A model generated the notes under the pieces. The model made no database searches. It was not told the origin of the DNA and saw only the letters and a program-made list of their open reading frames with translations. A stretch of DNA of 64,000 bases, taken from Luteibacter flocculans. Lineage in GTDB: Bacteria; Pseudomonadota; Gammaproteobacteria; Xanthomonadales; Rhodanobacteraceae. Below, in pieces: positions 1 through 64,000 of this stretch. The position numbers and the translations under genes are program-made. Each line of letters starts with the position of its first letter. Within the stretch, counting starts at the first letter, position 1. The stretch spans positions 726,001 to 790,000 of the forward strand of contig NZ_CP063231.1 in the NCBI RefSeq assembly GCF_023612255.1, written 5' to 3'.

Positions 1-45
1 AAGCTTGCCCAGCCTACCCCGGGCATATGTCCTGTGGATGACCGC

Positions 46-732
46 TCAATCGCCCAGGTGCTGTGCCGCCACCAGGGCTTCGAGCCTGTTGCGCACGTGC
101 AGGGCGCGGAAAATCGCGGCCAGATGGATCTTGACCGTGCCCTCGCTGATACCCAGCTCGCGAGCGATCAGTTTGTTCGGGCGGCCCTTCGCCAGCAGCT
201 TGAGCACGTCGATCTGGCGGTCCGTGAGTACGGCCGCCAGGCGCTCCCGCGCGGTGAGGCCATCGTTGCCATTGGGCAGCGCGAAAGCCGGCGCGCCGGT
301 GGCCACGGCAGCCTTCATGGCCTCGGGCGGCACGTAGATGCCTCCGCCGACCACCAGACGCACGGCGTTGAGGATCACGTCGGGAGGGGAAGACTTCGGG
401 ATGTATCCCTGGACGCCAAGATCCAGCACGTGGCGAATGGCAGACGGGTCTTCGGTGCCGGAAAGCACGATGACGGGACGCTGGCGCGACGTGCCGTCGT
501 CTTCCGGCCCGCGCAGGGCCGCGACGGCGTCCTTGATGTGCTCGACGCCTTCGGCGCCGGGCATGGCCATGTCGATCAGCGCGACGTCGGGCGCTGGCCC
601 TTGGGCAAGCTTGTCGCGCAGCTGTGCGACGGTTTCGGCCTCGACAAACTGGACGTCGTCGCCGAGTTCGCGAAGCTTGAGCTTCACGCCCTCGATGATG
701 AGCCGATGATCGTCCGCGATCAGAACAAGCAT
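46..732 (-). CDS. LuxR/NarL-family response regulator
   Basis: DNA-binding response regulator of 228 residues. The N-terminal receiver domain (about 1-120) has the acidic pair D7-D8, a phospho-acceptor D54 in the context ALIDMAMPG, and the conserved lysine K113. A LuxR/GerE helix-turn-helix fills about 165-225. The ATG at 732 is preferred to an upstream start because a GGAGGGA Shine-Dalgarno lies just before it. The gene follows a hybrid sensor kinase on the same strand, 88 bases away, so the two probably form one phosphorelay. The signal and target genes cannot be read from the sequence. Confidence 0.9.
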   Translation of the reverse strand: MLVLIADDHRLIIEGVKLKLRELGDDVQFVEAETVAQLRDKLAQGPAPDVALIDMAMPGAEGVEHIKDAVAALRGPEDDGTSRQRPVIVLSGTEDPSAIRHVLDLGVQGYIPKSSPPDVILNAVRLVVGGGIYVPPEAMKAAVATGAPAFALPNGNDGLTARERLAAVLTDRQIDVLKLLAKGRPNKLIARELGISEGTVKIHLAAIFRALHVRNRLEALVAAQHLGD

Positions 733-820
733 GCCTTCCCTCCGGCCGCGCGAACCGCGAGCCACCCCGTTGCCCGGACCATAGCCCTACGCCGGTCTGG
801 CGGCAAGCAGGCCATATGGT

Positions 821-2731
821 TCAGACGGCTGCATGATGGACAGCCCACGCAGAAACCATTACCTCGTGCAGACGCTCGGGCGAAACCGGCTTGAACAGCA
901 CGCGCGTGGTCTTCTGATCGATGTTTTTGAGGAACTCGCCGCGGGTCTCGCCCGTGATGAGGACGCGCGCGAAGGGCGGTGGATCGCCGGGCCGCCGACG
1001 GTAGTAGCGATCGAGCAGGGCAAGCACGTCGAGTCCCGTGCCCTCGCGCAGGCGCAGGTCGGAGATCACGAGGTCGGGCGGCTGCATCCACTGGTGCACG
1101 GCTTCCATCGCCTGCTGAGCGTCTTCCGCCGTCATCACTTCGCAGCCCCAGCTGCCGAGCAGATAGCTGATGCCAGCGAGGATGCTGGGTTCGTCGTCGA
1201 TGACCAATACGCGCATGCCGGCCACGTCGCGGGGGATGCCGGGCTCCGGCTCGGGCACGGGCGGTGCGTCCATCAGGCCGGGCATCACTTCGGGCAGCAC
1301 GATCGAGAACAGCGTGCCCTTGCCCGGCCGCGAGCGTACCGTGGCGGACGTACCCAACAGACCGGCGAGCTTCTGCACCGTGGACAGCCCCAGGCCGAGT
1401 CCGCGGCGGGTGCCTTCCGGGCGGCCGGTTTCCGGGCCGCTTTCCACGCGATAGAACTCGTCGAAGATGTGCTGGAGATGTTCTTCGCCGATGCCCAGAC
1501 CGGTGTCCCAGACATCGATGCGTGCGGTGCCGTCGAGGCGTCGCCGCGCGCCGACCAGCACGCCGCCGCAACGTGTATAGCGCAGTGCATTGCTCACGAG
1601 ATTGTTGAGGATGCGAGCGAGCATCGTGCGGTCGGTGCGTACCCACAGATCCGTCGTGCGCACGACGAGCCGCAGGTCGTTCTGTTCCGCCACCATGCGG
1701 AAGTTGACGCTCACCTCGTCGAACACTTCGTCCAGCCGTACGGCGCGCACCACCGGAGGCATGGCGCCGGTCTCCAGTCGCGAGAGGTCGAGCAGTTCGC
1801 CGAACAGGTGATCCAGCGATTCGACGCATTCCTGGATGTGCGCGATACGGTTCAGGCGGATGGGATCGTATTCATCCACCGCCAGTCCGGACGAGAACAA
1901 GGTCAATGCGTACAGCGGTTGACGAAGATCGTGCGATGCGGCGGCGAGGAACCGCGCCTTGGCGACGCTGGCCGCTTCCAGTGCGGCGTTCTTGCGCGCC
2001 AATTCCTCTGTCGCGCTGGTGATCTCGCGCTCCATGCCGATCTGCGCATGCAGCAGCTTCGATGCGGCGCCGTTGAAGCCGCGCTGCAGGTCGCCGATCT
2101 CCGTGTCGTCGGTGACCGGCACCACCACCGTGCGGTCGCCCAGGCCGAGCTGACGCACGGCGATGGCAAGGTTCCGCAGCGGCGCGCTGAGCCAGCGAGC
2201 TGTCGACCAGCCGATACCCACTGCGATCAGCAGGCTGAGCGTGAGCCAGATCAGCGCGTTGTGCACGCTGGCACGCTGGGCAGCGACCGCATCCTCCACG
2301 CTGACGTCGACCGTCACGGTACCGAGTACGCGGCGGTTCAACGGATCGACGATCTCCCTGGCGACGGTGAGGCCTTCATCGTCATCGCTGATCGAGCTGT
2401 TGACGCGGTCCGCCACGATCTCGCCATCGCGGTTGCTGATGCGTACACGCGACACTTGCGGCAACTGCACGATCGACTGCGCAATCCGGCCGAGTTCGCG
2501 TCGCTCGCCCGTGCGCAGTGCGTCGCCTGACACGGTAGCAGCCTGCTGCGCGATGGCGTCCGCGGTGGACCGGCCCATCTCGTGCAGCGTGTCCATCTGG
2601 TGGCGGGTCAGCAACGTGACCAGCAGGACTGCACTGATCGCAGTCGGAACGAGGGCAACGCACGTCAGGCGCTGCACGAGCGACGTGCGACGCCAGACCT
2701 TTTCCAGCCATGGAGTGGATACATCACGCAT
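821..2731 (-). CDS. Hybrid sensor histidine kinase with C-terminal receiver domain
   Basis: Inner-membrane hybrid kinase of 636 residues. TM1 is at about 22-42, followed by a short periplasmic region of roughly 115 residues, TM2 at about 158-178 and a HAMP linker. The HisKA domain carries H267 (ASHDLRQPLY), the ATPase domain has N377 and the glycine boxes DTGLGIG (409-415) and GLGLGLS (444-450), and a receiver domain at about 506-630 has acceptor D558. The periplasmic sensor region matches no domain I recognise. AGGGGA precedes the ATG. It lies upstream of the LuxR-type regulator, which is the likely phosphorelay output. A free-standing Hpt protein is not visible here. Confidence 0.93.
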   Translation of the reverse strand: MRDVSTPWLEKVWRRTSLVQRLTCVALVPTAISAVLLVTLLTRHQMDTLHEMGRSTADAIAQQAATVSGDALRTGERRELGRIAQSIVQLPQVSRVRISNRDGEIVADRVNSSISDDDEGLTVAREIVDPLNRRVLGTVTVDVSVEDAVAAQRASVHNALIWLTLSLLIAVGIGWSTARWLSAPLRNLAIAVRQLGLGDRTVVVPVTDDTEIGDLQRGFNGAASKLLHAQIGMEREITSATEELARKNAALEAASVAKARFLAAASHDLRQPLYALTLFSSGLAVDEYDPIRLNRIAHIQECVESLDHLFGELLDLSRLETGAMPPVVRAVRLDEVFDEVSVNFRMVAEQNDLRLVVRTTDLWVRTDRTMLARILNNLVSNALRYTRCGGVLVGARRRLDGTARIDVWDTGLGIGEEHLQHIFDEFYRVESGPETGRPEGTRRGLGLGLSTVQKLAGLLGTSATVRSRPGKGTLFSIVLPEVMPGLMDAPPVPEPEPGIPRDVAGMRVLVIDDEPSILAGISYLLGSWGCEVMTAEDAQQAMEAVHQWMQPPDLVISDLRLREGTGLDVLALLDRYYRRRPGDPPPFARVLITGETRGEFLKNIDQKTTRVLFKPVSPERLHEVMVSAWAVHHAAV

Positions 2732-2801
2732 GTGTTTCCCCTGGCACCGCCCTCCCGGCGGCGCGAGGCCTACAGCCTAGCGCAGATCGCGAGCGGCGGC
2801 G

Positions 2802-3509
2802 TCAGCGGCCCCGGCGCAGCCGGGCGCGGATCGTTCGTATGGCCAGGGGCAGCAGGGTCAGAACGGCGAACGCCGCCAGCGGGATCAACAGGCGCTGATT
2901 CATCAGGCCGCCCGCGCTGACCGGGGTGCCGCTGGCGATCGTTGCGCCAAGCCCGGCGCCCACGGCGCTTTCGACGCACAACGAGACGGTGCCGCCAAGC
3001 CAGGTGGCAACGATGAAAAGCCATAGCGGGCAGCGCAGCCATGCCAGCGTCATGGTCATGATGCCGAGGGGGACGATCGGGACGAACCGAAGGGCGAACG
3101 TATAGGTCACCGGATGCGCGGCGTAACCGTCGCGCAGGCGGCGGGCCAGGGGCGGAGGCTCGCGTCCGCCCGGGCCAAAGGCGTAACGGCTGGCGCCGTA
3201 GAGCGCGAGCGAGCCGAGCAGGACGGCGACGGAGGACAGTGCCGTGCCTTCCCAGGTGCCGAAAAGCAGACCGCCGCTCAGCACGATCACGATGGTGCCC
3301 GGGACGCCGGTAGCGATTGCGAAGCAGAGCACGCCTGCATAGAGCAGGCGCGAGGCCACCGGATATGTCGCGATGGCCGTGCGCAGTTGCCCTTCTTCAG
3401 CCAGCAGGCGATGCGGTTCGAGACGGTCGAAGACGCCGCCGAACAGCAGCCCGAGGCCGATCAAGATCAGCAGGCACAACGGCAGGACGGTGCGCCAGCG
3501 GCGGGTCAT
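2802..3509 (-). CDS. TVP38/TMEM64 (VTT domain) inner-membrane protein
   Basis: Polytopic membrane protein of 235 residues. It has a TM segment near the N-terminus, the VTT/SNARE-associated core with a GVPGTIVIVLSGGLLFG-type re-entrant motif around 70-90, an FALRFVPIVPLG segment further on, and a C-terminal TM followed by an arginine-rich tail. Bacterial members of this family are DedA-like transporters or scramblases of poorly defined substrate. It begins 15 bases after the stop of the deaminase gene on the same strand, so it is probably the last gene of a glnS-deaminase-TVP38 unit. Confidence 0.85.
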   Translation of the reverse strand: MTRRWRTVLPLCLLILIGLGLLFGGVFDRLEPHRLLAEEGQLRTAIATYPVASRLLYAGVLCFAIATGVPGTIVIVLSGGLLFGTWEGTALSSVAVLLGSLALYGASRYAFGPGGREPPPLARRLRDGYAAHPVTYTFALRFVPIVPLGIMTMTLAWLRCPLWLFIVATWLGGTVSLCVESAVGAGLGATIASGTPVSAGGLMNQRLLIPLAAFAVLTLLPLAIRTIRARLRRGR

Positions 3510-3524
3510 CGGTGTTTATCCGAG

Positions 3525-4082
3525 TCAGTACGCCGCGCCCGATTCGCCGTAGCGACGCAGCACCTCGCGGGCCTCGTCGCGGCGAATATCGCGGCGCACG
3601 GCGATGCCGCGGCGTTCCAGCTCGCCGATCCAGTCGGCGGGCAGCGGGCCTTCGTCGAACGGCGTCAGCGCTTCGACGTCCTCGGCGCGCGCGCCGATCA
3701 GCAGGGTGTCGATGCCTGCCCAGACGGTGGCGCCATAGCACTGGCAGCAAGGCTGTGAACTGGTGGCGAGCACGAACGTGCTGCCGTCCTCATTGAGGCG
3801 GAAACGTTGCAGCCGCTGCTGCGCGGTCATGTACGCCATCATCTCGGCGTGAGCGGCCGAGCAGGTGTGCGGCACGACGCGGTTCACGCCGACGGAGACG
3901 ATGCGGTCGTTGCCGTCGAACACCACGGCACCGAACGGGCCGCCGGTGGCGAGGTCCACATTGCGATCGGAGAGTTCGATCGCCAGGCCGACCTTCGCCT
4001 CGTCGCCTGGATAGGCTACCGACGTATCGACGGCCTCGTGGACCCAGGCGGGCAGGGTGAGATGGATCTGCGCGTAGAGCAT
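3525..4082 (-). CDS. Nucleoside (guanine/cytidine-type) deaminase
   Basis: Zinc-dependent deaminase of the CDA/tRNA-adenosine deaminase fold, 185 residues. The zinc site is visible as H78-A-E80 and P111-C112-C113-Q114-C115, with E80 as the proton shuttle. An NxxxxLATGGPFGAVV-type substrate loop lies near residue 41-54, as in guanine deaminases of this family. The ATG at 4082 is used because it overlaps the glnS stop codon (TGATG), implying translational coupling. A longer frame-open extension upstream is antisense-free but lies wholly inside glnS. The base or nucleoside used cannot be fixed from sequence alone; tRNA editing (TadA) is less likely given the length. Confidence 0.85.
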   Translation of the reverse strand: MLYAQIHLTLPAWVHEAVDTSVAYPGDEAKVGLAIELSDRNVDLATGGPFGAVVFDGNDRIVSVGVNRVVPHTCSAAHAEMMAYMTAQQRLQRFRLNEDGSTFVLATSSQPCCQCYGATVWAGIDTLLIGARAEDVEALTPFDEGPLPADWIGELERRGIAVRRDIRRDEAREVLRRYGESGAAY

Positions 4083-5809
4083 CAGGCTTGCTTCGCCCAC
4101 GAATCGCGCAGCGTCACGACGCGGTTGAACACCGGCGCGTCGTGCGTGTGGTCGTGCATGTCGGCCACGAAGTACCCGAGGCGTTCGAACTGCATGCGAT
4201 CCTCGCGCGCCGCGCCGGCAGCGGCCGGTTCGACATAGCCGTGCACGATGCGGCGCGACTGCGGATTGAGGTGGTCCTTGTAGGTCTTGCCGTCGCTGTC
4301 GTCGTCTGGGTCGGTGACATCGAACAGGCGGTCGTACAGGCGCACCACGGCCGGGACGGCATGACGCGCACTGACCCAATGAATGGTGCCCTTCACCTTG
4401 CGATCCGCGCCGGGCATGCCGCTGCGGGTATCGAGGTCGAGCGTGCAACGCAGTTCGACGATGTCGCCGGCTTCGTTTTTTACGATCTCGTCGCAACGCA
4501 CGATGCCGACGCCGCGCAGGCGCACTTCGCCTTCGGGCTTCAAGCGATGGAATCCCTTCGGCGGCACTTCGGCGAAATCCTCGCGCTCGATCCAGACCTC
4601 GCGCGAGAACGGGACGCTGCGTGTGCCGAAGCTCTCGTCCTTCGGATGGTTCGGGAAGGTGAGCGATTCCTCGTGCGCTTCCGGAAGGTTGGTGATGACC
4701 AGCTTCACTGGATCGATGACCGCAAGGCGACGCGGCGCGCTGCCGTCGAGGTCTTCGCGCACGGCACCTTCGAGCACGCTCATGTCGATGGTGCTGTTCT
4801 GCTTGCTGACACCGATGCGCTCCCAGAACAGGCGAATGCCGGCCGGCGTGAAGCCACGGCGGCGTACGCCTGCGATGGTCGGCAGGCGCGGATCGTCCCA
4901 GCCGTCCACGAGGTTTTCGGAGACCAGCGTGATGAGCTTGCGCTTGCTCATCACCGTGTAGTTGAGGTTGCCGCGCGAGAACTCGATCTGTCGCGGTTTG
5001 CTCGGCGCGGTCGGCAGGCCGGCGGCCAGCAGCGGCTGCCACAGTTCCGGATCGTTGGCGAGATCCACCTTATCCACGCACCAGTCGTACAGCGGACGGT
5101 GATCTTCAAATTCCAACGTGCACAGCGAATGCGTGATGCCTTCCAGCGCATCCGAGAGCGAATGGGCGAAGTCGTACATCGGGTAGATCGGCCACGCGTC
5201 GCCGGTGTTCTGGTGATGCACCTTGCGGATGCGATACAGGGCCGGATCGCGCAGGTTGATGTTGCCCGAGGTCATGTCGATCTTGGCGCGGAGGGTCTTG
5301 CTGCCATCGGCGAATTCGCCGGCCCGCATGCGCTGGAACAGGTCGAGGTTTTCTTCCACCGAGCGGTCGCGATAGGGCGAGTTGCGACCCGGCTCGGTAA
5401 GCGTGCCGCGGTATTCGCGTACTTCCTCGGCGCTCAGGTCGTCCACGTAGGCTTCGCCGAGACGGATCAGCTTCAGTGCCGAGCGGTAGAACACCTCGAA
5501 GTAATCGGACGCGTGGCGCAATTCGGCCCAGTCGAAACCGAGCCACTTCACGTCGCGCTGGATCGCCTCCACGTATTCGACGTCTTCCTTGGACGGGTTG
5601 GTGTCGTCGAAGCGCAGGTTGCAGGTGCCGGTGAACTCGCTGGCAAGGCCGAAGTTGAGGCAGATCGACTTGGCATGGCCCAGATGCAGGTAGCCATTCG
5701 GCTCCGGCGGGAAGCGCGTGCGAATGGCCGTGTGCTTGCCGGACGCCAGGTCGTCACGGACGATCTGGCGGATGAAATGCTGCTGCAGGACGGGCGTTTC
5801 GGTCGACAT
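4082..5809 (-). CDS. glnS: Glutaminyl-tRNA synthetase
   Basis: Class I aminoacyl-tRNA synthetase of 575 residues that charges tRNA-Gln in the cytoplasm. The HIGH box appears as HLGH at 42-45 in the context [15 protein letters not shown], and the KMSKS equivalent is VMSKRK. The C-terminal half holds the two anticodon-binding beta-barrels. The length is close to the E. coli enzyme (about 554). Presence of GlnRS implies direct glutaminylation of tRNA-Gln. The stop codon overlaps the start of the nucleoside deaminase gene, and the start diverges from the DUF2007 gene across about 100 bases. Confidence 0.97.
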
Positions 5810-5910
5810 CGCGAAGGGCTCGGAAGAAGGTGCGTGGCAAACGTCCGAGTTTACCTTTGTTGTCGGCCGGGCGCTTGCCGCGGCCGCCGTCGGCGGGGTA
5901 GCTTGGCGCC

Positions 5911-6183
5911 ATGCGCATCGCTTACCACGCCGAAACCCTGATCGACGCCCATCTGGTGAAGGATGCGCTGGAGCGTGCCGAGATTCCCGCGTTCATTGCC
6001 GGCGAGTTCCTCACCGGCGCCGTCGGACAGCTTCCGGCGCGCGATTTTGTGGCCGTGATGGTGCCTGAAGCCGCCGCCGAAGCCGCCGAGGGGATCGTCC
6101 GTGCGTTAGATGCCCAACTGGCGGAGGCACGTGCCGCTGTGGCCGCCGACGACGATTTCGGCGCGGCAACGCTGCCCGCCTGA
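5911..6183 (+). CDS. DUF2007 family small protein (putative signal-transducing)
   Basis: A 90-residue protein with the compact DUF2007 ferredoxin-like pattern: an N-terminal [21 protein letters not shown] segment typed as a GlnB-like fold, a [16 protein letters not shown] loop and a second beta-alpha unit ending in an alanine-rich helix. Family members are uncharacterised but often called putative signal-transducing proteins. It lies 26 bases before apt on the same strand and may share its transcript. No catalytic residues can be proposed. Confidence 0.75.
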
Positions 6184-6209
6184 ATCAACCGCTTTCCCAG
6201 GATCCTTTC

Positions 6210-6728
6210 ATGCAGGCTCTTTTCGACCTCGTCCGCGACGTGCCGGACTTCCCGCGTTCCGGCATTCTGTTCAAGGACATCACTCCGCTGCTGGCGGATG
6301 CGGACGCCTTCGGCGCCTGCATCGATGCGTTATGCGAGCCCTGGCGCGGGCACGGTATCGGCGCCGTCTGCGGCATCGAGTCGCGCGGCTTCATCTTCGG
6401 CGCTGCCATGGCGCGCGCGCTTGGCGCGGGCTTCGTGCCCCTGCGCAAGGCCGGCAAGCTGCCGCCGCCGGTCGTCGGGGTCGACTACGGGCTGGAGTAC
6501 GGGTTGGATCGCCTGGAAATCGGTACCGATGCCCTCTCGCCCGGCGAGCGCGTGCTCATCGTGGATGACGTGCTGGCGACCGGCGGCACCCTGGAGGCCG
6601 GCCGGCGGCTGGTCGAACGGCTGGGCGCGGAAGTCGTCGGTGCCAGCGTTGCTATCGAACTCAGTGCGCTCAACGGACGGTCCCGCTGGCCGGCTAGTCT
6701 GCCGTTGCGCGCCTTGATGGCGTTTTGA
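6210..6728 (+). CDS. apt: Adenine phosphoribosyltransferase
   Basis: Purine-salvage enzyme converting adenine and PRPP to AMP, 172 residues and cytoplasmic. The PRPP-binding motif VLIVDDVLATGGT is near residue 111-123. The N-terminal DVPDFPRSGILFKDITPLL signature is specific to Apt rather than Hpt or Upp, and GIESRGFIFGAAMA forms the second conserved block. The gene abuts, end to end, a convergent hypothetical gene with no intergenic base. Confidence 0.96.
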   Translation: MQALFDLVRDVPDFPRSGILFKDITPLLADADAFGACIDALCEPWRGHGIGAVCGIESRGFIFGAAMARALGAGFVPLRKAGKLPPPVVGVDYGLEYGLDRLEIGTDALSPGERVLIVDDVLATGGTLEAGRRLVERLGAEVVGASVAIELSALNGRSRWPASLPLRALMAF

Positions 6729-7322
6729 TCAGCGCACGTCGCGGATCGCCTCGACGAGTACGATTTCGCACGCGCCTGCGCCGGTATCGTCGCGGGTCAG
6801 CGACGTGTTCCAGTGCCATCCGTCGTCGCGCTTCACGTCCACGAGGAAACCTTCCAGGTGCACCACTTCCCCAGGGCGGACGGTGCGCAGTTCGCGAGCC
6901 GCCTCGTCGTTGGCCGGGATCATGTGCATGTTCGCGCTGGAATCCTCGATCTCGCGGCGCGGGATCGGGAAATTGTCGGTGTACCAGTAGTAGAAGCGGT
7001 TGGACTGTGAGATGCGGATGCTGTTGAGCACCGAACTGTCGGACATGCGGCCCCAGCCCATCGCCAGATCCGTGGGAGCGATCGGGGCCAGGTCGTCCAG
7101 TTGGTAGTCCTCGCGCGACAGCACACGTGCCGTCATCGCGAAGCTGGCCCGGGGTTCGAGCGTGAAGTGTCCGCGGTTGAGCAGCGTGCCGTGCGGCAGG
7201 TTCTCCTGGTCGGGAGCGGCATCCGCCAGGATGCCCGGCGCGTCGTGCACGGGCCGGTGGCGCCACCAGGAATAGCAGCCCCAGCCACAGAGCAGGAGCA
7301 GGACGACGAGCCAGACGCGCAT
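6729..7322 (-). CDS. Conserved hypothetical membrane-anchored protein
   Basis: A 197-residue protein that I cannot assign to a family. The first about 20 residues (MRVWLVVLLLLCGWGCYSWW) form a hydrophobic anchor or uncleaved signal, so the rest is probably periplasmic. The body contains FYYWYTDNFPIPRREIEDSSAN and a predicted beta-rich C-terminal half. I use ATG 7322 so that the hydrophobic segment is N-terminal; an in-frame ATG 33 bases upstream would overlap the end of oxyR. It lies directly behind oxyR on the same strand, and its stop abuts the apt stop. Confidence 0.6.
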   Translation of the reverse strand: MRVWLVVLLLLCGWGCYSWWRHRPVHDAPGILADAAPDQENLPHGTLLNRGHFTLEPRASFAMTARVLSREDYQLDDLAPIAPTDLAMGWGRMSDSSVLNSIRISQSNRFYYWYTDNFPIPRREIEDSSANMHMIPANDEAARELRTVRPGEVVHLEGFLVDVKRDDGWHWNTSLTRDDTGAGACEIVLVEAIRDVR

Positions 7323-7335
7323 CGCAACGGAACCG

Positions 7336-8295
7336 TCAGGAAGATGGGAGGGCAACGGTTGGCGAGCCTTCCGGTTGACGGGAGGCGCAGCCGCGCGTGC
7401 TGAACAAATCGGCAGGAACGTCGCGAATGACCGCCGCCAGCGCCTCGAAAAAGGGCGTCATGGCGGAACTCTTGCGCCAGAGCATGGCAATACGGCGGCT
7501 CGGCGCGGGCGCCTCGAACTCGATCAGCGCCACGTTGGGCGACTGCGCGATTGGCGGCTTCACGGCCAGGGCCGGGAGCAGGGTGATGCCCACATTGGCG
7601 GAGACCATCTGCCGGAGCGTCTCCAGGCTCGTGGCGCGAAAGCCCGTGCGCTCGCCGGCGCCGGCCAGGTGGCACACCTCGAGCGCCTGATCGCGCAGGC
7701 AATGACCGTCTTCCAGCAACAGCAGGTTCTGCTGCGACAGATCGTCCATGTGCAACGAGCGACGCCCCGCCAGTTCGTGACCCGACGGGACGGCCAGGAC
7801 AAACGGTTCCTCGAACAGGAATTCGGTGTGCAGCGAGTCGTCGTGGACGGGCAGGGCGAGAATGCCGGCGTCGAGGGTGCCCTCGCGCAGCATGTGCAGC
7901 ACCTGCTCGGTCTTTTCCTCACGCAGCAGGAGTTCCAGCCGGGGAAAGCGCTCGCGCAGCCGCGGAATCACATGCGGGAGCAGATACGGCCCCAGCGTAG
8001 GGAAGATGCCGAGGCGGATCGTGCCCGACTCCGGGTCGCGCGTCCGCTGGGCAATGGATTTGATCTCATCCACCTGCGACAGCACGGCGCGGGCACGGCG
8101 GGCGATTTCACGCCCCGTTTCCGTCAGCAGCACCTTGCGCGGCGTACGCTCCACCAGTGCGACACCGAGCTCGTCCTCGAGCTTGCGGATCTGGGTCGAC
8201 AGCGTGGGCTGACTGACGAAGCTCGCCTCGGCCGCACGGCCAAAATGCCGGTACTCCGCCAGGGCGACGAGGTAGGACAGGTCACGCAGATTCAT
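7336..8295 (-). CDS. oxyR: Hydrogen-peroxide sensor regulator OxyR (LysR family)
   Basis: LysR-type transcriptional regulator of 319 residues. The winged HTH is at 1-60 (NLRDLSYLVALAEYRHFGRAA). The regulatory domain holds GHCLRDQALEVC with C199 and C208, the exact redox pair and numbering of E. coli OxyR, so peroxide sensing by a reversible C199-C208 disulfide is expected. It is divergent from ahpC across 155 bases that contain a near-consensus OxyR operator (8320-8356), giving both autoregulation and peroxide-induced ahpC. The C-terminal tail beyond about 300 is longer than in E. coli. Confidence 0.96.
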   Translation of the reverse strand: MNLRDLSYLVALAEYRHFGRAAEASFVSQPTLSTQIRKLEDELGVALVERTPRKVLLTETGREIARRARAVLSQVDEIKSIAQRTRDPESGTIRLGIFPTLGPYLLPHVIPRLRERFPRLELLLREEKTEQVLHMLREGTLDAGILALPVHDDSLHTEFLFEEPFVLAVPSGHELAGRRSLHMDDLSQQNLLLLEDGHCLRDQALEVCHLAGAGERTGFRATSLETLRQMVSANVGITLLPALAVKPPIAQSPNVALIEFEAPAPSRRIAMLWRKSSAMTPFFEALAAVIRDVPADLFSTRGCASRQPEGSPTVALPSS

Positions 8296-8319
8296 GACGA
8301 CGGCTCTGGGTGGGCTACG

Positions 8320-8356
8320 ATAGTCTTAGCCTATCACATTGATGCCTACAATCGAT
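8320..8356. promoter_or_regulatory. OxyR tetramer binding site
   Basis: The 37 bases follow the OxyR consensus ATAG-N7-CTAT-N7-ATAG-N7-CTAT. Here the four contact blocks are ATAG (8320), CTAT (8331), ATGC (8342) and CGAT (8353), each separated by exactly seven bases. Thirteen of the 16 block positions match. The site sits between the divergent oxyR and ahpC genes, next to the predicted ahpC promoter, which fits activation of ahpC and repression of oxyR. Confidence 0.82.
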
Positions 8357-8368
8357 TTGGAATATGTA
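8339..8368 (+). promoter_or_regulatory. Candidate ahpC promoter
   Basis: TTGATG (8339-8344) and TATGTA (8363-8368) are spaced 18 bases, a plausible sigma-70 promoter for ahpC. The -35 box overlaps the distal half of the OxyR site, as expected for a class where OxyR contacts RNA polymerase. The hexamers are imperfect, so this is an inference from position and spacing. Confidence 0.45.
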
Positions 8369-8450
8369 GTGCCTAGCGGTAAGCTTCTGTTCCAGTCGCG
8401 TCACCAAGCGCGCGTAGAGTCCAACCACCCCTCAAATGGAGAGTCGAAAG

Positions 8451-8999
8451 ATGCTGAGCATTGGCGATAAGTTCCCCCAGTTCAACCTCAAGGCCGTTAA
8501 CGGCGGCCCGCTCGCCAACAAGATCGAGGACGCCTTCGTCGACGTGACGGACAAGTCCTACGAGGGCAAGTGGAAGCTGGTCTTCTCGTACCCGAAGGAC
8601 TTCACCTTCGTCTGCCCGACCGAGATCAAGGGTTTCAGCGACCTCAACGAGAAGTTTGCCGACCGCGATTGCCAGATCCTGGCCGTGTCGACCGACTCGG
8701 AATTCGTCCACCGCGCCTGGCGCATGGACCATGCCGACCTGAAGGATCTCACCTTCCCGATGCTGGCCGACATCAACAAGGACCTGTGCCGTGAGCTCGG
8801 TATCCTCACGAGCGAAGGCGTCGCCCAGCGCGCCACCTTCCTGGTCGATCCGAACGGCGAAATCCAGTTCGTCTATGTGACTGCCGGCTCCGTCGGTCGC
8901 AACCCGGACGAAGTGCTGCGCGTGCTCGACGCCCTGCAGACGGACGAGCTGTGCGCCTGCAACTGGAAGGCTGGCGACGAGACCCTCAAGGTCGCCTAA
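8451..8999 (+). CDS. ahpC: Peroxiredoxin AhpC, mycobacterial-type
   Basis: Two-cysteine peroxiredoxin of 182 residues that reduces H2O2, organic peroxides and peroxynitrite. The peroxidatic cysteine is C55 in FTFVCPTEI. The C-terminus has C168 and C170 in DELCACNW, the three-cysteine arrangement of Mycobacterium tuberculosis AhpC (C61, C174, C176) and not that of the AhpF-dependent enteric AhpC. ATG 8451 is chosen over ATG 8436 because GGAGAG (8438-8443) is seven bases before it. The expected electron donor, AhpD, is the next gene, and OxyR is divergent upstream. Confidence 0.93.
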   Translation: MLSIGDKFPQFNLKAVNGGPLANKIEDAFVDVTDKSYEGKWKLVFSYPKDFTFVCPTEIKGFSDLNEKFADRDCQILAVSTDSEFVHRAWRMDHADLKDLTFPMLADINKDLCRELGILTSEGVAQRATFLVDPNGEIQFVYVTAGSVGRNPDEVLRVLDALQTDELCACNWKAGDETLKVA

Positions 9000-9063
9000 G
9001 TTCCACCGCTCGTAAGTCCCGCGCCGCGGCCCCCTCCCTCCCCCCGCGCGGCGCGGGCAGCCC

Positions 9064-9096
9064 GAGGCGGTGAAGTTCGCTTCACCGCCTCCTTTT
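9064..9096 (+). terminator. Rho-independent terminator/attenuator between ahpC and ahpD
   Basis: A perfect 12-bp stem (9064-9075 with 9080-9091) is closed by a TTCG tetraloop and followed by CTTTTC. It lies about 65 bases after the ahpC stop. The short T run suggests partial termination, which would let some ahpC transcripts read into ahpD. Confidence 0.75.
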
Positions 9097-9192
9097 CAAG
9101 GGTCGCCCGACCCGTTCCGCGTGAACCGGCGCATCGCGTCGAGACATTCCGCGCTCCTTTACTTCGCCCTCTCAAAGACAAAGGTGCATCCC

Positions 9193-9735
9193 ATGAGCGT
9201 CGCCGATCTGCGCAGCAAGCTTCCCGAATACGCCAAGGACCTCAAGCTCAACCTCGACTCGGTGTTGAGCGAAGCGGGTGCTCCTGGCCTCAACATGGCC
9301 CAGATCGCGATGGTGGCACTGGGTTCGGCCTATTCCGCGCGTTACACGCCGCTGACCGAGGCCATTGCCGCCTTCGCTGCCGAGCATGCTTCAGCCGAGC
9401 AACTGACCGCCGCCAAGGGTTCGGCCGCGATCATGGGCATGAACAACATCTATTACCGTTTCCAGCACCTGGTCAGCCATCCGGAGTATGAAAAGCTCCC
9501 GGCGAAGCTGCGCATGAACGTGATCGGTGCCTACAAGGGCGACGCCAAGAACGACTTCGAGCTCGTCTCGCTGGCGGTCTCCGCGGTAAACGGCTGCGGC
9601 ATGTGCATCGACTCGCACGACAAGGTGCTCCGCGATGGCGGCATCAGCGTGCAGGCGATCCAGAGCGCCGTGCGCATCGCCTCCGTGATCCACGCGGTTG
9701 CCGTGGTGCTTGAGCAGGCCGAAGCGGCGGGCTGA
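9193..9735 (+). CDS. ahpD: Alkylhydroperoxidase AhpD (carboxymuconolactone decarboxylase-like)
   Basis: All-alpha protein of 180 residues matching M. tuberculosis AhpD along its length (PEYAKDLKLNL near 11-21, IMGMNNIYYR near 80-89). In mycobacteria AhpD passes electrons from lipoamide to AhpC. The CxxC pair is C135/C138, with E123 and H142 at the positions of Glu118 and His137. The residue between the cysteines that is His132 in M. tuberculosis is M137 here, a change in the proposed proton relay. The gene is separated from ahpC by a hairpin terminator and followed by its own terminator. Confidence 0.92.
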   Translation: MSVADLRSKLPEYAKDLKLNLDSVLSEAGAPGLNMAQIAMVALGSAYSARYTPLTEAIAAFAAEHASAEQLTAAKGSAAIMGMNNIYYRFQHLVSHPEYEKLPAKLRMNVIGAYKGDAKNDFELVSLAVSAVNGCGMCIDSHDKVLRDGGISVQAIQSAVRIASVIHAVAVVLEQAEAAG

Positions 9736-9758
9736 TAAATCGCGACATCGCTGAAAGC

Positions 9759-9790
9759 AAAAGGCCGCGTTTCGACGCGGCCTTTTCTTT
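9759..9790 (+). terminator. Terminator after ahpD
   Basis: An 11-bp stem AAAAGGCCGCG (9759-9769) pairs with CGCGGCCTTTT (9776-9786) around a six-base loop, followed by CTTTTC. It is 23 bases past the ahpD stop and ends the ahp region. Confidence 0.88.
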
Positions 9791-9833
9791 TCTGAGAGAC
9801 TCTTCCACGACATCCACGCGAGGAGGGTTCGCC

Positions 9834-10193
9834 ATGAGCTACGTCGATGGGTTTGTCATGCCGGTTCCGATGGACCGGTTGGCTGAATACAAGAAGATGG
9901 CCCGCTTGGCCGGCAAGATCTGGATGGAGTACGGCGCACTCGCCTATTCGGAATGCCTGGCCGACGATGTGAAACCCGGCAAGGTCACCTCGTTCCCGCA
10001 GTCGGTGAAACTGAAGCCCGGTGAGGTGGTGGTCTTCTCCTGGATCGTCTACAAGAATCGCCGGGATCGTGACCGGATCATGAAAAAAGTGATGTCGGAT
10101 CAGAGGCTTGAGGCGTATGCCGACCCCAGGGCACTCCCGTTCGACGGCAAGCGCATGTTCTTCGGTGGGTTCAAACCCTTCGTCGAGTTGTAG
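9834..10193 (+). CDS. DUF1428 family protein
   Basis: A 119-residue protein with the DUF1428 signature: MSYVDGFVMPVP at the start, YGALAYSECLADDV in the middle, and VVFSWIVYKNRRDRDRIMKKVM leading to a C-terminal KRMFFGGFKPF. The fold is a dimeric alpha-beta barrel (EthD/NIPSNAP type); no reaction is established for the family. GAGGAGGG precedes the ATG. It is monocistronic between the ahpD terminator and the aminopeptidase gene. Confidence 0.85.
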   Translation: MSYVDGFVMPVPMDRLAEYKKMARLAGKIWMEYGALAYSECLADDVKPGKVTSFPQSVKLKPGEVVVFSWIVYKNRRDRDRIMKKVMSDQRLEAYADPRALPFDGKRMFFGGFKPFVEL

Positions 10194-10300
10194 GCCGGGT
10201 CTGACGCGGCGCAGCGAAGACGGGGGTGCCTTCTGGCACTGTGTCGAAGGTCACGGCCTTCGCAGGATGCAGGGATTACCCACAGGGAGTCCCACCTGCC

Positions 10301-12985
10301 ATGCGTCGTTTCGTCCGTCCTCTCGTTCTCACCGCGCTCGCTGCCTGTTGTGGCGCTGCGCTCGCCGCCGGCACGGACGCCGCGCCGCCGCTCGGCCATC
10401 TGCCCACCTGGGCCCAGCCGGAGTCCTACAAGCTTTCGTTCAAGGTGGACCCGAAGCAGGAGAACTACTCGGGTTCCTCGACGATCCGCATCAAGCTCGC
10501 CCAGCCGTCCGACTTCATCTGGCTGCATGGCAAGGATCTGAAAGTCTCCAAGGTCACGGTGACCGACGCCGCAGGCAAGAAGCACGTCGGCAAATACATC
10601 GTGGCTGCCGAAAAGGAAGGCGTTGCCAAGGTCGAACTGGGCGCGAAGCTGGAGGGTGAGATCACCCTCGCGATGGAATTCACCGCGCCGCTGAACAAGC
10701 AGTTGCAGGGCCTGTACAAGGTTTCGCACGAAGGCATCCCGTACGCCATGACGCAGATGGAGCCGGTCTCCGCGCGTTACGCGTTCCCCGGTTTCGACGA
10801 GCCCTCGTTCAAGGTTCCCTTCGACATCAGCCTGACCATTCCGGCCGACGATCAGGGCGTGGCCAATACCGCTCAGATCAAGGAAGAAAAGGCGGGCGCA
10901 GGCTGGAAGACGCTGACCTTCTCCACGACCAAGCCGCTACCCACCTACCTGGTCGCGTTCGCCGTCGGCCCGTGGGACGTGGTCAAGGGTCCGGACATCA
11001 CCCCGACCGAGTTCCGTTCCACGCCGACCCCGCTGCGCGGCATCGCCGCCAAGGGCGAAGGCCATCGCATGCAGCATGTACTGGGTGAGACGAACTCGAT
11101 CATTCATACGCTCGAGGACTACTACGGCTTCGGCTATCCGTACGACAAGCTCGATCTGCTCGCCGCCCCGGACTTCAGCGCCGGTGCCATGGAGAACGCC
11201 GGCCTCGTCACGTTCCGTGACTGGCTGCTGCTGATCGATCCCGATTCGGCGGCGCAGTACGTGCGCGGCTCGTTCAACGTCAACGCGCACGAGCTGGCCC
11301 ACCAGTGGACCGGCGACACCGTAACCATGGCCTGGTGGGACGATCTCTGGCTCAACGAGGCGTTTGCCACGTGGATGCAGCAGAAGGTCACCACGAAGGT
11401 GCATCCGGAATATCGCGCCGACCTCGACCGCGTGCGTGGTGCGCAGGGCGCGATGAACAACGATAGCCTCGTCAGCGCACGCAAGATCCGCCAGCCGATC
11501 ACCGGCAATGGCGACATCGAGACCGCGTTCGACGGCATTACGTACCAGAAGGGTGCGGCGGTGCTGGGCATGTTCGAGGGCTACGTGTCCGACCCGGTGT
11601 TCCAGAAGGGCATGCGCGCGTACATCCAGAAGCACAAGTTCGCCAACGCGACGGCGGACGATCTGATCGATGCGATCGCCGAAGCCGCCGGCCAGGGCGA
11701 CGCATTCAAGAAGGCGTTCCGCAGCTTCCTGGACCAGTCCGGCGTGCCTTACGTGGCCACCGAGACGAAGATCGAGGGCGGCAAGACCGTGCTGCATCTT
11801 TCGCAGAGCCGTTACCTGCCGCTTGGCAGCACGGGTGACGCGAACCGCGTGTGGGGCGTGCCGATGTGCGTGCGTTACGGCACGGCGGGTGGTGGCAACA
11901 AGGTCAAGTGCGAGCTGCTCGATCAGGCCACCGGCACGATGGTGCTCGACGATGCGGCGAAGAACGCCTGGGTGCTGCCCAACGCTGACGGTCGTGGCTA
12001 CTACCGCTTCGCGCAGAGCAAGGCCGACCTCGGCGCGCTGACCAAGGTGGTCGGCACGCTCAGCGATGCGGAACAGCTGGCGTATGCCGACGCCGTTCGC
12101 GCAGGCTTCCAGCATGGCGATCTCGATGCGGGCGACGCGCTTGCCGCGTTCAAGCCGCTGACCGCGTCGAAGACGCGCGAGGTGTTCACCGCACCGCTCC
12201 AGACCTTCAGCTGGATCCTCACCCACGAAGCCACCACCGACGCCCAGCGCGAACGCCTGCGCAAGTGGGCCACGGAGGCCTACCTGCCGAAGCTGAAGGC
12301 GCTGGGTTATCGCAAGAAGGATGGCGAGGCGGACAACGACACCATAACGCGTACGGCGCTTGCCGGTTTCCTTGCCGACAAGGACATCGGTGTGCCCGAA
12401 GTGCGCGCCGAAATGCTGGCGCAGGGTGATGCAGCGCTGAAGATGAAGGATGGCCACCTCGATCTCGACGCCGCCGATTCGAACCTGCTCGGCGATGCGT
12501 TGGGCGTGGCGGTGCAGGAGCGCGGTGCTCCGGCGGTGGACGCGCTGATCGCGGAAATCCCGAAGACGTCCGATCCGGCCAAGCGCAATGCCATGCTTTC
12601 CGCACTGGCCGACATCAAGGACACGGCGCTTGCCAACAAGGCCCGCGACTTCGCGCTCGGCAAGGATGTGAAGGTGGGCGAGATGGCGATGGTGCTGCGT
12701 GGCGGTCGCGATACGGAAGCGTCGCGTACCGACATGTGGAACTGGTTCGTCGCCAACTACGACAAGATCGTGGCGCGCACCGGCAGCTTTGCGGGTGGTC
12801 AGTTGCCCGGCCTTGCCGGCGGCGGCGGTTGCTCGAAGGCCGAAGCCGATCGTCTGAGCGACTTCTTCAAGCCGCGCCTGGGCCAGGTCACGGGCGCCGA
12901 GCGCGGTCTTGCTCAGACCAGCGAGCAGATACTCCTCTGCTCGGCGCAGAAGGCAAAGCAGGACCCGAAGGCGATTTTGCGCTGA
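10301..12985 (+). CDS. Exported M1-family zinc aminopeptidase
   Basis: Gluzincin aminopeptidase of 894 residues. A signal peptide with the hydrophobic core VLTALAACCGAALAA and cleavage near residue 23 directs it to the periplasm or outside. The exopeptidase motif GAMEN is at 295-299 and the zinc site HELAH at 330-334 with E353 in NEAF. The C-terminal ERAP1-like helical domain fills about 520-890. The ATG at 10301 is chosen over an in-frame start 75 bases upstream because the signal peptide then begins correctly and GGGAG precedes it. A strong terminator follows. Confidence 0.92.
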   Translation: MRRFVRPLVLTALAACCGAALAAGTDAAPPLGHLPTWAQPESYKLSFKVDPKQENYSGSSTIRIKLAQPSDFIWLHGKDLKVSKVTVTDAAGKKHVGKYIVAAEKEGVAKVELGAKLEGEITLAMEFTAPLNKQLQGLYKVSHEGIPYAMTQMEPVSARYAFPGFDEPSFKVPFDISLTIPADDQGVANTAQIKEEKAGAGWKTLTFSTTKPLPTYLVAFAVGPWDVVKGPDITPTEFRSTPTPLRGIAAKGEGHRMQHVLGETNSIIHTLEDYYGFGYPYDKLDLLAAPDFSAGAMENAGLVTFRDWLLLIDPDSAAQYVRGSFNVNAHELAHQWTGDTVTMAWWDDLWLNEAFATWMQQKVTTKVHPEYRADLDRVRGAQGAMNNDSLVSARKIRQPITGNGDIETAFDGITYQKGAAVLGMFEGYVSDPVFQKGMRAYIQKHKFANATADDLIDAIAEAAGQGDAFKKAFRSFLDQSGVPYVATETKIEGGKTVLHLSQSRYLPLGSTGDANRVWGVPMCVRYGTAGGGNKVKCELLDQATGTMVLDDAAKNAWVLPNADGRGYYRFAQSKADLGALTKVVGTLSDAEQLAYADAVRAGFQHGDLDAGDALAAFKPLTASKTREVFTAPLQTFSWILTHEATTDAQRERLRKWATEAYLPKLKALGYRKKDGEADNDTITRTALAGFLADKDIGVPEVRAEMLAQGDAALKMKDGHLDLDAADSNLLGDALGVAVQERGAPAVDALIAEIPKTSDPAKRNAMLSALADIKDTALANKARDFALGKDVKVGEMAMVLRGGRDTEASRTDMWNWFVANYDKIVARTGSFAGGQLPGLAGGGGCSKAEADRLSDFFKPRLGQVTGAERGLAQTSEQILLCSAQKAKQDPKAILR

Positions 12986-13072
12986 TCGTATTGCGCAAGC
13001 GGTAAGGCGAGAACGCCGCACGACTCATATCCAAGGCGTTCTCGCTCGTTGATATTAACTTGGAAACCCAAG

Positions 13073-13104
13073 AGCCCCAGGCGATCGTCCTGGGGCTTTT
13101 TTTT
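13073..13104 (+). terminator. Terminator after the M1 aminopeptidase
   Basis: AGCCCCAGG (13073-13081) pairs with CCTGGGGCT (13089-13097) around a seven-base loop, followed by a run of eight T. This is a textbook intrinsic terminator 88 bases after the aminopeptidase stop. Confidence 0.93.
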
Positions 13105-13174
13105 GGTTCGTCGCGCGTTCGCGTGGAGTCGCCGGATGCCTCTGCCTTCGCGACCAAGATGGTGAGGTGGCGCA

Positions 13175-13470
13175 GCGCTGCGGCTCTTCCGACACGCGAC
13201 CTCAGTCATCGTGGGAGTCTTCGGTGTCCCTCTCGATGCGAGTTTCCGCACAAGAGAGCGGCCGAAGGCCACTAGGTACATGGGCCGCGCCCGCGGCCAT
13301 CCTTTTCGAACGCGGAGGACCTGTCTGAGCAGCGAGGGGGACATCGAAGGCTCTGGCCTCGTCGTACGCGCTAGCGGTAGCTCCAGCCGCTGGGCACATG
13401 CAGTCACGCTGCGGCGATTGAACCAATGTATCCAGACAGCGCCCCGGACTTCCGCGATGAACCTTTTTTT
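13175..13470. repeat. Dispersed intergenic repeat, copy A (split by an insertion)
   Basis: Two blocks, 13175-13266 and 13428-13470, match the single continuous block at 24402-24547 almost base for base. Shared landmarks are GCGCTGCGGCTC, GACACGCGACCT, GGGAGTCTTCGGTGTCC, GATGCGAGTTTCCGCACAAG and TATCCAGACAGCGCCCCGG. About 160 bases that are absent from copy B separate the two blocks. Both copies lie immediately beyond a terminator, and the flanking TTGGTT after the T run is also similar. I see no transposase or terminal repeats. Confidence 0.85.
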
Positions 13471-13599
13471 GTGCGCTCAACTCAAATTCGCTCACGTCGG
13501 GTGCGCGTAACGGCGAGCTTGTCCTTCGTTGCAACGGGTTCGCTGCTTGGCAGCCGGGCTTTCGATACGGGAGGATCGCGCTGCGCTAACCTAGTCGGC

Positions 13600-14616
13600 A
13601 TGAGCTCGCGGCCCACATCGCCAGGTACTGTCCCGCGCGTCACCGCACGCGAGGTTGCCGAGGCGGCCGGCGTGTCGATTTCAGCGGTATCGCGCACCTT
13701 TACCGAGGGTGCGAGCGTTTCCGCGCGAACCCGCGATCGTGTCCTGCTTGCCGCGAACGCTCTGGGCTATCGTCCGAACCAGTTGGCCCGCAGCCTCATG
13801 ACCGGGCGCACGCAGCTCGTCGGGCTGGTCTCCAATCACTTCGCCAACCCCGCCTTCATGGAGGTCTTCGACCTCTTTACGCGCGAGTTGCAGGCTCGTG
13901 GCTTGCGTCCGCTGCTCGCAAACCTCGGTGAGGACGAGGACGGCAGCGCGGCTCTGGACATGCTGCGCCAGTACAACGTCGATGCCGTACTGATCGCTAC
14001 CTCGGCACCGCCGGCTGGATTCGGCGCGTCGTGCCGCGCGGCGGGCCTGCCAGCGATGCACGTGTTCGGTCGGGCAGGGCGTGCCTCGCCGTTGCCCGTG
14101 GCAACGGTCGACAACGTTGCCGCGGGACAACGGGTAGCGGAGGCCATGCGCCGCCGCGGACTGCGCAGGCTGGCCTTTCTCGGAGGTTCAGCACACGACG
14201 CTGCCACCATCGATCGCGGCAGGGGATTCGCGGAGACGGCCGGCAGGTTGCTCCGCGAGACCCTGCATGCCGGCAACTACACGCACGAGCACGGCCGGCT
14301 TGCCATGCACACGTTGCTCGACCGGGACGACACGATCGACGGTGTGTTCTGTGGCGACGACGTGCTGGCGCTCGGTGCCATGGACGCCTGCCGAGAGAGG
14401 GGCGTGGCGGTGCCCGGGGCGGTGAGCATCGTCGGTTTCGACGACATGCCGCTCGCGTCATGGTCGTCCTATTCGCTGACGACAATGCGCCAGCCGATAC
14501 GCGACATGGTTCTCTACGCCATCGAGCGCATCGTCGTGTGGATGAACGACCCTGCGGCCATACCGCGTAGCCGGCTCTTTCCCTGCGAACTCGTCGTGCG
14601 CGGCAGCCTTCGCTAA
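13600..14616 (+). CDS. LacI-family transcriptional regulator
   Basis: Sugar-type repressor of 338 residues. The HTH with VTAREVAEAAGVSISAVSRTF occupies about 14-34, the hinge follows near 60, and a periplasmic-binding-protein-like effector domain continues to the end, with CGDDVLALGAMD and VSIVGFDDMPLA as family landmarks. ATG 13600 gives the standard N-terminus; longer in-frame extensions run into the repeat. It faces a Gfo/Idh oxidoreductase gene tail to tail, and the 18-bp palindrome at 15793-15810 is a fitting operator. The effector is unknown. Confidence 0.92.
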   Translation: MSSRPTSPGTVPRVTAREVAEAAGVSISAVSRTFTEGASVSARTRDRVLLAANALGYRPNQLARSLMTGRTQLVGLVSNHFANPAFMEVFDLFTRELQARGLRPLLANLGEDEDGSAALDMLRQYNVDAVLIATSAPPAGFGASCRAAGLPAMHVFGRAGRASPLPVATVDNVAAGQRVAEAMRRRGLRRLAFLGGSAHDAATIDRGRGFAETAGRLLRETLHAGNYTHEHGRLAMHTLLDRDDTIDGVFCGDDVLALGAMDACRERGVAVPGAVSIVGFDDMPLASWSSYSLTTMRQPIRDMVLYAIERIVVWMNDPAAIPRSRLFPCELVVRGSLR

Positions 14617-14626
14617 GCGCTGACCG

Positions 14627-15742
14627 TTACACCGTTACCCAGCATCTGTCGCGGTTCGACACCAGCGCGGCGGCGATCACCTTGTCCACTTCGTATCCGT
14701 CGCGGAAGGTCGGCCAGACCGCTTCGCCGGTCGTCACCGCATGCAGGAAATCGCGTGCCTCGATCGCGATCTGTTCGTTGTAGCCGGTGCCGTGTCCGAC
14801 ACCCTGGTTGAAGGCAAGGTAATCCGGATGCGCGGGGCCCATCAGCAATTTCTGGAAGCCTCTCCGCGCGGGTTCGCGGGAAGCGTCATAAAGCCACAGG
14901 GCGTTCTGGTCTTCCTGATCGAAGAAGATCGCCCCGCGCGTGCCCGTGATGCGGTAGGTGTAGCCCATCTTCCGACCCGCGGCCATGCGGCTGAAACTGA
15001 TGCTGCCGGTGGCTCCGTTGGCGAAGCGCAGCAGCATCTGGCCCTGATCGTCGTTCTCGACGGCCTCCAGACCATGCGGCCCGTCGCGATGCGTCTGCAC
15101 GATTGTCGTGTCCGCCACCAGGCTCTCGATCGGTCCTGCCAGTCGGAGGCACGCGTTGATGATGTGGCTGGCGACGTCGCCCAGGGCGCCCGCTTCGGTA
15201 CCGGTCGCAACACGAGTACGCCATGACGAAGGAAGGGTGGGATCGTGGAGATAATCCTCGACGTGTTCGGCGGTCACCTGTATCACCTCGCCGATCTCTC
15301 CCGAGGCCACGATCTGGCGTGCGAGCTGGCTGGCCGGCGTGCGGATGTAGTTGAACCCGACCATATTGGGTACGCGGGCCTGCTCCACCGCTTCGGTCAT
15401 GGCGAGCGATTCGGCGGCGTTCGTTCCAAGGGGTTTCTCGCAAAAGACGGGTTTCCGCGCACCGACGCAGGCGATCACCATGGGCAGATGCGTGCGGGGC
15501 GGCGATGCGATGACGACGAGGTCGACCCCCGGGTCATCGACCAGTTCGCGCCAGTCCCCTGTGGAACGCGCCCATCCCCAGCGTCTCGCGACGTCGGCGG
15601 CACCGTCGTGGTGCGAGGTCGCGATCATCTCGCATGCAGGCCGACAGGTCATTTCGAAGATCGCTCCCACACTCTGGTACGCGATCGTATGCGCCTTGCC
15701 CATATAGCCGGCGCCGATAAGGCCGATGCGTAGCTGCTTCAT
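14627..15742 (-). CDS. Gfo/Idh/MocA-family NAD(P)-dependent oxidoreductase
   Basis: Oxidoreductase of 371 residues related to inositol and sugar dehydrogenases. The N-terminal Rossmann domain shows IGLIGAGYMG at 6-15 and the family EKP motif in FCEKPLGTNA; the C-terminal alpha/beta domain includes GALGDVASHIINACLRLAG, with the His of the catalytic region. It probably oxidises a polyol or sugar, but the substrate cannot be read. It is divergent from a PhyH-like gene across an intergenic region carrying a perfect LacI-type operator, and converges on the LacI gene itself. Confidence 0.88.
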   Translation of the reverse strand: MKQLRIGLIGAGYMGKAHTIAYQSVGAIFEMTCRPACEMIATSHHDGAADVARRWGWARSTGDWRELVDDPGVDLVVIASPPRTHLPMVIACVGARKPVFCEKPLGTNAAESLAMTEAVEQARVPNMVGFNYIRTPASQLARQIVASGEIGEVIQVTAEHVEDYLHDPTLPSSWRTRVATGTEAGALGDVASHIINACLRLAGPIESLVADTTIVQTHRDGPHGLEAVENDDQGQMLLRFANGATGSISFSRMAAGRKMGYTYRITGTRGAIFFDQEDQNALWLYDASREPARRGFQKLLMGPAHPDYLAFNQGVGHGTGYNEQIAIEARDFLHAVTTGEAVWPTFRDGYEVDKVIAAALVSNRDRCWVTV

Positions 15743-15792
15743 CAGGACGGCTCTGCGTGGGGTGAGCCGACTCTACGTATGTTGCGGCGCAG

Positions 15793-15810
15793 TTTGCAAG
15801 CGCTTGCAAA
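15793..15810. promoter_or_regulatory. LacI-family operator, perfect 18-bp palindrome
   Basis: TTTGCAAGCGCTTGCAAA reads identically on both strands and has the central CG and GCAAGCGCTTGC core typical of LacI/GalR-family operators. It lies 50 bases upstream of the Gfo/Idh start and 65 bases upstream of the PhyH-like start, so one dimer could control both. The nearest candidate regulator is the LacI protein encoded at 13600-14616. Confidence 0.8.
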
Positions 15811-15875
15811 TCGGCCTAGCGTGGTCGTGCAAGCACCGTCGCCTCTCTTTGCGCCGTCCCCCGGCAGGAGTCCGC

Positions 15876-16787
15876 ATGAATACGCGCACCCAGGCTGTAC
15901 CGTTCGAGCGTCCGCATACGGTCGCCATTCCCGTCTACACCCCGGACAACCTGGACACCGACGCCATCGTGCGGGAACTCCTCGACGGCGTCGGCGCGGT
16001 GACACTGCGGGGCCTCTTCACGCCGGCAGAAATCGCCGAGGCGCGCCAGATCGTCATGCGCGAATCCGATGAAGACGCTGCGGGCGGCAAGGTCACGCAT
16101 TTCCAGGGTGACGCCGAGCGCAGCGGCCGGATAGCCCTGCAACGCCGCGTGTGGAACCTGCTCGCCAAGGGCGACATCTTTTCGCGGATGGCCGCGCATC
16201 CGGTGCTCATGACGGTGATGCGTGCCTTCATCGGAAGCGAGTTCATCATGGGCTCCATCGCCGCCAACCGCATCCTTCCCGGCGGGCCGGGCCAGGAACC
16301 GCATATCGATTATCCCTATTGGGATTTTCATTCGCCGTCGACGCACCCCGCGCGGATCAATGCGAGCTTTCCGTTGAATGCGCAGGCGACGATCATGCTC
16401 GATCCCTTCACCGAGGAAACCGGTGCCACGGCATATGTACCTGGGAGCCAGCGCGAGCTGCGCTACCCGGACGAGAGCGATCGCTTCTTCGATCGCTGCG
16501 AACGCATGCTCGGCGAGCCTGGCGATACGATCGTCTTCTTCGGGGCGGTATGGCACTGCGCCATGCCCAATCGCAGCAGCGTGGATCGCTCGGCGATCAT
16601 CACCCAGTACCTGCCAAAGTTCGTCAAGCCGATGGAGAACATGCCCGCGGCTCTGCCAGCGGAGTTCGTCAGGCAGGCCAGCGCCGACCTGCGCCAGTTG
16701 CTGGGCCTCAACTATCCCTATCCCGAGATACTCGACAGCGCACGAGGCGGCAACGCGGAAGGGCGCGATGCCATGAAGGCGCGCTAG
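15876..16787 (+). CDS. Phytanoyl-CoA dioxygenase (PhyH) family Fe(II)/2-oxoglutarate oxygenase
   Basis: A 303-residue double-stranded beta-helix oxygenase. The metal triad is visible as H143-x-D145 in EPHIDYPYWD and H227 in AVWHCAMPNRS, with R238 placed to bind 2-oxoglutarate. AGGAG sits five bases before the chosen ATG. Members hydroxylate very varied small molecules, so phytanoyl-CoA itself is not implied. It shares a divergent, operator-bearing promoter region with the Gfo/Idh gene, which suggests that the two act on one compound under LacI control. Confidence 0.85.
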   Translation: MNTRTQAVPFERPHTVAIPVYTPDNLDTDAIVRELLDGVGAVTLRGLFTPAEIAEARQIVMRESDEDAAGGKVTHFQGDAERSGRIALQRRVWNLLAKGDIFSRMAAHPVLMTVMRAFIGSEFIMGSIAANRILPGGPGQEPHIDYPYWDFHSPSTHPARINASFPLNAQATIMLDPFTEETGATAYVPGSQRELRYPDESDRFFDRCERMLGEPGDTIVFFGAVWHCAMPNRSSVDRSAIITQYLPKFVKPMENMPAALPAEFVRQASADLRQLLGLNYPYPEILDSARGGNAEGRDAMKAR

Positions 16788-16833
16788 CGAGCTGGCGCGT
16801 CTAACGATGCGCCCGTCTCGCATCGGCAGTGCA

Positions 16834-16872
16834 GAAAAAGCAGAAGGCCGAACGAGCGATCGTCCGGCCTTC
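16834..16872 (-). terminator. Terminator of secreted paralogue 1
   Basis: On the minus strand GAAGGCCG and CGGCCTTC pair across a loop with an inner ACGA/TCGT stem, followed by TGCTTTTTCTGC. It follows the stop at 16889 and is the counterpart of the terminator at 17531-17567, sharing the loop GATCGCTCGT. It may also help to stop the convergent PhyH-like transcript. Confidence 0.75.
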
Positions 16873-16888
16873 GCGCTAAATGCCTTGG

Positions 16889-17317
16889 TTATCGAATGGT
16901 GAGGCGTGTCACTGCGTTGAGCCGAAGGCCGGGCTGCCTCGCGCTGTATTCAAAGGTGCCGCCTTCCACGCCTTGAGTCCACCAGACTCTCCGATGCCCA
17001 ATGGGCCTTGCTCCGGCGGGGCACTCCCAGACTTCTCGCTCCGTGCCGCAAAGCGGTGCCGCACGCATCTCCTCCATCGGGAGACCATTGAGCGTGGCCC
17101 TCCGATGGTCCAAGGCAAAGAACTCATCGGTGGTGACGATGATCCAGCCGCCGCCGTGGTCATGCCTCGTCGATCGAAGATCCCGGCCGATGGCTTCAAT
17201 AGGGCCCTGCGCCGACCTGACTTCGACGACCGACATGGCCCGAAGATCGCCTGCCAGGCAGTCGCTGCCCACCAGCGAGCAAGTCAACGCGGCCGCTGCG
17301 ATCAAGAACGATTTCAT
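16889..17317 (-). CDS. Secreted protein resembling the DUF4879/YolA family, paralogue 1
   Basis: A 142-residue protein with a cleavable signal peptide (MKSFLIAAAALTCSLVGSDCLA). The mature part contains RHDHGGGWIIVTTDEF, RRATLNGLPMEE, a cysteine pair and GTFEYSARQ before a terminal LTIR. This pattern recalls DUF4879 proteins such as Bacillus YolA, whose role is unknown; the assignment is from memory of the pattern. ATG 17317 is preferred because GGAGAAAC precedes it. It is a tandem duplicate of the next gene (17584-18012) with the same length, and its 5' region and terminator are duplicated too. Confidence 0.75.
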   Translation of the reverse strand: MKSFLIAAAALTCSLVGSDCLAGDLRAMSVVEVRSAQGPIEAIGRDLRSTRHDHGGGWIIVTTDEFFALDHRRATLNGLPMEEMRAAPLCGTEREVWECPAGARPIGHRRVWWTQGVEGGTFEYSARQPGLRLNAVTRLTIR

Positions 17318-17530
17318 GTGTTTCTCCATGGGTCGAGATGCCCGGCGCGAATCATCAGGGGTGGGCGGGAAGCCAACCAGCGGTAGGCTCTCAACACTTG
17401 CGTCGGTGCTTTGCTTGAGCATGCGTGAGGTAAACCTTGCCCGTGCCTGGATGTAAGAGGTGTTCCGCATATCACGAGGGCGTAACGCTCACTCGGCGCC
17501 GTGCATTGATGGATGAAACTCGTCATGTCG

Positions 17531-17567
17531 AAAAGCAAAAGACCGGACGAGCGATCACCCGGCCTTT
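17531..17567 (-). terminator. Terminator of secreted paralogue 2
   Basis: On the minus strand AAAGGCCGG pairs with CCGGTCTTT (one G-T pair) and is followed by TGCTTTT. It lies 16 bases after the stop at 17584 and has the same loop core GATCGCTCGT as the terminator at 16834-16872, which shows that it was copied together with the gene. Confidence 0.82.
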
Positions 17568-17583
17568 TTGTTGAACGCGAGGA

Positions 17584-18012
17584 TCAGCGAATCGTTAGGT
17601 GGACTCGTCTCGTGGGACCGATGCCGTTCGGGATCACCATGTACTCGAAATTCCCGCCGTCCAGACCTCGAACCTCCCAGGTCCGCCGGTATCCGATGAT
17701 CGACCCTCCTCGCCGGCACAGGCCTGCGTAACCGCCCACGTTGCAAAGCCGTTGGGTGTCCGTTTCCCTCAGTGAATAACCCAGAAGTGTGGCCCGTTGG
17801 TTGTTCCCGTATCCGATTTCCTCGACGGTGACCTTGATCCATCCGCCGCCGTGATCACGCGCTGTCGATGAAGACCATGGCGACAAATATTCTCTTCCCC
17901 CATTTGGCGACTCGACGGCTACAACCTGCACATTCGAAAGGTTGTTTGCCAGGCAGTCACTGCCCATCAGTGAGCAAGCCAATGTTGCCGCGGCCGTCAA
18001 GAATAATTTCAT
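17584..18012 (-). CDS. Secreted protein resembling the DUF4879/YolA family, paralogue 2
   Basis: A 142-residue exported protein with signal MKLFLTAAATLACSLMGSDC-LA. The mature region has RDHGGGWIKVTVEEIGYGN, QRATLLGYSL, cysteines in QRLCN and GLCRRGG, and GGNFEYMVIPNG, ending in LTIR. It aligns with paralogue 1 over its full length; the signal peptide and the HGGGWI block are the best conserved parts. It transcribes toward paralogue 1, but a terminator and a separate 5' region lie between them, so each is probably its own transcription unit. Function is unknown. Confidence 0.75.
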   Translation of the reverse strand: MKLFLTAAATLACSLMGSDCLANNLSNVQVVAVESPNGGREYLSPWSSSTARDHGGGWIKVTVEEIGYGNNQRATLLGYSLRETDTQRLCNVGGYAGLCRRGGSIIGYRRTWEVRGLDGGNFEYMVIPNGIGPTRRVHLTIR

Positions 18013-18255
18013 GTGTTCCTCCCTTGGTCGAAATGACCGTTGGGCAGCATCGGGTGTTGATTGCGATTCAGCCAGCGGGTACGTCTCAACACTGCATAAG
18101 TACTGTGCTCAAGAATCAGTGAGATCAACCCTACCCACGCTTTCGACGTAAGGGTGTTCGGTAATGCTGGAAGGCGGAACGCTCGTGTGGTGCTGGAGGG
18201 GTTATCAACACCTCGCGATTTTGTTTTTGTCTGCGCTCCATTCGGAGGCACAGAT

Positions 18256-18657
18256 ATGCAGATCACGAGCTCGCTCCTTCAGCGACTATCTCCATCGGTA
18301 CACAGCCGGGCTACGTCACAGGAGCCCGTGACGCAGATCGGCTCCGTGGAAAAGCCTCAGATTGCTCGCATCGACTTTTCGAACGTTACTGCGAGGCAAG
18401 TATCCGAGTACGTCGACGATCTTATGTCTCGCGGCGAAATCGACCCCGACGACGCCCACGCCCTCGCTTTGTGTATGCCGTCCGCGTGGTACCAGGAAAA
18501 TTTCGATACGCCATTCAACCTGCGAGCGGAAATCGAGAGCATCCGCGATTTCGACAAGGCACACGGTTTTGACTTCCACGCAGCCTTCTACGAAGGCCTG
18601 CTGCAGCGAATGAAGCTGATGGAGGACCGATCGGTGCATGTGTCGATCGTGGCGTGA
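18256..18657 (+). CDS. Hypothetical protein, 133 residues
   Basis: I do not recognise this protein. From ATG 18256, which has GGAGG seven bases upstream, it encodes 133 residues with no signal peptide or membrane segment. The first about 40 residues are polar and probably flexible. The remainder looks helical, with the landmarks ARQVSEYVDDLMSRGEIDPDD, AWYQENFDTPFNL and YEGLLQRMKLMED. It is divergent from the duplicated secreted proteins and carries no sign of nucleic-acid-binding motifs. A longer in-frame start at 18154 lacks a ribosome-binding site. Confidence 0.55.
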   Translation: MQITSSLLQRLSPSVHSRATSQEPVTQIGSVEKPQIARIDFSNVTARQVSEYVDDLMSRGEIDPDDAHALALCMPSAWYQENFDTPFNLRAEIESIRDFDKAHGFDFHAAFYEGLLQRMKLMEDRSVHVSIVA

Positions 18658-18714
18658 CACGTGCGTTGATCCACGTGCGCGCGGATCGATAGGTATCCGC
18701 GCGCATCGATAGCG

Positions 18715-19575
18715 TCACCGGGGAGCCGCTGTTGCGTAGCGATGGATGAAGTCCATCGTGTCGGCCAGGACGGATGCTTTGGACTTTAACGGGCCGAACG
18801 CAAGAAGCAGCGTTTCATGGCCGACGTGGGGGTAGAGCTTCAACGTCACCGGCTCGCCTTGTGAGCGATACCTTCCTTCGAAAGAAACGGCTTCCGCGGG
18901 CGAGACGATCGTGTCGTTCTCGCCTTGAAGCAGCAGGGCGGGCGGTTCGTCGCCATCCACGAAGTTGATCGGTTGCGAAGCGGCCTGTTCGGTCGGGGTA
19001 TGGCCGAAGATGTCGTAGAACTCCGGCTCGTCGAACGGAACGAAATCGTACGTGCCGGCCACGCCGATCAGGCCGGCGAGGTCACGTGGATTCATGCCTA
19101 CCGAGGCCAACCATTGTTTGTCGGTCGCCAGCATGGCCGCGATCTGCCCGCCGGACGAATGTCCCATCACGAAGAGGTGCTCGGGATCGCCGCCGAACGC
19201 GCTGGCGTGATCGCGTGCCCAACGCACAGCCCGTGCGCCATCGCCGAGAAAGCCGTCCATGCGTGCCTTCGGCCAGGGACGAACGTCGGTGATGACGGCG
19301 ACGACGCCTTGGGCAGCCAAGGCCTCTCCCATCCAGCGGAACCATTGGCGTTTGCCGGTCATCCAGCTACCGCCGTAGAAGTAGACAACGACTGGTGCGT
19401 GCGATGCGTCGGCTGGGCTATAGACGTCCAAAGCCAGACCGTGCTCCGGATCGAAGAGGACGTCGCGATGTGCCGTCACGTTGGCGGCAGGCTGACGTGC
19501 ATTGACGGCGCCGAAGAAGGTGGCGTGGCAACCGGCAAGCAAAAGGACAGCAAGGAAGAGGGCGAGTACGCGCAT
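18715..19575 (-). CDS. Lipoprotein alpha/beta-hydrolase (esterase/lipase family)
   Basis: A 286-residue hydrolase. The N-terminus MRVLALFLAVLLLAGC is a lipoprotein signal with lipidated C16, so it is membrane-anchored. The oxyanion loop is YFYGGSW (65-71) and the nucleophile S140 lies in MGHSSGG. An Asp in QGENDTIVSP and a His in PHVGHETLL complete the triad. It resembles carboxylesterases of the BD-FAE/HSL type. It is divergent from prmC with only 38 bases between the starts. Confidence 0.88.
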   Translation of the reverse strand: MRVLALFLAVLLLAGCHATFFGAVNARQPAANVTAHRDVLFDPEHGLALDVYSPADASHAPVVVYFYGGSWMTGKRQWFRWMGEALAAQGVVAVITDVRPWPKARMDGFLGDGARAVRWARDHASAFGGDPEHLFVMGHSSGGQIAAMLATDKQWLASVGMNPRDLAGLIGVAGTYDFVPFDEPEFYDIFGHTPTEQAASQPINFVDGDEPPALLLQGENDTIVSPAEAVSFEGRYRSQGEPVTLKLYPHVGHETLLLAFGPLKSKASVLADTMDFIHRYATAAPR

Positions 19576-19613
19576 CGCGCGATTGTAGGCGGACAGATCG
19601 CTAGAATGGCGGC

Positions 19614-20441
19614 ATGACCGATATCCGCACGATCTTGCGCCAGGCCTCCGAAGCCCTCGGCGACCGACTCGAAGCCGAGTTGCTGCTGGCGCACGCGTTG
19701 GGGGTGAATCGCGCGTGGTTCTTTGCGCATGCGGATGACGAACCCGCAGCCGAGAGCGTGGAGCGTTTCCGTGCCCTGGTGCGGCGACGCGCCGCCGGTG
19801 AACCCATCGCCTATATCACCGGCACGCGCGACTTCTGGTCGCTCACGCTTGAAGTCACCCCGGCGACGCTGATCCCGCGTCCCGAGACCGAGCTGTTGGT
19901 AGAGCTCGCACTTGATCGTCTCCCCGCAGGAGGTAGCATCGTCGATCTCGGTACGGGCAGTGGCGCCGTCGCGTTGGCTATCGCCAAGGAACGGCCGGAT
20001 GCCATCGTTGTCGCTGTAGACGCCAGCGCCGCCGCACTCGACGTGGCCCGACGCAACGCCCAGCGACTCGGGCTCGAACGCGTCGAGTTCGCGCAAGGCG
20101 ACTGGTTTTCGCCGCTGAGCAACCGTCGCTTCGACCTTATCGTCAGCAACCCGCCCTATATCGAGGCGGCCGACCGGCATCTAGGCGAAGGCGATCTTCG
20201 TTTCGAACCCGCATCGGCATTGGCCTCCGGTGCCGACGGCCTGGACGACATCCGTCGCATCGCTGCGGGGGCGACCGCGCACTTGAAATCCGGTGGCGCG
20301 TTGCTGGTCGAACACGGTTGGAATCAAGGCGACGCCGTCAGGCAGATTTTTCGCGAGGCGGGTCTGACGAGTGAGTTCACAGCAAAAGATCTGGAGAGTC
20401 GTGACCGCGTATCCGGTGCGGCGGCCTCAGTAGATCAGTAA
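19614..20441 (+). CDS. prmC: Release-factor glutamine N5-methyltransferase PrmC
   Basis: SAM-dependent methyltransferase of 275 residues that methylates the GGQ glutamine of peptide-chain release factors RF1 and RF2. The helical N-terminal substrate domain (1-80) is followed by the Rossmann domain with [15 protein letters not shown] and the catalytic SNPPY motif that contacts the glutamine side chain. Length and order are typical. In many bacteria the gene follows prfA; here it stands alone, convergent with dxs. Confidence 0.95.
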
Positions 20442-20490
20442 AGGCAGCGCTCGTATTCCGCCGCTCCTTGGTACTGCGGCTGCGTGTCAT

Positions 20491-20514
20491 CCTCCGCGTG
20501 CTACTTCGCGGAGG
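20491..20514. terminator. Hairpin between convergent prmC and dxs
   Basis: CCTCCGCG (20491-20498) pairs perfectly with CGCGGAGG (20507-20514). There is no T run on either strand, so it is a candidate bidirectional stop or transcript-stabilising hairpin, not a clear intrinsic terminator. Confidence 0.4.
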
Positions 20515-20526
20515 AACTAGCGCGAA

Positions 20527-22422
20527 TTACCCCGCGCTAGCCACCGCCGACGCGCAGAACTGCGGGAACCGTACGCGGATCGCGTGGCGGATCTGCGGGA
20601 GGTCGAGGCCGGCCATGGTGAGGACTTCCTCGCGGCTGCCGTGTTCCAGATAGACGTCCGGAAGACCGAGATGCTGGATGGGCAGGGTGACGCCATGGGC
20701 GGCGAGGCATTCCGCCACGCCGGCACCGGCACCGCCAGCGATGGCGTTGTCTTCGATGGTGACGAAGGCCTTGTGCGTGCGCGCGAGTTCGAGGATCAGT
20801 TCCTCGTCCAGCGGCTTCACGAAGCGCATGTTTACCAATGTGGCGTCGACCTCCGCGGCGATGACGGCAGCCGGCGCGAGCATGGTGCCGAACGACAGAA
20901 TCGCCAGGCCGTGGTGGCCACGACGACGCACTTCCGCCTTGCCGATCGGGAAGGTTTCGAGCGTCTCGGCAAGCTTCGCGCCCGGACCGGTGCCGCGGGG
21001 ATAGCGCACCGCCGCGGGGCCTTCGTAGCGGAAACCAGTAGTCAGCATGGTCCGGCATTCGTTCTCGTCGGCCGGCGCCATGATCACCATGTTCGGCAGG
21101 CAGCGCATGAACGACAGATCGAAGCTGCCCGAGTGCGTGGCGCCATCCGGACCGACCACACCCGCGCGGTCGATCGCGAAAGTCACGTCGAGGTTTTGCA
21201 GGGCCACGTCGTGAATGGCCTGATCGTAGGCGCGCTGGAGGAAGGTGGAATAGATCGCCACCACGGGCTTCGCCCCTTCCACCGCCATGCCCGCCGCGAG
21301 CGTCACCGCATGCTGCTCGGCGATCGCCACGTCGAAATAGCGCTGCGGGTATTCCTTGGAGAAACGGACCAGGCCCGAACCTTCGCGCATGGCGGGCGTG
21401 ATGCCCAGCAGGCGCTCGTCGGTCGCGGCCATGTCGCAGAGCCAGTCGCTGAAGATGTCGGTATAGGTCGGCTTGGCTGGCGCACCCTTCTTCACCAGGC
21501 CCGCCACGGGATCGAACGGGCCCACGGCGTGGTACTCGATCTGCGCCTTTTCCGCGGGCTCGTAGCCCTTGCCCTTGGTGGTCATTACGTGGAGCAACTG
21601 CGGGCCGGGGAGGGCCTTCACCGTCTCCAGCGCGTTCACCAGTTGAGCCATGTTGTGGCCGTCGATGGGGCCGGTGTAGTGGAATCCCAGCTCCTCGAAC
21701 AAGGTCGAGGGCACGAACATGCCCTTGGCGTGTTCTTCCCAGCGCTTGAAGAAGCGGCCGACGAACGACTCGCGCGGCATCGCCTTCTTGGCGCGCTCGC
21801 GCCAGGCGTTGAGCGTGCGGCTCGCCATGGCGCGGGCCATCATCTTGGTCATCGCGCCGACGTTCTCGCTGATCGACATGCCGTTGTCGTTGAGGATCAC
21901 GAGCATGTTCGGCTCGACGTCGCCGCCGTGGTTCAAGGCTTCGAAGGCCATGCCAGCCGTCATCGCGCCGTCGCCGATCACGGCTACCACCTTGCGCATG
22001 TCGCCGCGGCGTTGCAGCGCGAGGGCCATGCCGAGGGCTGCGGAGATCGATGTGGACGAATGGCCGACCCCGAAGGTGTCGTACTTGCTTTCCTCGCGGC
22101 GCGGGAACGGCGCGAGGCCGTCCTTCTTCTTGATCGTCGTGATCCTGTCACGTCGACCGGTAAGGATCTTGTGCGGATAGCACTGGTGGCCGACGTCCCA
22201 CACCAGGCGGTCGTGCGGCGTCTCGAACACGTGGTGCAGCGCGACGGTCAGCTCGACCACTCCCAGCCCGGCGCCGAAATGGCCGCCCGACGACGCCACG
22301 GCCTCGATGAGGTAGCCGCGCAGCTCGTCGGCGATGGCCGGCAGTTCATCCGTCGAAAAACGGCGGAGGTCCTCCGGCGACTCGATCTGCGCCAGATAGG
22401 GATAACGGGAGAGGTCGTTCAT
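20527..22422 (-). CDS. dxs: 1-Deoxy-D-xylulose-5-phosphate synthase
   Basis: Thiamine-diphosphate enzyme of 631 residues that makes DXP from pyruvate and glyceraldehyde 3-phosphate, the first step of the MEP isoprenoid pathway; DXP also feeds thiamine and pyridoxal synthesis. The TPP motif is [15 protein letters not shown] near 150-165, and the pyrimidine-domain [13 protein letters not shown] block and a C-terminal transketolase-like domain are present. ATG 22422 gives the normal [16 protein letters not shown] start with AGGCAG before it; an in-frame start 42 bases upstream is less likely. Confidence 0.96.
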
Positions 22423-22566
22423 CTGCCTATTGTTCGCCTCCCGAGGGGGCGGGGCAAGGGACAAAAGGTGAACATAAAGCGACAGGGCCGGGCAGCGGCC
22501 CGGCCTGCGTGGCCGCCGCCGCGGCCAGACGCCGGCAAGCGCCCGGCGCAGCGACGTTTTTTGCCG

Positions 22567-23175
22567 TTAGCCGGGCCGCCGGTCGCGCGGCAGATGGCTC
22601 ACCAGGAATTCCATCTGATCGGCGAGGATGTTGCGGTTGGACAGGATCAGGTGCTCCACCCAACTCGGGCGGTAGGGCACGGCCAGCAAGGGCATGTTGG
22701 CCTGCTGCGGGGTCCGGTTGCTCTTGCGCAGGTTGCAGGCCAGGCAGGCACTGACCACATTCTCCCACTCGTCGGCGCCCTTCTTGGACAGCGGCACCAC
22801 GTGGTCGCGGGTCAGCTCGTGGCGCGTGTACTGATGGCCGCAATAAAGGCAGATGTGCCGGTCGCGAGCGAACAGAGCGGTGTTGGTCAGGGCCGGGGCC
22901 GGGTCGATCGCGTGTTCGCGACAATGGCCCGTGCTGGCCACGATCGGGTGCAATTGCAGGCTGCTGCGCAGTCCGCTCGCCCGGCTGATGCCGCCGTGGA
23001 CAGTGACGCACGGGTCGCCCAGGGTCCAGGCCACCACGCCGCGCACATACAGGCAAACCGCGTCCTGCCAACTGATCCAGTCCAGGATGCGGCCTGCCGC
23101 ATCGAGGGAAAGCACCCGCGTCGCATGTAACGCGGTGACCCTCGGCAGGTCCTCTTGGAGCACTTCCATCGTCAT
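22567..23175 (-). CDS. HNH endonuclease family protein
   Basis: A 202-residue protein with a clear HNH nuclease fold at about 105-160: C-x2-C (CLYCG), RDHVVPLSKKG with the catalytic histidine, N in WENVVSACLACN, and a second C-x2-C. The zinc-finger cysteines are intact. The N-terminal 100 residues resemble those of stand-alone bacterial HNH proteins of unknown role that are widespread in Xanthomonadaceae. It has no phage or toxin neighbours here, so a housekeeping DNA role is more likely than a mobile one. It follows dxs in reverse order on the same strand. Confidence 0.85.
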   Translation of the reverse strand: MTMEVLQEDLPRVTALHATRVLSLDAAGRILDWISWQDAVCLYVRGVVAWTLGDPCVTVHGGISRASGLRSSLQLHPIVASTGHCREHAIDPAPALTNTALFARDRHICLYCGHQYTRHELTRDHVVPLSKKGADEWENVVSACLACNLRKSNRTPQQANMPLLAVPYRPSWVEHLILSNRNILADQMEFLVSHLPRDRRPG

Positions 23176-23491
23176 CGTGTCTCGTCCTTCACATAAGCGA
23201 AAGAGCGTTCCAGCAAGTCGAACTCCGTGCGGATCGCACGGCGATCCAGCCCCTGCAGGAGGGGTCTGGCCCGAGCATAGCCGATTATTGCTACGGAATA
23301 GCGTTCGTCCAAGGGGCCACTGTCGCGCCGTTCAAACGGATGCGGAAAGGTGCCTGGCGCCCGGTGCCGCCCCCTGGGGCTTCACCTGTCATCGACCACT
23401 GCTATAGTGGGAATTCGCATTCGAGCCCAGCGGGTTTGGAAGGGGGGCCGGGGTGGCTTCCCAGGTCCGCGGGGTCCATGAGGGTTACACA
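23176..23491. other. Divergent intergenic region between HNH and SapC-family genes
   Basis: Apart from a candidate SapC-gene promoter at 23381-23408, I see no conserved structure, repeat or small gene in these 316 bases. They carry the two divergent upstream regions. Confidence 0.5.
23381..23408 (+). promoter_or_regulatory. Candidate promoter of the SapC-family gene
   Basis: TTCACC (23381) and TATAGT (23403) are separated by 16 bases. The -10 is close to consensus and the -35 is weaker. Position about 80 bases before the proposed GTG start is reasonable. Confidence 0.4.
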
Positions 23492-24247
23492 GTGGCAGAA
23501 GTGCTTTTCTACGAGCGTCCGGTTCCCCTGAACCGTACCGCCCACCGCGACCTGCGTCTGAAGGCCGTGAACAACATCCGTTTCGCCGCCTCCGCGCACT
23601 CCGTGCCGCTGACCGGCGTCGAATTCGCGCCCGCTGCGCGCGATTTCCCGATCCTCTTCGCGGGCAATTCGCTGGAAGAAGCAGGCCCGATGGCGTTGCT
23701 TGGCCTCCGCCAGGGCGAGAACCTGCTGGTCGGTGAGAACGGCTTCTGGGAGCAGGGCATCTACATCCCGGCGTTCGTTCGCCGCTATCCGTTCGTGCTG
23801 GCCGAGAAGCCGGCCGGTACCGAAGGCGACGACTTCACCGTGTTCCTCGACGAAGCCTACGAAGGCTTCAACAACGAGGAAGGCGAGCGCCTGTTCAACG
23901 AGGACGGCACCGATGCGCCGGCTCTCACCAATGCCGTGAACTTCCTCGGCGAGTTCCAGGACCACGTGGCCCGCACGCAGTGGTTCATGGGCAAGCTGCG
24001 CGAGCACAACCTGCTCGAGCCGCGCACGATCACGCTGCAGAAGGAAGGCAAGGGCATCAACCTCAACGGTCTGTTCGTGATCAACGAGGAACGGCTGCGC
24101 GCGCTCGACGAGAAGACGGCGCACGAATTCCTGCGCGAGGGTGCCCTCGGCTGGATCTACGCGCACCTGGTCTCGCTGGCGAACATCGACCGCATGGCCG
24201 CCCGCCTCGACGAGCGCGAGCGCAAGGAAACGCCGTCGGCGACCTGA
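23492..24247 (+). CDS. SapC family protein
   Basis: A 251-residue protein of the SapC family, first named from an S-layer-associated gene and common in Caulobacter and xanthomonads beside TonB-dependent receptor systems; its biochemical role is not known. Landmarks are RFAASAHSVPLTGVEFAPAA, DFPILFA and RRYPFVLAE. The start is taken as GTG 23492 (VAEVLFYERPVPLNR) with AGGG seven bases upstream, since this matches the usual N-terminus; an in-frame GTG at 23453 is possible. A strong terminator follows, so the gene is monocistronic. Confidence 0.85.
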   Translation: MAEVLFYERPVPLNRTAHRDLRLKAVNNIRFAASAHSVPLTGVEFAPAARDFPILFAGNSLEEAGPMALLGLRQGENLLVGENGFWEQGIYIPAFVRRYPFVLAEKPAGTEGDDFTVFLDEAYEGFNNEEGERLFNEDGTDAPALTNAVNFLGEFQDHVARTQWFMGKLREHNLLEPRTITLQKEGKGINLNGLFVINEERLRALDEKTAHEFLREGALGWIYAHLVSLANIDRMAARLDERERKETPSAT

Positions 24248-24270
24248 GTCGCCGGCAAGTGATACACGAT

Positions 24271-24297
24271 AAGCCGCCTTCGGGCGGCTTTTTCTTT
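24271..24297 (+). terminator. Terminator after the SapC-family gene
   Basis: AAGCCGCC (24271-24278) pairs with GGCGGCTT (24283-24290) around a TTCG tetraloop, followed by TTTCTTT. A strong intrinsic terminator 23 bases after the stop. Confidence 0.93.
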
Positions 24298-24401
24298 GGT
24301 TGTTCGCGCATTGGCGGGAAGGTGGAGTTTTCTTGTCGTTGCTGTTGACGACTCGCTTCGTCGGTTTGGCTCGCCTTCGGCCTCGCATCGGCGCCTGTGC
24401 C

Positions 24402-24547
24402 GCGCTGCGGCTCTCCCGACACGCGACCTGAGTCATTGTGGGAGTCTTCGGTGTCCCCTCGATGCGAGTTTCCGCACAAGAGAGCGGCGAATGACCCGAC
24501 GTATCCAGACAGCGCCCCGGACTTCCGTGATGAGCCTTTTTCTTTTG
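24402..24547. repeat. Dispersed intergenic repeat, copy B (continuous)
   Basis: About 146 bases matching the two blocks of copy A at 13175-13470 but without the insertion. The copies differ at scattered bases. It lies beyond a terminator, as does copy A. On the reverse strand both could encode similar peptides (for example SCAETRIE), but stop codons and frame differences argue against a coding element. Confidence 0.85.
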
Positions 24548-24630
24548 GGGTCTATGCGATCGCGCCCGCTTCGCATCATGCTGCGTTCCATAGCTGCTGC
24601 GGTGCTCGTTCCTTAAAAGGCTCGACCGCC

Positions 24631-25266
24631 ATGGTTTCTCTCCGTCCGCTTGCCTACGCCACCATGACACGATCCCTGCCCAGCGATACCGAGTTCTACC
24701 TGAAGCACTTCGAAGGTCTCGACCTTGCCGGTGAAACGTTCACTTCGAGAACGTTCGAGTCCTGCACCTTCGTACGCTGCTCGCTGACGGAAGCCGTGTT
24801 CGATCGCTGCAAGTTCATCGAGTGCACCTTTCGCTCATGTGACCTGAGCAATGCGCGTTTGTCGGCGAGCAAATGCCAGGCGGTGTCGTTCGATGAGTGC
24901 AAACTGCTGGGCGTCGACTGGACCCGCGCGGAGTGGCCGCGCTACGCCGCGCCGGGCAAGTTGGCCTTCCGCAAGTCGAACATCAGCTACTCGAACTTCT
25001 TTGGCCTCGACCTGCAGGAAACCGTGCTGGAGGAGTGCAAAGCGCACAGCGTCGATTTCCGTGAAGGAAACTTTGCTAAGTCGAACTTCACGTATACCGA
25101 TTTCCGCGACAGTCTCTTCAACAAGACCCAGCTCATCGGCGTGGATTTCAGCGAAGCCATGCATTACCTGATCAATATCCAGGAGAACCCGGTGCGTGGC
25201 AGTCGTTTCACCCGCAGCGAGTCCTTCGGGCTGTTGCATGGTCTGGATATCGAACTGGTCGATTAG
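24631..25266 (+). CDS. Pentapeptide-repeat protein (Qnr/McbG-like fold)
   Basis: A 211-residue pentapeptide-repeat protein. Repeats of the A(D/N)LXX type run from about residue 30 to 190 (for example TFESCTFVRCSLTEAVFDRC, SNFFGLDLQETVL, NFAKSNFTYTDF), broken by a loop at WPRYAAPGKL, and the C-terminus FTRSESFGLLHGLDIELVD matches the end typical of Qnr-size proteins. Such proteins form a right-handed quadrilateral helix; some mimic DNA and protect gyrase. AAAAGG precedes ATG 24631; ATG 24664 is an alternative. Whether it affects quinolone response cannot be inferred from sequence. Confidence 0.85.
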   Translation: MVSLRPLAYATMTRSLPSDTEFYLKHFEGLDLAGETFTSRTFESCTFVRCSLTEAVFDRCKFIECTFRSCDLSNARLSASKCQAVSFDECKLLGVDWTRAEWPRYAAPGKLAFRKSNISYSNFFGLDLQETVLEECKAHSVDFREGNFAKSNFTYTDFRDSLFNKTQLIGVDFSEAMHYLINIQENPVRGSRFTRSESFGLLHGLDIELVD

Positions 25267-25286
25267 TTCTGTTGCAACGTGTTCGC

Positions 25287-25922
25287 TCACGCGACGCGGG
25301 GCAACTGCCAACCGAAAGCCACGGCGGCCATGCGGACGGCGAAGCACACCAGGCAACCCAGCGCCGTGGCGACGGCGGGCGGCCATTGCAACTTCCGGCA
25401 TCCGATGACCACTGCCGCACCGAGCAGCGCTGCGGTGGCGTAGATATCCGCCATCAGGATCAGCGGCGTGCGAGTGAGCAGCAGATCGCGGATGACGCCT
25501 CCACCGCAGCCCGTCACGGCGCCCATCAGGATCGCGTTGATCGGGGTGATCCCGTAATCCCATGCTTTTTCCGCGCCCGTTGCGGCGAAGATGGCGAGCC
25601 CGGCGGCATCGAGTGTGAGTAGCACCATGGGCGGTGCGGCTGTCATGGATGCGTGGAACGCAAAGGTGACCAGGCCTGCGGCGAAGGCGAGCGTCGGATA
25701 ACGCCAGTCGCGAATGGCATTGGGTGGTGTGGCGCCGATCAGTACGTCGCGGACCACGCCGCCGCCCAGCGCGACAATGAACGACAACACCAGCACGCCA
25801 AGCAGGTCCAGCCCGCCGTGAATGGCAGCGATGGCGCCTTCGACCGCGAAAACCACCGTGCCGGCGAGATCGCCCGCGAGAACGACGTGTCGGCGGGTCA
25901 CGGGTATCCACTGTGCGCTCAT
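25287..25922 (-). CDS. TRIC-type (UPF0126) cation channel family membrane protein
   Basis: A 211-residue protein with seven predicted transmembrane helices arranged as two inverted repeats, each carrying the glycine-rich motif GGGVVRD or GGGVIRD. Prokaryotic relatives form trimeric cation channels. The sequence is typical of the E. coli YadS/YicG group in length. It converges on the pentapeptide-repeat gene, with 20 bases between stops, and its start is 62 bases before the end of the GNAT gene on the same strand. Confidence 0.88.
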   Translation of the reverse strand: MSAQWIPVTRRHVVLAGDLAGTVVFAVEGAIAAIHGGLDLLGVLVLSFIVALGGGVVRDVLIGATPPNAIRDWRYPTLAFAAGLVTFAFHASMTAAPPMVLLTLDAAGLAIFAATGAEKAWDYGITPINAILMGAVTGCGGGVIRDLLLTRTPLILMADIYATAALLGAAVVIGCRKLQWPPAVATALGCLVCFAVRMAAVAFGWQLPRVA

Positions 25923-26008
25923 GTATCCGGTCCAAGCGGTGCCGCGCTCGCGTCCTGCAACCGCCCGCGGCGCGGCGGAGCCGAGTGTTCGTTACAGCGC
26001 GGAGGCGC

Positions 26009-26485
26009 TCAGCGCACCGGCTTCGCCATGCGCATCAGGTCGGTGTCGAAACCGTGCTTGCGATACAACTCCAGCGCGCGCTCGTTGCCGGGGAAGACCG
26101 CCAGCGTGACGAACTGGCAGCGGTGCTCCTTGGCCCACGTCTGTGCATGATCGAGCAGGAAGGCGCCGACCCCGGCACCCTCGTAACGCTCGGCCACGGC
26201 AATGTCCGAGATGTGGCAATTGTCGCGGTGAGTGAAGAAGTCCTTGGTCTTCTGCAGGTGGACGAAGCCCACCGCCTCGCCCTCGTCGTTCTCGGCGACG
26301 AAGATGTAGCTGTTCGACGGTTGCTCGTCGAGGTGCTTGACCAGGTCGGACTCGATGCCTTTCAAGCAGTCGGTGCGCGTGCGACCGTTGGGCAGCTTGA
26401 AGTCGACGAAACGGGGAATGAGGCCGAGGATGAACTCGTCGTCGTCGCTCTCGGCGAGACGGATCAGGAACGGAGAATCGCTCAT
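26009..26485 (-). CDS. GNAT-family N-acetyltransferase
   Basis: A 158-residue acetyltransferase with the GNAT core: motif A around ISDIAVAERYEGAGVGAFLLDHA (acetyl-CoA pyrophosphate loop), then VTLAVFPGNERALELYRKHGF as motif B, which fits an amine- or peptide-acetylating enzyme. The acceptor is unknown. ATG 26485 is used; a GTG 12 bases upstream is an alternative with no better ribosome-binding site. Confidence 0.85.
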   Translation of the reverse strand: MSDSPFLIRLAESDDDEFILGLIPRFVDFKLPNGRTRTDCLKGIESDLVKHLDEQPSNSYIFVAENDEGEAVGFVHLQKTKDFFTHRDNCHISDIAVAERYEGAGVGAFLLDHAQTWAKEHRCQFVTLAVFPGNERALELYRKHGFDTDLMRMAKPVR

Positions 26486-26598
26486 CGTGTCGGTCACCGT
26501 CTCGGTCGCAGTTCCGGGCAGAGGCTTTTTTCTACACCTTCGGGCATGTCGAGGAAAGCCCCGCGAGGTCGTAAGTGTGATGGCCCCTATCCGAGCGC

Positions 26599-26634
26599 GG
26601 GCCGTTTCGTAGCCGATGGCTGCCGAAACGGCCC
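26599..26634. terminator. Hairpin between the GNAT and acyl-CoA dehydrogenase genes
   Basis: GGGCCGTTTCG (26599-26609) pairs with CGAAACGGCCC (26624-26634) around a 14-base loop with its own AGCC/GGCT stem. It lies just downstream of the acyl-CoA dehydrogenase stop on the minus strand. There is no T run, so intrinsic termination is uncertain. Confidence 0.5.
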
Positions 26635-26650
26635 CACGAATCGCTCGCGA

Positions 26651-28426
26651 TTACAGCACCTCAGGGAGGCTCGCCACACCCGCTTCGATCGCTGCCTTGT
26701 GCATGTGAATGCGCGGCAGGATGCGGGCGAAGTAGAAGCTGGCGGTGTCGCGCTTGGCCTGCCGGCGTTCTGCCGAGAGGGAGGAACCCTCGGCGGCCAG
26801 CACGCTCTTCGCCCAGACATACGCCAGGCTGACATAGCCGGAGAGATAGAGGTAATCCACGGCGGCGGCGCCCAGTTCCTCGGGGTTGGCCTGCGTGCTT
26901 TGCGCGATGGCCTGGGTGAGATCCCCCCAGGTCTTCGCCGCCACGGCCAGCGGTCCCACGAACGCGCGGAGCGCTTCGTTCGCCTGGTGAGCCTGACAGA
27001 AGGCGGAGATCTCGCCGAGGAAATGCTTCAGGCCGGCGCCCTGCAACTGCATGATCTTGCGACCGAGCAGATCCAGCGCCTGGATCTGCGTGGTGCCCTC
27101 GTACAAGGTGATGATGCGGGCGTCGCGGACGAACTGCTCCATGCCGTGTTCGGCGATGTAGCCGTGGCCGCCGAAGATCTGCAGCGCTTCCTTGGTGCAC
27201 TCCTGCGCGGCTTCGGTAAGCAGGCCCTTCGCGATCGGAATGAGGAACGACAGCAGTTCACCGGCTTCCTTGCGCGCCTGCGGATCGGTGGCGCGCGCTT
27301 CGATGTCGCTTTGCAGGGCCGCGTAGGCCGCGAGCACACGACCGCCTTCCACAAACGCACGCTGGGTGAGCAGCATGCGGCGGACGTCCGGATGCACGGT
27401 GAGGGGGTCGGCCGGCTTCTCGGGCAGCTTCGGGCCCGAGAGCGCGCGCATCTGCAGGCGCTCGCGCGCGTAATTCAAGCTGTTCTGCAAGGCACGCTCG
27501 GAGACGGCCAGCCCCTGAATACCGACAGCCAGGCGCGCCGCATTCATCATGGTGAACATGGCGACCAGCCCCTTGTGCGGGGGGCCGACCAGCCAACCTT
27601 CGGCCTCGTCGAAGTTCATGACACACGTGGCCGAGCCCTTGATACCCATCTTGTGCTCGATGGCGCCTGCGGCGACGGTGTTGCGCTCGCCCATCGTGCC
27701 GTCCTTGTTCACCTTGAACTTGGGCACCACCAGCATCGAAATGCCGCGGCTGCCGGCCGGTGCGTCGGGCAAACGGGCCAGCACGAGGTGCACGATGTTC
27801 TCGGCGAAGTCGTGTTCGCCCGCGCTGATGAAGATCTTGGTGCCGGTGACCCGGTAGCTGCCATCTGCGTTCGGCTCGGCGCGCGTCTTCAACAGGCCGA
27901 GGTCCGAACCGGCCTGCGGCTCGGTGAGGCACATGGTGCCGGTCCAGCGACCTTCCACCAGCGGCTTCAAGAAGGTTTCCTGCTGCCACGCGTCCCCGTG
28001 GTGCGCCAGCGCATCGGTAGCGCCATGCGACAGCAGCGGGTAGATGCCCCACGCCAGGTTGGCGGAGTCGATCATTTCCTTGGTCAGTGCACCCAGCACG
28101 GCCGGCAACGCCTGGCCGCCGAACTGCTCGGGAGCGGTAAGCCCCGCCCAACCGCCATCCACGTACTGGCGATAGGCCTCCTTGAAGCCCTTCGGCGTGG
28201 TGACAGCCGCGGTGGTCTTGTCGTAATGGCAGCCTTCGGCGTCACCGGAGGCGTTCAGCGGTGCCAGTACCTGTTCGTTGAAACGCGCGGCTTCATCGAG
28301 CACGGCGTCGAACAGGTCGCGGGTATGCGCTTCGCCGCCTTCGAGCTGGCCGAGCACGGCTTCGGCGCCGAGGACGTCGTAGAGCGCGAAGCGCATGTCG
28401 TCGAGAGGGGCTTTGTAGAGTGTCAT
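26651..28426 (-). CDS. Acyl-CoA dehydrogenase (large, DmdC-like subfamily)
   Basis: FAD-dependent dehydrogenase of 591 residues that introduces a trans-2 double bond into acyl-CoA. It has an extra N-terminal domain (MTLYKAPLDDMRFAL) and an extra C-terminal domain, as in the 3-methylmercaptopropionyl-CoA dehydrogenase-like subfamily, not the roughly 380-residue classical form. Landmarks are CLTEPQAGSD, GTKIFISAGEHD and LYEGTTQIQALDLLGRK, with the catalytic glutamate in YEGTTQIQ. The true substrate is unknown. It is transcribed alone after the WHy-like lipoprotein gene. Confidence 0.92.
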   Translation of the reverse strand: MTLYKAPLDDMRFALYDVLGAEAVLGQLEGGEAHTRDLFDAVLDEAARFNEQVLAPLNASGDAEGCHYDKTTAAVTTPKGFKEAYRQYVDGGWAGLTAPEQFGGQALPAVLGALTKEMIDSANLAWGIYPLLSHGATDALAHHGDAWQQETFLKPLVEGRWTGTMCLTEPQAGSDLGLLKTRAEPNADGSYRVTGTKIFISAGEHDFAENIVHLVLARLPDAPAGSRGISMLVVPKFKVNKDGTMGERNTVAAGAIEHKMGIKGSATCVMNFDEAEGWLVGPPHKGLVAMFTMMNAARLAVGIQGLAVSERALQNSLNYARERLQMRALSGPKLPEKPADPLTVHPDVRRMLLTQRAFVEGGRVLAAYAALQSDIEARATDPQARKEAGELLSFLIPIAKGLLTEAAQECTKEALQIFGGHGYIAEHGMEQFVRDARIITLYEGTTQIQALDLLGRKIMQLQGAGLKHFLGEISAFCQAHQANEALRAFVGPLAVAAKTWGDLTQAIAQSTQANPEELGAAAVDYLYLSGYVSLAYVWAKSVLAAEGSSLSAERRQAKRDTASFYFARILPRIHMHKAAIEAGVASLPEVL

Positions 28427-28468
28427 GGAAGATCCTGGGGCGGTCGCGCGGGACGGCGCGGTGAGAGG

Positions 28469-28969
28469 TCAGGGAGAGCGATACGTGTCGGGAATGCCGG
28501 GGACGGGCGAGAGCCAGTTCTTGCCGTGTACGGGGAAGGTCTGGGCCTTGTCTTCCTTTTCCGGCGTGGCGGTCACATGGCCGTCGATGCTGTACGGCAG
28601 GGCGCCTGCGCTGCCCTTGGCCGCGAGGGCCGCGAGCGCCTTCGACATCTCCGCCGTGGGCAGCAGGTCGATGGTGGCAACGTCGGCGGCGAAGGAGGGG
28701 ATGTCCTGGTCGATCTTCGCGTCGAGCAGCACGGCGCCGAGATCGCCGACGCGCAGCGTGCCCTGGAAGGTGTCGAACGACATGCCGCCATAGCTGTTGT
28801 TGCGGACGCGCAGGGTCACGTGCCAGGTGCCCCCCGGCTTCGCGGACACTTCCTGCAGGGTCAGCGACGGCGGGAACACGCTTTTCCTGGCCGGCCCGCA
28901 GCCCGCGAGCAGGGCAACGCCGGTCACGAATACGGCACGAACGAGGGGGTGGCGGACGATCGAGGTCAT
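28469..28969 (-). CDS. Lipoprotein with probable WHy/LEA14-like domain
   Basis: A 166-residue lipoprotein: VFVTGVALLAGC is a lipobox with the cysteine near residue 22. The mature part (SLTLQEVSAKPGGTWHVTLRVRN, then a second beta unit ending in AEMSKALAALAAKG) looks like the single-domain water-stress/hypersensitive-response fold of LEA14, used here by pattern only. ATG 28969 is used; ATG 28987 is an alternative. It lies 42 bases upstream of the acyl-CoA dehydrogenase on the same strand. Confidence 0.65.
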   Translation of the reverse strand: MTSIVRHPLVRAVFVTGVALLAGCGPARKSVFPPSLTLQEVSAKPGGTWHVTLRVRNNSYGGMSFDTFQGTLRVGDLGAVLLDAKIDQDIPSFAADVATIDLLPTAEMSKALAALAAKGSAGALPYSIDGHVTATPEKEDKAQTFPVHGKNWLSPVPGIPDTYRSP

Positions 28970-29111
28970 TCCGTTGGATTCCGGCATGTCGAACACTCGT
29001 TCGATGGTAGCGCCGGGCGCCCGGTACGCGCGAGCCATGCGTTTCAAACGCGGTTCCCAAGCGGCAGGCAAGCAGGCATGATCACGGATCATTCCATCAT
29101 CACGATCACCC

Positions 29112-29594
29112 ATGACCCGACGCATCGCCGCACGACGTTCGCCCATCCACGGAAATGGCGTTTTCGCCACCGCACCGATCAAGGCCGGTGAGGAGATCAT
29201 CGAGTACAAGGGCGACCGCATCACGCACGCGCAGGCCGACAAGCGTTACGGCGACGGCGGCGAGACCGGCCACACCTTCCTGTTCACGCTCAACGAGCGC
29301 TACATCGTCGATGGCAACAGCCATGGCAACGTCGCCCGCTGGATCAACCACGGCTGCGACCCGAACTGCCAGGCGCTGATCGAGGAAGCCGTGGAGGGTA
29401 AGCCGTCCAAGCATGACCGCGTGCTGATCGAAGCCATTCGCGATATCGCGCCGGGCGAAGAGCTCACCTACGACTACGGCATCACGCTCGACATGAAGCA
29501 CACGGCGCGCCTCAAGAAGATCTGGGCCTGCCGCTGCGGCTCGCCCAAGTGCATCGGCACCATGTTGAAGCCGAAGCGCGCCAAGGCGGGCTGA
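29112..29594 (+). CDS. SET-domain protein-lysine N-methyltransferase
   Basis: A 160-residue protein with a complete SET core: SPIHGNGVFATAPIKAGEEI at 10-30, RWINHGCDPNCQA (the RFxNHxCxPN element) and GEELTYDYGI, then a post-SET CxCGSPKC cluster (CRCGSPKCIGTM) that would bind zinc with the earlier cysteine. All SAM- and substrate-binding motifs appear intact, so it should be active. Eukaryote-like SET proteins occur in scattered bacteria, where the substrates are mostly unknown. A 10-bp stem hairpin (29622-29631 with 29651-29660) lies downstream. Confidence 0.9.
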   Translation: MTRRIAARRSPIHGNGVFATAPIKAGEEIIEYKGDRITHAQADKRYGDGGETGHTFLFTLNERYIVDGNSHGNVARWINHGCDPNCQALIEEAVEGKPSKHDRVLIEAIRDIAPGEELTYDYGITLDMKHTARLKKIWACRCGSPKCIGTMLKPKRAKAG

Positions 29595-29696
29595 TCCCGT
29601 CTTCACGTTTGCCCATGCCGCGGCGACGGCAATGCGACATCTCGCTCATCTGCCGTCGCCCATCCTCGATCGGACATTCCCCCGAGGAGATTCCCC

Positions 29697-30242
29697 ATGG
29701 CAAACGATCGACTTAAGGGCCGCCGCGTGGCGGTACTGGCTACCGACGGCTTCGAGCAGTCGGAACTGACCGAGCCCAAGCGCCTGCTGGAAGAAGCGGG
29801 CGCGACGGTCGATGTGATCGCCCCCGGCGACGCTCAGCGGATCAAAGGCTGGAGCGGGAAGGATTGGGGCGAAGAGGTTCCCGTTGACGTCCAACTTGCC
29901 AAGGCCGATGCCAGCGGCTACGACGCCCTCGTGCTGCCGGGTGGCGTGATCAACCCGGACAAGCTGCGTACCGACGAGAAGGTGCTGGGCCTGGTGAAGA
30001 CCTTCGCCGAGTCGGGCAAGCCGATCGCGGCCATCTGCCACGGTCCGTGGACGCTCATCAACGCCGGCCTGGTGAAGGACAAGAAGGTCACCTCGTGGCC
30101 GTCGCTCAAGCAGGATCTCTCCAACGCGGGTGCGCGCTGGGAAGACAGCCAGGTGGTGAAGGACGGCAACCTCATCACCAGCCGCAAGCCGGATGACATC
30201 CCGGCCTTCACGAATGCGTTGATCGACACGCTGGCGGCATAA
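29697..30242 (+). CDS. PfpI/DJ-1-family type 1 glutamine-amidotransferase-like protein
   Basis: A 181-residue protein of the PfpI/YhbO branch of the DJ-1 superfamily. The nucleophile elbow carries C114-H115 in AAICHGPWTL, with E20 in TDGFEQSE as the conserved acidic partner. Relatives act as deglycases or glyoxalases or in general stress protection; which applies here is open. GAGGAG precedes the ATG. Confidence 0.9.
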   Translation: MANDRLKGRRVAVLATDGFEQSELTEPKRLLEEAGATVDVIAPGDAQRIKGWSGKDWGEEVPVDVQLAKADASGYDALVLPGGVINPDKLRTDEKVLGLVKTFAESGKPIAAICHGPWTLINAGLVKDKKVTSWPSLKQDLSNAGARWEDSQVVKDGNLITSRKPDDIPAFTNALIDTLAA

Positions 30243-30252
30243 GCCACCGGGT

Positions 30253-30286
30253 CCGTCATGGCGGCACGCACGCCGCCATGACGGAT
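30253..30286. terminator. Bidirectional hairpin between convergent genes
   Basis: TCCGTCATGGCGGC (30253-30266) pairs perfectly with GCCGCCATGACGGA (30273-30286) around ACGCAC. It lies between the convergent PfpI-like and EF-G-like genes, 11 bases after one stop and 17 before the other. There is no T run. Confidence 0.6.
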
Positions 30287-30303
30287 GTGCCGACGACCGG
30301 GCC

Positions 30304-32343
30304 TCAATCGTCTTCCACCGTGGGTTTCCACGCTTCCATCAGCTTCTTCTGCACGCCGGGCGGCACCGTGTCGTAGTGACTGAACGACATGGCGTAGCGT
30401 CCCTGCCCACCGGTCATGGCCTTGAGCTGGGTCGAGTAGTCCACCAGTTCAGCCAGGGGCACGCGGGCCTTGATGGCCGTCTCGCCGCCGCGCAGCGAAT
30501 CGGTTCCCATGATCTGCGCACGTCGCGAGGCCAGACCGCCAGTCACGTCGCCCACATAGTGGTCTGGAATCGATACCTCCAGATCCACCACCGGCTCCAG
30601 TATCTGGGGCCGGGCGCGCGAAACCGCATCCAGAAACGCCTTTCTGCCCGCGCCGATGAATGCGACTTCCTTGGAATCCACCGGATGGTGCTTGCCATCG
30701 TGGACGACCACGCGCACGTCCTGTATCGGGTAGCCGGCGATGGCGCCGTGCTCCAACGCCTGGCGTACGCCTTTTTCGATGGCCGGCATGAATTGCCCTG
30801 GAATGACACCACCCTTGGTCTCGTCGGCGAAGACGAAGCCGGCGCCGCGTTCCAGCGGTTCCACACGCAAAAACACTTCGCCGAACTGACCTGCGCCACC
30901 GGTCTGCTTCTTGTGTCGATGATGACCCTCGGCATCGGCGGCGATCGTTTCGCGGTAGGCGATCCGCGGCGGCCGTGTGACGACGTCGACGTCGTAGCGC
31001 GCTTTCATGCGATCGAGCATGAGCTTGAGATGCAGATCGGACAGCCCGCGCACCACGGTCTCGTTGAGTTCCTTGTGGTGTTCCACGCGGAAGCACGGAT
31101 CTTCCTCGGCGAGCTTGGCGAGCGCCTGCGCCAGTTTCTGCTCCTGCCCCTTGTGCGCGGGTTCCAAGGCGAGGCCGTACATGGGAGCGGGAAACGGGGC
31201 GGGGTCGAGATGGATGCGGGCTTCGTCGGCCGCGTCGTGCAGCACCGCGTCGAAATGCACGTCGTCGACCTTCGCCACGGCGGCGATGTCGCCCGGCACG
31301 GCCTCGTCGATCTCGACGTGTTCACGCCCCTTGAGGCGGTACAGATGCGCCACCTTGAACGGCTTGCGTCCATCGTCGACGAAGAGTTGCGCATCCTTGC
31401 GGACGGTGCCCTGCCACACGCGGAATACGCCCAGCTTGCCGACGAAGGGATCGTTGACGATCTTGAACACGTCGGCGACCACGTGCCGCTGCGCGTCGGC
31501 GGCTATGTCGAACGGCGTACCGTCGGCACTGCGGAACGGCGGTGGGTTGACCTCGGTAGGGCAGGGCAGGATGCGTTCGACGAGATCGAGCAACTCGACG
31601 ATGCCGACGCCTTCGCGTGCGCTGGTGAAGACGATCGGCACGAGGTGGCCGTCGCGCAGGCAGTGCTCCAATGCGCCGCGGAGTTCGGCCGCGCTGAGTG
31701 CGGATTCGCCAGCATCGAGGTAATGCTCCATGACCTCGTCGTCGATTTCCACGACCTGATCGATGATCTGCCGATGCGCTTCGCCGGGCGACGAGAAATC
31801 CGTCTCGCCGACTGTCTGGAAGAACGTGTCGCGTATGGCGTGTCCTTTGGCCGCGGGCAGGTTGAGCGGCAGGCACTCGGCGCCGAACTCGTCGCGCAGC
31901 GCGTTCACCAACGCGGGCAGGTCCACGCCTTCCGCATCGATCCGGTTGATGATGAGCACGCGCGCGAGGCCGCGCTCTTTCGCCAGCGCCATCATGCTGC
32001 GCGTGCCGTGTTCGATACCGTTCGCCGCGTTCACCACGATGGCGACGGTGTCCGCGGCGGCGAGGGCAGCGAGTGCGGGTCCGCAGAAGTCGGCATAGCC
32101 CGGCGTGTCGATCAGGTGGATGCGGTAACCGTTGCGCGCGATGGACGCGATCGATGCGTCGATCGAATGCCCCCGCGCCTTTTCCATGGGATCGGTATCG
32201 GAAACGGTACTGCCGCGTTCGACGCTGCCCATGGCGGTCAATGCGCCGCCAGTGTGAAGCAGGGCTTCGAACAGGGTGGTTTTGCCGACGCCGGCATGGC
32301 CGGCCAGGGCGAGGCTGCGGATGCGTTCCGTGGATGGCGACAC
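30304..32343 (-). CDS. EF-G-like GTPase (FusA2-type)
   Basis: A 679-residue translational GTPase similar to EF-G but shorter and divergent. P-loop GHAGVGKTTL is near 14-23, DTPGYADF is the G3 box, and G4 reads NRID where EF-G has NKxD. The C-terminal EF-G domains IV and V are present. GTG 32343 is taken as the start because GGAGGG lies seven bases upstream; the in-frame ATG 72 bases further up is less likely. Genes of this type co-exist with true fusA and have no established function. The gene ends 17 bases from the convergent hairpin. Confidence 0.85.
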   Translation of the reverse strand: MSPSTERIRSLALAGHAGVGKTTLFEALLHTGGALTAMGSVERGSTVSDTDPMEKARGHSIDASIASIARNGYRIHLIDTPGYADFCGPALAALAAADTVAIVVNAANGIEHGTRSMMALAKERGLARVLIINRIDAEGVDLPALVNALRDEFGAECLPLNLPAAKGHAIRDTFFQTVGETDFSSPGEAHRQIIDQVVEIDDEVMEHYLDAGESALSAAELRGALEHCLRDGHLVPIVFTSAREGVGIVELLDLVERILPCPTEVNPPPFRSADGTPFDIAADAQRHVVADVFKIVNDPFVGKLGVFRVWQGTVRKDAQLFVDDGRKPFKVAHLYRLKGREHVEIDEAVPGDIAAVAKVDDVHFDAVLHDAADEARIHLDPAPFPAPMYGLALEPAHKGQEQKLAQALAKLAEEDPCFRVEHHKELNETVVRGLSDLHLKLMLDRMKARYDVDVVTRPPRIAYRETIAADAEGHHRHKKQTGGAGQFGEVFLRVEPLERGAGFVFADETKGGVIPGQFMPAIEKGVRQALEHGAIAGYPIQDVRVVVHDGKHHPVDSKEVAFIGAGRKAFLDAVSRARPQILEPVVDLEVSIPDHYVGDVTGGLASRRAQIMGTDSLRGGETAIKARVPLAELVDYSTQLKAMTGGQGRYAMSFSHYDTVPPGVQKKLMEAWKPTVEDD

Positions 32344-32643
32344 GATGCGACCCTCCTTCAGTGGAAGGGACGCGTGGGGAACGCGAACGTCACGATCGGC
32401 GTCGCCCTCTCGCACGCCTCCCGGCGTAACGATGGCGGGCCGTCACGGTCGTCCGGGGTCCGGACGGTCATGGCGGTGGTCGGGCAAGGGCCCGGGCCAA
32501 GCCTTCTCCTTCCGAGCGCCGGAATCAAGAGGCGAGGGGAATCTTCCGGCACGCGCACGGTCTGAGCGCCGGGGCTTACGCTCCGTTTAGCGGAGCGCCG
32601 CTAAGCTTTCCGACTTTCTCACGCCCATGGGGGCCCTGCGCGC
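32344..32643. other. Divergent intergenic region
   Basis: This 300-base interval between the EF-G-like gene and the proline-rich gene contains a short hairpin (GCTCCG 32580-32585 with CGGAGC 32591-32596, extended by flanking CTTA/TAAG) next to the second gene. No other repeat or small gene is visible. Confidence 0.45.
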
Positions 32644-33657
32644 GTGCAATATCCTGGCAAGGCGCCACCGTCGTTCGTCGAACCCCACCGGCTGGAGCCG
32701 GACGCATCGCCGCGTCCGGCCGGGCTGGCGCCGATCGACGCGGCGACGATCGCTACCCTGCACGCGATAGGACGCCGTCCGCCACCCCGAGAGCGTGTGC
32801 GCCGCATCTTGGCGATGGTCGTGGCGATCATCCTGCACATTCTTCTGGTGCTGCTGGTTCGCTACGAGATGATGCCTCGCCCGCTCGTCGGCTACGCCTC
32901 GCCCGACGACCGCAACGACGTGCTCGAGGTCCGCTTCATCGCGCCGACCCGGTCCGCGCCACCTGTCGAGGCGCCGCCTCCGCCGCCCGTCACCGAGCCG
33001 CCGCCGAAGGTTCGCTCGCCGGAGGCCACACGGCCCGAGCCGCCTCGCCCCAAGGAACCGCCGAAAGACCAGGCGCCGCCGCCGGCCGCCGCCGATACGC
33101 CGGCCCCACCGACCCAGCAGCCCGCGTTGTTCGGTACGGACGGTTCGATCGTGCTGCCGAAGCAAGGGGCGGGCTCGTCGACGACCCAGGCCGATTTCGT
33201 GGCGCGCAAGCCGACCGACGACAGCGGAATCATGTCGCACAAGACCACGGTCACGTACACGCAGACCCGCTTCGAGAAGGATTGGGCGCCGCGCGATGAG
33301 AACGCACTCAACAAGGGGCTGCGCCGCGCGATCGAAAGCACCACGGTGAAGAAGACGATCGACCTGGGTCATGGCACGCGCATCAAGTGCGCCACCGTGT
33401 TCTTCGTGCTGCCGGTCGGCTGCGGTGGCGAGGACCCGTCGAAGGCTTCCAAGAAGGACGGCGACGTGCGGCTCAACATGGCGCCCGCCAATCCGTTGGT
33501 GAAAGACCTCCCCGACCAGCCTCCGCCGCCGACCGAAGCGGCATGCATCGCTGCCTTCCGCGCCGACAAGCCGCTGCCGCAGGGCTGCGCGTCCGACATT
33601 CCGCTCAAGGCGATGGATCAGGAGAACGCCGAGCGAGCGCGGCGCACGGGACAGTAG
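32644..33657 (+). CDS. Proline-rich TonB-like membrane-anchored protein, paralogue 1
   Basis: A 337-residue protein. One TM helix (LAMVVAIILHILLVLLV, about 60-76) precedes a long Pro/Lys-rich stretch (PPVEAPPPPPVTEPP..., about 105-155) and a C-terminal domain with TRFEKDWAPRDENALNKGLRRAIE and cysteines in RIKCATVFFVLPVGCGG. This is the layout of TonB-type energy transducers, but no TonB C-terminal motif is recognised. The start codon is GTG with a weak upstream GGGGG. It is a paralogue of the next gene, 54 bases downstream. Relatives in xanthomonads are annotated only as transmembrane or repetitive proteins. Confidence 0.75.
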   Translation: MQYPGKAPPSFVEPHRLEPDASPRPAGLAPIDAATIATLHAIGRRPPPRERVRRILAMVVAIILHILLVLLVRYEMMPRPLVGYASPDDRNDVLEVRFIAPTRSAPPVEAPPPPPVTEPPPKVRSPEATRPEPPRPKEPPKDQAPPPAAADTPAPPTQQPALFGTDGSIVLPKQGAGSSTTQADFVARKPTDDSGIMSHKTTVTYTQTRFEKDWAPRDENALNKGLRRAIESTTVKKTIDLGHGTRIKCATVFFVLPVGCGGEDPSKASKKDGDVRLNMAPANPLVKDLPDQPPPPTEAACIAAFRADKPLPQGCASDIPLKAMDQENAERARRTGQ

Positions 33658-33711
33658 CTACCGTTACGGTCGCGATTGTGCGCGCGCGCCGCAGCATGGA
33701 CACTACGCACG

Positions 33712-35709
33712 ATGCCCAAGACCTTCCGACCGGACAGCGACCCAGCGATCGCTGCTAATGCGCTGCCCGTGTCCCCGCGGGAAGCCGCGATGCATGCGCT
33801 GGTCTACCGCCGTCGTCTTCGCGAGCGGCCGCGCGATCGCCTGCTACGCGTCGCCGCGTGGGTGGGCACGATCCTCATCCACCTGGTTTTCCTGTTCGGC
33901 ATGATCCTCGGGCCGGCCTACGACATCCTGCCCCCGCCGCCGTCGCCGCCCGACGAGAATGCACTGCTGGTGCGGCTCATCGACAAGCCCCCTCCGCCGG
34001 TGCCACCCGTGCGCGGCACGCCATCGAAGGCGCCTGTGGCGAAGACGCGTTGGAATACCCCGCACTCGAAGGCCAGTCGTGCGTCGAGCGGGTCGCACGC
34101 CAGTGCGGTGGCATCGGCGACCAAGACGCCGCCGGCCATCGCCGTACCGGTGGCGCCACCGCCGCGCGTGAAGCCCGACGTGAAACCCAAGGCGCCGCCG
34201 CCCAGCGTAGCGGCCGTGGCACAGCGCCCTCTGACCCAGCCCAAGGCACCACCGCCCCAACCGGACCTCGCCAAAGTACCCGTGCCGACGCAGGCGCCGC
34301 CCGATCTGGCGCTGGATACGCCCAAGCCGCAGGTCGTGCCGCCGCGGTTCCAGCCCGAACCGGTGCGCAAGGCGCAGGTGGAAGGCACCGCACCGATGCC
34401 GCCTCCCGCATCGCTGGCGCTGCCGGAAACGCCGGCCGCGCAGATGGCGGTGACGCCCACGCCGCCGACCATCACCGCGGAACGCACCACGCCTGTGCCC
34501 ACCACGGCGATCACGCTCGCGACGGTCCCGCGGCCGGAAGTCGAGGAATCCTCGGCACCGCCCACACCGCAGGACACGCCGCTGCCGGCCGTCGCGCCCG
34601 AGCCCAGCGCGCCGACGCCCGACCTGGCGATCGACCATCGTCCGGTCCCGCCCAAGGTCGCGGTGACCGTCGAAGCGGTACACGCGCCGGCCGTGGAAGC
34701 CGAGGCCGACCTCGAGGCTGTGCCGCTGCCCGACGCCACGGCCAAGCCGACCGTCTCGGCTCCAGCCGCCGACCGTCCCGCTCCGGCCATCCAGGCGCCT
34801 GCCGTCACGCCGGGAGAACTGCAACGTCCCGTCGCGGGTGCCGACGTCGCACCCGCTCCCCCCGGTCAGGCGCCGGGCGACAACGCCGCAGGCCAGTCCA
34901 CCGCGCAGAACCAGGCGGAACAGGGCAAGGCCGACACCGAACGCGCCAAGAGCACCGCGCAGGGCGCACCCGCCCAGCCGTTCGTACCCGGCCAGACCAC
35001 GGCTGAGGCGTCGGGCTCCAACACGCCGGGAGCCGCGGCGGAAAGCGGCACGCCGGGTGCGGCCAAGGGTGTAGACGAGGGGCAGCGGTTGACCGGGGCG
35101 AATGGCACGTCGCAACGCGACGATGGCGTTGTCGGCGGCCAAGGCGACAAGGCAGGGCAGGTGGGGGCGTACGTGGAACTGAAGCCGCACGGCAATCTCG
35201 TGCCGCAGTCCGGCGCCCGCGTGCACATCGACTACAAGGCCACACGCTTCGAAGGTGCCTGGACGCCGAAGGGCGAATCGTCGGTGGATACGGCGATCCG
35301 TCACGGCGTCGAGGCGGCCACCGTGAAACCGACGATCTCGCTGCCGCGCGGCATCCGTATCAACTGCGTGGCTGGACCGGGCAATACGGGCGGCGCCATG
35401 AAGGCGGTGTCGCTGTTCACGATCGGCTGCGGCGGCGACCCGCCGGCCAAGCCGATCAATCAGGACGCCGTGGCGAAGAATCAAACGATGGCGCCCGCGA
35501 AGCCGCTGGCCGACAACCTGCCGCCCGCCAACAGCGCCAGCGTCGCGGCGGCACCGGTGGCGCTCGACAACACGGCGCTGTGTACGACGGCGCGCATTTC
35601 GGGTGGCCCGATGCCGCCTGGGTGCGAGGCCACCATCAAGGTGAACGTGCCGGCGCCTTCACCAAGCTCGGGATCGTGGGTGCCCGCCAGCGACCAGTTC
35701 GGTCGCTGA
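33712..35709 (+). CDS. Proline-rich TonB-like membrane-anchored protein, paralogue 2
   Basis: A 665-residue protein with the same plan as paralogue 1: an N-terminal Arg-rich segment, one TM helix (VGTILIHLVFLFGMIL), a very long low-complexity Pro/Ala/Thr linker (about 75-460), then a C-terminal domain with ATRFEGAWTPKGESSVDTAIRHGVE and cysteines in RINCVAG and FTIGCGG at matching spacing. The linker accounts for its double length. ATG 33712 is used as the start; no clear ribosome-binding site is seen. The product is presumably inner-membrane and periplasmic. Function is unknown. Confidence 0.75.
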   Translation: MPKTFRPDSDPAIAANALPVSPREAAMHALVYRRRLRERPRDRLLRVAAWVGTILIHLVFLFGMILGPAYDILPPPPSPPDENALLVRLIDKPPPPVPPVRGTPSKAPVAKTRWNTPHSKASRASSGSHASAVASATKTPPAIAVPVAPPPRVKPDVKPKAPPPSVAAVAQRPLTQPKAPPPQPDLAKVPVPTQAPPDLALDTPKPQVVPPRFQPEPVRKAQVEGTAPMPPPASLALPETPAAQMAVTPTPPTITAERTTPVPTTAITLATVPRPEVEESSAPPTPQDTPLPAVAPEPSAPTPDLAIDHRPVPPKVAVTVEAVHAPAVEAEADLEAVPLPDATAKPTVSAPAADRPAPAIQAPAVTPGELQRPVAGADVAPAPPGQAPGDNAAGQSTAQNQAEQGKADTERAKSTAQGAPAQPFVPGQTTAEASGSNTPGAAAESGTPGAAKGVDEGQRLTGANGTSQRDDGVVGGQGDKAGQVGAYVELKPHGNLVPQSGARVHIDYKATRFEGAWTPKGESSVDTAIRHGVEAATVKPTISLPRGIRINCVAGPGNTGGAMKAVSLFTIGCGGDPPAKPINQDAVAKNQTMAPAKPLADNLPPANSASVAAAPVALDNTALCTTARISGGPMPPGCEATIKVNVPAPSPSSGSWVPASDQFGR

Positions 35710-35715
35710 GCCGAT

Positions 35716-36201
35716 TCACCCCAACCGGCGGATCTCCGTGCCGGCGACCAGATCGTGTAGAGCCCGGCGACGGCGGTCGATCAGGCAAGGAAGCAGCCAC
35801 ACGGCCCAACCGATCAGCGGCGCATAGAGCGCGAAACGCAGCGATGTCAGCGGGTAGAGCGTCAGCAGCAGGAGCGGCAGGGCGGCAACGACCAGTCGCA
35901 CGATGCCGCGCGTCCAGGTCACGGCGCTGCCGTGGGCATCGGTGACACGGATACGCCAGGGCCGCATGCCGAGCGTCTGCCCGCCACGCACCCAGGACAC
36001 CAGGAAATACGCAGCGACCACGAGTCCTTGCAGGGGCCGATACCACGCGGCGAGCACCTGGCCGTGTTCGTCGATGAGCTTGCCGCCCGTGGCGAACTGC
36101 GCCAGCAGCCCGACCACCATCACGATGGCGACCACGGCGAGCGCGTCGTAGACGATGGCGGCGAAACGGCGCCAGGCGGGAGCAGGGTCGAGTGCGCTCA
36201 T
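35716..36201 (-). CDS. RDD-family inner-membrane protein
   Basis: A 161-residue RDD-domain protein with three predicted transmembrane helices, the diagnostic arginine-aspartate pair near the first helix (WRRFAAIVYDALAVVA) and the RDD core ending PLIGWAVWLLPCLIDRRRRALHDLVAGT. RDD proteins are thought to carry or gate small solutes or ions; no specific role is clear. The gene is convergent with the proline-rich paralogue 2, six bases from its stop. Confidence 0.88.
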   Translation of the reverse strand: MSALDPAPAWRRFAAIVYDALAVVAIVMVVGLLAQFATGGKLIDEHGQVLAAWYRPLQGLVVAAYFLVSWVRGGQTLGMRPWRIRVTDAHGSAVTWTRGIVRLVVAALPLLLLTLYPLTSLRFALYAPLIGWAVWLLPCLIDRRRRALHDLVAGTEIRRLG

Positions 36202-36389
36202 GCGTATCGGTCTTGGGAAGGCGGGTCATTATGCCCGGCCGCCGCGAGGCCCGGCACGACGCCAGATCTCGCGCTGCATCAACGCGCTACGTTGTCCGTG
36301 CCGATTTGACGTTGCGTTGGGTTTCGACGCGAGCCAGACGTCGGCGTAGCTTGGCGGGACCCCCGAAACGACCTTAAAGGAGCGCGGTC

Positions 36390-36707
36390 ATGAGCCTCAC
36401 CCTGCATTCCACCTTCCCCGAGCTGGACCAGCACATGCGCGCCTTCGACGGCGACGACAATGTGGGTGCCGCGGAATTCCAGCAGTTGCGCGACGATGCG
36501 GACAAGCATCTGGATGCGATTGCCGCGGTCGATGCCAGTGGTTTCCGCGAGGCCGCCGATGGGCTGGCTGAAGCCATGCAGAAGCTGGCGCTCGCTGCGC
36601 GCAAGGCGAAGCTCTCACCGGAAGATCGCACGGCGCTCAAGACCGCGGCCGAGTATCAGATGGCCTACGTCGTGGCGGGCTACCAGTCGAGTCTCCAGCG
36701 ACTTTGA
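36390..36707 (+). CDS. Conserved hypothetical small helical protein
   Basis: A 105-residue protein, not recognised. It is highly charged and should be almost entirely alpha-helical (FPELDQHMRAFDGDD, DDADKHLDAIAAVD, AEAMQKLALAARKAK), with no signal peptide, membrane segment or cysteine. AAAGGAG lies seven bases before the ATG, a good ribosome-binding site that supports a real gene. It precedes xerD by 33 bases and may be co-transcribed with it. Confidence 0.6.
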   Translation: MSLTLHSTFPELDQHMRAFDGDDNVGAAEFQQLRDDADKHLDAIAAVDASGFREAADGLAEAMQKLALAARKAKLSPEDRTALKTAAEYQMAYVVAGYQSSLQRL

Positions 36708-36740
36708 GTGCGGCGCGCGGGTCGTGCGACCATCCTGCGC

Positions 36741-37667
36741 ATGGCCCCTGTCGAATCCGTTCCCTCCGCCCAAGCGTCTGCCGATGACGTACGCCTGATC
36801 GAGCGCTTCATCGAGCGTATCTGGGCGGAAGACGGGCTTGCCGACCGTACGCTCGAGGCCTATCGGCGCGATCTCCAGCAACTTGCTCGCTGGCTCGCCA
36901 CGCGCGGGCGCACGCTGGCGAGTGCCGGGCGCGACGATCTTTCCGCATACCACGGCAGCCAGCCGGTGTCCGTGCGGAGCATGGCGCGGCGGCAGTCGGC
37001 CTTCCGCCGTTTCTACGCCCAGCTAGCGCGCGACGAAGGTCGCCGCGAAGATCCAACGCTGCTGATGCAGCGCCCGCGGATGCCGCGTGGTCTGCCGAAG
37101 GCGCTCGCCGAACGCGAGATCGAGGCGCTGCTCGTTGCGCCCGACATCACGACGCCGCTGGGTCTGCGCGATCGCGCGATGCTCGAATTGATGTACTCAT
37201 CGGGCCTGCGCGTATCGGAACTCGTCGATTTGCCGTTGGCCGGACTCAATACGCGCCAAGGTGTGCTGCGCGTTACGGGCAAGGGCGGCAAGGATCGCCT
37301 CGCGCCGGTAGGCGAAGAAGCTCTGGCGCGCGTGGAGGCCTATCTGCGCGACGCGCGCCCGTTGCTGGCCAAGGGTCACGGGCAGCCCGTCGCCCTGTTT
37401 CTGTCCCGGCGCGGCGACGCGATGAGCCGGCAGATGTTCTGGACGCTGGTGAAGCGCTACGCGATGCAGGTGGGCATTCCCGAGAAGCGGGTGTCGCCGC
37501 ATGTGCTGCGGCATTCCTTCGCTACGCATCTTCTCAACCACGGCGCGGATCTGCGCGCCCTGCAGATGCTGCTCGGACACAGTGCGCTGAGCACCACGCA
37601 GATCTACACGCTGGTCGCAAAAGAGGGGCTGAAGCGCCTTCACGCCCAGCACCACCCGCGCGGCTGA
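36741..37667 (+). CDS. xerD: Tyrosine recombinase XerD
   Basis: Site-specific recombinase of 308 residues that with XerC resolves chromosome dimers at dif under FtsK control. The N-terminal core-binding domain (about 15-105) and catalytic domain hold R157 (LRVSEL), K181 (GKGGKDR), H254-x2-R257 (HVLRHSFATH), H280 and nucleophile Y289 in QIYT. The ATG at 36741 starts a standard XerD N-terminus; an in-frame start 33 bases upstream lies against the previous stop. The downstream dsbC follows the common proteobacterial xerD-dsbC order. Confidence 0.95.
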   Translation: MAPVESVPSAQASADDVRLIERFIERIWAEDGLADRTLEAYRRDLQQLARWLATRGRTLASAGRDDLSAYHGSQPVSVRSMARRQSAFRRFYAQLARDEGRREDPTLLMQRPRMPRGLPKALAEREIEALLVAPDITTPLGLRDRAMLELMYSSGLRVSELVDLPLAGLNTRQGVLRVTGKGGKDRLAPVGEEALARVEAYLRDARPLLAKGHGQPVALFLSRRGDAMSRQMFWTLVKRYAMQVGIPEKRVSPHVLRHSFATHLLNHGADLRALQMLLGHSALSTTQIYTLVAKEGLKRLHAQHHPRG

Positions 37668-37750
37668 GGCATGCCACAATCGGGAACCGAACGCCGGGGC
37701 CGTGTTCCAAGCACCCCGCGTTTCCCCCGGTCATCGATGGAGTCGTACCG

Positions 37751-38503
37751 ATGTTGAAGAAAATCCTGCCGGCGATCCTTGCCGGTGCGTTCGCCATGAC
37801 GGCCTGTGCCGCCGACGACCAGAAAGCCGTTCGCGACGCGATCGAGTCCCTCGGCCCGGGCATTCAGGTGGACAGCATCGGCCCGGCGCCGATGCCCGGC
37901 TTCTACCAGGTGGTGGCCTCGGGTCGCATGGTTTATGTCAGCGCAGACGGCCGTTACATGCTCAACGGTAACCTGATCGACCTCAAGTCGAAGACCGATC
38001 TCAGCGCCGCAAGCTGGGCCGCCACGCGCAAGGCTGCCCTGGCCAAGTTGCCGGCATCGCAGCGTCTGATCTACGCGCCGGCCAACCCGAAGCACACCGT
38101 CACCGTGTTCACCGACGTCGACTGCGGTTTCTGCCGCCAGCTGCACGCGCACATCGACGAGTTCAACAAGCAGGGCATTGCGGTCGAATACGTGTTCTGG
38201 CCGCGCGAAGGCGTGAAGACCACGGCCGGCAACGATACGCCGTCTTACACCAAGGCGGTGTCCGTCTGGTGCAGTGCCGACCGCAAGAACGCCTTCAACG
38301 AGGCGATGAAGGGCGCCACCCCCAAGGCGGCGACCTGCGCGAACCCCGTGAAGGACGAATTCGAGCTGGGCGAACGCCTGGGCGTGAACGGCACCCCCAC
38401 CATCGTGACCGAGAACGGGGACGTGGTCGGCGGCTACGTGACGCCCGCCCAGTTGCTTCAGGCCCTGGAAGCCCCTGCCGGCACCCCCCGTCGCGGCGGC
38501 TGA
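37751..38503 (+). CDS. dsbC: Periplasmic disulfide isomerase DsbC
   Basis: Thiol:disulfide isomerase of 250 residues, exported by an N-terminal signal (MLKKILPAILAGAFAM, cleaved near residue 20). After the dimerisation region (about 25-85) the thioredoxin domain carries the active C125-G-F-C128, a second cysteine pair C174/C196 and the cis-proline P216 in GTPT. The isomerase is kept reduced by DsbD. The last codons (GTPRRGG) and the stop lie in sequence matching the 3' end of the REPIN-like repeat unit, so the gene's 3' end merges with the array. Confidence 0.93.
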   Translation: MLKKILPAILAGAFAMTACAADDQKAVRDAIESLGPGIQVDSIGPAPMPGFYQVVASGRMVYVSADGRYMLNGNLIDLKSKTDLSAASWAATRKAALAKLPASQRLIYAPANPKHTVTVFTDVDCGFCRQLHAHIDEFNKQGIAVEYVFWPREGVKTTAGNDTPSYTKAVSVWCSADRKNAFNEAMKGATPKAATCANPVKDEFELGERLGVNGTPTIVTENGDVVGGYVTPAQLLQALEAPAGTPRRGG

Positions 38504-38965
38504 AAAACACACCAGTGGGAGCCACCCTGGTGGCGATAAGCCAACGAAGCGGTGTAGCAGCGAGGCAAGCTCCCATCGCCAGCAGGCTGGCTCCCACCGG
38601 TTCCCATCGCGGCAGTTTAAAAACCATTGGTGGGAGCCACCCGGGTGGCGATAAGCCAACGAAGTGGTGTAGCGGCGAGGCAAGCTCCCATCGCCAGCAG
38701 GCTGGCTCCCACCGGTTCCCATCGCGGCGGTTGAAAAACATTGGTGGGAGCCACCCGGGTGGCGATAAGCCAACGAAGTGGTGTAGCGGCGAGGCAAGCT
38801 CCCATCGCCAGCAGGCTGGCTCCCACCGGTTCCCATCGCGGCGGTTGAAAAACATTGGTGGGAGCCACCCTGGTGGCGATAAGCCAACGAAGCGGTGTAG
38901 CGGCGAGGCGAGCTCCCATCGCCAGCAGGCTGGCTCCCACCGGCGGCTCCCATCGGCGGCTTCCG
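38490..38965. repeat. Four-copy tandem array of a REPIN-like element, dsbC-purL intergenic
   Basis: Four head-to-tail units begin at 38515, 38630, 38744 and 38858, a period of 114-115 bases. Each unit contains an outer REP-like palindrome GTGGGAGCCACCCGGGTGGC and, about 50 bases later, an inverted partner ending GCCAGCAGGCTGGCTCCCAC. Neighbouring units differ by a few substitutions; copies 2 and 3 are the most alike. The sequence just before unit 1, spanning the dsbC stop, matches the unit's 3' end. The same element occurs singly at 49.9 kb and, inverted, at 63.6 kb. Confidence 0.93.
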
Positions 38966-39043
38966 TAGGCGCCGGAGGCCCGACCATGCTGCCGCGCAAC
39001 ATCATGTAGAATGGGCGTTTTCCTGCAGCGCCTTTTCCCCCGC

Positions 39044-42000
39044 ATGATCGCACTCGACGGGCAGAGCGCCCTCTCGCCTTTTCGCCTCGAACGACTGAAC
39101 GCCCACCTGGATGCCCTGCATCACGGGACGCGGGTGCAGGCCGCCTGGTTCACTTACTTCGTCGACGCCGACGTCCCGCCGGAAGGCGAGGCACGCGTGC
39201 GTCTGCTTGCCGTGCTGGAGGCGAAGAGCACCGGTCCGGAAGATGCCACGTTCTGGGTCGTGCCGCGTCTGGGCACGATTTCGCCGTGGTCGAGCAAGGC
39301 CACCGACATCCTGCATGGTGCCGGCTTCGACGTGCGCCGTGTGGAGCGCGGCACCGCGTGGCGCGTCACCGGCATGCCGGCAGAAGATGACGCGTCCTAC
39401 GCCGCGGTCATGGCAGCCTTCTGCGATCCGATGGTGCAGTCGCCGCTGGATTCGCTGGAGCAGGCGTCCGGCCTGTTCCTGGCGGGCGAACCGGGTGCGC
39501 TCGGTCGCATCGATCTGGGCAACGATGCCGTGGCCGCGCTGTCGGCGGCCAACGCGTCGCTGGGCCTCGCCCTGGCCGACGACGAGATCGACTACCTCGC
39601 CACGCGCTATGCGGAGATGGGTCGCGCGCCGACCGACGCCGAGCTGATGATGTTCGCGCAGGCGAACTCGGAGCATTGCCGGCACAAGGTCTTCAATGCC
39701 ACGTGGACGCTCGACGGCGCTGAGCAGCCGGCGTCGCTGTTCGGCATGATCAAGAACACCCACCAGCATTCGCCTGCGCATACGCTCTCGGCGTATCACG
39801 ACAACGCGGCGGTGATCGAAGGCTACGAGGGCCAGCGTTTCTTCGTCGACCCGAAGGACAGCGTGTTCCGCACGGTCGCGGAAGCCGCGCCGTATGCGAT
39901 CAAGGTGGAAACGCACAATCACCCGACGGCGATCGCGCCGTGGCCGGGTGCCGCCACCGGTGCCGGTGGCGAGATCCGCGACGAAGGCGCGACGGGCCGC
40001 GGCGGCAAGCCCAAGGCCGGTCTCACCGGCTTCTCCGTCTCGCATCTGCGCATTCCCGGCCTTCCGCGCCCGTGGGAGAAGGATCGCCCGCTACCGCCGC
40101 GCATGGCCTCGGCGTTCGAGATCATGCGTGACGGTCCGCTCGGCGCGGCCGCGTTCAACAACGAATTCGGTCGTCCCGCGCTCGGCGGTTACTTCCGTAC
40201 GTTCGAGCAGGAAACAGGCGACAAGGGCGTGCGTCGCGGCTACGACAAGCCGATCATGATCGCAGGCGGCCTCGCCGCGATCCGCCCGGGACACGTCGAC
40301 AAGCGCAAGCTGCGCGCGGGTGACAAGGTGATCGTGCTCGGCGGCCCGGCCATGCTCATCGGTCTGGGCGGCGGTGCCGCCTCGTCCGTGGCGTCGGGTA
40401 CCTCGAGCGCGGAACTCGATTTCGCCTCGGTACAGCGCGACAACCCCGAGATGGAGCGCCGCTGCCAGCAGGTGATCGACGCGTGCTGGGCGCGCGGCGA
40501 CGAGAACCCCATCGTCAGCATCCACGACGTGGGCGCGGGCGGTGTGTCCAATGCCATTCCCGAGATCCTCAACGACGCGGGCGTGGGCGGCATCATCGAT
40601 CTCTCCAAGCTGCCGTGCGACGATCCGACGCTGTCGCCGATGCAGATCTGGAGCAACGAGTCGCAGGAGCGCTACGTGCTCGCGATCGGCAGCGAGAACC
40701 TGGCGCTGTTCGAGGAATACTGCGCGCGCGAACGCTGCCCGTTCGCCGTCGTCGGCGAGGCGACCGACGAACCGCGCCTGCTGGTGCGCGACACGCGTCG
40801 CGACATCACCGTGATCGACCTGCGCATGGACGTGCTGTTTGGCAAGCCGCCGCGCATGCACCGCGACGCCGTGCGCGTGAAGCCGCGCGTGGACCTGGTG
40901 GCCGACCTGACCGGCATCGGCATGGACGAAGCACTGATGCGCGTGCTGCGCCTGCCGGCGGTGGGAAGCAAGAGCTTCCTCATCACTATCGGCGACCGTA
41001 CCGTCGGTGGCCTCAACGCGCGCGATCCGATGGTCGGTCCGTGGCAGGTGCCCGTGGCCGACGTGGCGGTCACGATGACCGACTTCGACGGCTACACCGG
41101 CGAAGCCATGGCGATGGCCGAGCGCGCTCCTGTCGCGCTGCTGTCCAGCGCCGACGCCGCACGCATGGCCGTGGGTGAGGCGCTGACCAACCTCGCCGCC
41201 GCGTCGATCACGCTCGACGAAGTGCGCCTCTCGGCGAACTGGATGGCCGCCGTGAATCATCCGGGCGAAGACGCTGCGCTGTTCGATGCGGTGCGTGCCG
41301 TGGGCATGGAACTGTGCCCGTCGCTCGATATCTCGATCCCCGTGGGTAAGGACTCGCTGTCCATGCAGACGGTATGGACCGACGAGAGCGGCAAGGCGCA
41401 GAAGACCGTGTCGCCGGTATCGCTGGTCATCACGGGCTTCGCCCGTGTGGACGACGTGCGTCGCACGCTCACGCCGCAATTGCGGCTCGATCGCGGCGAC
41501 ACCGATCTCTGGCTGATCGATCTCGGCGCGGGCCGCGATCGCCTCGGCGGTTCGGCGCTCACCCAGGTCTTCAATCGCGGGGGCGGCGTCCCGCCGGATC
41601 TCGACGACCCCAAGCGCCTGCGCGCGATGTTCGAGCTGATCCAGGAGGCCAACCGCGCCGGCCTGCTGCTGGCCTACCACGACCGTTCCGATGGCGGCGC
41701 CATCGTGACGCTGCTGGAAATGGCCTTCGCCGGTCGTTGCGGTCTTGAGCTGCGTCTGGACGGTTGGGCAGAAGCAACGCTTCGCGCGCTGTTCAATGAA
41801 GAACTTGGCGCCGTCGTGCAGGTGGCGTCGGCCAATCGCGAGGCCTTCGAGCAATTGCTGGTCAAGTACAACCTCGCCGGCATGACCCATAACGTGGGCC
41901 GCCCGAAGGAAAAGCTTGGCATCAAGTTGCACCTCGGCGGCGAGACGCCGTTCAAGTGGAACTGGACCGAGCTGTTCCGCGCCTGGAATGAAACCAGCTA

Positions 42001-42907
42001 CGCGATGCAGCGCCTGCGCGATAACCCGCAGAGCGCGGATCAGGAAAACGAGTGGCGCCTCGACGACGTCGATCCGGGCATCTCGCCGAAGCTCGTCTTC
42101 GATCCGACGGAGAACATCGCTGCGCCGTATATCGCCACGGGTGTCCGTCCGCGCGTGGCGATCCTGCGCGAGCAGGGCGTCAACGGCCAGGTGGAAATGG
42201 CAGCGGCATTCGATCGCGCCGGCTTCGAGGCGGTGGACGTCCACATGACCGACCTCGCCAGCGGTCGCCACCATCTCAAGGACTTCGTCGGCTTTGCCGC
42301 GTGCGGCGGTTTCTCCTATGGCGACGTGCTTGGCGCCGGCCGTGGCTGGGCGACCTCCATTCTCTACAACGACGCGTTGCGCGAGCAGTTTGCGCGCTTC
42401 TTCGAGGATGGCAGCCGCTTCGCCCTGGGCGTGTGCAATGGTTGCCAGATGATGTCCGGTCTCAAGGACATCATTCCGGACGCGAAGCATTGGCCGCAGT
42501 TCCTGCGCAATCAGTCGGAGCAGTACGAGGCACGCCTCGCCACGCTCGAGATCCTCGACTCCGGCAGCATCTTCTTCCGTGGCATGGCCGGCTCGCGCAT
42601 CCCGGTCGCAGTGGCGCACGGCGAAGGTCGCGTGCATTTCCCGAGCGTGTGCAGCCCGTCCAAGAGCCACGCCGCCGCGCGCTTCGTGGACAACCGCGGC
42701 AAGCCGACCGAGAGCTACCCGTTGAATCCGAACGGTTCGCCGGGTGGCCTGGCTGCCTTCACCGCGGCCGACGGGCGCGTCACGATCATGATGCCGCACC
42801 CCGAGCGCGTGTTCCGCACGGCGCAGTTGAGCTGGCATCCGGAGCAGTGGGGCGAGGATTCCCCCTGGATGCGGATGTTCCGCAACGCGCGCGCGTGGGT
42901 GGGCTGA
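39044..42907 (+). CDS. purL: Phosphoribosylformylglycinamidine synthase (FGAR amidotransferase)
   Basis: Large single-chain PurL of 1287 residues that converts FGAR to FGAM in purine biosynthesis, with ATP and glutamine. The N-terminal and FGAM-synthetase domains include [33 protein letters not shown] and [17 protein letters not shown], all as in E. coli; the C-terminal glutaminase domain has the nucleophile cysteine in [10 protein letters not shown] and the His of [11 protein letters not shown] 39044 ([14 protein letters not shown]) matches the family N-terminus; an in-frame ATG at 39011 would add 11 residues. Confidence 0.97.
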
Positions 42908-42923
42908 CGAGAGGCACCGCACC

Positions 42924-43778
42924 GTGGCCAATATGCCTGTCACGAGCGTCATCATTGTTCTTGCCGACAGCGGTCCGCTGACGCGCGAGTGCGTGGAGCA
43001 CGCCCTGGCGAGCGACGTGCCGGTGAACGTCGTCGTCGTGGACAACGGGTCCACTGACGGCATCCCCGAGTCGCTCGATCGCGCCTACGCGGACGACGAC
43101 CGGGTGCGAATCGTCTACAACCGCGCCAACCTGGGCTTTGGCCCTGCAGTGAATCGTGGCGTCGCGCAATCGCGCGGCGCGCGCATCCTGGTGCTCAACC
43201 CTGACTGCCTCGTGCAGCCCGATACGATCCGGCGCATGGCCGCGCACATGGACGTCCATACGGGCATCGTGGGTGCCGTCGTCTGCGACGCCGAGGGACA
43301 GCCCGATCCCGCCTCGCGCCGGCGCGACCCCCTGCTGCGCCGTGCGCTCGCGACCAAGCTCGGTCGCGGCGGCGATGCCGGCATCGACATCGACGGTCCC
43401 ATCCCCGGTGGCGCGGAGGAGGTGGAAATCGTTTCCGGTGCCATCATCCTGATGTCCCGCTCCGTCTTCGAGCGCCTGCGCGGTTTCGACGAAACGTTCT
43501 TCCTCCACTGCGAGGATATGGATCTTTGCCGTCGTGCCCGCGATGCGGGCTACAAGGTGCTGCTCGCGGGCGACGTGCGCGTGCTGCACGGGAAGGGCGG
43601 ATCGAGCCGGCATCGGCCCGTGTTCGTCAGCCGACACAAGCACCGCAGCATGTACCTGTGGTTCCGCCGGCACGATCCCGCCGCACGCAACGTGTTCGTG
43701 CGCATGCTGGTCTGGCTCGGCATCTGGTCGCATTTCCTGTTGAAGATCCCGGGGCAGTTGCTGCGGAAACGTCGATGA
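42924..43778 (+). CDS. Family 2 glycosyltransferase
   Basis: A 284-residue inverting GT-A transferase. The N-terminal nucleotide-sugar region has VVVDNGSTDGIPE (45-57) and a DXD-like NPDC motif in LVLNPDCLVQP; a C-terminal FDETFFLHCEDMDLCRRARD supplies the ED acceptor motif. It resembles rhamnosyltransferase/WcaA-type proteins of polysaccharide assembly. GTG 42924 with GAGAGG upstream is used as start; ATG 42933 is an alternative. It begins 16 bases after purL and its stop overlaps the EamA start (ATGA), so the two are coupled. Confidence 0.88.
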   Translation: MANMPVTSVIIVLADSGPLTRECVEHALASDVPVNVVVVDNGSTDGIPESLDRAYADDDRVRIVYNRANLGFGPAVNRGVAQSRGARILVLNPDCLVQPDTIRRMAAHMDVHTGIVGAVVCDAEGQPDPASRRRDPLLRRALATKLGRGGDAGIDIDGPIPGGAEEVEIVSGAIILMSRSVFERLRGFDETFFLHCEDMDLCRRARDAGYKVLLAGDVRVLHGKGGSSRHRPVFVSRHKHRSMYLWFRRHDPAARNVFVRMLVWLGIWSHFLLKIPGQLLRKRR

Positions 43779-44677
43779 GCGACGGCCACCGCGGCGCCGG
43801 TCTCGCTACCCTCGGCCTGCTCGCCGTCACGGCCATTTGGGGCTCCACCTTCGCGTTGATCAAGGGGGTGGTCGGGCGGATGCCCGTGGCGGATTTCCTC
43901 GCGGTTCGGTTCGCCATTGCCGCCATCGCCATGGTGCTGCTGTTCGCGCTGCCGCTACGTCGGCTCGGTCGCGCGTCGTTGCTGCGTGGCCTGGCCCTGG
44001 GCGTACTCTACGGCCTGGCGCAGTGGCTGCAGACGGAAGGACTGGCGCGCACGTCGCCCAGCGTCAGTGGCTTCGTCACCGGCATGTATGTGGTCATCAC
44101 GCCGATCCTTTCGCTGCTGATCTTCCGTCAGCGCATGCCGTGGACCACATGGTTGGCCGTGCTGCTCGCCACGCTGGGCCTCGGCGTGCTCGCTCTGAGT
44201 GGTTTCTCAGTAGATGCGGGCGTGCTGCTGACGTTGGCGTCGGCAGCGCTGTACGCGTTGCACATCGTGGGGCTGGGTCACTGGTCCAAGCCCGGCGATG
44301 CGTTCGGCATGTCCGCGATCCAGATGGTCGGCATTGCCGCGGTCTGCCTGCTCATCACCTTGCCGCACGGCGGTCCGACCCTCCCGCCCGATGCGGCTGC
44401 GTGGATTTCGGTGCTCTACATGGCGCTGGTGGCGGGCGCGTTCGCCATGCTGGTGCAGACCTGGGCGCAGGCGCATATGCCGGCCACGCGAGCGGCCATC
44501 GTCATGACCACCGAGCCGGTATTCGCGGCGGGCTTCGCCGTGCTGCTCGGTGTGGACGTGCTCACGCCGCGCATGCTCGGCGGGGGCGCCTTGGTGCTGG
44601 CTGCCATGTACATGGTGGAACTGGCACCGCGCTTTCGTCGCCGCAAGCCCGCGGAAGCGTTGCATCACGAGGTGTAG
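43775..44677 (+). CDS. EamA/DMT-family drug-metabolite transporter
   Basis: A 300-residue membrane protein with ten predicted TM helices in two EamA halves, beginning VTAIWGSTFALIKG and repeated in the second half with EPVFAAGFAVLLGVD. The family exports amino acids, nucleotide sugars or drugs; substrate cannot be assigned. The start codon overlaps the glycosyltransferase stop by ATGA, suggesting joint translation. The GntR-family gene follows after 117 bases. Confidence 0.9.
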   Translation: MSDGHRGAGLATLGLLAVTAIWGSTFALIKGVVGRMPVADFLAVRFAIAAIAMVLLFALPLRRLGRASLLRGLALGVLYGLAQWLQTEGLARTSPSVSGFVTGMYVVITPILSLLIFRQRMPWTTWLAVLLATLGLGVLALSGFSVDAGVLLTLASAALYALHIVGLGHWSKPGDAFGMSAIQMVGIAAVCLLITLPHGGPTLPPDAAAWISVLYMALVAGAFAMLVQTWAQAHMPATRAAIVMTTEPVFAAGFAVLLGVDVLTPRMLGGGALVLAAMYMVELAPRFRRRKPAEALHHEV

Positions 44678-44794
44678 CGTCTCCACGATCCGCTTTCAGG
44701 CGCGGGGTTTCGTGGCCCGGCAAGTTGCGCTGCGTCATCGCCGCTACGCTCGCTGCCATTAGGATGGGCGGCGAACGGGACAGGGCGGACGAGC

Positions 44795-45499
44795 ATGGCA
44801 TCGAGAAAGGACGGGGCGAAGAACCTGCACGCGCAGGTGATCGAGGACATCGGCGAATCGATCGTCGGTGGCGTGCTCCAGCCCGGGGATGCGCTCCTCG
44901 GGGAGGCCCAGCTCGCCACGCAGATGGCGGTGAGCCGAACGGTGCTGCGCGAGGCGTTGAAGGTGCTTGCTGCCAAAGGACTGATCGAGACGCGCCAGAA
45001 GACCGGCATGCGCGTGCGCGATCCGCGCTACTGGAATCACCTCGACCCCGACGTGCTGGCCTGGCGCTGCGCCGCGATGCCGACCGAGGATTTCGTGGAA
45101 AAGCTGGTCGAGATGCGCGGCATCATCGAGCCCGCGGCGGTGATGGCGGCGGCGCGGCGGCGGACGCCCGAGCAATTGGAGGCGATCGCCGTGGCATTGG
45201 AGGCGATGGAAGATGCGCCCGACCTGGAAGCCTGGGCCGAGGCGGACCTGCGTTTTCACGAAGCGGTGTTGATGGCGACCAGCAATGAACTGCTCGGCTC
45301 GCTGTTCGCGGTGATCGAGACGGCGCTCGCCACGTTCTTCGTGATGTCGGCGAAGACGGCGCGTCACTTCAAGTACTCGCTGCCGCACCATCGCGCCGTC
45401 TACGAGGCGATCCGTCGTCGTCGTCCCAATGAAGCCGCGACGGCGATGCGGGCCATGATCGTCGACTCGCGCAGCAATATGCGCAAGGGACGCCGCTGA
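44795..45499 (+). CDS. FadR-subfamily GntR transcriptional regulator
   Basis: A 234-residue regulator with an N-terminal winged HTH (about 8-75, with QLATQMAVSRTVLREALKVLAAKGLIETR) and a C-terminal all-helical FCD ligand domain. Conserved acidic and histidine residues (EADLRFHEAVL and HHRAVYEAI) probably bind a metal and an organic acid effector. Members such as DgoR and LldR control sugar-acid or lactate genes. The nearest candidates for control are the EamA transporter gene and its own promoter. Confidence 0.88.
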   Translation: MASRKDGAKNLHAQVIEDIGESIVGGVLQPGDALLGEAQLATQMAVSRTVLREALKVLAAKGLIETRQKTGMRVRDPRYWNHLDPDVLAWRCAAMPTEDFVEKLVEMRGIIEPAAVMAAARRRTPEQLEAIAVALEAMEDAPDLEAWAEADLRFHEAVLMATSNELLGSLFAVIETALATFFVMSAKTARHFKYSLPHHRAVYEAIRRRRPNEAATAMRAMIVDSRSNMRKGRR

Positions 45500-45519
45500 T
45501 CGCCGCGGCATGTTCGCAG

Positions 45520-45551
45520 GGACGCTGCTTCTGCTTCTAGCAGCAGCGTCC
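45520..45551. terminator. Hairpin at convergent gntR and ybdD ends
   Basis: GGACGCTGCT (45520-45529) pairs with AGCAGCGTCC (45542-45551). It spans the stop codon of the YbdD-like gene. It has no T run and is only a candidate termination structure. Confidence 0.35.
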
Positions 45552-45743
45552 GCCGGTGCCGCGGTAGCGCGCTTCCTGGCGCTCGCGGAAGAATGCGTCG
45601 TAGCTCGGCACCGGGCGCTCCGGATGGTGCTCGCGCAGGTGCTTCACGTAGACGTCGTAATCGGGCACGCCGCAGCAGAGGCGGGCGGTTTGCACCGCCC
45701 ACTTCCACAGCGAGCGCGGCCCTGCCGACAGGTTCGTGCTCAT
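45537..45743 (-). CDS. YbdD/YjiX-family small protein, CstA partner
   Basis: A 68-residue protein of the DUF466 (YbdD/YjiX) family with the pattern WKWAVQTARLCCGVPDYDVYVKHLREHHPERPVPSYDAFFRERQEARYR broken across this description as: a hydrophobic N-terminal segment, CCGVPDYD, then HHPERPVPSYDAF. In E. coli YbdD and YjiX are required with the pyruvate/peptide transporters CstA and BtsT. It lies 10 bases downstream of cstA on the same strand, as in other proteobacteria. Confidence 0.9.
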   Translation of the reverse strand: MSTNLSAGPRSLWKWAVQTARLCCGVPDYDVYVKHLREHHPERPVPSYDAFFRERQEARYRGTGGRCC

Positions 45744-45753
45744 GCTGGCCTCC

Positions 45754-47829
45754 TTACGGCGCCACGCTCGACAGCGCGACGTACGGTTCCTCGTGCGCGG
45801 TCGGATGGTTGGCTCGCCAGGCGCGGACGATCGCGCGCAGCGAGAAGAACAGCATGGTCAGCACCAGCAGCATGAACAGGGCGGTGAGGGCCATGTCCAC
45901 GCGGTTGTTGGTGATGATGCGCTGCATGTCGTCGGTGGTCTTGGCCGGCGCAAGCATCTTGCCCGCAGTCATGGCGTCCGCGTACTTCTGTGCGGCGGCA
46001 GTAAAGCTGATCTTCGCATCGAAGATCTTCTGCCAGCCCGCAGTCAGCGTGCAGATCACCAGCCATGCCGCCGGCACCGCCGGCACGAGCACGTAGCGCT
46101 CGCGCTTCAGTTTCACCGTCACGACCGTGGCAAGCATCAGCGCGATGGCGGCCAGCATCTGGTTGGCGATGCCGAACAACGGCCACAGCGTGTTGATGCC
46201 GCCCAGCGGATCGACGGCGCCTTGGTAGAGGAAGTAGCCCCACAGCCCCACGCAGATGACGGTGGCGACCACGTTGCCGATCCACGAGTCCGTCTGTTTC
46301 AGCGGCGCCCAGGCCATGCCGGCCAGTTCCTGGATCATGAAGCGCCCGACACGCGTGCCGGCGTCGACGGTGGTGAGGATGAACAGGGCTTCGAACAGGA
46401 TCGCGTAGTGATACCACAGGGCCATCATGCCCTCGCCGGGCATGATGCCGTGGAGCAATTGCGCCATGCCCACGGCCAGGGTGGGTGCACCGCCGGCACG
46501 ACCGAGGATCGTGCCCTCGCCGATGTTGCGTGCCGTGTCGGTGAGTTCGGCCGGCGTGACCAGGAAACCCCAACTGCTGATCGTCTGCGCCGCCTGCTCG
46601 GCGGTGGTGCCCACGAGGGCGCCGGGGGAGTTCATGGCGAAGTACACGCCCGGATGCAACGAAGCCGCGGCGATCAACGCCATGATCGCCACAAATGCCT
46701 CCATCAGCATGCCGCCGTAACCGACCATGCGCGCTTCGCCTTCGTTGGCGAGCAGCTTCGGCGTGGTACCCGACGCGATGATCGAATGCCAGCCGGATAC
46801 CGCACCGCAGGCGATGGTGATGAACAGGAACGGGAACAGGTTGCCGGCGAAGACCGGCCCCGTGCCATCGATGAACTTCGTGATCGCCGGCATCTGCAGC
46901 GTGGGTGCGGCGAGGAAGATCGCGAGCGCGAGCAGGGCGATCGTGCCGATCTTGAGGAACGTGGACAGGTAATCGCGCGGCGCGAGCAGCAGCCACACCG
47001 GCAATACCGAGGCGAAGAATCCATAGCCGATCAGCAGCCAGGCCAGCGCCTTTGCGTCGAAGTCGAACAGCGCGGCGAGGGCGGGCGTGTCGTTTACCGT
47101 CTTGCCGTACCAGATCGACGCAAGCAGAAGCACCAGGCCAATGAGCGAAACCTCAAGGATGCGGCCGGGGCGGATATAGCGAAGGTACAGGCCCATGAGC
47201 AGCGCGATGGGAATCGTCGCGGCGACGGTGAAGGTGCCCCATGGGCTGTGCGTCAGTGCCTTGACCACGACCAGCGCGAGTACCGCCAGCACGATCATCA
47301 TCAACACCAGCACGCCCACCATGGCGATGACGCCCGGGACTTCGCCCAGCTCTTCACGCAGCATATGACCGAGCGAGCGGCCGTCGCGGCGAAGCGAGAG
47401 GCCGAGGATCATGAAGTCCTGCACGGCGCCTGCGAACACCACGCCGACGAGAATCCACAGCGTGCCCGGCAGGTAGCCCATCTGCGCGGCGAGCACCGGG
47501 CCCACGAGCGGTCCGGCGCCCGCGATCGCGGCGAAGTGATGGCCGAAGACCACCCAGCGATCCGTAGGCACGTAATCCAGGCCGTCGTTGCGGAGCACGG
47601 AAGGTGTGGCGCGCGAGGGATCGAGTTGGAGCACGCGGTTCGCGATCAGGCGGCTATAGAAGCGATAGCCGATCAGGAAGACGGCGATGGACGCAGTCAC
47701 CAGCCAGATGGCGTTGATGGGCTCGCCCCGTCGCAGGGCGACGACGCCGAGGCACCAGGCCCCGACGATGGCGATGGCGGCCCACAGGATCTTGCCTGCG
47801 GGGCTCGGTTTTGGAATGGCGCTGTGCAT
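45754..47829 (-). CDS. cstA: Carbon-starvation protein CstA (pyruvate/peptide transporter family)
   Basis: A 691-residue polytopic inner-membrane transporter of the CstA family with about 16-18 TM helices. Characteristic parts are the GHHFAAIAGAGPLVGPVLAAQ block near 110-130, RDGRSLGHMLREELG, and WHSIIASGTTPKLLANE. E. coli CstA takes up pyruvate and possibly peptides at carbon limitation. ATG 47829 is used because GGAG precedes it by eight bases; an in-frame ATG 30 bases upstream lacks this. It is followed by the YbdD-like gene. Confidence 0.93.
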   Translation of the reverse strand: MHSAIPKPSPAGKILWAAIAIVGAWCLGVVALRRGEPINAIWLVTASIAVFLIGYRFYSRLIANRVLQLDPSRATPSVLRNDGLDYVPTDRWVVFGHHFAAIAGAGPLVGPVLAAQMGYLPGTLWILVGVVFAGAVQDFMILGLSLRRDGRSLGHMLREELGEVPGVIAMVGVLVLMMIVLAVLALVVVKALTHSPWGTFTVAATIPIALLMGLYLRYIRPGRILEVSLIGLVLLLASIWYGKTVNDTPALAALFDFDAKALAWLLIGYGFFASVLPVWLLLAPRDYLSTFLKIGTIALLALAIFLAAPTLQMPAITKFIDGTGPVFAGNLFPFLFITIACGAVSGWHSIIASGTTPKLLANEGEARMVGYGGMLMEAFVAIMALIAAASLHPGVYFAMNSPGALVGTTAEQAAQTISSWGFLVTPAELTDTARNIGEGTILGRAGGAPTLAVGMAQLLHGIMPGEGMMALWYHYAILFEALFILTTVDAGTRVGRFMIQELAGMAWAPLKQTDSWIGNVVATVICVGLWGYFLYQGAVDPLGGINTLWPLFGIANQMLAAIALMLATVVTVKLKRERYVLVPAVPAAWLVICTLTAGWQKIFDAKISFTAAAQKYADAMTAGKMLAPAKTTDDMQRIITNNRVDMALTALFMLLVLTMLFFSLRAIVRAWRANHPTAHEEPYVALSSVAP

Positions 47830-48026
47830 GGTTTGGAGCTCCCCTTGCGGATGCTCCAAGGGTCGTCCCCCGTGCCGGTGGGGGTCAATCGCTGGGACCG
47901 GTTTCCGGCATTAGCCATTGGTCGAATGGCGCATGCCGGATTGACGCCATGGGGCCCCCTGAGGAGGCTTGAGCCGAGGGGCGTCCGGCGCCATGCTGGG
48001 GTCTCCCCATTCCCCAGGGAACCACC

Positions 48027-48563
48027 ATGATTCGCGAGATCCTCAAGATGGGCGACGAGCGCCTTCTGCGCATCGCCCCGCCCGTACCGGAGGCGATGAT
48101 CGGCTCGGCCGAGCTGGACCAGCTCATCGAGGACATGTTCGACACGATGCACGACGCCGGCGGCGTAGGCCTCGCTGCGCCCCAGATCGGGGTCGACCTG
48201 CAACTGGTGATCTTCGGCTTCGACAGCAGCGAGCGCTATCCGGACGCCCCGCCGGTGCCGCAGACGATTCTGCTCAATCCGGTCATCACGCCTCTGTCCC
48301 AAGACATGGAAGAGAGCTGGGAAGGCTGCCTTTCCGTACCCGGCCTGCGCGGGGCGGTGAACCGCTACTCGCTGATCCGCTATCAAGGGGTGGACCCGAA
48401 GGGCCAGCCCATCGATCGCACCGCCGAAGGGTTCCACGCCCGCGTGGTCCAGCACGAGTGCGATCACCTGATTGGACGGCTATATCCTTCGCGCATCACC
48501 GACTTTACGAAGTTCGGGTTTACCGACGTGATGTTCCCCGGCATGGACATCGGGGACGACTGA
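48027..48563 (+). CDS. def: Peptide deformylase
   Basis: Metalloenzyme of 178 residues that removes the N-formyl group from nascent proteins. The three motifs are intact: [10 protein letters not shown] (about 46-55), EGCLSVPG and HECDHL, giving the Cys and two His metal ligands and the catalytic Glu. It is an iron-type PDF by family knowledge. The start of 48027 has GGAACCACC-type weak upstream signal. There is no fmt next to it, so it is probably an additional or separate copy of the gene. Confidence 0.93.
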
Positions 48564-48581
48564 GCCTGCGGCCGGCGCGGG

Positions 48582-48965
48582 TCACTCCGCGTCGGCCAGT
48601 GCCTCGATGATGACCAGCAGGGCCTTGCGGCGCTCCTTGGGCAGGCGGCTGACCAGCCCGACGAGGCGGAGCTGTTCCCGCGAGTCGGCGCGGTAGAGGG
48701 CGGGGCTTTCGCGTACGCCCGTGGCACCGCTGGGCGAGCCGCGACCGGTGGCCAGCCATTCGAAGTTCACGCCGAACCGGGTCGCCATGTCGATCTGGCG
48801 CTCGAGTTCCGGGAGACCAAGGTCGCTGAGCCATTTCCTCGCGGTTTCCCGGCTGACGTCGAAAAGATCGGCCAGCTGGGTGATGCGCCCGCGGCCTTTC
48901 TTGACGCCAGCCATGTCCAATGCGACATGCAGGCGCTGGGAAAAACCTCGGTTGATAGGTGGCAT
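48582..48965 (-). CDS. XRE-type HTH transcriptional regulator
   Basis: A 127-residue regulator with a lambda-repressor-like HTH in the N-terminal half: RITQLADLFDVSRETARKWLSDLGLP at about 27-52, preceded by SQRLHVALDMAGV. The rest is a short helical tail with no peptidase domain, so it is not a full LexA/CI-type protein. Similar small HTH proteins occur widely in xanthomonads and on prophages; no other phage gene is near. It converges on def, 18 bases from its stop. Confidence 0.8.
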   Translation of the reverse strand: MPPINRGFSQRLHVALDMAGVKKGRGRITQLADLFDVSRETARKWLSDLGLPELERQIDMATRFGVNFEWLATGRGSPSGATGVRESPALYRADSREQLRLVGLVSRLPKERRKALLVIIEALADAE

Positions 48966-49087
48966 GACAACTCCGGTGAGACGCTAAGGCGCTTCGAGCC
49001 CGGTATTGTTCGATAGCGTGGAGCGGGAGCGTAAGCCTTTTGCAGTTGCCAAATCATGCAATTTGCGACTGCTTTTGAAATTATCGC

Positions 49088-49900
49088 TCACTGGCGGAAG
49101 CTGTTGACGAACTTTCTCATTTCTTCCGCCGCTCGATGTGCTAGGTCGGCGTAATCGGGGCCGGCGCTAGCGTAAAGGATGGCGCGCGAGGAAGAAATCA
49201 TCAGACCGGTGCCGTCGGCCGTCCGTCCGTGGGCCATGACCGCACCCACATCGCCGCCCTGAGCACCGATTCCCGGCACCAGCAAGGGCATGTCGCCGAC
49301 GACCGCACGTACGCGGCCGAGCTCTTCCGGCCAGGTGGCACCGGTAACCAGCGCGCAATTGCCGTTTTTGTTCCACTCGCGGGCGATGGTCTCGGCGACC
49401 CGCAGGTAGAGCGGCTGGCCGCCGCAGTCGAGCGCCTGGAAATCCTTGCCGCCGGGGTTGGAGGTCCGGCAGAGCAGGATCACGCCCTTGTCGGCGCGTT
49501 CCAAAAAAGGCGCCACGGAATCGTGGCCGAGGTACGGGTTCAAGGTGACGGCGTCGGCGTCGTAGCGGTCGAACGCCTCGCTGGCGTAATGCTTGGCCGT
49601 GGATCCGATGTCGCCGCGCTTGGCATCGAGGATCACCGGGATGCCAGGGTGTTTGTCGTGGATATGCGCGATCAGCCGCTCCAGCACGCCCTCGGCTCGC
49701 TGCGCGGCGAAGTGCGCGATCTGCGGTTTGAAGGCGCAGACGACGCCGGCCGTGGCATCGACGATGTCGCGGCAGAACGTGAAGATGCCTTCCGGACCCG
49801 ACAGTCCTGCGGGAAGACGACCCGGTTCCGGATCGAGCCCCACGCAGACCAGCGAGTCGTTGCGACGCCAGGCGTCCTTGAGGGCGGTCATGAAATTCAT
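49088..49900 (-). CDS. pyrF: Orotidine 5'-phosphate decarboxylase, type 2
   Basis: Pyrimidine biosynthesis enzyme of 270 residues converting OMP to UMP. The catalytic Asp/Lys pair is in [22 protein letters not shown]. The length and [10 protein letters not shown] start match the longer type 2 enzyme (PF00215 subfamily 2) common in proteobacteria and actinobacteria rather than E. coli PyrF. ATG 49900 is used as start. A REPIN-like element separates it from ettA. Confidence 0.92.
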
Positions 49901-49928
49901 GGGGTGGACCTCGGTGGAGCGGTCTCCC

Positions 49929-50010
49929 GTAGGAGCCGCCATGGCGGCGAGGGCAGACCCCTCGCCGCATCATTGCTTCGTTGGCTTTTCGCCGCCATGG
50001 CGGCTCCCAT
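49929..50010. repeat. REPIN-like element between ettA and pyrF
   Basis: A single unit: GTAGGAGCCGCCATGGCGGC at the left end, GCCGCCATGGCGGCTCCCAT at the right end, and CTTCGTTGGCTTTTCG before the right palindrome. Left and right ends are inverted copies, as in the array at 38.5 kb, but the palindrome core is CCATGG instead of CCCGGG. Confidence 0.85.
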
Positions 50011-50019
50011 AGTTCTGGG

Positions 50020-51678
50020 TCAGACCAGCTTCTTGTACTTCACGCGCTTCGGACCGGCTTCGTCGCCGAGGCGGCGCTTCTTGTCGGCTTCGTATTCGTT
50101 GTAGTTGCCGGGGAAGAACTCGACGTGCGAATCGCCTTCGAACGCGATGATGTGCGTGGCGATGCGGTCGAGGAACCAGCGGTCATGCGAGATGACCACC
50201 GCGCAGCCGGGGAACTCCAGCAAGGCGTCTTCCAGCGCGCGCAGCGTTTCGACGTCCAGATCGTTCGAGGGTTCGTCGAGCAGCAGCACGTTGCCGCCCT
50301 GCAGAAGAGTCTTCGCCATGTGCAGACGGCCACGCTCACCGCCGGACAACTGACCCACGATCTTCTGCTGGTCGGTGCCCTTGAAGTTGAAGCGGCCGAT
50401 ATAGGCACGCGACTGGATCTCGAAGTTGCCGATGGTGAGGATGTCCGAGCCGCCCGACACTTCCTGCCAGACGTTGTTCTTCGGGTCGAGCGCATCGCGC
50501 GACTGGTCGACGTAGGCCAGCTTGACCGTGTGGCCGAGCTTCACCTCGCCGCTGTCCGGGGTTTCCTTGCCCATGATCATCTTCATGAGCGTGGACTTAC
50601 CGGCGCCGTTGGGACCGATCACGCCGACGATGGCGCCGGGCGGAATCTTGAACGACAGGTCTTCGATCAGCACGCGGTCGCCGAAGGACTTGGTAACGTT
50701 CTTGAACTCGATCACTTCCTGGCCCAGGCGTTCGCCCGGCGGGATGAAGATCTCGTTCGTTTCGTTACGGCGCTGGTACTCGACCGAGTTGAGTTCCTCG
50801 AATCGGTTGAGACGCGCCTTGCCCTTCGACTGGCGGCCCTTCGATGCGGAGCGCACCCATTCGAGTTCCTTTTGGATGGCCTTCTGGCGCGACTTCTCTT
50901 GCTGGGCTTCCTGCTTCAGGCGCTCGTCCTTCTGCACGAGCCACTCGGTGTAGTTGCCCTTCCAGGGAATGCCGCGGCCGCGATCCAGCTCGAGAATCCA
51001 CTCGGCGGCGTTGTCGAGGAAGTAGCGGTCATGGGTGACCGCGACCACCGTGCCGGGGTAGTCGTGGAGGAAGGTTTCCAGCCAGTCCACCGATTCGGCG
51101 TCCAGATGGTTGGTGGGCTCATCGAGGAGGAGCATGTCGGGCTTGGACAGCAGCAGGCGGCACAGCGCCACGCGGCGCTTCTCGCCGCCCGACAGCGGCC
51201 CGATCTTGGCGTCCCATGGCGGCAGGCGCAGGGCGTCGGCCGCGACTTCCAACTGGCGTTCCAGGGCGTGGGCATCGTTGGCGGCCAGAACGCCCTCAAG
51301 GCGTTCCTGCTCCTTCGCCAGCGCGTCGAAGTCGGCGCCTTCCTCGGCGTAGGCCGCGTATACCTCTTCCAACCGCTTCTGGGCGTCGAGCACTTCCGAT
51401 ACGCCTTCCTCGACGGCTTCGCGGACGGTCTTCTCCGGGTCGAGATCCGGCTCCTGCGCGAGGTAGCCGATCTTGGTGCCGGGATTGGCGCGGGCTTCGC
51501 CCTGGAAGTCCTTGTCGACGCCGGCCATGATCCGCAGCACCGTGGACTTGCCCGCGCCGTTCAGGCCGAGCAGGCCGATCTTGGCGCCTGGGAAGAACGA
51601 CAGCGAGATGTCCTTGATGATCTGGCGCTTCGGGGGGACGATCTTGCTCACCCCGTTCATGGTGTAGATGTATTGCAT
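50020..51678 (-). CDS. ettA: Energy-dependent translational throttle protein EttA (ABC-F)
   Basis: ABC-F ATPase of 552 residues with two nucleotide-binding domains and no membrane domain. Walker A motifs GLNGAGKST and GPNGAGKST, two signature motifs (LSGGEKRRVALC and LSGGERGRLHMA), Walker B LLLDEPTNHLD and LLLDEPSNDLD, and an interdomain arm are present. EttA binds the ribosomal E site and restrains initiation at low energy. ATG 51678 is chosen because GGAG precedes it and the upstream extension is not conserved. It is monocistronic by the spacing to the next gene. Confidence 0.95.
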   Translation of the reverse strand: MQYIYTMNGVSKIVPPKRQIIKDISLSFFPGAKIGLLGLNGAGKSTVLRIMAGVDKDFQGEARANPGTKIGYLAQEPDLDPEKTVREAVEEGVSEVLDAQKRLEEVYAAYAEEGADFDALAKEQERLEGVLAANDAHALERQLEVAADALRLPPWDAKIGPLSGGEKRRVALCRLLLSKPDMLLLDEPTNHLDAESVDWLETFLHDYPGTVVAVTHDRYFLDNAAEWILELDRGRGIPWKGNYTEWLVQKDERLKQEAQQEKSRQKAIQKELEWVRSASKGRQSKGKARLNRFEELNSVEYQRRNETNEIFIPPGERLGQEVIEFKNVTKSFGDRVLIEDLSFKIPPGAIVGVIGPNGAGKSTLMKMIMGKETPDSGEVKLGHTVKLAYVDQSRDALDPKNNVWQEVSGGSDILTIGNFEIQSRAYIGRFNFKGTDQQKIVGQLSGGERGRLHMAKTLLQGGNVLLLDEPSNDLDVETLRALEDALLEFPGCAVVISHDRWFLDRIATHIIAFEGDSHVEFFPGNYNEYEADKKRRLGDEAGPKRVKYKKLV

Positions 51679-51771
51679 GGACGCTCCGAGGGGATGGGAC
51701 GCGCGCCGGCGCCGCGCGCCGATGGGCAAAAGCCAATTATAGCGGGTTGGCGGCGCCGTCCAGCAGGGTCG

Positions 51772-52773
51772 TCACTTTCGCCGGTTGGCCGCTATGTAGC
51801 GACGGATGTACTCGTCATTGGCCCCGGAGTAGTACCAGCACGGAATTCGGGCGAACTCGCTGTCCTTCATGTTCGTGATGCACCAGAAACGATCCTCGGC
51901 GGCCTCGTGGGTGGCGCCAAAAAGGTGGCCCATTTCGTGGGCGAAGACATGCCGGTGCCCCCGGTTGCTGATGATCGACGCCCCGAATTTCTCCACCGCG
52001 ACCCCCAGCCTGTTCGACGGCCAGTTGGTCGGCGGCCTGTCCACGAACAGGACGAATTTCGTCAGGCGGGTGATGGCCGCGCCCTCGGATCGGGCGAATT
52101 TCGCGCCGCGCTGGGCTACGTCCAGCGCACGCTCGAAGTCCCGGCCCTCGTCGTAGTTCAGGTCGGTGATCCCCGGCACGTGGTCGCGCACGCTCACTCG
52201 GACCGGCATACCCGGCTTGATGGTCTTTTCCATGTCCTTGATCCACCAGTCGACGTAGCGGTTCAGGAACTTGGCGTGGTCATTTTCGCCTGCGGTGTCG
52301 TGCAGGAAGATCCAGATGTGGATCGCGTCTTCCGGCGCGGCGTCGGCATCCGACTCGACTACGGTGTATGCGGTCGCGTTCGTCAGAGCGACCGGGGCCG
52401 GCAGGGCTTCGCCGGGTGCAGGGAGCGCATCGGTCGCGTCTGCGAGCGTCATGACGGGCTCATTTTCATCGGCTCCGACGAGGTTCAGGCCCGTGTCGGT
52501 GCGCACGATCAGCGCCGGCCGGCCATTCACTGTCGCTTCGAAGAGCCTGGCGGAACCGCTTTGCGGGGTATCGATCTGGCTGTACAGGCGCTGGGTGACG
52601 GTGGCGCACCGCTGGCCGCTCTCAGGCGTCGGCAGGCACACGCGCGTCGGCAGCCCCCTGGCTATCTGGGCGTCGAAGGACGCCAGGTCGTCTGCGGAGG
52701 CGTGAGCGGTCGGTGAGCCAGTGGCGAATGACAGGCACAGGGCGGTGGCGAGGATGCTATTGCGGAGCTTCAC
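51772..52773 (-). CDS. Secreted metzincin-like zinc metalloprotease
   Basis: A 333-residue protein with signal peptide MKLRNSILATALCLSFATGS (cleavage near 26). The zinc-binding motif HEMGHLFGATHE (279-290) supplies H279, E280, H283 and H289, the HExxHxxGxxH of metzincins, followed by M302 in TNMKD as a possible Met-turn and a cysteine pair C298/C312. The N-terminal about 240 residues look like a propeptide or unknown beta domain. It resembles reprolysin-like proteases by the core only. Its substrate is unknown. Confidence 0.8.
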   Translation of the reverse strand: MKLRNSILATALCLSFATGSPTAHASADDLASFDAQIARGLPTRVCLPTPESGQRCATVTQRLYSQIDTPQSGSARLFEATVNGRPALIVRTDTGLNLVGADENEPVMTLADATDALPAPGEALPAPVALTNATAYTVVESDADAAPEDAIHIWIFLHDTAGENDHAKFLNRYVDWWIKDMEKTIKPGMPVRVSVRDHVPGITDLNYDEGRDFERALDVAQRGAKFARSEGAAITRLTKFVLFVDRPPTNWPSNRLGVAVEKFGASIISNRGHRHVFAHEMGHLFGATHEAAEDRFWCITNMKDSEFARIPCWYYSGANDEYIRRYIAANRRK

Positions 52774-52986
52774 GGTCGAATCCTTTCGATGTCGGACCCC
52801 ATCGGTCCGGCGGCGAACCTTACCCAGGGTCGAGGGCGAAGCCCGTAGGGCCTTCCTGTTCGTGCCTGTGGGCGGCCGCCGCTGCGTGGTCGGCCCAGGG
52901 CGGTGAGAAACCCCGGCAGTGGCCGTAAACCCCGCTGCACGCTACACTTTCGGTCTTCTTTCCCCACCCGTTCCCACGAGGTCGAG

Positions 52987-54243
52987 ATGTTCCCGAAGGA
53001 TGCAACGATCGCCGGCTACGACGACGAACTCGCCAAGGCCATCGCCGACGAGTCCCGTCGCCAGGAAGATCACGTCGAGCTGATCGCCTCGGAGAACTAC
53101 GCAAGCCCGCGCGTGATGGAGGCCCAGGGGTCTTCGCTCACGAACAAGTATGCCGAGGGCTATCCGGGCAAGCGCTACTACGGCGGTTGCGAATTCGTGG
53201 ACGTCGCCGAGCGGCTGGCCATCGACCGCCTCAAGAAGCTGTTTGGCGCCGACTACGCAAACGTCCAGCCGCATTCGGGTTCGCAGGCGAACCAGGCGGT
53301 CTACTTCGCGTTGCTGCAGCCGGGCGACACGATCCTGGGCATGAGCCTCGCGCACGGCGGCCATCTCACCCACGGCGCCAAGGTCAATCTCTCCGGCAAG
53401 ATCTTCAATGCCGTGCAGTACGGCATCGATCCCGACACCGGTCTGGTGAACTACGACGAAGTCGAGCGACTGGCGGTCGAACACAAGCCGAAGATGATCG
53501 TGGCAGGCTTCTCCGCGTATTCGCAGGTGCTCGACTGGGCGCGTTTCCGCGCCATTGCCGACAAGGTCGGCGCCTACCTGTTCGTGGACATGGCGCACAT
53601 TGCCGGTCTCGTTGCTGCAGGCGTCTATCCGAGCCCCATCGATCATGCGCACGTCGTCACCTCCACCACGCACAAGACGCTGCGCGGTCCGCGCGGCGGC
53701 ATCATCGTCGCGAAGGGATTGGGCGAAGAACTCGAGAAGAAAATGCAGTCGGTGGTCTTCCCGGGGATCCAGGGCGGCCCGTTGATGCATGTGATCGCCG
53801 CCAAGGCCGTCGCCTTCAAGGAAGCGCTGGAGCCGGCGTTCACCGAGTACCAGAAGCAGGTGGTGAAGAACGCGAAGGCCATGGCCAAGACGCTGATGGA
53901 TCGTGGCTACAAGATCGTTTCCGGCGGCACCGAAAACCACCTGATGCTGATCGACCTCATCGGCCGCGACGTCACCGGCAAGGACGCGGAAGCGGCGCTC
54001 GGCAAAGCGCACATCACCGTGAACAAGAACGCGGTTCCCAACGACCCGCGCTCGCCCTTCGTGACCTCCGGCCTGCGTGTCGGTACGCCCGCGATCACCA
54101 CGCGCGGCTACAAGGAAGCCGACACGGTGGAACTCGCGCACTGGATCTGCAACGTGCTCGATGCGCCGGGCGACGAAAGCGTGATCGCCACGGTGCGCGA
54201 GAAGGTGACCGCACAGTGCGCCAAGTTCCCGGTGTACGGCTGA
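52987..54243 (+). CDS. glyA: Serine hydroxymethyltransferase
   Basis: PLP enzyme of 418 residues interconverting serine and glycine with tetrahydrofolate, main source of one-carbon units. The PLP lysine lies in [14 protein letters not shown] near residue 228, and [20 protein letters not shown] starts the family N-terminal pattern. ATG 52987 with GAGG upstream is used; an in-frame upstream start would add 28 poorly conserved residues. nrdR begins three bases after the stop, so they share a transcript. Confidence 0.97.
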
Positions 54244-54246
54244 TCG

Positions 54247-54762
54247 ATGCACTGTCCGTTCTGCCAGCATGAAGACACGCGCGTGATCGACTCCCGTCTT
54301 ACCGAAGACGGGAGCACGGTGCGCCGGCGTCGTGAATGCCCGCAGTGCGGCGAGCGCTTCAACACATTCGAAACCGCCGAACTGAAACTGCCCACGGTGG
54401 TGAAGTCGGGCGACCGTCGCGAACCGTTCGACGAACATAAGTTGCGCGTGAGCTTCGAGCGCGCTCTGCAGAAGCGGCCGGTGGCGAGCGACGCGGTGGA
54501 TACCGCCGTGCGCGCCGTCACCAACGACCTGCGTCGCAGCGGCGAGCGCGAGGTGCCCTCGCGCCAGGTTGGCGAGCTGGTGATGCGCGAGCTGAAGAAG
54601 CTCGACCAGGTCGCCTACGTGCGATTCGCGTCGGTCTATCGTCGCTTCGAGGACGTCCACGCGTTCCGCGAGGAGATCGAGAAGCTGGAGCGCGACCTGC
54701 CGTCGCTGGAGGGCCTGCAACTGCCCCTGCTGGAAGCGGCGCGGCGCGGTCGCAAGCCCTGA
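54247..54762 (+). CDS. nrdR: Ribonucleotide reductase repressor NrdR
   Basis: A 171-residue repressor of nrd genes. The N-terminal zinc ribbon is C-x2-C (MHCPFCQ) with CPQCG, followed by the ATP-cone domain ([30 protein letters not shown]). NrdR binds NrdR boxes upstream of ribonucleotide reductase operons in response to dATP. It is transcribed from glyA and its stop overlaps the ribD start (TGATG). Confidence 0.97.
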
Positions 54763-55883
54763 TGTCCCGCCCGTTCTTCCCCGCCATGGACCATGTCCAT
54801 ATGGCGCACGCGCTGCGTCTTGCCGCGCGCGGGTTGCATACCACCCAACCGAATCCTCGCGTCGGCTGCGTGATTGCTCGTAGCGATACGGTGCTTGGTA
54901 CCGGCTGGCACCAGCGTGCCGGTGAGCCGCATGCGGAGGTGTACGCGTTACGGGAAGCGGGGGATGCCGCACGCGGTGCCACCGCCTACGTGACGCTCGA
55001 GCCTTGCGCACACTTCGGCCGCACGCCGCCCTGCGCAGATGCCTTGATCGCCGCGGGCGTGGGGCGTGTGGTGATTGCGCACGAAGATCCGTTCGACAAG
55101 GTGGCTGGCGCCGGCATCGAGAAACTTCGCGCTGCGGGTATCGGTGTGCAGGTAGGCCTGATGCGCGAGGCGGCGCATGAGCTGAACATCGGCTTCTTCA
55201 GCCGTATCCAGCGCGGTCGCCCCTGGGTACGCGTGAAGCTCGCGATGAGTCTCGATGGTCGCACCGCGCTCGCGGACGGCGCGTCGAAGTGGATCACGGG
55301 CGAAGCCGCGCGTGCCGATGTACAGCGCTGGCGCGCACGGGCCTCGGCCATTCTTTCGGCGAGTGGCACGGTACTGGCGGACGATCCGCACCTGACCGTG
55401 CGCCTGCCGGACAACGAGCCCTTCGTGCCGCCGCTGCGCGTGGTTCTCGATACCTCGCTGCGCACGCCGGCAAATGCGAAGGTGCTCGACGATGCCGCGC
55501 CGAGCGTGCTGTTGCACGCGCCGGACGTGTCGGTGCCCGCCTCGCTTGCTGATGTCGCTCATGCGTCCATTCGTCGTGGCGACGACGGTAGATTGGACCT
55601 GCGCGCCGCGCTGCACTGGCTCGCGCAACGCGACATCAATGAAGTGCATGTGGAAGCCGGTCCGGTGCTGTGCGGCGCGCTGCTGGCGGCCGGGCTGGCC
55701 GACGAACTGCTCGTCTACGTGGCGCCGATCCTGCTCGGTCATACGGGCCGCCCGATGCTCACCCTGCCGCCGCTGGACGACATGGCGTCGCGCTGGAAGC
55801 TCGACACCGTGGACCGCCGTCAGGTCGGCGACGACACGCGCCTGCAATTGCGTCCGGCTGCCGCGAAGCACGAGGCGGCGTGA
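54762..55883 (+). CDS. ribD: Bifunctional riboflavin deaminase/reductase RibD
   Basis: A 373-residue enzyme with an N-terminal zinc deaminase domain (PHAEVYALREAG, LEPCAHFGRTPPC) that deaminates the pyrimidine, and a C-terminal reductase domain (VKLAMSLDGRTAL, VEAGPVLCGALLAAGLADEL) that uses NADPH to reduce the ribose. These are the second and third steps of riboflavin synthesis. It is coupled to nrdR at the start and to the Gfo/Idh gene at the end (GTGA overlap). It lies upstream of the FMN riboswitch and so escapes its control. Confidence 0.95.
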   Translation: MSRPFFPAMDHVHMAHALRLAARGLHTTQPNPRVGCVIARSDTVLGTGWHQRAGEPHAEVYALREAGDAARGATAYVTLEPCAHFGRTPPCADALIAAGVGRVVIAHEDPFDKVAGAGIEKLRAAGIGVQVGLMREAAHELNIGFFSRIQRGRPWVRVKLAMSLDGRTALADGASKWITGEAARADVQRWRARASAILSASGTVLADDPHLTVRLPDNEPFVPPLRVVLDTSLRTPANAKVLDDAAPSVLLHAPDVSVPASLADVAHASIRRGDDGRLDLRAALHWLAQRDINEVHVEAGPVLCGALLAAGLADELLVYVAPILLGHTGRPMLTLPPLDDMASRWKLDTVDRRQVGDDTRLQLRPAAAKHEAA

Positions 55884-56875
55884 ACGGGCGCCTCGCCCAC
55901 GTTCGCTGGGGCATCGTCGGTTGCGGCGCGGTCACCGAGGTCAAGAGCGGTCCCGCCTTCTCGAAAGTCCCCGATTCGTCGCTCGTCGCGGTGATGCGTC
56001 GCGATGGCGCCAAGGCGAAGGATTACGCGCAGCGCCATGGTGTACCGCGCTGGTACGACGATGCGGCTGCATTGATCCACGATCCCGAGGTGGATGCGGT
56101 GTACGTCGCTACGCCGCCGTCCAGTCATCGCGAATATGCCTTGATGGCGATTGCCGCCGGCAAGCCCGTCTACGTCGAGAAGCCGATGGCGCGCGATCAC
56201 GCCGAATGCGAGGACATCATCGCCGCAGGCGAAGCGGCGGGCGTGCCAGTCTTCGTGGCCTACTATCGGCGCATGCTGCCGCGCTTCCGGCGCATCGCGG
56301 AACTGCTGGCGGACGGCACGATCGGCACACCGCGGCTCGTCCAGGTGCTGCTGCACCATCCGCTGGAGGCGCGTTATCGCGATCCGGCCAACCTGCCGTG
56401 GACGGTGCTTCCGGAGATATCCGGTGGCGGCATCTTCGTCGACATCGGCTGCCACACTCTGGATATCCTCGATTTCCTGCTCGGCCCCATCGTGGAGGCG
56501 CGCGGCATGGTCTCCCATCAGATGGACGTCTATCCAGCCGAGGACTCCGTGGCGATGGCGTTCCGTTTCGGCAGTGGCGTGCTGGGAACGGGTCTTTGGC
56601 AGTTTGGTGCGGACCGTCGCGAGGACCGCGTCGAGATCGTGGGCGACCGTGGGCGGCTGGTCTTCGCCACCTTCGGCGACGGCCCGATCCGCGTCGACGC
56701 AATCAACCGGCAGGAAACCATCCTCATCCCGAATCCCGAGCACATCCAGCAACCGCTCATCGAGAGCATCGTGGCCGAGTTGACCGGGAAGGCCCGCTGC
56801 CCGTCCACGGCGCGCAGTGGCGCGCGCACCAGTTGGGTGATGGATCAGGTGCTTCGCCCCGCTCATCGGCCGTAA
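55880..56875 (+). CDS. Gfo/Idh/MocA-family oxidoreductase inserted in the rib block
   Basis: A 331-residue NAD(P)-dependent oxidoreductase. The Rossmann motif GIVGCGAVTEVKSGPAF opens the protein, EKPMARDH gives the family EKP motif near 97-104, and GIFVDIGCHTLDILDFLLG carries the catalytic-site His. GTG 55880 is the start because it overlaps the ribD stop. It is unrelated in sequence to the riboflavin pathway, so its place in the operon is likely fortuitous, or it handles a by-product. It differs from the LacI-controlled homologue at 14.6 kb. Confidence 0.85.
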   Translation: MNGRLAHVRWGIVGCGAVTEVKSGPAFSKVPDSSLVAVMRRDGAKAKDYAQRHGVPRWYDDAAALIHDPEVDAVYVATPPSSHREYALMAIAAGKPVYVEKPMARDHAECEDIIAAGEAAGVPVFVAYYRRMLPRFRRIAELLADGTIGTPRLVQVLLHHPLEARYRDPANLPWTVLPEISGGGIFVDIGCHTLDILDFLLGPIVEARGMVSHQMDVYPAEDSVAMAFRFGSGVLGTGLWQFGADRREDRVEIVGDRGRLVFATFGDGPIRVDAINRQETILIPNPEHIQQPLIESIVAELTGKARCPSTARSGARTSWVMDQVLRPAHRP

Positions 56876-56922
56876 CGCCAGGTCCGGCGGGTACTGGCCG
56901 GCCGAGGGTGCCGGCGCAGGCG

Positions 56923-56931
56923 TGGTATTCT
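56923..56931 (+). promoter_or_regulatory. Candidate extended -10 promoter for the riboswitch transcript
   Basis: TGGTATTCT has a TG followed by a near-consensus -10 hexamer (TATTCT, 56926-56931), 39 bases before the riboswitch, and no good -35. It would start transcription just ahead of the FMN aptamer. Confidence 0.4.
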
Positions 56932-56969
56932 TGCGCGGCTGGTTTCCCAGGAAGCCGGCCCTCCACAGC

Positions 56970-57110
56970 GTCTTCAGGGCGGGGCGAAACTCCCCACCGG
57001 CGGTAGGTTCCGCGAGGAACGAGCCCGCGAGCGCTCCCGGCATCCGTCGGGAGGTCAGCAGATCCGGTGCGATGCCGGAGCCGACGGTCACAGTCCGGAT
57101 GAAAGAAGAC
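56970..57110 (+). ncRNA. FMN riboswitch (RFN element)
   Basis: All conserved RFN blocks are present in order: GTCTTCAGGGCGGGG at the 5' end, CCCCACCGGCGGTA, GAGCCCGCGAGCG, GTCAGCAGATCCGGTG, GATGCCGGAGCCGACGGTC and CAGTCCGGATGAAAGAAGAC at the 3' end, closing P1 with the first GTCTTC. The aptamer binds FMN and turns down the downstream genes. A terminator-type hairpin follows at 57126-57161, so control is probably by premature transcription termination. Confidence 0.97.
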
Positions 57111-57125
57111 GGCGTACGTTCGCTT

Positions 57126-57161
57126 CCCCAAGCGGGCGTCGCCATGCCTTGGGGCGTTTTT
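57126..57161 (+). terminator. Riboswitch expression-platform terminator
   Basis: CCCCAAG (57126-57132) pairs with CTTGGGG (57148-57154), followed by CG and five T. It lies 15 bases past the aptamer and precedes ribE by 77 bases. With FMN bound it should form; without FMN an antiterminator would have to hold its 5' arm. Confidence 0.78.
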
Positions 57162-57186
57162 CGCTCACTACTGCGGGAAACGTTTC

Positions 57187-57237
57187 ATGAAAGAACAGCA
57201 CCAGCGCCATGGCGCCTTCCTCAAGGGAGGCCACTGA
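57187..57237 (+). CDS. Possible 16-codon leader ORF overlapping the ribE ribosome-binding site
   Basis: ATG 57187 opens a frame of 16 codons (MKEQHQRHGAFLKGGH) that stops at TGA 57235-57237, one base before the ribE ATG (57239). Codons for K-G-G overlay the ribE Shine-Dalgarno GGGAGG. A GGGA-like sequence precedes it. It could be translated as a coupling leader or be chance; no homology can be claimed. Confidence 0.3.
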   Translation: MKEQHQRHGAFLKGGH

Positions 57238-57238
57238 C

Positions 57239-57880
57239 ATGTTCACCGGCATCATTCAGGCGGTGGGACGCATCGCCCGGCTCGAACCGCGCGGTGGCGA
57301 CGTCCGCCTCACCGTGGACACCGCCGATCTCGACATGGCCGACGTCGCTCTCGGCGACAGCATCGCGGTGTCCGGCGTGTGCCTCACCGTAATCTCGTTC
57401 GACGCATCGCATTTCGCCGCCGACGTCTCCAACGAGACCCTGGCGCACACCACGCTCGGCAAGCACAAGGCGGGCGATCCGGTGAACCTCGAAAAGGCCT
57501 TGCGCCTGGCCGATCGCCTCGGCGGTCACCTCGTTTCCGGTCACGTCGACGGCACCGGCAAGGTCGTCTCGGTGCTGCCCGACGCGCGCTCGCAGCGCTG
57601 GACGTTCGAAGTCCCCTCGGACCTCGCGCGCTACATCGCGCACAAGGGCTCGGTCTGCATCGATGGCACCAGCCTCACGGTGAACGACGTCGACGGTCAC
57701 CGTTTCGGCGTCAACCTTATCCCCCATACCGTGGCACATACGGCATTCGCCGCACGGCGCGCGGGCGATGCGGTGAACATCGAAGTGGACGTCGTGGCCC
57801 GCTACGTCGAACGCCTGCTCGCCGCTGGCGGCGGCCCGCGCCTCGACGAGGCTTTCCTGAAACAGCACGGCTTCGCCTGA
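57239..57880 (+). CDS. ribE: Riboflavin synthase, alpha chain
   Basis: A 213-residue enzyme that makes riboflavin from two molecules of 6,7-dimethyl-8-ribityllumazine. It consists of two lumazine-binding repeats, starting MFTGIIQAVGRI and, in the second half, GFxG-type repeat at GHVDGTGKV, with the C-terminal FAARRAGDAVNIEVD end. GGGAGG lies eight bases before ATG 57239. It is the first gene after the riboswitch. The name follows enteric usage (ribE/ribC). Confidence 0.95.
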   Translation: MFTGIIQAVGRIARLEPRGGDVRLTVDTADLDMADVALGDSIAVSGVCLTVISFDASHFAADVSNETLAHTTLGKHKAGDPVNLEKALRLADRLGGHLVSGHVDGTGKVVSVLPDARSQRWTFEVPSDLARYIAHKGSVCIDGTSLTVNDVDGHRFGVNLIPHTVAHTAFAARRAGDAVNIEVDVVARYVERLLAAGGGPRLDEAFLKQHGFA

Positions 57881-57894
57881 GCGGACATTCTTCC

Positions 57895-58989
57895 ATGCCT
57901 TTCCATACCATCCCCGAGATCGTCGAGGACCTGCGCAACGGGCGCATGGTCGTGATCCTCGACGACGAAGACCGCGAGAACGAAGGCGACATCGTGATGG
58001 CGGCCGAGAAAGTGCGGCCGGAAGACGTTAACTTCATGGTGCGCGAAGCGCGCGGTCTGCTCTGCCTCACGCTGACGGAACAGCGCACGCGCCAGCTCGG
58101 CCTGAAGCCGATGGTCAGCGACAACAACTCGCCGTACCACACCAACTTCACCGTCTCGATCGAAGCCGCCGAAGGTGTCACCACGGGCATCTCGGCGCAC
58201 GATCGCGCGCGCACCGTGCAGGTCGCCGTCGCCAAGGATGCCAAACCGGCCGACATCACGATGCCGGGCCACGTCTTTCCGCTGACGGCGCAGCCGGGCG
58301 GCGTGCTCACTCGCGCCGGTCATACGGAAGCGGGTTGCGATCTCGCTGCGCTGGCCGGTCTCGAACCGGCCTCGGTATTGATCGAGATCCTCCACGACGA
58401 CGGTTCGATGGCCCGCCGTCCGGAACTCGAAGTGTTCGCGGCGAAGCACGGCTTGAAGATCGGCACGATCGCCGACCTGATCCGCTATCGCCTCGAAACG
58501 GAAAAGACCGTGACGCGGGTTTTCGAGGACCACGTGGATACCGAATTCGGTCCGTTCCGGCTGGTTGCCTTCCGCGACGCGATCCGCCACGGCCTGCACT
58601 TCGCCCTGGTGCGCGGCGACGTCTCGAACGGCGAGCCGGTGCTGACCCGCGTCCACATGCGCAATACGTTGTCCGATGTGCTGCATCTGAAGCGCGACGA
58701 TCTCGGCCAGACCGTGACCGACGCGCTGCGCCGCATCGATGCGGAAGATCGCGGCGTGCTGCTGGTGCTGTCGGGCGACGACACGGCCGAGGCGCTGCTG
58801 GGGCGGCTGAAACAGGAGAGTGCGCCCATGCCTGCGCCGAAGGACGACCAGGAATGGCGTCAGCTTGGCCTCGGCGCGCAAATCCTCGCCGACCTGGGCG
58901 TGAAGCGCCTGCGCGTGATGGGCACGCCACGCAAGTTCGTCGGCATTGCCGGCTTCGGCCTTGAAGTGGTGGAGCAGGTCGCGGGATGA
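57895..58989 (+). CDS. ribBX: 3,4-Dihydroxy-2-butanone-4-phosphate synthase fused to an inactive RibA-like domain (RibBX)
   Basis: A 364-residue fusion. Residues 1-200 are RibB, with DDEDRENEGDIVMAAEKV (metal and substrate), GISAHDRARTV and HTEAGCDL. Residues about 205-364 resemble GTP cyclohydrolase II, but the RibA zinc signature (C-x10-C-x-C in HSECLTGD...RCDCG) reads HMRNTLSDVLHLKRDDLG, with no cysteine. The RibA half should therefore be inactive, as described for proteobacterial RibBX variants. GTP cyclohydrolase II must be supplied by a RibA elsewhere. It overlaps the ldcA start by ATGA. Confidence 0.92.
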   Translation: MPFHTIPEIVEDLRNGRMVVILDDEDRENEGDIVMAAEKVRPEDVNFMVREARGLLCLTLTEQRTRQLGLKPMVSDNNSPYHTNFTVSIEAAEGVTTGISAHDRARTVQVAVAKDAKPADITMPGHVFPLTAQPGGVLTRAGHTEAGCDLAALAGLEPASVLIEILHDDGSMARRPELEVFAAKHGLKIGTIADLIRYRLETEKTVTRVFEDHVDTEFGPFRLVAFRDAIRHGLHFALVRGDVSNGEPVLTRVHMRNTLSDVLHLKRDDLGQTVTDALRRIDAEDRGVLLVLSGDDTAEALLGRLKQESAPMPAPKDDQEWRQLGLGAQILADLGVKRLRVMGTPRKFVGIAGFGLEVVEQVAG

Positions 58990-59924
58990 GTCCCATGCCC
59001 AGCTACGACATCCGCCTGATTGCGCCTTCCGGCTATCCGCACAACCCCGAGGCCATGCATCGGGGCATCACCCGTCTCGAATCGGCGGGGCATCGCGTAA
59101 GCGGCAAGGCCGTGCTCGACCGTCGCGAGCTGCGTTTCGCTGGCAGCGATGCCGAGCGCGCCGCCGACTTCGCGGCGCTGTGCGATGCCTCGCAGCCGCT
59201 GCCCGACATCGTGCTCGCCGTTCGCGGCGGCTACGGCGCGCATCCGCTGTTGACGATGCTCGATTACGCCGCGCTAGGCGATCGGTTGCGCGACGCGCCG
59301 GTCGCCCTCGTGGGGCACAGTGATTTCACTGCGCTGCAGTGCGCGCTGTATGCGAAGAGCGGCATCGTGACCTTCGGTGGTCCCATGCTTGGCCCCGACT
59401 TCGGCGCGACCGAGCTCGATCCGCTCACCTGGGCGCACTTCTGGCACACCCTCGGCCAGGACGAAGGTGTGGCGGAGTGGGCGACGCCGGAAACGGCGGA
59501 CCTGAGCGCCGAGGGCACGCTGTGGGGCGGCAACCTCGCGATGCTCGGCGGCCTCGTCGGTTCTCCCTATTTCCCTGCAATCGACGGCGGATTGCTGTTC
59601 ATCGAGGACATCGCCGAGCCGCCTTACCGCGTCGAGCGCATGCTCTACCACCTGCTGCACGCAGGCGTGCTCGGTCGGCAGAAGGCCTTGCTGGTGGGTG
59701 ACTTCACGGGCTACCGGGTGGCCGAGTACGACAACGGCTACGACGTGGACATCGCCCTCGATCGCGTCGCCCAGGCGGCCGGCATTCCGGTCGTGCGCGG
59801 CCTGCTGTTTGGGCACGGCCCCGCCAAGTTCACCTTGCCGTTCGGCGCGACCGCCCGCCTTTCCGTCGCGGACGGCCAGGCCGTCCTGCGCTTCAGCGGC
59901 CACCCCAGGCCGAAAACCCCGTAA
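58986..59924 (+). CDS. ldcA: LD-carboxypeptidase (murein tetrapeptide carboxypeptidase)
   Basis: A 312-residue serine peptidase of the S66 family that removes the terminal D-Ala from murein tetrapeptides during cell-wall recycling. The nucleophile serine is in [11 protein letters not shown] near residue 108, and [23 protein letters not shown] and a C-terminal His in [13 protein letters not shown] complete the Ser-Glu-His set. It starts with a four-base overlap with ribBX and lies between two riboflavin genes, an uncommon position. Confidence 0.9.
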
Positions 59925-59970
59925 AATGTCCGGTCGCGCGGCGGCCGATTCGCCACAGGACTTTCCCAGC

Positions 59971-60438
59971 ATGAAGATCATCGAAGGCGATTTCGCCACT
60001 CCCAAGGGCCGCTTCGCGATCGTCGCGGGCCGTTTCAACGCGTTTGTCGTCGAGCCCCTGGTCCAGGGTGCGCGCGACGCGCTGGTCCGCCACGGCGTGA
60101 AGGACGACGCGATCGACCTCATCCGCGTGCCGGGTGCATGGGAAATCGCGCAGGCGGCGTACAAGGTTGCGAACAACGGCGGCTACGCCGCCGTGATCGG
60201 CCTCGGCGCAGTCATCCGTGGCTCGACGCCGCACTTCGACTACGTGGCCGGTGAAGCCGCGAAGGGCCTCGGCCAGGCCGCCTACGCCTCGGGCGTGCCG
60301 GTGTGCTTCGGCGTGCTCACCACCGACAGCATCGAGCAGGCGATCGAGCGGGCCGGCACCAAGGCTGGCAACAAGGGTGCCGACGCCGCCATGGTCGCCA
60401 TCGAAATGGTCAACCTCTACGCGAAGCTCGGCGCATGA
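59971..60438 (+). CDS. ribH: 6,7-Dimethyl-8-ribityllumazine synthase
   Basis: A 155-residue enzyme that condenses the RibA/RibD product with the RibB product. Landmarks are [32 protein letters not shown], and [21 protein letters not shown] with the catalytic His region. ACAGGA precedes the ATG. The nusB start overlaps its stop (ATGA), the usual ribH-nusB order. Confidence 0.96.
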
Positions 60439-60881
60439 ACACGCCTCCCCACGGTATCGACCTGGCCGCGCGCTCGCGCGCCCGTCGCCGCGCCCTCCAG
60501 GCGCTGTATGCCTGGCAGGTCGGCGGCAGCAAGATGACCAGCGTGATCGATCAGTTCCGCCACGAGCAGGACATGGAAGTGGCCGACCTCGAATACTTCG
60601 AGGACATCCTGCGTGGCGTGGAGCAGCACGTGCAGGAACTCGACGACGGCATCAAGCCGTTCGTCGATCGCGAAGTGGGGCAGATCGATCCCATCGAACG
60701 CGCCGCGCTGCGCATGGGCGCGTACGAGCTGAAGTACCGCCCGGACGTGCCGTACCGCGTCGTCATCAACGAAGCCGTGGAAGCCACCAAGCGCTTCGGT
60801 GCCGACCATGGGCACAGCTATGTGAATGGCGTGCTCGACAAACTCGCGACACATTGGCGTACGGCTGAGAAGCGATCCTGA
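60435..60881 (+). CDS. nusB: Transcription antitermination factor NusB
   Basis: A 148-residue all-helical protein that binds boxA RNA with S10 for rRNA and lambda-type antitermination. The core has [40 protein letters not shown] and [30 protein letters not shown]. It is translationally coupled to ribH. Confidence 0.96.
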
Positions 60882-60892
60882 CCGAGGACGAC

Positions 60893-60921
60893 GTCGGGGC
60901 GGCTCGCTGAGCCCTCCCGAC
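60893..60921 (+). terminator. Hairpin between nusB and thiL
   Basis: GTCGGG-GC-GGCTC pairs with GAGCC-CT-CCCGAC around GCT. It lies 12 bases after the nusB stop and 47 before thiL. It has no T run, so it may slow or process the transcript rather than terminate it. Confidence 0.35.
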
Positions 60922-60968
60922 TCCCCGGGCGCCGCGACCCCGCGCGCTTTCTTCGCCAAGGACACCGC

Positions 60969-61922
60969 ATGGAATTCGACCTGATCGACCGCATTCGCCG
61001 GCATACGGAAGTCAATCGCGACGATGTGGTGAAAGGCATTGGTGACGACGCTGCCGTGGTCGCCGTGCCGGCCGGTCGCGAACTCGCCATCGCCGTCGAT
61101 ACCCTCGTCGAGGGCATTCATTTTCCGGTCGGTACCGCCGCCACCGATATCGGTTGGAAGGCGCTGGCCGTCAATCTTTCCGATCTTGCCGCCATGGGCG
61201 CCACGCCTGCCTGGGCCTTGCTGGCGCTCACCACGCCGGATGCCGACGCGGCCTTCTTCGATGGCCTGGCGAGTGGCTTCGCCGAGCTGGCGACTCCGTA
61301 TCGCCTCGCGCTCATCGGGGGCGACACCACGCGCGGTCCGCTCACCGTGACGGTCGCCGTGCATGGTTTCACCGCGCCCGGCGAAGCGCTGCTGCGCTCG
61401 GGCGCACGCGTGGGCGACGTGGTGATGGTGACGGGCACGCTGGGCGATGCCGCCGCGGGCCTGCGTTGTCTCGCCGAGGCCGATGTCTCGCCGTATGCCG
61501 CGCTTATCGAACGCCTCAACCGGCCCACGCCGCGCGTTTCCGCGGGGCAGGCGCTGCGTGGTCTTGCCACCGCGTGCATCGACGTGTCGGACGGGCTCGT
61601 TGCCGACCTCGGTCATATCTGCGCCGCCAGCGGTGTCGGTGTCGACGTCGAGGCGGCCATGCTGCCCCGCTCGTCCGCGCTGCTCACGCACTTTACCGAC
61701 GCCGATGCGCTGGATTTCGCGCTGGGCGGCGGCGATGACTACGAACTCTGCTTTACCGTGCCCGCCGACCTCGCCGGTGAAGCGGGTGCCACGCTCGCGC
61801 GGCTCGGCTGCGGTGCCACGCGTATCGGACGTGTCGTCGAAGGCGCGGGAGTCCGTGTGCTCGACGAACGCGGGCAGGTCTACGAGCCCACCCGCGCGGG
61901 CTGGAACCACTTCGCCGCATGA
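60969..61922 (+). CDS. thiL: Thiamine-monophosphate kinase
   Basis: A 317-residue PurM-fold enzyme that phosphorylates thiamine monophosphate to the pyrophosphate coenzyme. Conserved GDDAAVVAVP, VNLSDLAAMGATP, GGDTTRGPLTVTVAVHG and CIDVSDGLVADLGHI are all present. AAGGA precedes the ATG. Its stop overlaps the pgpA start by ATGA. Confidence 0.95.
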   Translation: MEFDLIDRIRRHTEVNRDDVVKGIGDDAAVVAVPAGRELAIAVDTLVEGIHFPVGTAATDIGWKALAVNLSDLAAMGATPAWALLALTTPDADAAFFDGLASGFAELATPYRLALIGGDTTRGPLTVTVAVHGFTAPGEALLRSGARVGDVVMVTGTLGDAAAGLRCLAEADVSPYAALIERLNRPTPRVSAGQALRGLATACIDVSDGLVADLGHICAASGVGVDVEAAMLPRSSALLTHFTDADALDFALGGGDDYELCFTVPADLAGEAGATLARLGCGATRIGRVVEGAGVRVLDERGQVYEPTRAGWNHFAA

Positions 61923-62419
61923 GCACGAAATACCTCCTCGATCCCGCCGATCGGCGCCGCCTGCTGGCCTCGCCGGCCGGATGGCTCGCCTGCGGATTCG
62001 GCTCGGGCCTCGCGCCGAAGGCCCAAGGCACGTTCGGTTCGCTGGCAGCGCTCCTGCCGTGGTACCTGCTGCGCGACCTCAGCGTTCCCGCGTGGCTTGG
62101 CGTCATCGTGCTGGCCTTCGCCATTGGCGTATGGGCGTGCGACGTCGCCGGACGCATCCTCGGCGTGGCGGACCACCGCAGCCTCGTCTGGGATGAATTC
62201 GTCGGCCAATGGATCGCCTTGCTGCCAGCGTTGCTCGCGCCGTGGTGGGCAGTGTTCGCGGGCTTCGTATTCTTTCGCCTGTTCGATGTCTGGAAGCCGT
62301 GGCCGATCGGCTGGTTCGATCGCCGCGTGAAAGGCGGTTTCGGCGTCATGCTCGATGATGCGATCGCCGGCCTCTTTGCCGCCATCGTGCTGTTCCTCGT
62401 CCTCCGTCTCGCCACCTGA
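61919..62419 (+). CDS. pgpA: Phosphatidylglycerophosphatase A
   Basis: A 166-residue integral membrane enzyme that dephosphorylates phosphatidylglycerophosphate to phosphatidylglycerol. The cytosolic head segment has GFGSGLAPKAQGTFGSLAAL, then two to four TM helices and VWDEFVGQW. The conserved Asp residues of the family are in place (ADHRSLVWDEF). It is coupled to thiL at the start; the common nusB-thiL-pgpA order is kept. Confidence 0.94.
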   Translation: MSTKYLLDPADRRRLLASPAGWLACGFGSGLAPKAQGTFGSLAALLPWYLLRDLSVPAWLGVIVLAFAIGVWACDVAGRILGVADHRSLVWDEFVGQWIALLPALLAPWWAVFAGFVFFRLFDVWKPWPIGWFDRRVKGGFGVMLDDAIAGLFAAIVLFLVLRLAT

Positions 62420-62427
62420 GGGAATCC

Positions 62428-63396
62428 ATGGAATATCGTCGCCTCGGTTCGACCGGCCTCAAGGTCTCCGCCCTGTCCTACGGTGCATGGGTCACGTTCG
62501 GCCGCCAGGTAGGACGATCCCAGGCGCGCGAACTGATCGCGCTCGCCTACGACCATGGCATCAACTTCTTCGACAACGCCGAAACCTACAATGCAGGCGA
62601 AGCGGAGCGGTTGATGGGCGACGTGATCGCCGACCTGCGCCTGCCGCGCGACGCGTACTGCGTATCGAGCAAGGTCTATTTCGGCGCCGTGGAAAACCCG
62701 AAGCCGACGCAGCGCGGCCTGTCGCGCAAGCACGTGTTCGACGCCTGCCATCAGGCCCTCGAACGCCTGCGTGTCGACTACCTGGACATGTACTTCTGCC
62801 ATCGCCCCGATCCCGATACGCCGGTGGCGGAAACCGTGGCGGCGATGGACACCCTCGTGCGTCAGGGCAAGGTGCTCTACTGGGGCACCAGCGAATGGCC
62901 GGCGGAGCTGATCGAGGAAGCGCATCGCGTGGCTCGCGAGGGTCAGCTCACCGCGCCGTCGATGGAGCAGCCGCAATACAACCTGCTGCACCGCGAGCGC
63001 GTGGAACAGGAATACGCGCCGTTGTACGAGCGCTACGGCATGGGCACCACGATCTGGTCGCCGCTGGCGTCAGGCTTGCTGACGGGCAAGTACAACGACG
63101 GCGTGCCCGAGGACTCGCGACTCGGCCACCCGGACTACGCCTGGCTGCGCGAGGCGCTGCTGGAAAACGACGGTGCGCGTTTGCGCACCGTGCGTGCGCT
63201 GGCACCGATCGCCGACGACCTCGGCATCCCGATGTCGCGCCTCGCGCTGGCGTGGTGCCTGAAGCATCCCCACGTGTCGGCGGTCATCCTTGGCGCGAGC
63301 AAGAACGCGCAGTTGGAGGAGAACCTCAAGGCGATCGATGCCGTGGCCTTGCTCGACGATGCGGTGATGCAGCGGATCGACCTCGCGCTGGGCTGA
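62428..63396 (+). CDS. Aldo/keto reductase, Kv-beta-like/YghZ type
   Basis: A 322-residue NADPH-dependent reductase. The active-site tetrad is visible as D in FFDNAETYNAGEAERLMG, Y in the same segment, K in SSKVYFGA and H in YFCHRPDPDTPVAETV. The sequence is closest in type to the voltage-gated K+ channel beta-like AKRs and E. coli YghZ. Its physiological aldehyde or ketone is unknown. It starts eight bases after pgpA and ends the run of plus-strand genes before REPIN-like elements. Confidence 0.9.
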   Translation: MEYRRLGSTGLKVSALSYGAWVTFGRQVGRSQARELIALAYDHGINFFDNAETYNAGEAERLMGDVIADLRLPRDAYCVSSKVYFGAVENPKPTQRGLSRKHVFDACHQALERLRVDYLDMYFCHRPDPDTPVAETVAAMDTLVRQGKVLYWGTSEWPAELIEEAHRVAREGQLTAPSMEQPQYNLLHRERVEQEYAPLYERYGMGTTIWSPLASGLLTGKYNDGVPEDSRLGHPDYAWLREALLENDGARLRTVRALAPIADDLGIPMSRLALAWCLKHPHVSAVILGASKNAQLEENLKAIDAVALLDDAVMQRIDLALG

Positions 63397-63404
63397 CCCC
63401 TCCC

Positions 63405-63448
63405 GCTACCCCGCTTCGTTGGCTTCTCGCCGCTATAGCGGCTCCCAC
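63405..63448. repeat. REPIN-like half element
   Basis: CCGCTTCGTTGGCTTCTCGCC followed by GCTATAGCGGCTCCCAC matches the right half of the element at 49929-50010. The left palindrome is absent or not recognisable, so it is a half unit. Confidence 0.75.
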
Positions 63449-63476
63449 AACGCTGCCTGGATATCGCGCCTCCCCT

Positions 63477-63554
63477 GTGGGAGCCGCCATGGCGGCGAGG
63501 GGAGTCTGCCTCAGCGCCTCATCGCTCCGTAGGCTTCTCGCCGTTATGGGGCCC
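63477..63554. repeat. REPIN-like element
   Basis: GTGGGAGCCGCCATGGCGGC opens the element, and CGTAGGCTTCTCGCCG followed by TTATGGGGCCCC closes it, with the right palindrome degraded. The left half matches the 49929 copy closely. Confidence 0.75.
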
Positions 63555-63595
63555 CGGTCGTGCTTTTGGCGCGTGGCGGCGGTGGGAAATTGCCG

Positions 63596-63679
63596 GAGGG
63601 AGCCAGCCTGCTGGCGATGGGAGCTTGCCTCGCTGCTACACCGCTTCGTTGGTTTCTCGCCTCCATGGCGGCTACCACC
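63596..63679. repeat. REPIN-like element, inverted array-type copy
   Basis: The run from 63598 to 63652 is the exact reverse complement of 38541-38595 in the first array unit, a 55-base match. The right end (CTCCATGGCGGCTACCACC) is the type found at 49.9 kb. It is thus a hybrid of the two subtypes. Confidence 0.88.
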
Positions 63680-63682
63680 GCT

Positions 63683-64000
63683 TCACAAGTCGCCGTAGAG
63701 CGCCTGCAGTGCTGCGATGGCCGCAAGCCCTGCGGTCTCGGTACGCAGAATCCGAGGACCCAGCTTCAAGCCGGTGAACCCGGCGCCCGCCAGGGCGCTG
63801 CGGTCGCGCTCGCCGAAACCGCCTTCGGGCCCGATGGCCAGGATCGCCGCGTCGCGGAGCGCCAGCTCCGCGGGCCGCCGCGTGCCTTCCGGCAGGAGTG
63901 CCAGGCGCATCGGGCCGCCTTCGCCGAGGGACGCCAGCCAGGCGGCAAGCGGCACGGCCGGTTCGATCACCGGCACCCGCGCCCGGCCGCTTTGCTCGCA
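63683..64000 (-). CDS. rsmE: 16S rRNA (uracil-1498-N3)-methyltransferase RsmE, 3' part
   Basis: The 3' part of rsmE; the start lies beyond the window end. The visible 105 residues open at CEQSGRARVPVIEP and include the SPOUT-fold knot motif ILAIGPEGGFGERD, then LKLGPRILRTETAGLAAIAALQ. The enzyme methylates U1498 of 16S rRNA. An apparent internal start at 63976 is a GTG that reads through into the same frame, so the gene continues upstream. The REPIN-like cluster lies immediately downstream. Confidence 0.93.
   Translation of the reverse strand, partial: CEQSGRARVPVIEPAVPLAAWLASLGEGGPMRLALLPEGTRRPAELALRDAAILAIGPEGGFGERDRSALAGAGFTGLKLGPRILRTETAGLAAIAALQALYGDL

Follow-up and report, generated by a model that had tools for sequence, protein, structure and literature searches.

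Near-identical REPINs repeated in tandem together with their flanking sequence are known from Pseudomonas fluorescens SBW25, where 16 such clusters were counted and an unexplained 'second mechanism' of cluster formation was noted (Bertels & Rainey 2011, PMC3116915). In the sections of that report cited here, the clusters lie beside RAYT genes, and the largest of them hold up to four REPINs. The BIMEs of Stenotrophomonas maltophilia are head-to-tail modules of two inverted REPs, the GT(A/G)G head being what defines a REP, and their inter-REP segments are without homology between clusters (Nunvar 2010, PMC2817692). According to the same source, as far as it is drawn on here, BIME-2 of Escherichia coli consists of several tandem BIME-1-like units, and length differences of BIMEs between strains have been reported for E. 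coli; recombination or slippage alone was judged an unlikely source of interstrain length differences in BIMEs.

The array described here lies between dsbC and a purL-type gene in a window of 64 kb (the whole stretch of DNA analysed, C1:726001-790000), which belongs to a Luteibacter-like genome consisting of a single contig of 4,299,254 bases. Its ordered head-to-tail units include flanking sequence, and it is of an already known kind because REPIN clusters of SBW25 and BIMEs of Stenotrophomonas have been published. E. coli BIME-2 belongs to a different REP family than this array. Binding of gyrase is known for BIME-2. In contrast to the SBW25 clusters, it has another REP sequence and another host, and its captured flank is a gene end with a stop codon, a feature not mentioned in the cited sections on SBW25. 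The Stenotrophomonas BIMEs likewise represent other REP classes, with segments that, in the description cited, are not derived from gene ends. A preliminary description of this DNA had regarded tandem amplification of a REPIN-like element as unusual, such elements normally being dispersed singly. The amplified element is indeed a REPIN, with a RAYT gene in the genome, and it was probably expanded in place; the supposed rarity did not hold, given the precedents in SBW25, Stenotrophomonas and E. coli and at least 16 loci with arrays in this genome. Taken alone, the dsbC array changes little. Its flanks reveal the direction of copying, in one clear case among 16 comparable loci, and the 16-locus set could help to decide how REPIN/BIME clusters form, by the 'second mechanism' or by a RAYT reaction.

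Structure of the array between dsbC and purL

The dsbC-purL gap is 540 bp long here, compared with 70-370 bp in 22 congeners (one genome per species). TRF reports the array with a period of 114, 4.0 copies, 94% matches and a score of 796, whereas the remaining three TRF rows of the window score 53-63. The repeat search finds four copies of 114 nt, spaced 115, 114 and 114; with copy 2 as the reference, the identities are 90% for copy 1, 98% for copy 3 and 86% for copy 4. The preliminary description had named four tandem units of 114-115 bp, two opposed REP-like palindromes in each, a repeat that begins in the last dsbC codons and stop, and near-identical copies 2 and 3. All of these were recovered, the palindromes as the inverted arms I1, I5, I9 and I12. 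Its end of the array at 38965 has to be moved: the repeat proper stops near 38943, and the 13-bp direct repeat follows. The coordinates are collected in the table.

Table. Features of the dsbC-purL region (positions in the window; a dot marks a feature without strand)
Feature	Position	Strand	Basis and remarks
dsbC, 250 aa	37751-38503	+	ORF; DsbC_N and thioredoxin domains; last codons and TGA open the repeat unit
Original dsbC 3' end, source of the spacer copies	38487-38509	+	23-nt repeat family; ending CGCGGCGGCTGA in congeners
Tandem array, four head-to-tail units of 114-115 bp	38487-38943	.	TRF and repeat search
REPIN 1, two inverted REPs	38515-38597	.	arms 38511-38537 and 38575-38601; inverted repeat I1; fold
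Spacer 2, a few right-flank-like bases, then copied dsbC end with altered stop triplet	38598-38629	+	site alignment
REPIN 2	38630-38712	.	inverted repeat I9; fold
Spacer 3, short start resembling the right flank, followed by a copy of the dsbC end with TGA	38713-38743	+	site alignment
REPIN 3	38744-38826	.	inverted repeat I12; fold
Spacer 4, same sequence as spacer 3	38827-38857	+	sequence comparison
REPIN 4	38858-38940	.	inverted repeat I5; fold
REPIN 4 end, followed in the right flank by a 13-bp direct repeat of the REP end	38932-38961	.	TRF
purL-type gene (FGAR amidotransferase)	39011-42907	+	ORF; FGAR-AT domains

Each unit holds an 83-bp element, GTGGGAG...CTCCCAC, in which two REPs stand in inverted orientation. 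Stretches of 86 nt, taken from all four units for the plus strand and from two units for the minus strand, gave six folds with predicted energies of −44.5 to −50.0 kcal/mol with z-scores of −3.35 to −5.34 (REPIN 1 as RNA: −48.3 kcal/mol, z −4.95). REPINs 2 and 3 are without difference across the 86 nt folded, and a short-read assembly could therefore miscount the units. A wrong copy number or another assembly artefact is nevertheless very improbable, since the genome, with a completeness rating of 100%, forms a single contig of 4.30 Mb, units 1, 2 and 4 have private differences, and further arrays with different spacers occur in the genome.

Frames are open through the array on both strands, because a unit of 114 nt (38 codons) leaves any open frame open; a coding repeat was considered and rejected, as the sequence is that of a REPIN. 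The array has no match in Rfam at gathering thresholds, and the search of a plasmid collection gave none.

The REPIN family and its RAYT gene

Searching the whole genome with the REP pattern GTGGGAGCCASCCNGSTGGCGAT at up to three mismatches yielded 414 matches (197 forward and 217 reverse), and the reversed control pattern yielded 0 in the same search. In these matches, a GC-rich palindrome comes after the GT(A/G)G head, and in all four units two inverted REPs with a short spacer make up one predicted hairpin. BLAST of unit 2 against its own genome gave at least 87 matches, at least 62 of which are 70 nt or longer, the 62 being a lower bound from scoring 40 of 186 candidates. The preliminary description had looked to single copies elsewhere in the genome as a sign of expansion, and they are present: at 400 bp, the 62 listed matches of at least 70 nt group into 40 clusters. 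Of these, 31 consist of a single copy and nine hold the other 31 copies; three of the nine belong to a single array divided by insertion elements. The element is thus dispersed with many single copies, and its position is intergenic at the loci inspected.

One RAYT gene was found (C1:543296, 158 aa, NF047646, E 1.3e-40). Directly downstream of this Y1/RAYT gene lies a REP of the same kind as in the array, which marks it as the cognate RAYT; directly upstream of the gene, no REP was seen. Judged by these sequence features, the array element is a REPIN whose genome also carries a RAYT gene, and it would have been mobilised by that RAYT.

Related sequences extend to the congeners, where the unit has some match at E 0.001 or better in at least 14 of the 22 genomes (for six of the 22, 38 first-look candidates were scored). 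The best congener match among those listed reaches 68 bits (37/114 bases, G019), compared with 206 bits for the full unit. In one stretch of congener G002, six outward-facing REP pairs follow one another at a regular spacing of 104 bp, which indicates that tandem arrays occur in congeners too. Outward-facing pairs number 39 in the present genome and 0-142 in the other 22 (control 0-5); inward-facing pairs number 137 and 0-419, respectively (control 0-6). We dropped the outward-pair count as a measure of tandem arrays because it includes single palindromes of other build, for example in G002.

Origin of the spacers and growth of the array

The 23-nt dsbC end with its stop codon recurs before units 2, 3 and 4 at identities of 78, 91 and 91%, respectively. 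The gene itself is 78-94% identical to dsbC of the 22 congeners, and its ending CGCGGCGGCTGA is also found in five congener loci (L033, L034, L035, L039 and L041), all without this array; L039 and L041 have zero REP heads in the dsbC-purL gap. Because these array-less congeners end dsbC in CGCGGCGGCTGA, the dsbC end was copied into the spacers and was not made by the array. On this comparison of sequences, the dsbC end has spread by local copying and not by repeated insertion. When five sites of the array region are aligned with one another, spacers 2-4 open just after the REPIN end with TTCCCAT, which resembles the right flank, and continue like the dsbC end. The right-flank-like part comprises about 7-9 nt only; directly after the REPIN, the spacers depart from the right flank by a 3-base gap and one mismatch. 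The order of right-flank-like bases followed by the dsbC end is the junction that would be expected from tandem duplication of the dsbC end, the REPIN and a few further bases.

We therefore consider it likely that the array arose from one REPIN insertion, followed by tandem duplication in place and then by exchange between units. A RAYT-mobilised REPIN of the host species would have inserted once, 11 nt after the dsbC stop codon, and a segment that starts with the final codons of dsbC and takes in the REPIN would have been duplicated head to tail at that site. Template switching or slipped-strand synthesis at the REPIN hairpin would probably have produced the first duplication; the strong predicted hairpins count in favour of duplication in place. 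The array would then have grown to four units, which mutual exchange would have partly homogenised. Later exchange between units is suggested because REPIN 2 equals REPIN 3, spacer 3 has the same sequence as spacer 4, and whole units match closely (111/115 columns for units 2-3 and 111/114 columns for units 3-4). By eye, the sequence CCC.TCG.GGCGGCT is common to both sides of the break. The observed local alignment score of the 60-nt flanks is reached by 238 of 1000 dinucleotide shuffles, which is not significant, and the best flank alignment lies elsewhere than the supposed junction. Because the flanks are no more alike than chance for their composition, the shared bases at most hint at slippage driven by microhomology.

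Capture of the dsbC end was also considered for the tandem array at L046 but set aside, because by eye its spacer aligns with the dsbC end in a short gapped stretch only. The gap at L046 has the same length and sequence as that at L081 (L. anthropi).

TRF applied to 71 loci, namely 40 fetched stretches and 31 loci from the unit BLAST and RAYT search, detected tandem arrays of REPs or REPINs at no fewer than 16 loci of this genome, the dsbC locus included. Because the array loci were chosen for visible REP clusters, the 16 represent a minimum and give no rate; L055 entered this count once, and shorter REP-containing rows of TRF at L011, L012, L019, L026, L060-L062, L066, L068, L119 and L122 were left out. 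Across the 16 loci, the periods range from 41 to 350 bp and the spacers are unlike by eye, and because both vary, the arrays most probably arose separately. Gene ends recur in them. The 3' end and stop codon of the RAYT gene are duplicated with a REPIN, 148 bp apart (L031:1821-2081, 112/113 bases equal), with a 119-bp tandem array following this duplication, and a 118-bp array carries the end and stop codon of a glyoxalase-family gene (E 4.9e-23). Because the same in-place pattern appears at these two gene ends, we counted them for duplication in place. Whole REPINs with their flanks make up the units of the dsbC and L114 arrays, whose overhang past the last complete unit amounts to 1 and 6 nt, respectively; by eye, L055 resembles both. 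Four other arrays have overhangs of 21 nt (L115), 30 nt (L121), 26 nt (L127) and 36 nt (L057), little above one REP, which is compatible with exchange between REPs.

Overhangs of this size would also suit a RAYT that makes tandem copies itself, cutting at REPs and joining REPINs head to tail, along the lines of the BIME idea of Nunvar (2010, PMC2817692), in which, in the part cited here, a RAYT-catalysed reaction is proposed as the driving force of BIMEs. The genome does contain a RAYT gene, with REPs and arrays right behind it. However, the unit borders are not fixed in appearance, with periods from 41 to 350 bp, and the units at the dsbC, glyoxalase-family and RAYT genes extend past the REPIN into the gene end; we consider copying by RAYT unlikely. 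Captured gene ends and varying periods make us lean towards duplication in place. Much more tentatively, and with more doubt than confidence, the REPIN hairpins of this lineage might be recurrent points of local duplication at which the 3' ends of adjacent genes, with their stop codons, are copied into arrays, as at the dsbC, glyoxalase-family and RAYT genes. If so, the 'second mechanism' of Bertels & Rainey would be tandem duplication provoked by hairpins and not transposition.

Two REPINs around a terminator-like hairpin at L058 (C1:121618) were not accepted as an array with captured flanks, since the spacer fits neither flank well by eye. At L117 (C1:1989000-1990700), REPINs form an array whose units measure 283 and 350 bp; it contains two REP kinds, and a terminator-like hairpin lies within its 283-bp units.

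The L055 locus (C1:1918700-1923200) is a REPIN array of about a dozen units after a glyoxalase-family gene. It is split by two near-identical IS110-type elements (DEDD_Tnp_IS110, Transposase_20), in one of which the transposase frame is fragmented into shorter, overlapping ORFs. The IS110-type element was found in six copies (L134-L139; C1:1919699, 3592634, 2838473, 1813536, 703396 and 1921348), all of them inside a REP at the same point, with GTGGGAG before and GCC after. IS110-family elements with all copies in REPs have been described, for example ISPa11, ISPpu9 and ISPpu10, in the account cited (Tobes & Pareja 2006). At L137 (C1:1813536), the left flank of the IS equals the L055 array spacer with the copied glyoxalase-gene end and a partial REPIN, and the right flank is a different REPIN. 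These mixed flanks are a sign of recombination or conversion with L055, which is about 106 kb away.

Possible roles of the array and the purL side

The dsbC-purL gap of 13 of the 22 congeners contains a REP head of some class. The sequences differ, which suggests that different REP classes reached this gap in different species. The other nine are without a REP head, five of them with gaps of just 70-95 nt; L047 is counted among the nine, though a REP begins at its gap border. The recurrence of REPs in 13 of the 22 gaps, a count that covers this gap alone, could be taken to mean that the array is kept by selection, its hairpins protecting dsbC mRNA, ending transcription before purL or binding gyrase like E. 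coli BIME-2. The stable predicted hairpins would suit such roles, and the cited part of Nunvar (2010, PMC2817692) gives both gyrase binding by BIME-2 and REP-assisted Rho termination as precedents. On the minus strand there are also four terminator-like sites, one per unit, compared with a mean of 1.0 (sd 1.0) in shuffles. However, these sites owe their T run to the A run copied with the dsbC tail, and they may be a by-product. On the plus strand, neither a terminator-like site nor a sigma-70-like promoter was found in 38300-39200. With REP heads absent from the gap in nine of the 22 congeners as well, maintenance by selection appears distinctly improbable, and the array most likely has no selected function of its own.

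The likely start of purL is at 39044, downstream of the array, and the congeners align from this position. A block ahead of purL (ATGCTGCCGCGCAACATCATGTAGAATGGGCGTTTTCC, 38986-39023) is well conserved in the congeners. It resembles a partial palindrome over a −10-like TAGAAT and is a candidate control site for purL; the inverted-repeat search of 38960-39060 did not report this palindrome. The window also contains an FMN riboswitch at 56966-57114 (Rfam RF00050, 105.1 bits).
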